Origin: Bdellovibrionales bacterium GWB1_55_8 | GTDB lineage: Bacteria; Bdellovibrionota; UBA1018 | NCBI GenBank assembly: GCA_001769835.1 | Contig: MEPR01000039.1 | Coordinates: 1 to 36,726, forward strand | Length of the DNA stretch: 36,726 bases | Direction of reading: 5' to 3' | Shown: piece by piece, positions 1 to 36,726 of the stretch | Position numbering within the stretch: position 1 is the first letter of the stretch | Layout of the letters: every line of letters begins with the position of its first letter | The notes under the pieces: generated by a model | Database searches by the model: none | What the model saw: the letters and a program-made list of their open reading frames with translations, nothing else | Told to the model about the DNA's origin: nothing | Position numbers and translations under genes: made by a program

Positions 1-400
1 ACGATGGCGTCAATGCGAATGCCGAGTGAGAGGCCCCGATCACGGCTGCGATCGCAAACCACATGGAAGTGAGGGAGTTCGGCATAGGATCGCTGACCAG
101 AAGAAATGAAGCTGAAACAAAAAATGCCGGAGAAAAGGTGAACACCCAGCTGGAAGCCTGCGCGGTAAACATTCCCGCGAGAACACCCGCTAAAGTCACG
201 CTGCCAGCAAGCCAGGGATCCCAGGCTTCCTCGAGTGCAATCCATCCGAAGAAAAGGCCCAGAAACACGAGAGCGATGCCCATCAAGGGGAAGATCACGG
301 GTCGGCGTCTCAAGCCCTGGCGAGAGCCCCGCGCCCGCGCCCAGGCTTCGCGGTACTTCGATATCAGACCGGATATTTGATAAATCGGTGCAGTTAACAT
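1..400 (-). CDS. Membrane protein, N-terminal part (runs off left edge)
   Basis: The minus strand is open from the ATG at 398-400 to the window edge, giving the first 133 residues. The frame cannot extend further upstream because a TAA lies two codons before the ATG. The protein begins with a short, basic cytoplasmic-looking stretch rich in Arg. About four hydrophobic segments follow, at roughly residues 35-55, 63-80, 83-103 and 108-130, so it is an integral inner-membrane protein. I do not recognise the family with certainty. The stretch around LLVSDPMPNS faintly recalls the (T/S)DP motif of NqrB/RnfD-type subunits, but that is weak. It is transcribed in the same direction as the kinase operon that ends at 457 but has its own plausible promoter in the gap, so it may be a separate unit. 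Existence of the gene is likely; function is unknown. Confidence 0.6.
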   Translation of the reverse strand, partial: MLTAPIYQISGLISKYREAWARARGSRQGLRRRPVIFPLMGIALVFLGLFFGWIALEEAWDPWLAGSVTLAGVLAGMFTAQASSWVFTFSPAFFVSASFLLVSDPMPNSLTSMWFAIAAVIGASHSAFALTPS

Positions 401-412
401 TTCTTAACTTTT

Positions 413-441
413 AGCTTAGGCCAGTTTTATCGATTTGTCAA
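413..441 (-). promoter_or_regulatory. Predicted sigma-70-type promoter for the left-edge membrane gene
   Basis: Reading the minus strand, a perfect TTGACA (441-436) is followed after 17 bases by TAAGCT (418-413), a three-of-six match to the -10 consensus. It lies in the 56-base gap between the end of the kinase gene and the ATG at 400. The spacing is ideal, but the -10 is weak and the match is by eye only. Confidence 0.35.
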
Positions 442-456
442 ACTGCGTCAAAAACG

Positions 457-2499
457 TCACGCCGCCCCCCGACGATAAGACGAGCGGAGCGCGCCCCGCC
501 CTTTTTCAGCCAGAGGGATGAAAAAGACGAATCGCGTTCCGCGCCCCACCTGGCTGTCCACGGCGATCTTGCCGCCATGAGCCTCAATGATCCCTTTCGC
601 TATGTACAGCCCCAGCCCAGCCCCCTTCCGACTTGCCCTCTTCGATTGCCAGTACCGCTCGAAGATGTAAGGAACCTCATCGGGCGCGATGCCCGGACCG
701 GTATCCTTTACGGAAAATAAAACGCCGCGACCATCACATTCGCAGCTGACGGTCACGGCACCGTTTTCAGGGGTGAACTTGATGGCATTTCCGATCAGAT
801 TCGAAAACACCCGAAACAGCAGCATCCGGTCACAAGCTATATTGGGACATTCCGAATCAGCATGCACTTCGAGACTGATTTTCTTCACGTTCGCGATGGG
901 ACGCATCAGCTCCACCACCTCACTTAGTAAAGTCTGGGTTTTTTCCTCCCGAATCGAAAGCTTCAGCCCGCCTGCCTGGATCTTCGACATATTCACGATC
1001 TCGTCGATCATCTCGAGCATGCGATCGACGGCCGAGCGGATTTTCAAAATGGGATCCGACGGCCTGTCCAACTGCCGTTGCAGCATATCCGCGTTCAATC
1101 GCACGGCTGCCAACGGGTTCTTCAGGTCATGCGAAACCACCGCGAGCACCTCCTCGCGAAGCCGGATCGCCTGCTGGGCGTCACGATAAAGGATCGAATT
1201 CTCAATCGCCGCCGAGGCGCGCCGACCCAGCTCCTGCGCGACCCAGAAGTCGTGTGAATCGAACTTGCGCATCGACTCGGATATACCGAAGGCCAGAGCA
1301 CCCAATATTCTGGGCCCGGCTTTCATGGGTATGATCATGTAAGAGGCGATCCTCATCTGTGCCAAGATCGCTCGCGCCCGAGGGTCTTTCAAACCAAGGT
1401 CCTGTTCCGAGAAGTTCACGTACATTTCGGGTTGCCCCGTTTTCAGGACATGACCGAGACCTGCGCTTGCGGTGAGCTCGATGGAGTACTTCTCAGAGAA
1501 CTCATTAGCCGCGTCGTGCCGAGCCCCGGGGCCGCGAACAGCCATTTTCTCAGGAATACCCTCTTCCGAGATCAAGACGATGAAATTCCAGTCCGCAAAT
1601 CGCGGGACCGCGACATCAGACAAGGTCTTTAACAAACTGTCCAGATCCAGAGTCAAACCGAGCACTCGTGTGGAGTCCGAAAGAAAGCGCTCACTTTCCT
1701 CGGCTCTTGCCTGCTCACTGATGTCACGAAGCACGGCCACCCCCCCGCTGACCTCGCCTTCAGGGCCCAGAATAGGTGTCGCTGCGTGAAGGATCGTTTT
1801 GAATGTTCCATCGAAGCAGCGAATTCTGAGGCGTTCGTTGAAACTCGATTCCTTCTTCTCGAGTGCGCGCGCCATTCCCCAATCCTTGGAGGTGAGCTTA
1901 TTACCGGAATCCGGCCACCATGCCTCGTAGCGGTCGTAACTGCGTAGATCCACTTCCTTGAAACCGCCCCATATTTCATTGGCTATGCGGTTGAAGTGAG
2001 TCAGTCTGCCCGATGCGTCCGCGATGATCACACCCACCGGGAGATTCTCAATCACCGTACGCAGCCGTTCTTCACTAAACCGAAGCGCTGCTTCGGCCTC
2101 CTTTCGGGCAGATCTCGCATCGCGATCGTCAAGCTCACGGCGAACCACGTCGCCGAGATGGGTCAAACGGGTTTTGGGGACATAGTCACGTACCCCTGCA
2201 CGCAAAAGCTCCACCGCCGTTTCCTCGCCGATGGCGCCAGAAACAATGATGACAGGCAGATCGGGAAGCGTCGTTTGAATCTCCCGCAGATCGTCGCGCA
2301 GCCGCATTCCAGGAACATTGTAATCAGCCAGGAGCACGTCCCAGCTTTCCGCAGCAAGCGCTTTTTTCAGTTCGTCGGACCGATCGACTCTCGCCGACAC
2401 CGGATCAAACCCCGCGCGCCTGAGTTCAAGGCGCGAGAGTTCCGCATCATCCTCGGAATCCTCGATGATCAGAACTTTGATTTTCCGCCGGTTTTCCAT
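457..2499 (-). CDS. Hybrid sensor: REC-PAS-GAF-histidine kinase (soluble)
   Basis: This 680-residue protein has no membrane segment or signal peptide, so it should be cytoplasmic. It opens with a receiver domain (about 7-125) carrying the acidic pair E13/D14, the phospho-acceptor D59 in LLADYNVPG, and a Lys in the YVPK segment. A PAS domain follows (about 145-265), then a GAF domain (about 285-435). The HisKA dimerisation helix has [13 protein letters not shown] with H457, and the HATPase domain has the N-box [17 protein letters not shown] and [11 protein letters not shown]. All catalytic motifs are present, so it should be an active kinase. Its leading receiver could take phosphate from the upstream kinase of the same operon. 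The start lies 3 bases after the receiver gene stop with a poor ribosome-binding site, which suggests translational coupling. No output domain is present and the signal is unknown. Confidence 0.93.
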
Positions 2500-2502
2500 C
2501 GA

Positions 2503-2982
2503 TCAAGAGGCTTTCTTTGTGGCCACCGGCCCGCTCGAGGGCGGCGATTCGTTGAGCAGGAGCCAGTACATGCCCAACCTCAACACCGCCTGACTGAATT
2601 CATTGAAATCGACGGGTTTTCGCACATAGCTATTGGCCCCTAAACGATAGCTCTCGATCAAATCGCGGTCCTCACGCGAGGTCGTGAGAACCACCACCGG
2701 AATCGACCGGGTTCTCTCGTCTGCCCGTATCCGCTGAAGAACCTCGAGGCCTCCTATTTTCGGCAACTTCAAATCCAGGAGAATCACCTGGGGCTGCTCA
2801 CTGAGATCGCGCCCCTCACTGGCTCCGGTGCCCAGAAGATAATCCAGAGCTTCGGCGCCATCCCTTGCAACAACAACCTCGTTTTTGATGTTGTTCTTCT
2901 TCAACGCCCGGATGGTGAGCATTTCATCATCCGGGTTATCCTCCACGAGTAGGATCACTTTTTTTTTGCGACCATCAGTCAT
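2503..2982 (-). CDS. Stand-alone response regulator (Rcp1-type receiver)
   Basis: This 159-residue protein is a single receiver domain with no DNA-binding output. Conserved residues are E14/D15, the phospho-acceptor D70 in ILLDLKLP, the switch Thr in VVLTTSRED and the Lys of the YVRKPVD segment. The C-terminus after about residue 145 is a short disordered Ser/Pro/Lys tail. The longer receiver with an inserted loop after helix 2 is typical of the Rcp1 class that pairs with phytochrome-like or CHASE3 kinases, and the preceding gene encodes just such a kinase. A strong AAGGGAG ribosome-binding site overlaps the stop of that kinase gene, and the gap is 10 bases. It probably shuttles phosphate between the two kinases of the operon or acts by protein contact. 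The partner assignment is inferred from gene order. Confidence 0.94.
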
Positions 2983-2992
2983 ACAATCTCCC

Positions 2993-4438
2993 TTAAGCGG
3001 CCTTCAAGCCGGCCGCCGGATTTCCAACTGTAAAATAAAACGTCGCGCCTTTTCCGACTTCTCCTTCGGCCCATATCCTGCCCCCATGGCGATGAAGAAT
3101 TCTGCGGACCGTCGCGAGCCCAACGCCTGTTCCCGAGAACTCCGCTGCTCCGTGGAGGCGTTGAAAAGCGCCGAAGAGCTTATCGGCGTAAGCCATGTCA
3201 AACCCCGCTCCGTTATCCTTCACGAAGAAGACCGCCTCGCCCATGGTCGGCTGCTCCAGCTGACCAAACTCAATCCGCGCATCTGCCCGCTTCGAAGTGA
3301 ATTTCCAGGAGTTCATCAGCAAATTCTCCATCGCAGCCGCCAACAAGCCCTCGTCGCCGACCACCGGGCTAACGTCTCGAATCAAGGTTTGCACGTTCCG
3401 CTCCGGCTCGGCCGCTTTCAAGTCCTCCAGGATCCGGCGCGCTACATCACTCAACCGGACTGTGTTCACATTCAGCTCGCGTCTTGTCAGCCGCGAAAGA
3501 GCCAGCAGGTCGTCAATCAGGCGTCCCATCCGCTGAACCCCCGCGCGAATCCGCTGCAGGTAATCACGCGCTTCAGCATCCAGACGTTCACCATAATCCT
3601 CCAGCAATGCCTGACTGAAGCCGTCGATACCGCGCAAAGGCGCACGCAGATCGTGCGAAACCGAATAACTGAAAGCTTCGAGCTCCTTGTTGGCTGCCGA
3701 AAGCGCGACCGTTCTCTCTTCAATCCGTTCTTCAAGCTGCTCGTTTGTTTCGCGTAGCTGATCATGAGTCCGGCGGAGTTCGTCGGCGATCCTGGAATTC
3801 TCGCGAAGCATCCGGTTAACGAGCGGGATCAGAAGAAGAATCACCAGAATGGCGATCCCCACCACCAGCACCATGGCAAAAATAGAACGCGAGGCGGCGG
3901 AGGCCACCTCCTCAGTAGCCGCCCGGTACTCGTCCTGGTGAACGCGAAGCAAAGCGGTGAGTTGCTGAGTCAAGACGCGATAATTCGGCATCACTGTCTC
4001 TGCCCAGTACGCCAAGACCTCGGATAACGGCCGTTTTGCTCGCCGCAGTCTGAATCCTTCCGACAGAAGTTCCTGATGAAAGCCCTCCGCACGACCTAGC
4101 TCGGTCAGACGATGGTCCACCACGCGAGCCTCTTCATCAGTGCGCTGAAGTTGCGCAAACACTCGTTGAAACTCCTCATGTGTTTGGCGGATTTCATTCA
4201 GGGATTCGGCATCAGGTGAAATAATATAGCCGCGGCTGGCAGCAATGTTTTTTTCCAGCGCAATCACCAGCTGCTGCGTCAGAAGCATTGGCTCGGTTCG
4301 CTCGGATATCAAATAGTTCCGAGTATTCAGCATGGAGTTCAACGTCAGCAGCGCCATTATTCCGACAAGGGCCGCCAATAGCGCGATTAACCCGAAACCC
4401 AATCGAACCTGGCGCGCGAAGCGTCTTGAATAATCCAT
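2993..4438 (-). CDS. CHASE3-type membrane sensor histidine kinase
   Basis: This is a membrane-bound sensor kinase of 481 residues. Transmembrane helix 1 spans about 13-33 and helix 2 about 186-208. The extracytoplasmic region between them has CHASE3 features, including [11 protein letters not shown] and the SRGYIISP segment. A coiled-coil linker (about 215-250) leads to HisKA, with H262 in [15 protein letters not shown], and to an HATPase domain with N-box [17 protein letters not shown] and [11 protein letters not shown]. The kinase looks complete. I chose the ATG at 4438 because GGGGAG stands six bases upstream; a TTG at 4459 in frame would add seven residues but has no comparable site. It is the first gene of the operon with the receiver and the REC-kinase, and is transcribed divergently from the transglycosylase gene. 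CHASE3 ligands are generally unknown. Confidence 0.93.
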
Positions 4439-4478
4439 AAGCCGCTCCCCAGAATGCAATATCCGGAGCAGGCGATGG

Positions 4479-4506
4479 TTGCAGAACGACTGAACCCCGG
4501 CATAAT
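4479..4506 (+). promoter_or_regulatory. Predicted promoter for the lytic transglycosylase gene
   Basis: TTGCAG (4479-4484) and CATAAT (4501-4506, five of six to the -10 consensus) are separated by 16 bases. They lie in the divergent gap between the CHASE3 kinase gene and the transglycosylase gene. The implied transcript start near 4513 leaves a leader of about 36 bases before the TTG start at 4549. The -35 is only a half match. Confidence 0.4.
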
Positions 4507-4548
4507 CAGAAGATCTTCTATTTCCTTCGCCAAAACTCAGGGGATCTC

Positions 4549-5667
4549 TTGAAACATTCGAATTTGTCCGTTTTGTTCATCCCAATTGCCGCGCTTGCAC
4601 TGATTTCGGGTTGCGCCACAAGCTCCGCGATCCGTCCTTTACCGAAGCCGGAGGTGATCGCGAGCGACATCCGCGACGCGGACGCTCAAGTTGAGCCGGA
4701 GCCCCATTCGGAAGTGCCGATGGAAATCAACGAAGATGTCCAGAAGTGGATCGACTACTTCGCGATCAAGGATCGGGTTCGCTTCGAAAGCTTTCTTTTG
4801 CGCGGAGAGTATTACCGCGAAACGATCGAAGCGATTCTCACCGAGCACCAGGTTCCGCGCGATATGTATTATCTTGCGATGATCGAGAGCGGGTTCATGA
4901 CTCAAGCCACTTCGCATGCGAGCGCAGTGGGAGTCTGGCAGTTCATCCGCGCGACCGGAAGACGCTATGGAATGCGTCAATCGGCCTACCTGGATGAACG
5001 ACGCGACGTCATTCAAGCAACGCACGCAGCCGCTCGCTATTTGCGAGACCTCCATCAAGAATTCGGCTCCTGGTATCTTGCCATGGCGGCCTACAACGCC
5101 GGCGAAGGCCGTATTCGCCGCGCCATTCGAATCGGCCGTAGCAGGGACTTTTGGGTCCTGGTTCAAAAAAGGGTACTCCCTCGCGAGACGAAGAACTACG
5201 TCCCCAAGTTTCTCGCAGCATGGATTATCGGGCGCAAGCCCGCAAAATTCGGATTCGAGCTGCCGGAACAGATCGAGAGTCGTTATCCGAACGTTGAAAA
5301 GGCAACCGTCCCGGGTTCGGTCCACCTGAATGAGATCGCTCGCGTCCTTGGATTGGAACCGAACTCACTTGCGCCTCTGAATCCACATCTGATCCATGGA
5401 ATCACGCCCCCCGAGAAGACCACTTATGACATTTGGGTTCCGCAGGGCCAGGCGGCGCAGCTGCTCGCCCCTGAAATGCCCCTGGCGCGCGTGACAAATC
5501 CCGCCGCGTTGCTGCCGGTACGATATCGCGTTCGGACAGGAGACACCCTGGAGGCGATCGCGAAGAGACACCGGATATCACTGGCAAGCCTGAAAAGGCT
5601 GAATGGACTGGATTCCGATCGTATTTACCGGGGCCAATCCTTAAAGGTTCGCCCAAGCAGCAGCTGA
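4549..5667 (+). CDS. LysM-containing lytic transglycosylase lipoprotein (MltD-like)
   Basis: It cleaves the glycan strands of peptidoglycan non-hydrolytically, leaving 1,6-anhydromuramic ends. The N-terminus is a lipoprotein signal with lipobox LISGC, lipidated at C22, and the residues after Cys suggest outer-membrane sorting. The SLT (goose-lysozyme-like) domain covers about 95-220. The catalytic Glu is E113 in AMIESGF, followed by the family motifs SAVGVWQFI and AAYNAGEGRIRRA. A single C-terminal LysM (about 323-370, YRVRTGDTLEAIAKRH) should bind GlcNAc chains. E. coli MltD is longer with two LysM repeats, so this is a one-repeat version. The start is TTG, chosen because CAGGGG lies at the right distance and the next residues form the signal peptide. 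Adenosine deaminase follows 38 bases downstream and may be co-transcribed. Confidence 0.93.
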   Translation: MKHSNLSVLFIPIAALALISGCATSSAIRPLPKPEVIASDIRDADAQVEPEPHSEVPMEINEDVQKWIDYFAIKDRVRFESFLLRGEYYRETIEAILTEHQVPRDMYYLAMIESGFMTQATSHASAVGVWQFIRATGRRYGMRQSAYLDERRDVIQATHAAARYLRDLHQEFGSWYLAMAAYNAGEGRIRRAIRIGRSRDFWVLVQKRVLPRETKNYVPKFLAAWIIGRKPAKFGFELPEQIESRYPNVEKATVPGSVHLNEIARVLGLEPNSLAPLNPHLIHGITPPEKTTYDIWVPQGQAAQLLAPEMPLARVTNPAALLPVRYRVRTGDTLEAIAKRHRISLASLKRLNGLDSDRIYRGQSLKVRPSSS

Positions 5668-5705
5668 GGCTTTACAAACTCCCGATTGCGGTCCTAAATG
5701 AGGGG

Positions 5706-6962
5706 ATGATTGAAGATTTCATCCGGAAAATCCCAAAAAGCGACCTTCACGTTCACCTCGATGGCTCCGTCAGGATTCCGACCCTCATTGATATTTCGAA
5801 GAAGCAGAAACTGAAGCTTCCTTCGTATACCGTTGAAGGCTTGAACAAGCTGCTCTTCAAGGACAACTACGAAAGCCTCGTTGATTACCTTCAGTGCTTC
5901 GGGTTCACGATCCCGGCCATGCAGACTCCGGAGAACCTGGAGCGGATCGCTTACGAATTCGCCAAGGACAACATCGCCGAAGGCGTCTGCTACGTCGAAG
6001 TGCGCTTCGCTCCCCAGTTTCATGTGAACAAGAAAATGGATTTCGAAGCGACGCTCGCCAGCGTGGCGAAGGGTATGGAAAGAGCTCAGAAGGAGTATAA
6101 CAACTCCGCCAAGGTGAAATCCGGCGAGTTCCCGCCCTTCTATTACGGAATCATCGTTTGCGCGATGCGGGCTTTCGGAAAAGGCTTCTCTCAATATTTC
6201 GACATGTTCCTCGATGCACATCGCTATTCGGATTCCACAATGGTCCACGCGCTTGCGTCCTATGAGCTGGCGAAAGCGACAATTTCGGTTCGTGACAAGC
6301 TCGGTCTTCCCATCGTGGGATTTGACCTGGCCGGTGCGGAAGCGGGAAATCCCGCGGAAGACCACAAGCTCGCCTATCAGTTCGCGCATAAGCACTTCCT
6401 GCACGCCACGGTTCATGCCGGCGAGGCCTACGGGCCCGAAAGCATTTTCCAGGCGATCACGGATCTTTATGCGGACCGAATCGGGCATGGCTACTACCTT
6501 TTCGCCGACGACAAAGTCGCCGATCCGGAAATCGAGAATCCAAAAGCTTATGTTCGCCAGCTCGCGCAATATATCGCGGACCGACGGATCACCATCGAAG
6601 TCTGCCTGACGAGCAATCTTCAGACGAATCCTTCAATCGGCGACATCACGAAGCATCAGTTCAAGAAAATGATGGAAGCCAAGCTCAGCACGACCCTCTG
6701 CACGGATAACCGCACGGTCAGCAAGACAAACGTGAGCAAAGAGATCCTGCTCGCCATCAAGGCCTTCAACCTTTCCGGCGAATCACTGAAGGACCAGCTG
6801 GTGTACGGCTTCAAACGAAGCTTCTTCCCGGGCACTTACGCTGAGAAACGCCAGTACGTCCGGCAGGTCATCGACCGCTACGAACTGCTGGAAAAGGAAT
6901 TTCTGAAAAAGAACAAACCCGTAGCGAAAACCGGATCGAAAGCGGCAAAAGACAAGCGCTGA
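5706..6962 (+). CDS. add: Adenosine deaminase
   Basis: It hydrolyses adenosine (or deoxyadenosine) to inosine and ammonia in the cytoplasm. This 418-residue TIM-barrel metalloenzyme shows the Zn ligands H15 and H17 in LHVHLDGS, H237 plus E240 in VHAGEAYGPESI, H261 in RIGHGYY, and D334 in LCTDNRTVS. The usual TDDP motif reads TDNR here, keeping the metal-binding Asp but replacing the second Asp by Asn. It is longer than classical enzymes (about 330-350 residues), with an insert around 110-150 and a Lys-rich tail. No signal peptide is seen. The ATG is unusual: the purine-rich AGGGG directly abuts it, and a three-codon frame ATG-AGG-GGA-TGA (5698-5709) overlaps the start. The inosine produced is a substrate of the gsk product encoded at 17920. 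An adenine deaminase-like specificity cannot be excluded. Confidence 0.9.
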   Translation: MIEDFIRKIPKSDLHVHLDGSVRIPTLIDISKKQKLKLPSYTVEGLNKLLFKDNYESLVDYLQCFGFTIPAMQTPENLERIAYEFAKDNIAEGVCYVEVRFAPQFHVNKKMDFEATLASVAKGMERAQKEYNNSAKVKSGEFPPFYYGIIVCAMRAFGKGFSQYFDMFLDAHRYSDSTMVHALASYELAKATISVRDKLGLPIVGFDLAGAEAGNPAEDHKLAYQFAHKHFLHATVHAGEAYGPESIFQAITDLYADRIGHGYYLFADDKVADPEIENPKAYVRQLAQYIADRRITIEVCLTSNLQTNPSIGDITKHQFKKMMEAKLSTTLCTDNRTVSKTNVSKEILLAIKAFNLSGESLKDQLVYGFKRSFFPGTYAEKRQYVRQVIDRYELLEKEFLKKNKPVAKTGSKAAKDKR

Positions 6963-6964
6963 TT

Positions 6965-9900
6965 TCAGCGTTCGCTCAAAACCGCGCGACAGGAACGCTC
7001 GATGCCGCCTCTGGAATAGACGATATCGACTTCCTGTCCCGGCTTGAATGACTTCAGAAGCACTGAATATTCCCGTAGTCCGGCAATCACGTGCTTGTCC
7101 ATCTGGAGCACTATGTCCTGCGCGATCAAGCCTGCCTTCTCGGCGGGCGAGCCCGGAACAATCTGCGCGGCACGGACACCCGGACCTGCGAACGAAAAAT
7201 CGGGCACAGTCCCAAGGAAAGCTTTTCTTTCACCGCTCGGAGGCGGCTGATCCGGATTTGGCGCCACTTCAGTGAACGGCGTGCTTCTGTTTGCGATGAT
7301 CACCAGTGCTTCACGAGCCACCTTGGCCACGTTGACCATTCCGGCGTAGTCGAGCTTCTCCGCAGTATCGCTCGGACGATGGTAATCGGCCGTGGGGCCG
7401 CTGAAAAAATGCACCGCAGCCACTCCGATTTCGCGGAAGCTACGCTGATCACTGCCGCCGAAATCCTGTGGAACCAAAGAAAGCGGAACGGATGTCATGA
7501 ACTCGACACCCTTGAACAAGCCACTCCACTCCTTAGCGGAGCCGGTACCCAGAACCTGGAAACTCCCGCTGGCGATCCGGCCGACGGTATCCAGGTTGAT
7601 CATCGCGACATATTTCTCCTGGGCAGTCTTCACGAAATGGCGGGAACCCAGAAGGCCACCCTCTTCGCCCGTGAAAAAAGCGAAAACAATCGTGCGTTCG
7701 AAAGTCACTCCCGCGCGACTGCGCGCTCCGAACGCGCGAGCCACTTCGAGCAGCACCGACACGCCGCTGGCGTTGTCATCGGCGCCGGGATGCACTTTGC
7801 CGCGGTTTTCGGCATGCGCATCGGGCCATCCAAGGCCGAGATGGTCATAATGCGCGCCGATCACGACAGGTTCGAGCGCGGAATTCCTGCCGGAAATCCT
7901 CCCAAGGACGTTCGTGAGCCGGATCTCACCTTTGGGCGCAGCCAGATGCTCGGTCCAGCTTTGAAAAAAACCATTCTCGCCGGCCGGCGTAATGCCGAAT
8001 TCGCGGAGTTTACCCGCAAGATAGTCAGCGGCCAGATCGATCTCGGGTGTGCCGGGTTCGCGACCTTTCAACGCCTCCTGAGCGAGATAAACCACATGCT
8101 CCTGAAGCGCCTTGGCTTGAAAAACATCCGGAATCTCGGCGAGTGCCGGTCGCGGCGCTAATTTCGCGCGAGGTCCCGACCCATGAGACCCGTTCGGAAA
8201 AATCACCTCAGCCGAAAGCGGGGAATTGATCGAAGGCCAGATTCCCTTGGCGATGTTTTTTGCATCCGCACCTTCAAAAGCGAGGTAACCATACTTCCCG
8301 TAATGAGGAAGCTTGCGGCCCAGAGCCGCTATTCCCGCGACTCCCTGAGCCTCCCCGATGGCAACCCATCCCAAAGCCTCAGCAAGCTGATTAGGATTTC
8401 GTCCGATGCCGACAAATGTCTGCGTTTTTGAGGCCACGTCGAAATCACCGATGCGGATTCCCGCCGTTGATGAAGAAACTCCATACGCCGACAAAGAGTC
8501 AATTGCCTGCAGCCTGAATTTATTTTCCCAGCCCAGAAGCCAGACGGTCCGGTCTGCCGGGATCACCGAGACTTCGCTGTCCATGCGAATTTCGCGATCA
8601 GCGGAAGGCTCAGAACCGACCCAGATCCTGGCCAGCTCCATATAAGCCTGCTGAAGCGGTGCGGCTGCTCCGGCTGGAACAATGACCAGCAGCTTTCCCG
8701 CCCCGAGTGCACGAGAGACCGTAGGCGGAATTTCAAGCGGATGAAGTCTCCGGAAAATATCGAATTCGGGATCCACATGCACGCGGACGGGCTTCCCCGG
8801 AACGCGCAGCTGGACATCGAGAGTCCGGTTATCCATTCTGACCACGGTCTGATACGCGCCTTGCTGGCCTTCCAGATCGACCGCAAGCGGCACCTGAATC
8901 CGGTAGCCTGGGCCTTCCTGAGTCTGCTCGAGCGCAAAATGCAGCTCATAGCGATCGTGTTCGACTGGGCCCGCACCCTGAGGGTCAAGCGGAAGGGCTC
9001 GAGGCGTGGCTTGAATCTTCAACTCCGGTGCCCCCGCACGGCTCACCCACTGTTCGAATTCAAAATCAAGATTCAGACCCGAAACGCGCTCCATCGAGGC
9101 GCGAAGGTCTTGGAAGCCCGCGCGCTGGAACTTCTGCGATGAATAAAAATCGCGAAGACCACGAACGAAGACTTCATCTCCAAGGCTTCGGCGGAGCATG
9201 TGATAGAAGCCCAGTGCTTTCCCGTAGCCTACGGCTTCCGTTGCCGGATTGTGACGTTCACGGAATTCTGTCAGCGGAAAGTCATTCCCACCGGTCACAT
9301 AGCTGGAATACTTCTGAAGCGTGTCGCGCCGGTACTCCGCGCCCCCCCCGGCCTGCTCTTTCAAGAGATGGTCTGCAAGATAGGCCGTCAGGCCCTCGCA
9401 CCAGTTGCCGGTCGCGTAATCGACGTAAACGCTGTTCCCCCACCAGTTGTGCAAAATTTCATGCGGGTAAGAAGACTGAAGGATGAAAGGAAACCGGATG
9501 ATCTTCGGCCCGAGAAGCGTGAAGGACGGCATCCCGTAGCCCGTTTCCCAAAAATTTTCCACGAGCGCGAATTTACGAAACGGGTACGCGCCGATCAAAC
9601 GATTGTACATCTCGAGGTAGCTGGTGGTTGCGTTGAGATATCTCTCGGCAAGCTCGGGATCGGGGGTCGTCAGAAACGCCATGGCGAGCGTTCCGGAGCC
9701 CGCTTTCGAGTACTCCGTGAATTGTCCGCCGATCAGGTAGATATCATCCTGAAGCTCAGGGGAACTCCAGGTCGCTCGCGTGCGCTCCGCACGTTCGTGA
9801 AAAACCCGGTCTCCCTGGCTCACGGAATCCCATGCGGCGGGCAGCGAAACATTCAGCGAAAACGAGACAAGCTCATCCCCAAAACGGGCATACCAGTAAG

Positions 9901-10363
9901 ACGAGCTCGCGAGATAAATTCCTTCATCGCCAATGAAGCCGGGCGTATCGCGAAAGCCGCGGGCATACTCCTCTTCGTCCGTTGACAAGGGATGATGAAT
10001 GACGCCTGAGTACTGAAGCGCGAATTCCGAAACCCCGGGCGGCAAAATCACCTGATAACGCTCCTCAAGCGGCTCCTTGGGGTCGGTGGGTTCAGATTCG
10101 GAAAGAGATCCTGGCAACCGCGAAGAGGGGGGCAGGATAATCACACCCGGCGTCCTCGACAGCGGCGAAAGCCCGCGGTGGAGCGTAAATGTCATCCGTT
10201 CGGATTCGGAAATATTCTTTCGTTGATCCGTGAGGACTACTCGGTCAGTCACCGCAAGGCGGTGGGACGTCGGATCCAAAATGACGTCGAGTTCGTGATG
10301 TACAGACCCGGCAAACGCGGGCACTGCAAACAAAGCCACCAGAGCAGACGCGAAAAGTTTCAT
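6965..10363 (-). CDS. Exported bifunctional peptidase: M1 aminopeptidase + M28 peptidase + PDZ
   Basis: This is a 1132-residue secreted protein with a clear Sec signal (about 1-18, ending FAVPAFA). The N-terminal half is an M1 (gluzincin) aminopeptidase with Zn motif HEILHNWWGN (H301, E302, H305) and the third ligand E323 in NWCEGLTAYLAD. The exopeptidase GxMEN loop is replaced by an ENFWETGYGMPSF-type segment. The second half is an M28 zinc peptidase with HYDHLG (H838, D840), GADDNASG (D862) and FFTGEEGG (E900/E901). A C-terminal PDZ domain covers about 1055-1132 (IVPGSPAEKAGL). Both sets of metal ligands look intact, so two exopeptidase activities may act on one peptide pool in the periplasm or outside. 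The start is supported by AAGGAG nine bases before the ATG. It ends 2 bases from the convergent deaminase gene. Substrates are unknown. Confidence 0.92.
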   Translation of the reverse strand: MKLFASALVALFAVPAFAGSVHHELDVILDPTSHRLAVTDRVVLTDQRKNISESERMTFTLHRGLSPLSRTPGVIILPPSSRLPGSLSESEPTDPKEPLEERYQVILPPGVSEFALQYSGVIHHPLSTDEEEYARGFRDTPGFIGDEGIYLASSSYWYARFGDELVSFSLNVSLPAAWDSVSQGDRVFHERAERTRATWSSPELQDDIYLIGGQFTEYSKAGSGTLAMAFLTTPDPELAERYLNATTSYLEMYNRLIGAYPFRKFALVENFWETGYGMPSFTLLGPKIIRFPFILQSSYPHEILHNWWGNSVYVDYATGNWCEGLTAYLADHLLKEQAGGGAEYRRDTLQKYSSYVTGGNDFPLTEFRERHNPATEAVGYGKALGFYHMLRRSLGDEVFVRGLRDFYSSQKFQRAGFQDLRASMERVSGLNLDFEFEQWVSRAGAPELKIQATPRALPLDPQGAGPVEHDRYELHFALEQTQEGPGYRIQVPLAVDLEGQQGAYQTVVRMDNRTLDVQLRVPGKPVRVHVDPEFDIFRRLHPLEIPPTVSRALGAGKLLVIVPAGAAAPLQQAYMELARIWVGSEPSADREIRMDSEVSVIPADRTVWLLGWENKFRLQAIDSLSAYGVSSSTAGIRIGDFDVASKTQTFVGIGRNPNQLAEALGWVAIGEAQGVAGIAALGRKLPHYGKYGYLAFEGADAKNIAKGIWPSINSPLSAEVIFPNGSHGSGPRAKLAPRPALAEIPDVFQAKALQEHVVYLAQEALKGREPGTPEIDLAADYLAGKLREFGITPAGENGFFQSWTEHLAAPKGEIRLTNVLGRISGRNSALEPVVIGAHYDHLGLGWPDAHAENRGKVHPGADDNASGVSVLLEVARAFGARSRAGVTFERTIVFAFFTGEEGGLLGSRHFVKTAQEKYVAMINLDTVGRIASGSFQVLGTGSAKEWSGLFKGVEFMTSVPLSLVPQDFGGSDQRSFREIGVAAVHFFSGPTADYHRPSDTAEKLDYAGMVNVAKVAREALVIIANRSTPFTEVAPNPDQPPPSGERKAFLGTVPDFSFAGPGVRAAQIVPGSPAEKAGLIAQDIVLQMDKHVIAGLREYSVLLKSFKPGQEVDIVYSRGGIERSCRAVLSER

Positions 10364-10473
10364 AAGCTCCTTATAAAAGAGGAACCAGAAATCCCCAAAA
10401 GTTTAATAGGACTTATGACAGTATGCGTTATGAGTCAAGAAATCCCAACCTTGCGGAGTTCGGCGATTTAATT

Positions 10474-10998
10474 TCACTGCGGAATATCGCAAGGAATCGT
10501 GACGGTATCCGTGGTGAATGCAGGGACTGAATGGCTTTCATGAAAAAGCCCGAATTTCACTTCACGAACGGAAGCAGGGTCTTTACCGGCCCAGTTCTCG
10601 CGGCATTGGGGAGCCGCCTGGACGATTTCCATTTCCCAGCCCGCAAGCTCGGAAAGCTGTTTCGGATAGGACCTGAAATTGAGATCGTTTTCACGACAGT
10701 TGAGCTGAGCGAGATCGGCCTGGAACAGATCCAGGCTCTGGAAATCGGTGATCGCCCGAACCATTCCGCTTTTCGCATCGACTTCGAGCCTCACGCCAGG
10801 TGAAGCAACCAGGGTTCTTCCCGCGAAACTCATTTGCAGCACGAGGAATCGGATCCGGGCGCGGCAGACTTCGCCTTCATCACAGATCAGCTGGCGCTTA
10901 CAAGCGATCTCAGTGGTAACTGTTGTATTCGGGGTAGCATTCGAGAACGCGCTCAGCGGAGCAACGAGAGCCAGCACGACAAACAAGCGAACGAACAT
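10474..10998 (-). CDS. Secreted cysteine-rich protein of unknown function
   Basis: I do not recognise a family. The protein of about 174 residues starts with a convincing Sec signal (MFVRLFVVLALVAPLSA, cleavage after SNA). The mature part contains six cysteines in the order IACKRQLICDEGEVC, LNC, PQC and IPC, consistent with up to three disulfides in the periplasm. Predicted content is mostly short beta strands. I chose the ATG at 10998, with AAGGGGGA just upstream. An in-frame start at 11049 would add a 17-residue polar leader before the signal peptide and is unlikely. It lies between the subtilase gene (55 bases upstream) and the large M1-M28 peptidase gene (110 bases downstream), all on the same strand. 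A shared role in extracellular proteolysis, for instance as an inhibitor or chaperone, is possible but not shown by the sequence. Confidence 0.75.
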   Translation of the reverse strand: MFVRLFVVLALVAPLSAFSNATPNTTVTTEIACKRQLICDEGEVCRARIRFLVLQMSFAGRTLVASPGVRLEVDAKSGMVRAITDFQSLDLFQADLAQLNCRENDLNFRSYPKQLSELAGWEMEIVQAAPQCRENWAGKDPASVREVKFGLFHESHSVPAFTTDTVTIPCDIPQ

Positions 10999-11053
10999 GG
11001 TATCCCCCTTAATTTCCTTGGGAATACACCCGTCTGCCTGCACCTGCAATGTC

Positions 11054-12814
11054 CTATTTCGAACTGAAAAGCAGGGCCGCTGTCTTCAAAGCCTCGTAGG
11101 CATTCACAATCCCGCCGGACACGGAAAGCTTCGCGAAATCCGTGAGAATTCCGGTTCCCGGCGCTTCCACCAATTCCGGCACATTGCCCCGCACCGTACG
11201 CATCAGAATGGCGCGCACTTGCCGGGGAGTCAGTCTTGGATACTGGGAGAGCAGCAACGCCGCGACCCCGGCAACTTCAGGAGACGCCATACTGGTCCCA
11301 TCATAGGATTGATACGCGTTTCCGGGTGTCGAGGACAGGATTCCCATCCCGGGAGCGAAGAGATCGACTGATTTCTGTCCGTAATTTGAAAAGCTCGCGA
11401 CCAGCGAGGCATCGAAATATTTAGTAGAGGCCGCAACCTCGATCCAATTGTCGACAGGCTCCCCTTCCGGGCGCCTCGGAAAGCTGTCTTCCAAGTCGAT
11501 ATCCACTCCTGAATTCCCGGCGGCGTGCACCAGGAGTACGCCCTTCTGACGGGCATACCGGATGGCATCATACACATACTCCCGGTTCGGGGAATAGGAT
11601 TTGCCAAAACTCATGTTCACAACCCGTGCGCCGTTATCCACGGCATAGCGAATCGCATTCCCGACATCCTTGTCGCGCTCGTCACCATTGGGAACCACGC
11701 GAAGAGGCATGATGCGGACGAACGCGGACTGACCATTGATGCCGATCCCGTTCTCACGAATGGCTGCAATAATGCCAGCCACATGGGTTCCGTGGTCAGC
11801 ATCGACATGGACGTTAGAGTTTCCGTAACCGATATCGTCCATTCGCGCAGGATCATCGCCGATCAAATCGCTGGCATTGAAATTCAGGTCGAAATGAGGC
11901 TCAACTTCCTTCTGCAGCCACGAAATCTTCTGATTGAGTACCGCCGTCGTGACCCCACGCTCCAAATAGCGCCGGGCCAAGGCCCTGGCTTGCTCCAGAA
12001 GCTCATCTCCTGCGGGAATCGCATCGAGCGCGGGAATCGACTCGCTTCCCAGACCCGCCTGACGAAGCACGACCAGCGCTGAATCCAGTTCCTTGAGTTG
12101 CACACGGAGTTTGTCCAGCGTACGGCGGGCCATACCCGACTGCGCTTCAAAGGACGCCTCGAGTTTTTCCAAGTAGGCCCGCTCCGATTCAGAAAGCTCC
12201 CGGGATTCAGCAAGACGGCGCATCCGCGCGACCTCGCGCGTTACCTCAAGCGAGTTGGCTTCGAGATTTCTCCCATCGGCGGCGCCCAGGAAATTCCACC
12301 CGTGCACGTCTCCGACATAACCGTTCCCATCATTGTCGCGCCCGGGGGTACCGCGTTCCTCGGCCTCGTTCGTCCAGATGACCCCGGCCAGATCCTCATG
12401 ATGAATGTCCACGCCGCCATCAATCACGGCGACGATGATGGGCTTCTCAGGGGTCCTCATGGGAAACTCACGGAAGGCACGTTCCGTCGAGGTACCCGGA
12501 ATTTTATCCAGCTCAAGATCCGAAAGAGCCCACACCTCACTGGTTGCGGGAGCCTCTCCATAGCGGATCCGATTGCCTTTGGCATCGCGGTAGCTGAAGT
12601 GATCCGACATTTCCGATGATGTTTTCGAATCTAAAGTTTCATTGGCCTCGCGCAGATAATGAAGAAGCTGCGCTCGTCGCAGTCCGGAGGCGCCGTTCAA
12701 TGCTGGGAAAGCCTGAGCACTGGGATCCAGGTTCGGATTGGGATCCCCCTGACAGCCCAGAAGCATTCCGCAGGAAAGGGTGACAATCATCAGTCGCTTC
12801 ATCGTTGCACGCAT
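11054..12814 (-). CDS. Subtilisin-like serine protease (S8) lipoprotein with long insert
   Basis: It is a secreted serine endopeptidase. With the ATG at 12814 the protein has 587 residues. The lipobox LLGCQ near residue 21 predicts an outer-membrane lipoprotein. The catalytic triad is D132 in VAVIDGGVDI, H341 in DHGTHVAG and S508 in GTSMASPEVAG, with an oxyanion Asn in HAAGNSG. The spacing between Asp and His is 209 residues, far more than in typical subtilases. The extra stretch holds a long charged, coiled-coil-like helix (about 180-240) and a conserved-looking region ending in DLIGDDPARMDD. Residues 25-125 probably form a short propeptide or linker. Longer in-frame starts up to 12865 would push the signal peptide inward. 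Inserts of this kind occur in some S8 proteins of Bacteroidetes and Bdellovibrio-like bacteria, but their role is not known to me. Confidence 0.92.
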   Translation of the reverse strand: MRATMKRLMIVTLSCGMLLGCQGDPNPNLDPSAQAFPALNGASGLRRAQLLHYLREANETLDSKTSSEMSDHFSYRDAKGNRIRYGEAPATSEVWALSDLELDKIPGTSTERAFREFPMRTPEKPIIVAVIDGGVDIHHEDLAGVIWTNEAEERGTPGRDNDGNGYVGDVHGWNFLGAADGRNLEANSLEVTREVARMRRLAESRELSESERAYLEKLEASFEAQSGMARRTLDKLRVQLKELDSALVVLRQAGLGSESIPALDAIPAGDELLEQARALARRYLERGVTTAVLNQKISWLQKEVEPHFDLNFNASDLIGDDPARMDDIGYGNSNVHVDADHGTHVAGIIAAIRENGIGINGQSAFVRIMPLRVVPNGDERDKDVGNAIRYAVDNGARVVNMSFGKSYSPNREYVYDAIRYARQKGVLLVHAAGNSGVDIDLEDSFPRRPEGEPVDNWIEVAASTKYFDASLVASFSNYGQKSVDLFAPGMGILSSTPGNAYQSYDGTSMASPEVAGVAALLLSQYPRLTPRQVRAILMRTVRGNVPELVEAPGTGILTDFAKLSVSGGIVNAYEALKTAALLFSSK

Positions 12815-12973
12815 GCGAAAACCGCCCGGCACTGTACCGAGCGAGAGTTCGCCCCGGCGCCGCAAAGAGCAAAAGCAATGCCTGAAGTTTACGCTTCAAG
12901 TAACTGAATTTACATAGCTTAACTAAATCCGCAAAACCAGGAATCGCACATCACTTTCACAGATGTAAAAAGT

Positions 12974-15900
12974 TTAGACAGTGATACGCGCACGACGTGC
13001 TTTGCCCAGCCAGACCATCACCCTCCCCGCCCAGCCAAGCATGTCCTCACGGATCACCAGCAACGCAGGCAGCAAGAACAGGGTCATCAGTGAAGAAGAC
13101 ATGAGGCCGTAGCCCATCGTGAATGCAATGGGCTGGGTGAACCCGGACTCCCCGCCCAGCCCGTAGGCCACTGGAAGCACACCCGCAATCGTGGTGGTCG
13201 AGGTCAGAAAAATCGCACGCAGCCGACTGGCGGCTCCCTGGATGATCGCTTTGCGGTCGAGACGTCCTTCCTTGTCAGCTCCCTGGTTGATCTGATGAAC
13301 CATCACGATGCTGTCGTTCACCGCGATTCCGATCACGCCAAGAAGGCCGATCATCGCCATCAAGGTCAGCGGCTGGCCATGGAAATAGAGTGCCCAGAGC
13401 GCGCCCATGATACCGAGCGGAATCGGAAGCGCCACAATGAAGGGTTGCGTGAACGACCGCAGGACCAACACCAGGACACCGAGGATCATCAGCATGCAGT
13501 AAAAAACCACCTTCATGCTCCAGGCCTTGTTCTCGGAGGCGAACTCGTTGGCGTCGTCGACGGTGATGTTCAGCGCCGGATACCGCGTCCGGATGGATGT
13601 CAATCGTTCGTCGATTTCCTTTTTGGCCGTTTCCAGATTGGCCTTCTCCTTGTCATACCGGAAGTCGATGTTCAGGTTCCGGAGCCCATTGCGATGATCG
13701 ATGGTTTTGAAGTTGCTGACGAGAGTCCACCTGCCGAGGAAACTCAGCGGAACGGATGTTCCGATCGAGGAGACCACCTCAAAGGCGCCAAGCTCATTGA
13801 AACTCGGCGTGTGAGAGCCACGATCCATCTCGGTGTAGACCTGGATCGTTTCACCTCCATGCCTGAGATCCACAAGTGAATCCGGCGAGAAGAACTGGCG
13901 AAGCTGCGTTCCGAGGTCGTACCGACTCAGCCTGTAACGCGCAAGCTCGAGCGCATCGGGCTCAAACTGCCAGCCTTCCTGATAGCGATAAAGGTCGGTC
14001 ACGGCTTCCTTGATCGCACCCTTCTTCTCGATCTGGGCGATCACCTCTTTTTCGAAAAGCGAGAAATCAACGGCATCAGATCCTTCGACCCTCACTGAAA
14101 CCATGTCTTTCTTGTAATCGTCCTGTCCGCGTTTCCGTGCCTCACTGCTGAGCTCTTCGAAACCGGCCGTTTTATGGGTTTCAAGATCCTTCTTCAGTCT
14201 TTCAAGAACCTTGTTCTTCAGGACCGAGGGGTGAAGCTCGTCGCGATTCAAGTTCAGCGTGAACTGAACATAGCGGTAACCGCGAAAATTCCGGCCGTCG
14301 CGCCACTGGCGCCCGAGGTTCGCCCAGAAGTATTCGACTTCATCCTTCGGATACGCGCGGATGAGCTCGAAAATCGGCTGCATCAATTTCTTGGTGCCTT
14401 CAAGGGAATCACTGCTCTTCAGGGTCGCATAGATCTTGATCTGCTCCGGCCCGATCCCGACGTTGAAATAATGCTCCACCTTGTTCTGCGCGATCCAGAT
14501 AGCGCCTGCAAACGATCCGATCACTACCGCGAACGCCGCATACCTGAAACGCACGACCTGGGAAAGGATGTGGATGTACAGCTCCCGCACCTTCCCGAAA
14601 GCACGCTTGGCATAATCCTTCGGAGGTTCCGTCACGAAATGTGTCAGGTGGTTCGGAAGAATGAAAAATGATTCAAACCAGCTGAACAGAAGCGTCGCTG
14701 AAATGACCACAGGAATAGCCGCAAGAAACCAGGTCATGGATCCCTTGATGATCAGGATCGGACTGAAGGCGAGTATGGTCGTGATGATGGTGCCGGTCAC
14801 CGGAAGCATCATGCTGGAAACCGCATTCCTGGCGGCGTCCTTTGGTTTCATGCCCTTCTCGAGGTTCTGCGAATACATCTCCGAAATGATGATCGCGTCA
14901 TCGACCAGAACGCCCGAGACCACGATGAGACCGATGAGCGAAAGCAGGTCAAGCGAGATTCCAAAGACCTTCAGAACGATGAAGCTGCCGAAATACGCAA
15001 TCGGGATGCCGAGCGCCGCCATGATCGCCAGGCGCCAGTGCAAAAAGAGACTGAGAAGCACCAGGACCATTACCAGTCCCTGCACGCCGTTTGACTTCAG
15101 CACGTTCAGCTGCTGGCGAATGAACCGGGGGCCATCCATGAGTTCGACGATCTCGACTCCAGGTGGCAGCGAGCCTTTCAGAGATTCAATCTTGGCTTTG
15201 ACCTCGTCGTAAACAATCAGGGCGTCCGAGGTCGTATCCTTCTTGATCTCAAACCAGGCAACCTCCTCACCGTCCACGAGCCACGCCGAGTGGTCTTCGG
15301 CGCTGCTCCAGCTGACAGTGGCCAGATCCGCGAGCCTCACGGAATTTCCAGTCCGGTTCGTGATGATGGCATAGGCACGTAGCGCCTCAAGATCGAGAGA
15401 GGGCTGCTTCAGTTCCGCCGCCCACTCCTTTTCGTCTTTTCTCAGGCGGCCCAGCGGAACAAACGAGAAATACTCTCTGAGCGCCCCGCGCACCTGACTC
15501 ATGGATACGCCGTACGAGCGAAGCTTCTCGGGTTTAAAACGGATGTAGATGTCCCGATTCTTCATCTCGAGCTCGGTGGTGGCGATACCCTTTAACTTTT
15601 CAATCTGAGTCTGGAATCTGCGCAGTGCCGCGCGATGCGAGGGATCCATCGGATCCACATGCTTGAAGGAGTACACGGCCAGAAAGACATCAGTGGCCTT
15701 CATCTGCCTGACCTGAACCGGCAGAAGATCCTTCGGGAGGCGATGGCTGATTTTCGAAACACGTTGCCGGACGTCTTCCACCTTCTCGTCCATATCGGGA
15801 GTACCGGGCTCGTACTCGATGGTGATTGCCGTCATTCCCTCGTTCGTGCTGGATGAAAGCTTTTTTACCCCCCCGATCCCTTTCAACGTTTCCTCGACGG

Positions 15901-16099
15901 GAAACGTGACCAGAGTTTCCAGTTCCTGGGGAGAGGCTCCGGGGAGCGCGGCCTCCACCGTAATGAGTTCGAACTCAAAAGGAGGATGCAGGTCGCGCTT
16001 GAGATCCCAGAGCACGAGCCCTCCGACCAGGCAGATCGCGACGCTGACCACATTCACGAGTTTCGAGTGGTTCAGGAAATACTCGACGAGATTTTTCAT
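12974..16099 (-). CDS. RND-family efflux/transport protein (AcrB/HAE1-like)
   Basis: This inner-membrane, proton-driven transporter has 1041 residues. It shows the RND arrangement of twelve helices with two large periplasmic loops: helix 1 at about 11-30, then a pore/porter domain with the early motif ALPGASPQELETLVTFPVEE. The proton-relay Asp pair D400/D401 is in GVLVDDAIIISEM of helix 4. In helix 10 the segment IAVNDSIVMV has N928-D929 where AcrB has K940-N941, a variant seen in many non-AcrB subgroups. The start is set by an ATGA overlap with the stop of the outer-membrane factor gene, which also implies tight coupling. A longer frame reaching 16147 would place 16 polar residues before helix 1. 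No periplasmic adaptor is encoded next to it. The substrate is unknown. Confidence 0.93.
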   Translation of the reverse strand: MKNLVEYFLNHSKLVNVVSVAICLVGGLVLWDLKRDLHPPFEFELITVEAALPGASPQELETLVTFPVEETLKGIGGVKKLSSSTNEGMTAITIEYEPGTPDMDEKVEDVRQRVSKISHRLPKDLLPVQVRQMKATDVFLAVYSFKHVDPMDPSHRAALRRFQTQIEKLKGIATTELEMKNRDIYIRFKPEKLRSYGVSMSQVRGALREYFSFVPLGRLRKDEKEWAAELKQPSLDLEALRAYAIITNRTGNSVRLADLATVSWSSAEDHSAWLVDGEEVAWFEIKKDTTSDALIVYDEVKAKIESLKGSLPPGVEIVELMDGPRFIRQQLNVLKSNGVQGLVMVLVLLSLFLHWRLAIMAALGIPIAYFGSFIVLKVFGISLDLLSLIGLIVVSGVLVDDAIIISEMYSQNLEKGMKPKDAARNAVSSMMLPVTGTIITTILAFSPILIIKGSMTWFLAAIPVVISATLLFSWFESFFILPNHLTHFVTEPPKDYAKRAFGKVRELYIHILSQVVRFRYAAFAVVIGSFAGAIWIAQNKVEHYFNVGIGPEQIKIYATLKSSDSLEGTKKLMQPIFELIRAYPKDEVEYFWANLGRQWRDGRNFRGYRYVQFTLNLNRDELHPSVLKNKVLERLKKDLETHKTAGFEELSSEARKRGQDDYKKDMVSVRVEGSDAVDFSLFEKEVIAQIEKKGAIKEAVTDLYRYQEGWQFEPDALELARYRLSRYDLGTQLRQFFSPDSLVDLRHGGETIQVYTEMDRGSHTPSFNELGAFEVVSSIGTSVPLSFLGRWTLVSNFKTIDHRNGLRNLNIDFRYDKEKANLETAKKEIDERLTSIRTRYPALNITVDDANEFASENKAWSMKVVFYCMLMILGVLVLVLRSFTQPFIVALPIPLGIMGALWALYFHGQPLTLMAMIGLLGVIGIAVNDSIVMVHQINQGADKEGRLDRKAIIQGAASRLRAIFLTSTTTIAGVLPVAYGLGGESGFTQPIAFTMGYGLMSSSLMTLFLLPALLVIREDMLGWAGRVMVWLGKARRARITV

Positions 16100-17487
16100 A
16101 GTTCCGTTCCACAAAGGAAACCGTGCTGGCCGGTGAGCGCGGCCCAAGAGCTTTTAGCATTCCAGAGGTCCATCTGAAGCTGATACCCCGCGAGAACCTC
16201 GTTCAGGTGCGCATCACGCAGCCTGAGGTAATCCTCGAATTCCATCCGCCCCGTTTCCATGAGCTGATAAGCTTCGCCGACCTGGGCGCGCTTCAACGCG
16301 ACCTTCTTTTCGAAATTGCCAAGCTTCTGCTCCATGCTCTCGAGAAGCGCCGGGAATGCCGCGGCCTGCGCCCTGAACTCCCGGTCGGTCTCCCGTAGCC
16401 GCGATTCAGCGAGCGTCTGCTGCGCCGCTGAGTGCGCAACGGCCGCATCCATGCTCCGGTTGAAGATCGGCAGAGTGATCTTTATGCCAGCCTTGATCGT
16501 GGATTCCTCATAATCGTTCAGGGTTGCTGTCACCACCTGTCCATCCGTGCTGGCGTACTCTGCGAAGAAATCGACTCCACTCTTCTGCAAGCTTCGTGTG
16601 GCTTCGAGCGCGCCCTCAGCGGAACGAAGCTCCATCTGACGCGCCATCAGCAGGGGGGAACCAGGCTCGGAGCGCACAAGCACCGGACGACGGATGAACG
16701 ACACTGGATCAGCAAACGTGATTTCCCGGCCGGCATACGAATGGAGCTGCTCGAGAGCGCTTTTCCCCTCAGCTTTCGACTCGGCGAGGAGATCCTGCAG
16801 GCGCAGGAAGTCGGATTGCGCCGCAAGCCAGTCAATACGACGCGAAAGCTTCCTTCTGAAGGAACTCTCGGCAGTTTTAAGAGCACGCTCCGCGTCTTTC
16901 AGTGAGCCTTCAAGCAGTTTGACCCGCTGCTGGCGGGCCCAGGCCCTCAGGTAAATTGTGACGGCTTCCTGACAGCTCTCAAGTGCCCTGTGCGCCGTCA
17001 TCGCGCGTGCGGCTTCGAATGCCAGGGCACTGCTGGCCTGCTGCAGACGATCGCTCTTTCCGAGATGGTTCCTAACAAGAGGTAGCGAGACGCCGAAAGT
17101 ATAGCTGTGATTCAGGAAGAAATCGGCCGCTGCGCCCCCATCGGCATAGGATTTCGTCCCCTTGAACGTCAGCTGCATCCCGATCGGGGTGTTCTGAACC
17201 AGCTGCGCAGAGATTTCACTCCCGCTATTCTTTAAGAGCAGGTCCGGTGATTGGTAATGCTTCTCGGTCCGCGTGAATGCCGGGGTCAGGAGCAGCGAGG
17301 ACTGGAAGAGATCCGAATCCCTCCGAAGCTGTGCCTGAGCCTGCTCAGTGCGTACGCGGGTTTCCTGAAGCGAAATGTCCTGCGATTGGAAAAGCGGTAC
17401 AAACTCCTGGACAGACAGGGGCCTCGCCTGTGCGAACACGAGAGCAGGAAAAAACAACGCAACTACCGATGTTCTCAATAAGTTCAT
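16096..17487 (-). CDS. TolC-family outer-membrane factor
   Basis: This 463-residue protein has a Sec signal (about 1-19, ending LVFAQA) and the repeated long helical hairpins of outer-membrane efflux channels (two OEP repeats, about 25-230 and 240-450). It should form the trimeric channel through the outer membrane. Evidence is the heptad-like alpha-barrel stretches such as LQETRVRTEQAQAQLRRDSD, the ALESCQEAVTIYLRAWARQQ region, and the C-terminal YLRLRDAHLNEVLAGYQ repeat end. The stop codon overlaps the start of the RND pump gene by four bases (ATGA), so the two are one operon and probably one machine. The ribosome-binding site before the ATG is weak. It is divergent from the DUF378 gene across a 111-base gap that must hold promoters for both directions. 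There is no lipobox. Confidence 0.9.
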   Translation of the reverse strand: MNLLRTSVVALFFPALVFAQARPLSVQEFVPLFQSQDISLQETRVRTEQAQAQLRRDSDLFQSSLLLTPAFTRTEKHYQSPDLLLKNSGSEISAQLVQNTPIGMQLTFKGTKSYADGGAAADFFLNHSYTFGVSLPLVRNHLGKSDRLQQASSALAFEAARAMTAHRALESCQEAVTIYLRAWARQQRVKLLEGSLKDAERALKTAESSFRRKLSRRIDWLAAQSDFLRLQDLLAESKAEGKSALEQLHSYAGREITFADPVSFIRRPVLVRSEPGSPLLMARQMELRSAEGALEATRSLQKSGVDFFAEYASTDGQVVTATLNDYEESTIKAGIKITLPIFNRSMDAAVAHSAAQQTLAESRLRETDREFRAQAAAFPALLESMEQKLGNFEKKVALKRAQVGEAYQLMETGRMEFEDYLRLRDAHLNEVLAGYQLQMDLWNAKSSWAALTGQHGFLCGTEL

Positions 17488-17598
17488 AGTTTTAGAGCCA
17501 CTCGGTTTAGCAGCCGGTAAAAACCAAGTCGAGCTAATTTAGGGCGGTCGGCAGCGTCGCACCCGAGTTGCATAAAAAGGGGGGAAAAGGAGAATGCC

Positions 17599-17835
17599 AT
17601 GGTTCGTTTTGCAACTGCGCTTCTGATTATCGGAGGCCTGAACTGGGGGCTGATCGGCCTATTCCAATTTGACCTGGTCGCCGCCATTTTCGGCGGACAG
17701 GCCGCTATCCTCAGTCGAATCATTTACACACTGGTAGGGGCTGCAGCCTTATACGAGGTGTTCGTGTTCAACCGTCTCCGGAGCGCGGAAATCCCAGCTT
17801 CTCGACGAGTCGACCGCATCGATCGCGCAGCTTAA
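17599..17835 (+). CDS. DUF378 small membrane protein
   Basis: This 78-residue protein has two transmembrane helices (about 3-21 and 37-57) and the DUF378 hallmark GGLNWGLIGLFQFDLVA followed by LSRIIYTLVGAAALYEV. The C-terminal 20 residues are charged and polar (RRVDRIDRAA end), probably cytoplasmic. An AAGGAG ribosome-binding site stands seven bases before the ATG. The molecular function of DUF378 is unknown. Members are widespread small inner-membrane proteins, often solitary. It is the first plus-strand gene after the divergent efflux operon and is followed by gsk after 84 bases. That gap appears to carry a separate promoter, so a functional link to gsk is not required. Confidence 0.88.
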   Translation: MVRFATALLIIGGLNWGLIGLFQFDLVAAIFGGQAAILSRIIYTLVGAAALYEVFVFNRLRSAEIPASRRVDRIDRAA

Positions 17836-17861
17836 CTATCTGACTGATCTGCTTAGATAAT
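17832..17861 (+). promoter_or_regulatory. Possible promoter for gsk
   Basis: TTAACT (17832-17837, four of six) and GATAAT (17856-17861, five of six) are 18 bases apart. The -35 overlaps the stop codon of the DUF378 gene. This would give a leader of about 50 bases before the gsk ATG. The match was made by eye and is moderate at best. Confidence 0.3.
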
Positions 17862-17919
17862 TCAGCTCAAAATTGACGCTGGACGGCATCGGCATTCGCG
17901 CGCTAAAAGCGGTGCACCG

Positions 17920-19218
17920 ATGAGATTTCCAGGCAAGCGCAAGAGCAAGCACTACTTTCCCGTCACTGAAAAGGGACGTGTTCCGTTTGGAACCGATCTC
18001 GAAAAATCAGGCGACGTATATGTCGTCGGCATCGACCAGTTGCTCGTGGACGTTGAAGCGCACGTCGATGAAGATTTTCTGAAGACGTCCGGTATCCCGA
18101 AGGGCGAATCGGTCCTCCTTGAAGACCGCACGATCGATGAGATTTACCTCCGCCTCAAAGAGGAAGAACGGGTTCGCGGTGAATTCGCAGGCGGGGCGAT
18201 CGGCAACACGATCCATAATTATTCGGTACTGGCCGACGACCACAGCTACCTGCTGGGAACTATCTCGCAGCAGATCAATGTGGGCGATTACGCTTTTCAC
18301 TACGTCAGGAACACCAGCTCGCGCGTGAACCTGAGCCACCTGCATCCCTGCCAGGGTCCCATGGGGCGCGCGATCTGCTTCATTACGCCGGACGGCGAAC
18401 GAAGCTTCGGCATTGGCCGAGGCATCATGGACGAACTCCCTCCTCAAGCCGTTCCAGAAGAGCTCATTGCCGGCGCCTCGGCACTCGTGCTCACGGCGTA
18501 TCTGCTCAGAAAAGAAGACGCACCGATCCATGGCGCCGCGATGCGCGCGATCGAGATCGCCAACCGGAACAATGTCCCGGTCGTGCTGGCACTGGGAACC
18601 GAATCGCTTGTGCGCGAAAAACGCGACTTCCTTCGTGAACTCATCCGAAGTTCCGTGAACATCCTGGCCGGCAACTTCCAGGAATTCGGTGCGCTCACGG
18701 GCCAGTCAGATCCCCTGCTCGCCGGCCAAGACGCCCTTGACCTCGCGGATCTCGCGCTCATGACCCACGACCGCCAGGGCCTTTACGTCTGTGGCCTGGT
18801 TGACCGCGAGTTTGCTCGCCGCACGAAAGACCAGATTCATTCAAAATCAATCGCTGAGTATAACCGCTTTGAATATAGCCGCGCGATGCTCGCCTCGGAC
18901 TGCGAAAAACCACTCAAGATCTATTCCCACATCAACCCGTATCTCGGCGGGCCCACCAAGATCCGAAATACCAATGGCGCAGGCGATTCAGCTTTGTCCG
19001 CCCTTCTTCACGATCTCACGGCCAACACTCATCACCGGCTGGAGTCCCCGACCTCTCCCAAGCACAAGGCGAAGTTCCTCACCTACTCTTCCATTCACCA
19101 GATCTGCAAATACGCCAATCGGGTGAGCTATGAAGTACTCAGGCGTAATTCACCGCGCTTGACCCAAGGGCTTCCTGAGCGCGAAGACAGCCTCGAACAG
19201 GCTTATTGGGCGAACTGA
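17920..19218 (+). CDS. gsk: Inosine-guanosine kinase
   Basis: It phosphorylates inosine and guanosine to IMP and GMP with ATP in the cytoplasm, a purine salvage step. The 432-residue sequence is a PfkB/ribokinase-fold kinase that resembles E. coli Gsk (434 residues) along its whole length, as I recall that sequence. Matching signatures are the N-terminus MRFPGKRKSKHYFPV, then GGAIGNTIHNYSVLADD, GASALVLTAYL, the anion-hole/catalytic motif NTNGAGDSALSALLHD with D356 as base, and the tail SPRLTQGLPEREDSLE. The N-terminal match fixes the start even though the ribosome-binding site is weak. Full-length Gsk of this type is best known from Gammaproteobacteria, so its presence here could reflect transfer or an old shared gene. 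Adenosine deaminase at 5706 would supply inosine to it. The next gene is 58 bases downstream. Confidence 0.95.
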   Translation: MRFPGKRKSKHYFPVTEKGRVPFGTDLEKSGDVYVVGIDQLLVDVEAHVDEDFLKTSGIPKGESVLLEDRTIDEIYLRLKEEERVRGEFAGGAIGNTIHNYSVLADDHSYLLGTISQQINVGDYAFHYVRNTSSRVNLSHLHPCQGPMGRAICFITPDGERSFGIGRGIMDELPPQAVPEELIAGASALVLTAYLLRKEDAPIHGAAMRAIEIANRNNVPVVLALGTESLVREKRDFLRELIRSSVNILAGNFQEFGALTGQSDPLLAGQDALDLADLALMTHDRQGLYVCGLVDREFARRTKDQIHSKSIAEYNRFEYSRAMLASDCEKPLKIYSHINPYLGGPTKIRNTNGAGDSALSALLHDLTANTHHRLESPTSPKHKAKFLTYSSIHQICKYANRVSYEVLRRNSPRLTQGLPEREDSLEQAYWAN

Positions 19219-19276
19219 CATTCAGTGCTATGCGAAAGGCCCAATTTCTGCACCCGTGCGAAGCCGGGGTGGAAAC

Positions 19277-20506
19277 ATGCGGCGTCAAAAAATCTCTCTT
19301 CTGCAAAACTCGGCACTCACTTCAATCCTGTTATCGATTGGAATCGCGCACGCGGCGCCCTTTCCTACTCCTGAGGAGGTTCTCAAAGAATCGCGAAAGG
19401 GCATCCGTTTTTCCAACGCTTGCGCGAAGGGGCGTAAAATCACGATAGCAGCCGTAGGCGACATCCTTCTGCACGACGGACCCCAGATTCAGGCCGTGCA
19501 CGACCCGGAACGCTACATCAGTCTTTGGGGCGGCGTGCGCGATCTGCTCGCAAGAACCGATCTGACCTACGCCAATCTGGAGGGCCCTGTCGCATGGGGG
19601 ATTGACCGCAACAAAAGGGAAGTCCCTGATCCCGGATTCGTTTTTGATGACATCGTCTACTCCGGACTTCCTCGCCTGAACTACCACCACTTTCTCCTCG
19701 ACGACATGGTGGCTAGCGGAATCGACATCGTTTCGACAGCAAATAATCACGCAATGGACCGCGGACCTCTCGGCCTGGAAAGAACGATCGACGCGCTACG
19801 CGCAGCAGGACTCCCCTTCGCGGGAACACGGAAATCAAATGAACGTGATCAAAAGTGGTTCACGATCACCGAGGCGAACGGAATCAAAATCGGCTGGATT
19901 TCCTGCACTCGCCGCATCAACCCGGACAAGCCTTACCCGAAGGACATGGTCCTGAACTGCCATAACGATACAAATGAAATCGAAAAGCTGATTCGCCGGA
20001 TTGTGCGGAAAAAAGAAGCTGATGCCGTCATCGTCGTTCCGCACTGGGGGGCGCAATTCACACATATCCCCAAGGAAAAACAGATCGAGATCGCAAGGCG
20101 TTTCGTTGAGGCCGGTGCACTGGCGGTGATTGGCAGCCATCCTCACGCGATCCAGCCCTGGGAGCGGATTATCACGAGGGATGGCCGCGAAACGTTTGTT
20201 TTTTACTCGCTTGGAAACTTCGTCAGTGGCCACCGCCAACTCCAAAGGAGGGTAACCCTCATCCTGCAACTTGGCCTCACACGAACAACCAACGGCAAAG
20301 TCGTCGTGAACGGAGTCAATTACATCCCCGTTCTTATGACTCGTGACAATGGCTTTCTCACGGCACAGGCGCTTGATCGCCACCCTCAACGGGAAACGAC
20401 TCAAGATGTCCAGGAAGCGCGAAACCTACTGAAAGGGATTCTCGGAACAAGCAATGTGGCGCCGACCCATGCTCCTGTTGTCACGAATCCAGAATGCATG
20501 GAATAA
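19277..20506 (+). CDS. Secreted CapA-family (PGA_cap) metallophosphatase-like protein
   Basis: This 409-residue protein belongs to the CapA/PgsA-like family of calcineurin-fold proteins, first known from poly-gamma-glutamate capsule synthesis. Key segments are AAVGDILLHDG (about 59), TYANLEGPV, DIVSTANNHAMDRG, VVPHWGAQF, VIGSHPHAIQPWE and FYSLGNFV, which together give the metal-site Asp, Asn and His set of the fold. A signal peptide is seen at about 1-28 (ending IAHAA), so it acts outside the cytoplasm. I chose the ATG at 19277, preceded by GGGGTGGAA; a GTG at 19256 would add seven residues. No capB/capC ligase or capsule transport genes are nearby, so a role in capsule assembly is not supported here. 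Other family members act on cell-surface polymers. The actual substrate is unknown. Confidence 0.88.
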   Translation: MRRQKISLLQNSALTSILLSIGIAHAAPFPTPEEVLKESRKGIRFSNACAKGRKITIAAVGDILLHDGPQIQAVHDPERYISLWGGVRDLLARTDLTYANLEGPVAWGIDRNKREVPDPGFVFDDIVYSGLPRLNYHHFLLDDMVASGIDIVSTANNHAMDRGPLGLERTIDALRAAGLPFAGTRKSNERDQKWFTITEANGIKIGWISCTRRINPDKPYPKDMVLNCHNDTNEIEKLIRRIVRKKEADAVIVVPHWGAQFTHIPKEKQIEIARRFVEAGALAVIGSHPHAIQPWERIITRDGRETFVFYSLGNFVSGHRQLQRRVTLILQLGLTRTTNGKVVVNGVNYIPVLMTRDNGFLTAQALDRHPQRETTQDVQEARNLLKGILGTSNVAPTHAPVVTNPECME

Positions 20507-20509
20507 GCA

Positions 20510-20538
20510 TTGACATGCCGCGTCAACACCAGTACACC
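20510..20538 (+). promoter_or_regulatory. Predicted promoter for the GTEPFW-motif gene
   Basis: A perfect TTGACA (20510-20515) and TACACC (20533-20538, three of six) are 17 bases apart, just after the stop of the CapA-like gene. The implied leader is about 15-18 bases before the GGAGG and ATG at 20561. It could make the small gene an independent unit ending at the hairpin at 20967-21013. Confidence 0.4.
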
Positions 20539-20560
20539 TCCGTCATTTCCCGGAGGATTT

Positions 20561-20935
20561 ATGAATCGTTTTATTTCCGCTGTTTTGTTCGCAAGCTTTC
20601 TGATCGGCACGGGGGCTATCGCCCAGGCCGCTGAAACGTACAACTGTCATGGCACTGAGCCGTTCTGGTCCATCGAGTTTGACCAGACCAGCGGCACCTA
20701 CGCCGATCCCATGAACGAGTCCGTGGCTGTGAAAGTCGACAACAAGCGCGAGGCCGCGGGCTTCAGCGCGGGGGTTGCCACTGTGTTCGACATTTACGCC
20801 AATGGCAAAAAAGCAGTGGTCGCCGTCACGATGAACAGCTGCAATAATGGTATGAGTGATGAGGAATTCGACTATCAGGTAGTGATCATCGGCAACGATG
20901 ATGTCCTGATGGGCTGCTGTCGCGTAACGAAATAA
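20561..20935 (+). CDS. Small secreted protein with GTEPFW motif (COG3650-like)
   Basis: This is a 124-residue exported protein. The signal peptide spans about 1-24 (SAVLFASFLIGTGAIAQA). The mature region starts with YNCHGTEPFWSIEFD and later has SCNNGMSDEEFDYQVVI and MGCCRV, which are the signature blocks of the COG3650 group of small periplasmic or lipid-anchored proteins of unknown function. Four cysteines are left in the mature chain and may pair in the oxidising periplasm. The ATG at 20561 is preceded by CGGAGG; an upstream in-frame start at 20510 would place a polar stretch before the signal peptide. It has its own likely promoter and a strong intrinsic terminator, so it appears to be monocistronic. 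No catalytic residues can be named. Confidence 0.85.
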   Translation: MNRFISAVLFASFLIGTGAIAQAAETYNCHGTEPFWSIEFDQTSGTYADPMNESVAVKVDNKREAAGFSAGVATVFDIYANGKKAVVAVTMNSCNNGMSDEEFDYQVVIIGNDDVLMGCCRVTK

Positions 20936-20948
20936 GCTTCATCTCAGC

Positions 20949-21365
20949 TTAATTTGAAGATCCACTGCCCGGGCGCCGAAGGATGACCTTCGGAGGCTCG
21001 GGCGCTTTTTTTTCTACCGCTTTAGAAGGCGATTCCTCTGCTGTTTTCCGCACTCGACGCTTCGGCGCGGCGTCTTCAACCTGCATTCGCTGCCATTCTT
21101 CACGTGTCGGTGCTTTCCGTTCCTCTGCCCAACTTTCGCGGTGATTCATGAGCGGAACGTGGGCATCCCAACAGGACACCTCGCAGAAGACGAGCCCCGT
21201 ACGTTTACGATTGCACGTGGAAACGTTGCAGACCCAATATAACTGGCCATAACGAATCGGTTTCTTGCAACTGCTGCAGCGACGCCATTCCGTATCAGAG
21301 CCCGTTTGAGAATTCATCGGCCCATTGTGACCTTGAATTCTAAAATCCTCAAGATTCTCGCTCAT
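20949..21365 (-). CDS. Small Cys-rich, probably zinc-binding protein with basic Pro-rich tail
   Basis: I do not recognise a named family. The protein (138 residues from the ATG at 21365, or 122 from the ATG at 21317) has an N-terminal metal-binding-type domain: C30-x2-C33, C46-x4-C51, C61-x3-C65 and then H69/H75. Six Cys plus His could hold two Zn ions in a treble-clef or RING/MYND-like arrangement. Residues 85-138 are low in predicted order, rich in Lys, Arg, Pro and Glu, and include PPKVILRRPG. There is no signal peptide, so it should be cytoplasmic, perhaps binding RNA, DNA or a protein. Neither start has a clear ribosome-binding site. The inner one leaves 68 bases of room for divergent promoters, while the outer one leaves only 20. 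The coding end doubles as a terminator for the opposite strand. Confidence 0.75.
   Translation of the reverse strand: MSENLEDFRIQGHNGPMNSQTGSDTEWRRCSSCKKPIRYGQLYWVCNVSTCNRKRTGLVFCEVSCWDAHVPLMNHRESWAEERKAPTREEWQRMQVEDAAPKRRVRKTAEESPSKAVEKKAPEPPKVILRRPGSGSSN
20967..21013 (+). terminator. Rho-independent terminator inside the convergent gene's coding end
   Basis: The arms GCCCGGGCGCCGAAGG (20967-20982) and CCTTCGGAGGCTCGGGC (20987-21003) pair almost fully around a four-base ATGA loop. A run of eight T (21006-21013) follows on the plus strand. This is a canonical intrinsic terminator for the gene ending at 20935. The whole structure lies within the last codons of the minus-strand gene 20949-21365. 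Confidence 0.85.
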
Positions 21366-21385
21366 CTAACCGATAATAAACGGGT

Positions 21386-23104
21386 ATGGTTTCAGGAAAA
21401 ATTCGCAAAAACACGCTTTTCGCATTTGCCGTCCTCTTCTCCAGCCTTGGATCCTCCGTCTGGGCACAGGACCTCCCCTATTACGACGAACTAAGAGACC
21501 CAGCCGGTCGCATTCGTCCGCAATATGAAAAAGCGCACGAGATCTACAAAGGCATGCGTGCGAAGGCTAAGAAGGAATTCCTGAAAAAGAGCAAGGCTGA
21601 CTTCCGGGGGGACAACGTCCTGGACCCCCTTCCGCGCCTTCTCACGAAGGGCGAGTACGAAACGCTCCGAACAGGGGTCGAACAACGGGGAACGGCTATT
21701 CGTATGTTCCTCCAGGATCACTATTCCGGAAAAAAAACCTACCAATCCGTACTGCCTGAGCCCGTTCTGAGCCGCATCATCACTCGAAGCGCCGAGACCA
21801 GCTATAGCGGACTCGTGAACCCCGACACCATTTCATTTCCCTACGGCCCGGACATCATCCGCACCGCGAACGGAAAATGGGCTGTGATCGAAGACAATCC
21901 CGGTTTCATCGGCGGCCCCGGAGACCTACACATCGCTCGCGAAAGCATGCTCAAGCATGAACCCAAGTACCGCGACGTCAAATTTCTGCATGGACCCGAG
22001 GAATATTACGAAAACATCGTGGCACGAGCGAAAACACGAGCAAAACCAAAGAGCGGAAAAATCGTGATCCTCATGTCCCCGCCCTATGCTGACAACGAAG
22101 ACCATCGCCTGAAGAAACTCTTCGGTGACCGAGGCGTCGAAATCGTCACGCCGAACACGAAAAAGAAACTGGTCATGACCGACAAGGGCGCCGTATTGGA
22201 GCACACCAATAAAGCCGGCAAACGGATTCGCGAAAACGTGGGTTTCGTCTTCCTCAACGCCGAGCACAAATGGTCCGACGCAACACACCCCGCCAGTTTC
22301 CGGTCGCTTCTCGTCGCTGAGGCCGAATCCAGCATCGAGTGGCTCGATGAAATGAAAACCCCTGAAGCACGCGCCGAAGCGATGGCTCTGCGCAGGGCGC
22401 TCGATCCGGACCCCGTCAGCGGCATAGTGGATTACACCCACCTTGAAAAACAGGTCCGCAAAACGCCAAATAATTTGAGTGAGATTCGGCGCGCAAGCGT
22501 GCCCGGACTTACGGATGCGATGATGTCCGGCAAAGTGGTGACCAACTACTCACCCGGCGTGGACTTCATCGGCGACAAGGAATTTTACACTTATGTCGAC
22601 GACTTGATCCGCCACTACCTGAAGGAAGAACCGATCATCACGAACCTGCCCACCTTCCGCCTGGGGAAACAGGCGGCGGATGGCACAGCCAAGGTCGACG
22701 CCGAGCTCATGAAACGGCTTTTCAAGGATGGCGATTACAAAAAATTCGTCATCAAGAAGGTGGACGGACGCGGCGGTGACGGCGTCTGGATCGGGCCAAA
22801 ATTGACGGAGGCGGATCTTCCTGAACTCATCCGCCGCATCGAGGCTTCTCCCGAATACTTCATCGCGCAGGAGTTCAATCACCTCTCCACGATCGAAGAC
22901 CGCATTGTTGACCTGCGGCTGATCGCCGATGTGAATCCTGAATCCGTATACGTGACACGTACTCCCTGGGGGCGCGGCGTGCCTATGAGCGGAAACGGGA
23001 AAGTGAACCTGAGTGACAAGGGCCGCGAGTTCATGGTCGGCGTCGTTGCCGATCCGATTCCCCATTGCGTCCGCGACATGCTCAAGACAGTGCTGGGAAA
23101 ATGA
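21386..23104 (+). CDS. Exported circularly permuted ATP-grasp-type protein
   Basis: This 572-residue protein matches the circularly permuted ATP-grasp family (DUF404/DUF407 type). Its blocks are YYDELRDPAGRIRPQYE, DPLPRLLTKGEYETLRTGVE, the DLxR-like PDIIRTANGKWAVIEDN, NYSPGVDFIGDKEFYTYVDD with IRHYLKEEPIITNLPT, and the nucleotide-site segment FVIKKVDGRGGDGVWIGP (454-471). The odd feature is the N-terminus: basic KIRKN, then a hydrophobic core LFAFAVLFSSLGSSVWA and a Q at the likely cleavage point near 27-28. That is a standard Sec signal, yet the family uses ATP and is normally cytoplasmic. The start is the only ATG before the core, with a weak ribosome-binding site. It precedes egtB by 42 bases on the same strand. 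Family members are thought to form amide bonds; the substrate here is unknown. Confidence 0.85.
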   Translation: MVSGKIRKNTLFAFAVLFSSLGSSVWAQDLPYYDELRDPAGRIRPQYEKAHEIYKGMRAKAKKEFLKKSKADFRGDNVLDPLPRLLTKGEYETLRTGVEQRGTAIRMFLQDHYSGKKTYQSVLPEPVLSRIITRSAETSYSGLVNPDTISFPYGPDIIRTANGKWAVIEDNPGFIGGPGDLHIARESMLKHEPKYRDVKFLHGPEEYYENIVARAKTRAKPKSGKIVILMSPPYADNEDHRLKKLFGDRGVEIVTPNTKKKLVMTDKGAVLEHTNKAGKRIRENVGFVFLNAEHKWSDATHPASFRSLLVAEAESSIEWLDEMKTPEARAEAMALRRALDPDPVSGIVDYTHLEKQVRKTPNNLSEIRRASVPGLTDAMMSGKVVTNYSPGVDFIGDKEFYTYVDDLIRHYLKEEPIITNLPTFRLGKQAADGTAKVDAELMKRLFKDGDYKKFVIKKVDGRGGDGVWIGPKLTEADLPELIRRIEASPEYFIAQEFNHLSTIEDRIVDLRLIADVNPESVYVTRTPWGRGVPMSGNGKVNLSDKGREFMVGVVADPIPHCVRDMLKTVLGK

Positions 23105-23146
23105 CGCCCCAGCTGCTGGCTTGGATGTTGCTCATTTCGAGCAACC

Positions 23147-24487
23147 ATGATCTTCGGAAAACCACGCCCGAACGAAAAGCCCGCCCGATCCGACGCGTCG
23201 GAAGCTCTGCAACAACCACTTTCCCGCGCTAAAAACCTGCTCCTTCGCTTTCAGGAGATCCGTCATAAAACTGAAATGATCTGTGATCCTCTCCTGGCGG
23301 AGGATTATGGCGTCCAACCCATGCTCGATGCGAGCCCGCCCAAATGGCACCTTGCGCATACATCCTGGTTCATTGAAGCGCTATTCCTCAGACCGTTTGT
23401 CCGCGCTTATCGCAGCTATGACCCTTATTATGACTATCTTTTCAATTCGTATTACAAAAGCGCCGGCCCGCACCTGGACCGCTCACGAAGAGGTTTGCTC
23501 TGCCGTCCGACGACTTACGAAATCCGGAATTACCGGCGCTACGTCGACTCGGCGGTCGAGGAAGCCCTTGAGTCTCTCTCCGATGCGGGATCAGGAAAAC
23601 TCCTTTTAACCCTGGAAGTGGCACTGAATCACGAGCAGCAGCATCAGGAGTTACTGCTCACGGACATCAAGGCGATCTTCTGGTCGAATCCCCTTCGCCC
23701 CACCTACCACCGCGAGCCCGCTCCGAACACATACCAGGACAGTCTTCCCGGTCTGAATGGCGCACCCCAGGGGGCCTCGCATGAGTGGATCGAAATACCG
23801 GGAGGCCTGCGCGAGATCGGAATGACCGGTGAAAATTTCGCATACGATAACGAGCGGCCCAGGCATCGCACCTGGCTCGAACCCTTCCGACTGCGCACAA
23901 AACTCGTCACGAATTCAGAGTACCTCGAATTCGTCGAGTCGGGCGGTTACCACAATCCGATGCTTTGGCTCTCGGAGGGCTGGGATACTATTCAGAGCAG
24001 ACACTGGGAAGCACCCCTGTATTGGGAGAAACATGGGTCCGGTTGGCAGCTTTTCACGTTATCCGGTATGAAAAAGATCGATCCCGCGGAACCCGTCTGC
24101 CACATCAGTTACTTTGAAGCGGACGCTTTCTGCCGGTGGAAAGGGGCTCGTCTGCCCACCGAAGCCGAATGGGAAGTTGCCGCGGCTGGAACACCGCTCG
24201 AAGGCAACTTCGCTGAAAGCGGTGTTTATCATCCCATGAAACAGACAACCGATTTCCAGTTCTGGGGAGACGCCTGGGAATGGACCAGAAGCTCCTATCT
24301 GCCTTACCCGGGATTCAAGCCGCTCGAGGGAGCTCTCGGCGAATACAATGAAAAGTTCATGATCAATCAGATGGTGCTGCGCGGAGGGTCGTGCGCGACC
24401 CCTCGTTCTCACGTCCGTGCCAGTTACCGGAATTACTTTGAACCCGGTGCCCGCTGGCAATTCTCCGGATTCAGGATGGCCGTATGA
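23147..24487 (+). CDS. egtB: Ergothioneine biosynthesis sulfoxide synthase EgtB
   Basis: This 446-residue non-haem iron enzyme joins the sulfur of a cysteine-type thiol to the imidazole of hercynine using O2. The N-terminal DinB-like helical domain carries the iron ligands H71 in PPKWHLAHTSWF and H162/H166 in NHEQQHQELL. The C-terminal FGE-sulfatase-like domain covers about 205-446, with LRTKLVTNSEYLEF, RLPTEAEWEVAA, WGDAWEWTRS and VLRGGSC. The length matches non-actinobacterial EgtB. Whether it uses gamma-glutamylcysteine or free cysteine cannot be told from the motifs. No egtA or egtC homologue is in the window, which makes a shorter route conceivable. The stop overlaps the egtD start (ATGA), so the two are coupled. 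The start has a weak ribosome-binding site, and the first 20 residues look disordered. Confidence 0.94.
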   Translation: MIFGKPRPNEKPARSDASEALQQPLSRAKNLLLRFQEIRHKTEMICDPLLAEDYGVQPMLDASPPKWHLAHTSWFIEALFLRPFVRAYRSYDPYYDYLFNSYYKSAGPHLDRSRRGLLCRPTTYEIRNYRRYVDSAVEEALESLSDAGSGKLLLTLEVALNHEQQHQELLLTDIKAIFWSNPLRPTYHREPAPNTYQDSLPGLNGAPQGASHEWIEIPGGLREIGMTGENFAYDNERPRHRTWLEPFRLRTKLVTNSEYLEFVESGGYHNPMLWLSEGWDTIQSRHWEAPLYWEKHGSGWQLFTLSGMKKIDPAEPVCHISYFEADAFCRWKGARLPTEAEWEVAAAGTPLEGNFAESGVYHPMKQTTDFQFWGDAWEWTRSSYLPYPGFKPLEGALGEYNEKFMINQMVLRGGSCATPRSHVRASYRNYFEPGARWQFSGFRMAV

Positions 24488-25536
24488 ATATGAAAGTTGT
24501 CGATCTGCGCCCCAATACCAATGTCCTCATCGATGAAATCATCCGCGGACTGAGCCAGAGGCAAAAAATACTGACACCGAAACTTCTATACGATGCTCGT
24601 GGATCAGAGCTTTTCGAGCGCATCTGTCGCACCCGCGAGTACTACGTGACGCGCCTGGAATTGCAGATCCTTCGCGACAACGCGGAAGCTATTTCCGAGA
24701 ACGTGGGCAACCAGCCTCTCATGGTTGAGTTCGGAAGCGGTTCCGCGCAAAAAACGCGAATCCTGCTCGAAACACTCCAAGACGTGAGCGGCTACATCCC
24801 AATCGATGTGTCGGACCAGGCGCTCCTGGAAAGTTCCGAACGTCTCGCCGAGATGTACCCATCCCTTGCGGTCGTACCCGTTTGCGCTGACTTCACTCTT
24901 CCCATGCGGCTGCCGCTGGACGAACTTTCCTCGGCAGATGGAAAACGCCTCGGATTCATGCCGGGGTCCACTCTGGGAAATCTCGACCCCCTCACCGCCA
25001 GCCGTTTCCTGGCCGCGACCAGGCGTATGTTGGGGCAGGGATGCTCGCTGCTCGTCGGCATCGATTTCGTCAAAGACGTCTCCCTGCTTCAGGCCGCATA
25101 CAATGACGGTGAAGGCGTAACCGCCGATTTCAACCGAAACGTGCTTTCAAGGCTCAACCGCGAGTACGGCGCGAATTTCGACGAGCGACTTTTCGAACAT
25201 CGCGCGTTCTTTCGTTCCTGGGAAAGCCGGATCGAGATGCATCTCGAAAGCACTGCGGAGCAATGGATCACAGTGGCCGGCCATGCGTTTCACTTTGACA
25301 AAGGTGAAACGATCCACACCGAAAACTCCTACAAGTACACGCGCGCAAAGTTCCAGGAACTCGCCGAATCAGCAGGATATCGGGTCAAAGCCGTCTGGGC
25401 GGATGCATATGACTTTTTCGGGGTATTTCTTCTCAGCGATCCGAGCCAGGAAGAACAGCGGCCTCGTACTTCACTGCATTCGCATGAGAACGGAGCGACT
25501 TGGCCACGGCATCCGCGACCAACCTCAGCAGCGTGA
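24484..25536 (+). CDS. egtD: Histidine N-alpha-methyltransferase EgtD
   Basis: It trimethylates L-histidine with three SAM to give hercynine, the substrate of EgtB. The 350-residue sequence has the family blocks PKLLYDARGSELFERI, TREYYVTRLE, the SAM-binding VEFGSGSAQKTRILLE, YIPIDVS, MPGSTLGNLDP, DFVKD with YNDGEGVTADFNRN, and the C-terminal ENSYKYTRAKFQELAESAGY. It starts within the stop of egtB (ATGA overlap). The normal fold should end near residue 320, at DAYDFFGVFLLSD. The last 30 or so residues are polar and unstructured-looking, and are encoded opposite the 3' end of the convergent esterase gene, an overlap of 104 bases. Cytoplasmic; no signal peptide. Gene identity is secure, and the tail may be a recent stop-codon loss. 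Confidence 0.94.
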   Translation: MNMKVVDLRPNTNVLIDEIIRGLSQRQKILTPKLLYDARGSELFERICRTREYYVTRLELQILRDNAEAISENVGNQPLMVEFGSGSAQKTRILLETLQDVSGYIPIDVSDQALLESSERLAEMYPSLAVVPVCADFTLPMRLPLDELSSADGKRLGFMPGSTLGNLDPLTASRFLAATRRMLGQGCSLLVGIDFVKDVSLLQAAYNDGEGVTADFNRNVLSRLNREYGANFDERLFEHRAFFRSWESRIEMHLESTAEQWITVAGHAFHFDKGETIHTENSYKYTRAKFQELAESAGYRVKAVWADAYDFFGVFLLSDPSQEEQRPRTSLHSHENGATWPRHPRPTSAA

Positions 25537-26440
25537 CGTTTCGGGTGCGCACCATCTGATGCGAGCCCTCGGGGTTCAAATAGAAGCTGAACGACATGCC
25601 CTTCCGGCGAAGTTCCTCAGCGAACAGACCGGCGCCTTCCTGAAAACCGTAAGAGTCCTTCCCTCCCACTTCGAAATGCATGACGGGCCAGAGCTCCGGG
25701 GGAACCTGTGAAAAAACATGGATCGGATCGTTCGCCGTATAATTGTCGGCGGTCCGGAACGTTTTTCGCGCGCTGTTGATGAGGAAACGGCCTTTTGTCT
25801 TTCCGATGGGATGCCGGTCGAAGTACTGATCCCAGACTGACATGGGTTCGAAGACGTTATAAGGAACAAGCGCAGCCGAGCTTGCGACCGTCAGAAAGAA
25901 AAGTTCCGGATGCCGGAGCGCGGTCTTCAGCGCGCCGAGCCCGCCCATCGAATGTCCCATGACGGCGCGGCATTCACGTTTGCGACACACATCGTACTTG
26001 TCTTCAACAAATGGAATGAACTCATTGAGAAACCAGCTTTCGTAGGAATCGGCGGCCCGGGGATCATCCGAGTGGTCCGAAAACATGCTCATCAGCGACG
26101 TTTCAAACGCCACGAAGGTCATCGGAGGAAGATTGTCCGTGCGCCGCAGTTTCTCCAGCGCGAGATCGAATCCATTCACGATCCAGTTACGATGATCCGT
26201 CCAGATGCCGTGCATGAAATAGATGACCGGCTCTCCCGGCGACTGTGGCAGATCCGGCCGACTTCGCTGGATGCAGTACTTAACCCGGTCCGCGCGTTGC
26301 GACGACTGATAATCCGTACAAGTGGAATAAGTGCGCTCACTCGGCTGTTCCCGGAATTCCGCCCCCGCCTGGGGCGAAGCGAGCAGAACCGCGGCGGTGA
26401 ATATATGGCAAAATATCTGGCGAGTTATCTGGGTCTCCAT
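25433..26440 (-). CDS. Secreted alpha/beta-hydrolase esterase (esterase D / PF00756 type)
   Basis: This 335-residue exported hydrolase has a Sec signal at about 1-28 (ending SPQAGA). The oxyanion/His-Gly segment is IYFMHGIWTDHRNW. The nucleophile elbow is MGHSMGGLGALK, with Ser near residue 165. A likely acid lies in the EVGGKDSYGF region, and the catalytic His is in NPEGSHQM near residue 298. This layout fits the putative-esterase family that includes S-formylglutathione hydrolase, antigen 85 and Fes-like enzymes. Cysteines in TCTDYQ, KYCIQ and VCRKRECR may form disulfides. The ATG has GGGAGG six bases upstream. It is convergent and overlapping with egtD, and divergent from the degenerate kinase across a 208-base gap. 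The substrate is unknown; feruloyl or lipid esters are possible. Confidence 0.88.
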   Translation of the reverse strand: METQITRQIFCHIFTAAVLLASPQAGAEFREQPSERTYSTCTDYQSSQRADRVKYCIQRSRPDLPQSPGEPVIYFMHGIWTDHRNWIVNGFDLALEKLRRTDNLPPMTFVAFETSLMSMFSDHSDDPRAADSYESWFLNEFIPFVEDKYDVCRKRECRAVMGHSMGGLGALKTALRHPELFFLTVASSAALVPYNVFEPMSVWDQYFDRHPIGKTKGRFLINSARKTFRTADNYTANDPIHVFSQVPPELWPVMHFEVGGKDSYGFQEGAGLFAEELRRKGMSFSFYLNPEGSHQMVRTRNVTLLRLVADAVAKSLRSHANAVKYEAAVLPGSDR

Positions 26441-26648
26441 AGCGCCTCCCTGCGATCCGGTTTCCTCATTTTTACCATGACTTCAGCCGGCCGTTCAATC
26501 CTTTACTGTGACTCAGCGCCCGTTGTCGCTATGCGACGTTCTCCGTCAAGTCCGTTAAAATCGACACGAGCGACTATTATTCTCTATTGTTTGTGTAATT
26601 CAATCCCGTTTACCTTAGTCGGCGCGGAATCGCATAAGGAGTACTTCT
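26441..26648. other. Divergent intergenic region, esterase / degenerate kinase
   Basis: This 208-base spacer carries upstream signals for two divergent genes. GGGAGG before the esterase ATG and AAGGAG before the kinase TTG are visible. The right half (26560-26620) is AT-rich and the likeliest place for the kinase promoter, but I could not assign convincing -35/-10 pairs. There is no open frame, repeat or hairpin worth naming. Confidence 0.5.
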
Positions 26649-28184
26649 TTGAGAAAACTGACTTCCTGGATTGTCGTCGTATTCATCCTCGCCATCGGCT
26701 CCATGCTTGGAATCCACTGGAAACAAGTGCGTGAAATGGAAGTGGGCTGGGAATACAAAGACCGGCTGACCGAACGCCGCGAAGTGGCGCAAGCGCTCGT
26801 TCTGGAGCTTGAACAATACCGCGCCGAAGCAGCGAACTTCCGTCGAATTCCGGAAACCCAGGTGGTCGCGGCCAAAACGCGCATTAAAACGCGGTTAAAT
26901 CAGGGCATCAACGCGCTGGAGCAGCTCACGAAGAGCGCCGATGCGGCCTCCGCAAGCAATGGCTCTCCTTCCGATCGTGAGCGGATTGACGTGCTCCGCA
27001 ACCAGTTTGGCGAATATCTGGTGCTCTCCGCCAAACTCGAACCCATGTACTACTCCAGGAACGTCTACCAGAACCCCGAAATGGAGAAGCTCCATGATTC
27101 CATCCGGGCGAATCTGGAGAAAGTGTCTGAAACCTCCAAAGCCCTGTCCAATGCCGCGCTTCAGCGGACCGGAAGTTCCGATAAACGATATCTGATTCTT
27201 CTGGGATCGGCTGCAGCACTGGCCACCCTGATGCTTGGAATGATTCTGCTCCATACCTATTTCCGGCTGACTCGTCCTCTCGATGCCATGCGCGCTAGAA
27301 TTCGTGAGATACGAAGCCAGGGAACAGCGGCCACAAAGACGAAACCCCTACCCGGCGTCTATGGAGAGGCGGAAAAGACGCTCTCCGAACTCGTGACGAC
27401 CGTCGAAATGCATCAGCAGGATCGCCAACGTTTTATCAACGCCATTGTCACCGATCTGCGACCCGCGCTTACGGGCATTGAGACCGGCGGCAATGTTCTG
27501 CTTTCGATCAACGAGCGTCTGGACGGCAAACAGCGCATGCAGGCCCACGAAACGGTCCGCCGTTCCCTCTTCAGGGTCTCGGGCGTACTCGGAGATCTCA
27601 CTGATCTGCTGGACGAGGACTTCACCCGTATTCGCCTGAACGAAAAAATCATGGATCTCGGAGAACTCCTCAAGCAGGTAGGGGCCATGCTGGGCGGGCC
27701 CGGCAGTCCTCATCGCATTACCGTATCGGTGCCGCCGCTGCCCATGTGGGCATCAGTGGACCCCGAACGCATGGAACGAGTCCTGATTAACCTGATTTCG
27801 AAGCAGATGCTTTTTCAGCCTCAGGGCGGGCAGATTCACCTGACGCTCATGGGATCAACCGAGGAACCGTCCGATGGTGCGGAGATTTCCGTCTTCTCGG
27901 CCGGAGAGGCCAGTCGGGGATCAGGCGAAGCCGAAACCGACGCAGCCCCGAGCGGCCCGGAGCAGGACCTTCTTCGTCATTGGGCCAGTCAAAGTGGGTT
28001 CGGATTGTCTCTTGCCTATAAAGTGGCTCGAGCCCACGGGGGTACGATTACCGCCGCCGGCGTCGCTGGCATGCGCGTCCTTTTCTCCGTGAAACTTCCG
28101 CGCGAACGCATCGCGACGGGAATCCTCGGAACCGGGATCCGCACACGCCTGATCCCGAAGGTCACGGAACTTTCGCAGCCATAG
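26649..28184 (+). CDS. Degenerate membrane histidine kinase (pseudokinase)
   Basis: This 511-residue protein has sensor-kinase architecture. Transmembrane helix 1 is at about 6-24, followed by a helical extracytoplasmic domain, transmembrane helix 2 at about 181-203, a HAMP-like linker, HisKA-like helices and an HATPase-like domain. Key residues are lost. Where active kinases have SHDLRxPL, this has AIVTDLRPALTGI, with T268 in place of the phospho-acceptor His. The N-box reads NLISKQMLF, lacking the second Asn, and no DxGxG motif is present (VFSAGEASRGSGEAE instead). The last glycine box, GFGLSLAYKVARAHGG, remains. The reading frame is long and intact, so it is not a decayed pseudogene. It may act as a scaffold or allosteric partner. 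The start is TTG, fixed by AAGGAG seven bases upstream. The acylase gene follows 41 bases later. Confidence 0.87.
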   Translation: MRKLTSWIVVVFILAIGSMLGIHWKQVREMEVGWEYKDRLTERREVAQALVLELEQYRAEAANFRRIPETQVVAAKTRIKTRLNQGINALEQLTKSADAASASNGSPSDRERIDVLRNQFGEYLVLSAKLEPMYYSRNVYQNPEMEKLHDSIRANLEKVSETSKALSNAALQRTGSSDKRYLILLGSAAALATLMLGMILLHTYFRLTRPLDAMRARIREIRSQGTAATKTKPLPGVYGEAEKTLSELVTTVEMHQQDRQRFINAIVTDLRPALTGIETGGNVLLSINERLDGKQRMQAHETVRRSLFRVSGVLGDLTDLLDEDFTRIRLNEKIMDLGELLKQVGAMLGGPGSPHRITVSVPPLPMWASVDPERMERVLINLISKQMLFQPQGGQIHLTLMGSTEEPSDGAEISVFSAGEASRGSGEAETDAAPSGPEQDLLRHWASQSGFGLSLAYKVARAHGGTITAAGVAGMRVLFSVKLPRERIATGILGTGIRTRLIPKVTELSQP

Positions 28185-28225
28185 CCATAATGACAATGCG
28201 CCGCTGAGCGGCTAGGATCGCACGC

Positions 28226-30499
28226 ATGATCCGATATCTCATTGCGGCAGTCCTGGTAGTCCTTTCAACAGCCCATACGGCTCCGGTGCCCGCCGCGAGA
28301 TGCGAGCTGTGGGATGACGAGCAGCAGATTCCTCATCTTCGGGCGAAGACCTCGGAGAACATTTTCGCCTGCCTGGGTTTCGTTCATGGCCGCGATCGTG
28401 CCTGGCAACTTGATTTTTTCCGTCGCACCGCGCGCGGCACCCGGGCGGAAGTACTCGGAAAAGATCATATACGCTCGGATTTCCAGATGCGCCTGCTCGA
28501 TCTCCCGAGCAAGGCCAAAGCACTCTGGGCAGCGATGCCTGAGCAGGATCGGAAACTCTGGTCCGCATATGTGAGCGGCGTGAATCACGGAATCGCAGCG
28601 GCTCTCAACACGGGGGTCTACGAGTTTCAACATTGGGAATACGCTCCGGAGAGCTGGACGGAGGTCGATTCGATCAGTCTCCTTCTGCTCCAGTCCTTTG
28701 ATCAGACCCGGAAAAGTTTTGCGGTTCAATTGGACGAGGTACGCAGGTTGGAGCGACATGGCGCCGCTGCGCCATCGCTCTTCATGCCTGATGAACTTGA
28801 AAAAGGGGAAATTCCGTGGGACAGCGCCGTCCTGAAAAGAGGCGAGTTCGAGGGAACGAACGCGCGAAAAAACCCCGCCGAGAAAACGCTTCTCGCTTCA
28901 TCTCCCCCGCTCGCTTCGATGGGTACTCCCGACACCATTCTCGATGGTTTCTTCACGCCGCTGGCCGGAGCCGGAAGCAACAACTGGGTGATCGCCCCTT
29001 CCCGCAGCAAAAACGGGCACGCGATCCTTGCCAACGACCCGCATCTCGGGCTCGGCTATCCCCCTCTCTGGCATCTCTCGCACATTGAATCTCCCGCATA
29101 CGAGGCGTTCGGAGCAGCGATGCCGGGAATCCCGGTGATTGTGAGCGGTGCAAATCGCCGGGTAGCCTGGGGCCTGACGAACTCTTACCTCGAGACCGCG
29201 AGAATGACCCTGGTTACTGAGGAAGACCTGCGCGCGAGCACCGTTCATCGCCCCTGGATCTGGGTAAAGGCCTGGAAATTCAAAATTCCCTATTTCCTGA
29301 AAACGTTTCGAAGAACCCCGGCCGGGCTGCCGGTCCTGCCGATTGAGTCACCGGGTGGGAAGGCGTTTGTCCTCAACTGGACCGGCTTTGATCTGGAACC
29401 CAGGGACCTTTCCGGACTCTTTCCATTGATGTCCGCCCGCTCCGTGCAGGATGTCGACCGCACGCTCGCGAATGTCGGCGTGCCCAGCTGGAATTTCGTT
29501 TTCGCCGACACAAAAGGCAACATCGGTTACCGTGCGGTCGGGCGAGTTCCCAGGGCATCCGCGCCGCGGCCGCTCGGCGTTCAAACCGCGTCTCTTGCGG
29601 CTCTCGAGACAACAGGTTTTGGAAAAGAGACCCTGTCAGCATCTGAGATGCCTCACCTGATCAATCCAAGAAGAGGGTTTCTGATCACGGCGAACAACCG
29701 CCAATGGCCCAGAAATTCGCAATTCCATGGCGGCTGGGCATATAGCCCGGGATTCCGGGCTTTTCGAATCGAGGAACTTCTCACGCGGACTCCCCGACAC
29801 GACGTCAGCTCCGTTTCAAAAATGCAATGTGACGTTCAGGCAGTCGACGCGCGGTTTCTCGCGCCGCTTCTCATCGCCCAGCTTGAGGCGACGCAGCTAT
29901 CGGCTACTGAAGGAGCCGCGCTCCAGATCCTGCGTCTTTGGCGATCAAGCGATTACACGGCCTCTCTCGATTGCACCGCCTGCGGCCTGTACCGACTCTG
30001 GGTGAATGGGATTTTCACGGAACTGCTTCTGGATGAAGCGTCGCTCTATCGCAAACTGAGATCAAACCTGGACGAGCCCTCCAGGAAAATCATGCTCACG
30101 AAATTCCGCGAGGCACTGAAACAGCTCGGTGGGAAAGCGGGAAACCTCCCCCGATGGGAGCAGGTGCACCTGAACCCGTTTCCTCACCTTGGAAATGAGA
30201 ATTTCTTCACCAGCCCCGGACTCCCGACACCCGGTGATGACGAATCAGTGAATCCAGGCACGTCACGCTGGGAAAAAGATGCGTTCCGGCATACAGCCGG
30301 CGCATCGCAGCGGCTGATCGTCGAGCTTTCGGATCCGCCGTCCGTTTACTCGGTGCTTCCAGGACCGAACGTCGATCATGCCACTCGCGATCTTCTTTCG
30401 ACCACCTCCGCCTGGCGGAAATGGCGCGACTGTCAGAATGAGAGGCGTCATTTTCCGGTGAACTGGGCGCTCGCTCCGTCCGTTCAACTTTCCTTTTGA
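28226..30499 (+). CDS. Penicillin/acyl-homoserine-lactone acylase family Ntn hydrolase (S45)
   Basis: This 757-residue exported precursor should cut itself into two chains to give an N-terminal-nucleophile amidase. The Sec signal spans about 1-23. The alpha chain contains the family block ACLGFVHGRDRAWQLDFFRR. A linker (about 200-250) ends at LAGAG, after which S251 in SNNWVIAPSRSKNGH becomes the nucleophile of the beta chain. LANDPHLGLGYPPLWHL and ITANNRQWP supply further conserved residues, including the oxyanion-type Asn. The C-terminus has PGPNVDHATRDLL before the strand-rich end. Family enzymes hydrolyse penicillins, cephalosporins, acyl-homoserine lactones or other amides; specificity cannot be read from sequence alone. 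A periplasmic location is expected. It follows the pseudokinase gene closely, perhaps in one transcript. Confidence 0.92.
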   Translation: MIRYLIAAVLVVLSTAHTAPVPAARCELWDDEQQIPHLRAKTSENIFACLGFVHGRDRAWQLDFFRRTARGTRAEVLGKDHIRSDFQMRLLDLPSKAKALWAAMPEQDRKLWSAYVSGVNHGIAAALNTGVYEFQHWEYAPESWTEVDSISLLLLQSFDQTRKSFAVQLDEVRRLERHGAAAPSLFMPDELEKGEIPWDSAVLKRGEFEGTNARKNPAEKTLLASSPPLASMGTPDTILDGFFTPLAGAGSNNWVIAPSRSKNGHAILANDPHLGLGYPPLWHLSHIESPAYEAFGAAMPGIPVIVSGANRRVAWGLTNSYLETARMTLVTEEDLRASTVHRPWIWVKAWKFKIPYFLKTFRRTPAGLPVLPIESPGGKAFVLNWTGFDLEPRDLSGLFPLMSARSVQDVDRTLANVGVPSWNFVFADTKGNIGYRAVGRVPRASAPRPLGVQTASLAALETTGFGKETLSASEMPHLINPRRGFLITANNRQWPRNSQFHGGWAYSPGFRAFRIEELLTRTPRHDVSSVSKMQCDVQAVDARFLAPLLIAQLEATQLSATEGAALQILRLWRSSDYTASLDCTACGLYRLWVNGIFTELLLDEASLYRKLRSNLDEPSRKIMLTKFREALKQLGGKAGNLPRWEQVHLNPFPHLGNENFFTSPGLPTPGDDESVNPGTSRWEKDAFRHTAGASQRLIVELSDPPSVYSVLPGPNVDHATRDLLSTTSAWRKWRDCQNERRHFPVNWALAPSVQLSF

Positions 30500-30542
30500 A
30501 CTCACACCATCCCGGAATGTCGATTGCACAACCGTAAGGATC

Positions 30543-30749
30543 ATGAAACTGAAACGGGCAATAGCCAGTCTTTTCAGAAGTCTAAAAGGCGGACAATCAG
30601 AGACCGTCGCCACCACGGGTGCGGTTAAAAACATCCAGCCGGTCGAGGGCGGACGCGAGGAGATTGATGAAGCCCTCTCGCGTCAAACTCGCAACACACG
30701 AAAATCAGCCAAGCTTCGCAAGCGAAGATACCGCGCTCAGGCGTCATGA
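30543..30749 (+). CDS. Small basic protein, hypothetical
   Basis: This is a 68-residue frame with no family match that I know. It opens with an amphipathic, basic helix (MKLKRAIASLFRSLKGG), passes through a polar middle, and ends with a very basic stretch, KSAKLRKRRYRAQAS. It has no cysteine and no transmembrane helix. An AAGGA motif sits very close to the ATG. It occupies an otherwise gene-free 332-base gap (30500-30831) between the acylase and the symporter-kinase operon. The gap's remainder (30750-30831) is AT-rich and probably carries the promoter of the downstream pair; I could not pin down its boxes. Nucleic-acid binding would suit the charge, but this is a guess. It may be a chance frame. 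Confidence 0.4.
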   Translation: MKLKRAIASLFRSLKGGQSETVATTGAVKNIQPVEGGREEIDEALSRQTRNTRKSAKLRKRRYRAQAS

Positions 30750-30831
30750 ATATCAATTGATTCACTCAACGGCCCTCGCGGTTTTCTACTAATTAATTCA
30801 AAAAAGCCGAATCTCTTGGTATTTACGCAGC

Positions 30832-31083
30832 GTGAACAAACGCTCCCTGGAACAGCCCGAGTATTCAATTCTTTTGTTTGTGATCGCCTTCGGGTTGTTT
30901 TTTGGAACATTCGCGATCGTTCCCGCAGGCAATTTCCTTTGGGCTTTCCTTCATCTCTTTGGATCGTGGCTGCTGATCATCGGCCTGCTCTACTTTCAGG
31001 CGAAGGCCCGATCCCGGAGACCACGCGATTTCGAACCTCCAGAGGTGCCGGAGCTGCCAGAGCCCAGAGCTGAAGATGTTTAG
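30832..31083 (+). CDS. Small two-helix membrane protein coupled to the symporter-kinase
   Basis: This 83-residue protein has two hydrophobic helices (about 12-31 and 35-56) and a Pro/Glu/Arg-rich cytoplasmic-type tail (PPEVPELPEPRAEDV). The GTG at 30832 is the only sensible start before the first helix, although its ribosome-binding site is poor. Its last eight bases overlap the start of the large symporter-kinase gene, which points to coupled translation and a shared complex. Small two-helix subunits next to Na+/solute symporters are known (DUF485/DUF4212-type proteins beside acetate and similar carriers). This one lacks clear sequence motifs of those families, so the comparison is by size and position only. 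Confidence 0.72.
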   Translation: MNKRSLEQPEYSILLFVIAFGLFFGTFAIVPAGNFLWAFLHLFGSWLLIIGLLYFQAKARSRRPRDFEPPEVPELPEPRAEDV

Positions 31084-34000
31084 CCCCACAGAAATTCTCA
31101 CCAGCATTTGTCTGTACATGGGAGCGCTGTTCCTCATCGCGAGCTTTGTTGAAATGAAGTTCCGGCGCGGTGTGAACCTGGCTGCGAATCCCTTCGTTTA
31201 CTCGCTGGCTCTTGCCGTTTACGTCACCACGTGGACGTTCTACGGCAGCGTCGGTTTGGCAGCGACCTCAGGCTTTCTTTTTCTCGCAACTTATCTGGGG
31301 TCGACTCTTTGTATTATTCTCTGGCCTCTCCTTCTCCGCAGGCTGGTACGACTGAAGGAACGCAACCGGATCACCAGCATTGCCGACCTCATTGCCGCGC
31401 GCTACGGAAAATCACGAACGCTTGCCGGCCTGGTCACATTCGTGATCCTCATCGGAATCACGCCTTACGTCGGCCTCCAATTCAAAGCCCTGACCACGAC
31501 GGCGCTCATCCTGAGCGGAGAAACCATCGAGTCCGCTCATTTGAGCGTGGACGGCCCGATCGCCCCGGTTTTCGCGATTCTCATGATCGTATTCACCATT
31601 GCGTTCGGGCTTCGTCGAGTGAATCCCACCGAACGCCACCCTGGAATGATGATGGTGCTCTCGATCGAGAGCGTCGTGAAGCTCGTGGCCTTTCTTGCCG
31701 CCGGCGTTTACGTGGTCATCCATCTCCAGGACGGAATGGGCGCCATTTTCAAGGAGGCTCAGCAAAAGTTTTCCGACATGCCTTTCACCGGGCATGGCTC
31801 CGGCGCGGAATTCATGCAATGGTTCAGCCACCTGACCTTAAGCTTCTCGGCCGCCCTTCTCCTCCCCCGGCAATTCCACGTTGCAGTCGTCGAGAACTCC
31901 AGCGAGAAACACATCGCAACCGCTACCTGGCTCTTTCCTCTTTATCTCCTGCTGATCAACTTCTTCGTTTTCCCTATCGCTATCAGCGGGCTGCTCGTCG
32001 GGCTGCCCGCAGCGCAGGGAGACTCGTTCGTGCTGACTCTGCTCTCTGACCAGAAGACTCTATCACTGCTCATCTTCATCGGCGGTTTCTCCGCCGGCAC
32101 CGCCATGATCATGATGGAAACCGTGGCGATCTCCACGATGGTCGTCAATCACCTGCTTCTGCCTCTTTTTGAATCAATCCGCGGAATGCATACGTTCAGG
32201 CGCTACATTCTGCAGTGCCGCTGGGTGGTGGCTTCGGTATTCATCCTTGCGGGACTCGCGTACATGAAATTATTCTCACGCGAGCAGCCCCTGGTTTCGA
32301 TCGGCCTGATTTCATTTGGCGCCGTTTTGCAGTTCGCACCAGCGTTTTTCGGCGGGCTCTACTGGCGTCAGGCAAACAAGACAGGCGCCCTGCTCGGGAT
32401 CATGGCTGGCTTCCTCACGTGGGGATACACGCTTGCCCTGCCATCGATCGGAACCACCATTCCAGGGGTTTCCGGACTGATTGAACACGGAATGTTCGGG
32501 CTGAGCTTTCTCCGGCCCGGCAGTCTTTTCGGCCTGGATCACCTGGACCTTGTCACGCATTCGGTATTCTGGTCCCTTACCGTCAATCTGGGGCTGTTTT
32601 GCCTGGGTTCACTCCTTTTCCGGACCTCCCGATACGACGAGGAGATCGCCGACGAATTCGTGAATGCGATGAATGGCTTGACGGTTCCGAGGGCCACCGA
32701 TCTTCCCGCGCGAATTGAAGTGGAACGCAAGCACGCGCAGATTTTCACCGTGTTTCGAAAATATTTCGACGAGGAAACGGCAAGGTTGCTCGCACAAACC
32801 TGCTTTCGGGCTTCCGGCATCGAAAATCGATCGAAAATTTCAATTCTGGAGCTTGCCGACCTTCAATCTGAAGTGGAACGAACGCTCGCTGCCACGATCG
32901 GCACGGCTGCGGCTCATGCTGCTATACGGGGGGAAAACCTGGTCACCCCCGAGGAGGCCAAGGAATTATCCACTCAGTATGCCTCCATTCTGGCGGACAT
33001 GAAGGTTTCACCCGCGGAGCTGAGAACGCGCATCGACTATTACCGCGAACGCGAGCGCATTCTGAGCCGTCAGGCGGGCACTTTTCGACTCCTCTCCGAG
33101 GTGAGCCAGAGGCTTTCTGCTTCCCTTGAATACGAGCCCACGATCGCCACGGTCTCGCGGGTCGCGCTTCCTGGTCTTTCGGAGTGCGCACTTCTTTATT
33201 TGACGGAAGCGCCTCTTCCCGGTGAGAAGAAGAAGCCTCGTTGGTTGGTTGCCCATAATGACCCGAAGCTGGAAACCGTCATCGCCGAACGCTTCGAGCA
33301 GAACTGCCCGGAACCTTCGGACCTTTACCATGTAGCGCATGCGCTCCAGAATCGAAAACCCGTATCCGCCGCGCCGGATTCCGGTTCGCTCTGGGGAAAC
33401 GAGCTATTTAAAGGGATGGAAATCGGCGCGTCCATCACGCTGCCACTGATAGCACGTAATGCGATGTTAGGTACATTATCGTTAATCTCGAGCCGACCCA
33501 GCCTGCTTCGATATTCGGATGAAGTCGCAGTGGTGGAAGAGCTTGCCTACCGTTGCGCGATCGCCATTGACAACGCCCGTCTGTACCGCAATGCGCAGGC
33601 GGCGATCCGTGCGCGAGAGGAATTCGTCTCCATCGCCTCACATGAGCTGAGGACGCCTCTCACTCCGCTGCGAAATCAGATTCAGCTCCTGCAACGGGTC
33701 ATGAGCCGGGGCGAACTGAGCAATTATCCGGCGGAAAAGTTAAAAAAGATGCTTGAGAGCGCGGATCGTCAGGTCGATCGAATGTCACGTCTCGTGAACG
33801 AACTTCTCGACATTTCACGAGCCACTGCCGGTCGCCTGCAGCTGGACGTCAAGCCCTGTGATCTCTGCGAAATCGTCCGGGAAACCACGGATCGCTTTGC
33901 AGACGTGCTTGCGGGAGCGGGATGCAAGCTCCAGATATTCTGTCCGCCGGAGCCAGTCATCGGAGAATGGGACCGCCTCCGACTTGAGGAAGTGGTCACG

Positions 34001-34339
34001 AATCTTTTGATGAACGCGATGAAGTACGCGCCCGAAGCCCCTATCGAAATCAACGTGACCGGCGAGCAAAGCAAGGCAAAACTTGCCGTACGCGACCACG
34101 GTCCCGGCATTCCTATTTCTGAACAGGAGCGCATCTTCGATCGCTTCGAACGCGTGATCACGCCAAAACGAGTGGGCGGGTTCGGACTCGGACTCTACAT
34201 CAGCCGGGAGATTGCGCAGGCTCATGGCGGAACTTTGCGGGTTTCGAGTGTCCCCGGAGAAGGTGCGGAGTTTGCCTTGGAGCTGCCACGAAAAGCCCCG
34301 GTCAGAAAATCCGTCAAAATCGTCGCAAAAGGTTCCTAA
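31076..34339 (+). CDS. Na+/solute symporter-fused sensor histidine kinase (CbrA-like)
   Basis: This 1087-residue inner-membrane protein has an N-terminal sodium:solute symporter (SSS) domain (about 1-520, some thirteen helices), with VYVTTWTFYGSVGLAATSGF, RLKERNRITSIADLIAARYG and HLTLSFSAALLLPRQFHVAV. A linker of about 150 residues follows, then a GAF-like domain (about 680-840). HisKA has ASHELRTPLTPLRNQ with H856, and the HATPase has NLLMNAMKYAP, VRDHGPGIP and GGFGLGLYISREIAQAHGG. All kinase motifs are complete. Related proteins such as CbrA sense or carry small nutrients (histidine in CbrA) and adjust catabolism; the ligand here is unknown. There is no receiver domain and no response regulator gene adjacent, so its partner must be elsewhere. 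The start overlaps the small membrane protein gene. The 3' end overlaps the convergent exbD-type gene by four bases. Confidence 0.94.
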   Translation: MFSPTEILTSICLYMGALFLIASFVEMKFRRGVNLAANPFVYSLALAVYVTTWTFYGSVGLAATSGFLFLATYLGSTLCIILWPLLLRRLVRLKERNRITSIADLIAARYGKSRTLAGLVTFVILIGITPYVGLQFKALTTTALILSGETIESAHLSVDGPIAPVFAILMIVFTIAFGLRRVNPTERHPGMMMVLSIESVVKLVAFLAAGVYVVIHLQDGMGAIFKEAQQKFSDMPFTGHGSGAEFMQWFSHLTLSFSAALLLPRQFHVAVVENSSEKHIATATWLFPLYLLLINFFVFPIAISGLLVGLPAAQGDSFVLTLLSDQKTLSLLIFIGGFSAGTAMIMMETVAISTMVVNHLLLPLFESIRGMHTFRRYILQCRWVVASVFILAGLAYMKLFSREQPLVSIGLISFGAVLQFAPAFFGGLYWRQANKTGALLGIMAGFLTWGYTLALPSIGTTIPGVSGLIEHGMFGLSFLRPGSLFGLDHLDLVTHSVFWSLTVNLGLFCLGSLLFRTSRYDEEIADEFVNAMNGLTVPRATDLPARIEVERKHAQIFTVFRKYFDEETARLLAQTCFRASGIENRSKISILELADLQSEVERTLAATIGTAAAHAAIRGENLVTPEEAKELSTQYASILADMKVSPAELRTRIDYYRERERILSRQAGTFRLLSEVSQRLSASLEYEPTIATVSRVALPGLSECALLYLTEAPLPGEKKKPRWLVAHNDPKLETVIAERFEQNCPEPSDLYHVAHALQNRKPVSAAPDSGSLWGNELFKGMEIGASITLPLIARNAMLGTLSLISSRPSLLRYSDEVAVVEELAYRCAIAIDNARLYRNAQAAIRAREEFVSIASHELRTPLTPLRNQIQLLQRVMSRGELSNYPAEKLKKMLESADRQVDRMSRLVNELLDISRATAGRLQLDVKPCDLCEIVRETTDRFADVLAGAGCKLQIFCPPEPVIGEWDRLRLEEVVTNLLMNAMKYAPEAPIEINVTGEQSKAKLAVRDHGPGIPISEQERIFDRFERVITPKRVGGFGLGLYISREIAQAHGGTLRVSSVPGEGAEFALELPRKAPVRKSVKIVAKGS

Positions 34340-34779
34340 CGCGATTCACCCGGTGCCGTAGCAATGGCGAACTTCCGCGCCCCGGCGGTTCGGGCCCGAT
34401 CCATGACTTCCACCGCGAATCCGAGGAACGCTTTTCGATCTCCCTCGAGCACCACGGTTCGTGATGTGCCTTTCAAAAAAGCCTGACGTAAGGCCGGCTC
34501 GAGCCCTTGAATCGTGGTGAATGCGCCGTTTACCGCGAGCTTGCCATCAGGAAGAAGCGTGACAAGAACCGGCTGTGACTCAGAAGTCGAGGAAGCGGCG
34601 GCACCCGCTTCGGGCAGCTGGACGTTGACTCCGAGCTGCGACATCACCGAACTCGTCACCATGAAAATGATCAGAAGAACGAGAAATATGTCGGTCAACG
34701 GGGTGATATTGATCTCAGCGACGATGTCAGCGCTTTCCGACGGGACGTCGCTCGATGCATGCGCAGTCCTAATTGCCAT
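34336..34779 (-). CDS. ExbD/TolR-family biopolymer transport protein
   Basis: This 147-residue inner-membrane protein has one N-terminal transmembrane helix (about 29-48). The functional Asp lies in INITPLTDIFLVLLIIFMV, which is the proton-path residue of the family. The periplasmic domain (about 55-147) has the fold's typical VLVTLLPDGKLAVNG and ALRQAFLKGTSRTVVLEGDRK elements. It works with the upstream ExbB/TolQ-type protein as a proton-driven motor. The start overlaps the exbB-type stop by eleven bases. No tonB, tolA, tolB or pal gene is next to it, so I cannot choose between ExbD and TolR roles. The gene ends tail-to-tail with the symporter-kinase gene, overlapping by four bases. Confidence 0.92.
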   Translation of the reverse strand: MAIRTAHASSDVPSESADIVAEINITPLTDIFLVLLIIFMVTSSVMSQLGVNVQLPEAGAAASSTSESQPVLVTLLPDGKLAVNGAFTTIQGLEPALRQAFLKGTSRTVVLEGDRKAFLGFAVEVMDRARTAGARKFAIATAPGESR

Positions 34780-35434
34780 CGGAATCCGGCCCTGCGGGGA
34801 GAAGTTCCGTCAATTCCTCGACCTGAAGCTTGATTGCAAGAACGAGCGAGCTCCAGCGGGTCTGGAACGCGTTATAGGCCATTACCGCAATGACAGCGAC
34901 AATGATTCCCGCAGCAGTCGCGATGAGACTTTCCGATATACCGGACGCAACCACCGCAAATCCGCCGGACCCGGTGCGGGCCATGTCCTGAAATGACCGA
35001 AGAATGCCCACAACCGTGCCGAAAAGGCCCACAAAGGGGCTCGCGCTGCCGATAGTTCCCAGAATCCAGAAATTCCGGCGAAGATCCTGATTCACCCGCT
35101 GCCGCTGCCGCTCCAACGCCTCGGCCCAGCGATCTTTCAGGCGAGAATCCTTCGCGGACAGGCGCTCAAGGGCCGCAAGCAGGATGCGGGCGCTCGGTAG
35201 GTCATCACGTGACCTGCAAAGTCTTTCCACGTCACCCAGATCCCCCCGGAGCAGCAGATTCGAGGCTTCCAGCTGAAACTCCCTTAAACCAGCGCCGAGT
35301 TTTCGAAAACTCCATAAGCGCTCCAGGATCACGCCCCAGGAGACAATGGAAAAGAGAACGAGCGGATACATGGTGAATCCGCCTGCTTCAATAAGGTGCC
35401 AAATGGTCTGACCTGGTGTTATGGCCGGCGACAT
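34769..35434 (-). CDS. ExbB/TolQ/MotA-family proton channel protein
   Basis: This 221-residue inner-membrane protein has three transmembrane helices: one near the N-terminus (about 20-40, FTMYPLVLFSIVSWGVILERLW) and two in the second half (about 123-150 and 165-190). The family signature GTIGSASPFVGLFGTVVGILRSF and the following GISESLIATAAGIIVAVIAVM match ExbB/TolQ. A cytoplasmic helical domain lies between helices 1 and 2. It should form a pentamer around the ExbD-type dimer and drive an energy-transducing partner. It overlaps the downstream exbD-type gene by eleven bases. Upstream, only 44 bases separate it from the divergent lipoprotein gene. The ribosome-binding site before the ATG is weak. 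Confidence 0.92.
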   Translation of the reverse strand: MSPAITPGQTIWHLIEAGGFTMYPLVLFSIVSWGVILERLWSFRKLGAGLREFQLEASNLLLRGDLGDVERLCRSRDDLPSARILLAALERLSAKDSRLKDRWAEALERQRQRVNQDLRRNFWILGTIGSASPFVGLFGTVVGILRSFQDMARTGSGGFAVVASGISESLIATAAGIIVAVIAVMAYNAFQTRWSSLVLAIKLQVEELTELLPAGPDSDGN

Positions 35435-35478
35435 AATCGCTTGCCACCGTAGCGATCGCTCCGTAGGATGTCAACGCC

Positions 35479-36450
35479 GTGAAAAAACCTCTTCAAATGT
35501 TGATCGTTACCGTCTTGATAATGGGTGCCGCACTCGGCACCGGTCTGACGGCCTGCACGAAATCCAGGAAGCCCGCCTATGAAGCGGGGCAGAAACCCTT
35601 CTCATTCGACTACAGAGAAGCCATGGAAGTCTCGATCGTCACATGGAATCAGGAGCAAGGGGAAAGCTGGAGCGCCCGCGCCGAGCGTAATGAAGACGGT
35701 TGGGCACTTCGATCCGGGCCCGATGGCAAGTCACTCGGAGATACCGTCGCGAACGCCAGTTTCATCGAACACCTCCTCGATTCCATCAGCGCTCTTCAGG
35801 TCCAATCCATTCCTGCGAGTCAGGGTCCGGAGTCTCAAGGACTCGCTCGACCCATTTTCGCAATTCGCTGGACTACTGGAACCAAGGAAAACCGCCAGGA
35901 ACATGAGTTGAAGCTCGGAGCTCTCGTGCAGGATCAGAGTTCGCGCGGAGCTCGTTTCGCAGCCATCCGCTCCATGAACCAGCCGGAAAAAGTACTTGTT
36001 ATCAACGGATCTGTATTGAAACTGCTTCAACACCTCGATTCATTCACGACATTACGTCACGCGGAATGGGCAACCGAGCATATTGACGATGTCGATGAGG
36101 CCGAGTTCAAGGTGAACGGAATGCTCACGCTTTACGCCCAACGCGAGGGGGAAAGCTGGACGGATCGCAATGAACGGCCACTGCAATTCGACGTCACAGG
36201 CGCTCTGCAGAAGATCCTCCGCGCCAGGATCATCGAGTTCATCGAAGAACCCCGATCCCTCGCCCAAGCCTCTTCAACCCTGAACTCAGGTACCGGCCAC
36301 TATGAGCTGGTGCTCCGTGACCGCCACGGGGCAGCCACAACACTTCGCGCACGGGCAACGGAAAGCCACCTGCTGGCGTCCCATTCAAAGCGTCCGGCCG
36401 CATTGTTCAAGATACCGCGGGAAACTCTCTCAGCGTTCCCTCCTCGATGA
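35479..36450 (+). CDS. DUF4340-like lipoprotein with internal repeat
   Basis: This 323-residue protein begins with GTG and a lipoprotein-type signal ending LTAC (C26). The mature part is beta-rich and contains two copies of a GESWxxRxER motif (about 61-70 and 224-233) about 160 residues apart. The spacing suggests two similar domains, as in DUF4340 proteins that accompany gliding/ABC-type GldG systems, but I am not certain of the family. ELKLGALVQDQSSRGARFAAI followed by VLVINGSVLKLLQ resembles the DUF4340 core, in which a strand describing a difference at a site is followed by a residue check. It is divergent from exbB and directly abuts the convergent CBS gene (no gap). The function is unknown, but an envelope role is implied by the lipid anchor. 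Confidence 0.72.
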   Translation: MKKPLQMLIVTVLIMGAALGTGLTACTKSRKPAYEAGQKPFSFDYREAMEVSIVTWNQEQGESWSARAERNEDGWALRSGPDGKSLGDTVANASFIEHLLDSISALQVQSIPASQGPESQGLARPIFAIRWTTGTKENRQEHELKLGALVQDQSSRGARFAAIRSMNQPEKVLVINGSVLKLLQHLDSFTTLRHAEWATEHIDDVDEAEFKVNGMLTLYAQREGESWTDRNERPLQFDVTGALQKILRARIIEFIEEPRSLAQASSTLNSGTGHYELVLRDRHGAATTLRARATESHLLASHSKRPAALFKIPRETLSAFPPR

Positions 36451-36726
36451 TCAGGCTGCGCGCTCCTCTCCTTCAAATTCTTCCAAAATAGTTGTGGACC
36501 TCGTCAGGTCGGCCAGCTCGCGACTCAGCACGGCAAGAAGATCTCCGAAGGATAAGATACCAACGGCTGTGCCGGAGTCATTGACCACCGGCATGCGACG
36601 CACCTTCGCATCCCGCATCTTGGCGATGCAATCATAGAGGCCGTCCTTCTCATGGCAGGTCACGAGTTCCTCAGTCATCAGGTCCTCAACCACGCAGGCT
36701 TGAGGATCCTTCCCGTCCGCCACACA
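36451..36726 (-). CDS. CBS-domain protein, C-terminal part (runs off right edge)
   Basis: The minus-strand frame is open from the right edge to the TGA at 36451-36453. The 91 visible residues contain one CBS motif, beginning VVEDLMTEELVTCHEKDGL and continuing through KMRDAKVRRMPVVND and AVGILSFGDLLAVLSR. A short, acidic tail follows (TRSTTILEEFEGEERAA). The preceding ADGKDPQ resembles the link between two tandem CBS repeats (as in TDRDI...A.G.DP), so a first CBS motif probably lies outside the window. Stand-alone CBS pairs usually bind adenosine nucleotides and act as energy or redox sensors. The GTG at 36723 is not needed as a start. It is convergent with and directly adjacent to the lipoprotein gene. 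Function beyond nucleotide binding is unknown. Confidence 0.88.
   Translation of the reverse strand, partial: CVADGKDPQACVVEDLMTEELVTCHEKDGLYDCIAKMRDAKVRRMPVVNDSGTAVGILSFGDLLAVLSRELADLTRSTTILEEFEGEERAA

Follow-up and report, generated by a model that had tools for sequence, protein, structure and literature searches.

A circularly permuted ATP-grasp protein with a conserved, predicted export signal in Bdellovibrionota

The window analysed here, a stretch of 36,726 nucleotides, belongs to a 3.78 Mb draft genome that is 96 per cent complete. It encodes a predicted exported protein of the circularly permuted (CP) ATP-grasp family, the sole copy in this genome according to searches with a family profile and a subfamily profile. 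The gene lies between a small divergent gene and those for EgtB and EgtD; its features and the genes nearby are listed in table 1. EgtB and EgtD, encoded directly 3′, constitute a two-gene ergothioneine pathway (TIGR03440, 542 bits; TIGR03438, 372 bits). A link of the ATP-grasp gene to ergothioneine through this pair was rejected, because the neighbourhood is not conserved among the relatives. The window also codes for a CapA-like (PGA_cap) protein whose N-terminus looks like a signal peptide and which weakly resembles MslH, a Trp epimerase of lasso peptides (60 bits for a cut-off of 700), and for a protein of the penicillin amidase family (PF01804, E 1e-130), possibly an amide-bond hydrolase. 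A simple scan for a promoter signal at the ATP-grasp gene gave nothing above chance.

Table 1. Features of the exported ATP-grasp gene and genes encoded nearby in the window.
Feature	Coordinates	Strand	Basis or remark
Predicted exported CP ATP-grasp protein	21386..23104	+	572 aa; PF14403 E 2.4e-38
Predicted Sec-type signal peptide, residues 1-27	21386..21466	+	n-region KIRKN, core TLFAFAVLFSSLG, cleavage SVWA/Q
Mg2+/nucleotide motif D156-I-I-R ... E169-D-N171	21851..21898	+	residue conservation
ATP-binding Lys and glycine-rich loop K457-K-V-D-G-R-G-G-D-G-V-W-I-G470	22754..22795	+	residue conservation
Further active-site block Q495, D509, R511, R530, N541	22868..23008	+	residue conservation
Cys561, the only cysteine of the protein	23066..23068	+	C-terminal Cys specific to exported group
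CapA-like protein	19256-20506		
EgtB and EgtD	23147-25536		
Penicillin amidase family protein	28226-30499		

The original prediction of a CP ATP-grasp protein, made from diagnostic blocks, is borne out by the Pfam profiles: PF14403 (CP_ATPgrasp_2) matches with 132.5 bits, above the cut-off of 32, and PF04174 (CP_ATPgrasp_1) with E 8.9e-33. The block that it named, FVIKKVDGRGGDGVWIGP, occupies residues 454-471, and the D..E-D-N, K, glycine loop, Q, D-x-R, R and N residues characteristic of PF14403 are all present. The domain begins at LPYYDE, directly after the signal peptide. An AlphaFold model of the mature protein, computed with 30 sequences, has a pLDDT of 93.8 and a pTM of 0.93. The top Foldseek match of this model is 3n6x, a putative glutathionylspermidine synthase (E 7e-25; TM 0.78 by target), which is also the only confident match in a PDB sequence search with the protein. 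It is followed by glutathione synthetases with ADP or AMP-PNP (for the yeast enzyme with AMP-PNP, E 4e-12), glutathione-synthetase-like effectors of Globodera, Escherichia coli GspS (with AMP-PNP, E 7e-10) and YgiC. The overall fold is that of the glutathione and glutathionylspermidine synthetases (Foldseek probability 1.00, TM about 0.4-0.6), but the sequence family is not, the best NCBIfam profile, the glutathione synthetase model NF009110, reaching 16 bits for a cut-off of 408. Glutathione synthetase, glutathionylspermidine synthetase and YgiC/YjfC, which are cytosolic, share the fold and the ATP-grasp site with our protein (Foldseek E 4e-12 to 8e-8) but, 3n6x excepted, give no match in sequence searches.

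The closest known relatives are the canonical CP ATP-grasp proteins of type 2 (PF14403/PF04174, formerly DUF404/DUF407; structure 3n6x), which have the same full-length domain, the same order of motifs and the same ATP and Mg residues. Unlike the type found in the window, the canonical proteins examined, from Deinococcus, Acidithiobacillus, Hymenobacter and Aeromonas, lack a signal peptide. The genomic setting differs as well. In three annotated canonical cases (from Deinococcota, Pseudomonadota and Bacteroidota) an alpha-E gene follows and transglutaminase genes adjoin, a cytosolic operon setting that is typical of PF14403 although not strictly defining. Here the neighbours are EgtB, EgtD and the CapA-like protein, and an alpha-E partner has no match in the whole genome. 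No conserved operon partner was found among the relatives, and the neighbourhood suggests neither a partner nor a substrate: an upstream short-chain dehydrogenase is common only to three close relatives (L037, L038 and L049), and an L,D-transpeptidase (L029) and a polysaccharide deacetylase (L042) are single cases. The profile of the ATP/ADP translocase (PF03219) had no match, nor did the control.

The N-terminus reads MVSGKIRKN-TLFAFAVLFSSLGSSVWA/QDLPYYDE, with cleavage predicted at the slash, between A27 and Q28, at a V-x-A site. A basic n-region precedes an uncharged hydrophobic core, and the residues that follow are acidic, not basic; this distribution of charges predicts an N-in/C-out orientation. 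The Sec signal recognized in the original prediction is thereby supported, and a Tat signal was rejected, since no consistent twin-arginine motif was seen by eye. The start, an ATG, also appears to be correct. A stop codon lies three codons 5′ of it, so that no earlier start is available, and the next in-frame ATG (M57) would remove E35, G41, R44 and Y47, all invariant in an alignment of the first 12 homologues. A downstream start deleting the signal, one of two findings that were to overturn the prediction, was rejected on these grounds.

The other was a lack of the N-terminal segment in close relatives, and the opposite was observed. After removal of duplicates, the ORFs of the full set of window-like members gave 32 distinct representatives from across Bdellovibrionota, every one of which has an N-terminal export signal. 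In 31 of them it satisfies a rule that requires a hydrophobic 8-mer without polar or charged residues, K or R before it, and a cleavage site or lipobox after it; the rule is lax, for with a free choice of start within 60 codons 49 per cent of neighbouring ORFs pass it too. In the remaining one, L079, whose n-region lacks K and R, the signal is evident by eye. None of the N-termini of 10 assessable related proteins (eight shorter paralogues and two canonical proteins, a further canonical ORF being cut at its N-terminus) carries a signal; for 31/32 against 0/10, Fisher's test gives p about 7e-9, the members being related and not independent. The n-, h- and c-regions, with a cleavage site or lipobox, are conserved in the orthologues, as predicted for Sec export. 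In one subclade (L036, L037, L038 and L049) a lipoprotein signal replaces the SPase I type, as in LFFTGCQ and LTLTSCQ, with weaker lipoboxes in L036 and L037 (FNSC and SFSC), and no column before E35 is invariant in the 12-sequence alignment A1. The presence of the predicted signal is therefore kept while its sequence drifts and its class changes; as judged from these N-termini, it is a property of the window-type lineage across Bdellovibrionota.

The ATP site of the predicted exported proteins is intact at the level of residues. D156, E169, D170 and N171 are invariant in all 32 exported members and in 3/3 canonical proteins, and K457, G461, G464 and Q495 in the 31 exported members that cover these positions. 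D509 is likewise found in 32/32, and R511, R530 and N541 in 30/30 covering them. Canonical proteins have the same ATP-site residues, except that G461 is present in two of the three; the block from Q495 to N541 is kept also in the cytosolic paralogues. The exported members are 36-54% identical to the protein of the window, and the ATP and Mg residues are invariant throughout this range. Three very divergent exported members (L086, L087 and L088; 113-158 bits to the profile) retain EDN and the C-terminal Cys, with NGxQG or DGNQG in place of DGRGG.

Further features distinguish the exported type from the canonical one. The loop after EDN is GFIGGxGDL, as opposed to xxPSGxSYM in canonical proteins, and there are differences of detail in the glycine loop; substrate use has thus probably changed, and the loop after EDN suggests another substrate than that of canonical members. 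In addition, a C-terminal Cys is present in 28 of the 29 exported members with complete C-termini (it is missing in L048) and absent in cytosolic and canonical proteins, whose ends come earlier. A disulfide between molecules through Cys561 is conceivable and would suit an oxidizing compartment.

The distribution of the family was studied with two degenerate peptide patterns in a scan of 84,980 species genomes, and any statement on other phyla is limited to what these patterns can find. Of the 29 loci obtained, most are labelled Bdellovibrionota; L039/L043, L048 and L029 bear other labels and were assigned to the same phylum. The closest homologues come from metagenome-assembled genomes that bear the labels Bdellovibrionales, Oligoflexia, Bdellovibrio sp. 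and Bacteriovoracaceae, which places the window in Bdellovibrionota. Within the phylum, 78 of 369 genomes have a PF14403 match; the matches comprise three canonical proteins, patchily distributed window-like ones, and larger, weakly matching proteins of roughly 800-1300 aa. This patchy occurrence indicates that the exported gene is not core to the phylum. Two very distant CP_ATPgrasp proteins of 827 and 1032 aa (L100:1529-4009 and L101:714-3809, both on the minus strand) have a signal-like N-terminal segment; the standard Mg motif was not recovered from either by a simple motif search. A phage or defence origin was rejected: no relatives were found in viral contigs, phage records gave three weak matches, two annotated as DUF404, and the best PADLOC match had E 0.004.

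Seven cytosolic paralogues (L043-L047, L051 and L078) form one clade (support 100/100), nested among the exported proteins in a tree drawn with midpoint rooting. The root is uncertain owing to the long branch to the canonical proteins, and no ancestral location was assigned. N171 is replaced by S (EDN to EDS) in seven of the eight non-exported paralogues, which are all the members of this clade, and GRGG by EDGG or similar (K..DEDGG) in the six members of the cytosolic clade covering the glycine loop. With the cytosolic clade altered at both motifs, the exported form is the closer of the two to the canonical site. Judging from these replacements, the ATP chemistry of the cytosolic clade is possibly altered or lost. 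Two genomes (G018 and G035) have one exported and one non-exported copy each; that of the window has the exported copy only.

The closest precedent for an exported ATP-grasp protein is provided by the glutathione-synthetase-like effectors of the cyst nematode Globodera. GSS22 is secreted, has an intact ATP site and was crystallized with ADP bound, and these effectors kept a working ATP-grasp fold while losing the original activity (PMC5919673). GSS22 and GSS30 (PDB 5OEU, 5OEV, 5OET) resemble the type described here in being secreted, in their fold class and in having a related cytosolic form (PMC5919673). They differ in being eukaryotic, members of another sequence family, derived from a true glutathione synthetase and delivered into plant cells, and share 8-12% identity with our protein. 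In the Pseudomonas Rlo system, an ATP-grasp protein is similarly tied to envelope physiology, but it is the protease RloA that is secreted, and the ATP-grasp protein RloC remains in the cytosol (PMC12239564). Our literature search found no description of exported CP ATP-grasp proteins and none of a bacterial one of this family. The view that export of such an enzyme would be a novelty must be narrowed: secreted ATP-grasp proteins were already known from nematodes, and what the search leaves as new is a bacterial one of this family.

ATP is scarce outside the cytoplasm, and the formation of bonds at the expense of ATP is assumed to be limited to compartments with an ATP supply; the periplasmic ligations known to us use pre-activated substrates. 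An exported enzyme with an ATP site is therefore surprising, and the paradox that the original prediction pointed out stands: the signal and the invariant ATP and Mg residues occur together throughout the lineage. Of the solutions it proposed, activity where ATP is present fits these comparisons best. We propose, with a probability of roughly 0.6, that the protein is a Sec-exported, ATP-dependent ligase that uses ATP from outside its own cytoplasm. It would be made with a cleavable signal peptide, cross the inner membrane and fold in the periplasm into a structure of the glutathione-synthetase/glutathionylspermidine-synthetase type, and in one subclade it would be anchored by a lipid. By analogy with the glutathione synthetase class, Mg-ATP would be held by D156/E169/N171, K457, the GRGG loop, Q495 and N541, and a carboxylate would be activated as an acyl phosphate and then joined to an amine. 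The ATP might come from prey contents, lysing neighbours or another source outside the producing cell's cytoplasm; older literature describes an uptake of prey ATP by Bdellovibrio. In a fuller scenario, a complete ligase moved outside the cytoplasm and stayed active, forming amide (or similar) bonds in the periplasm or in prey at the expense of foreign ATP, and part of the ATP site was lost in a cytosolic side branch; we put this at somewhat less than even odds.

Alternatively, the conserved residues might bind a nucleotide and catalyse nothing, in an exported protein devoid of ligase activity that uses the fold as a sensor or trap for ATP, ADP or another ligand. Binding, too, would preserve K457, the glycine-rich loop and the Mg ligands, the gene stands alone without pathway neighbours, and no ATP-regenerating system is expected outside the cytoplasm. 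Yet the invariance of the Mg and catalytic residues, and of the distal R511, R530 and N541, exceeds the usual needs of binding. A non-catalytic protein, one of the solutions first proposed, is disfavoured because the ATP and Mg residues are invariant at 36-54% identity, and we consider a pure binder unlikely.

As a special case of the ligase proposal, the protein could be delivered into a prey or host cell and use the cytosolic ATP there, the periplasm being a place of transit. The phylum includes periplasmic predators (the bearers of the gene here are uncultured genomes), and in the closest functional precedent the effector is delivered into a host. Nevertheless, no route past the inner membrane is apparent in the sequence, and the four predicted lipoproteins are likely to be retained in the envelope, which makes delivery rather improbable. 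Another donor or reaction (an acyl phosphate, another nucleotide or the hydrolytic reverse direction) would be in line with the GFIGGxGDL loop and the details of the glycine loop, but the core ATP-contact residues are identical to those of the canonical family and we know of no ATP-grasp protein of this class established as ATP-independent; we regard this as quite improbable. A misleading signal on a cytoplasmic enzyme, like the canonical proteins and the eight paralogues without a signal, is very unlikely given the lack of an alternative start, the predicted N-in/C-out orientation and signals of two classes in 32/32 members, universal in the lineage while varying in type and sequence.

We thus favour an exported ATP-dependent ligase. 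What appears to be new here is a bacterial member of the CP ATP-grasp family that is predicted to be exported, an unusual location for its chemistry. A phylum-wide export signal combined with a complete ATP-grasp site would mean either that usable ATP is available outside the cytoplasm, for example in the prey cavity or in lysates, or that the fold has another role there, and either outcome would be new.
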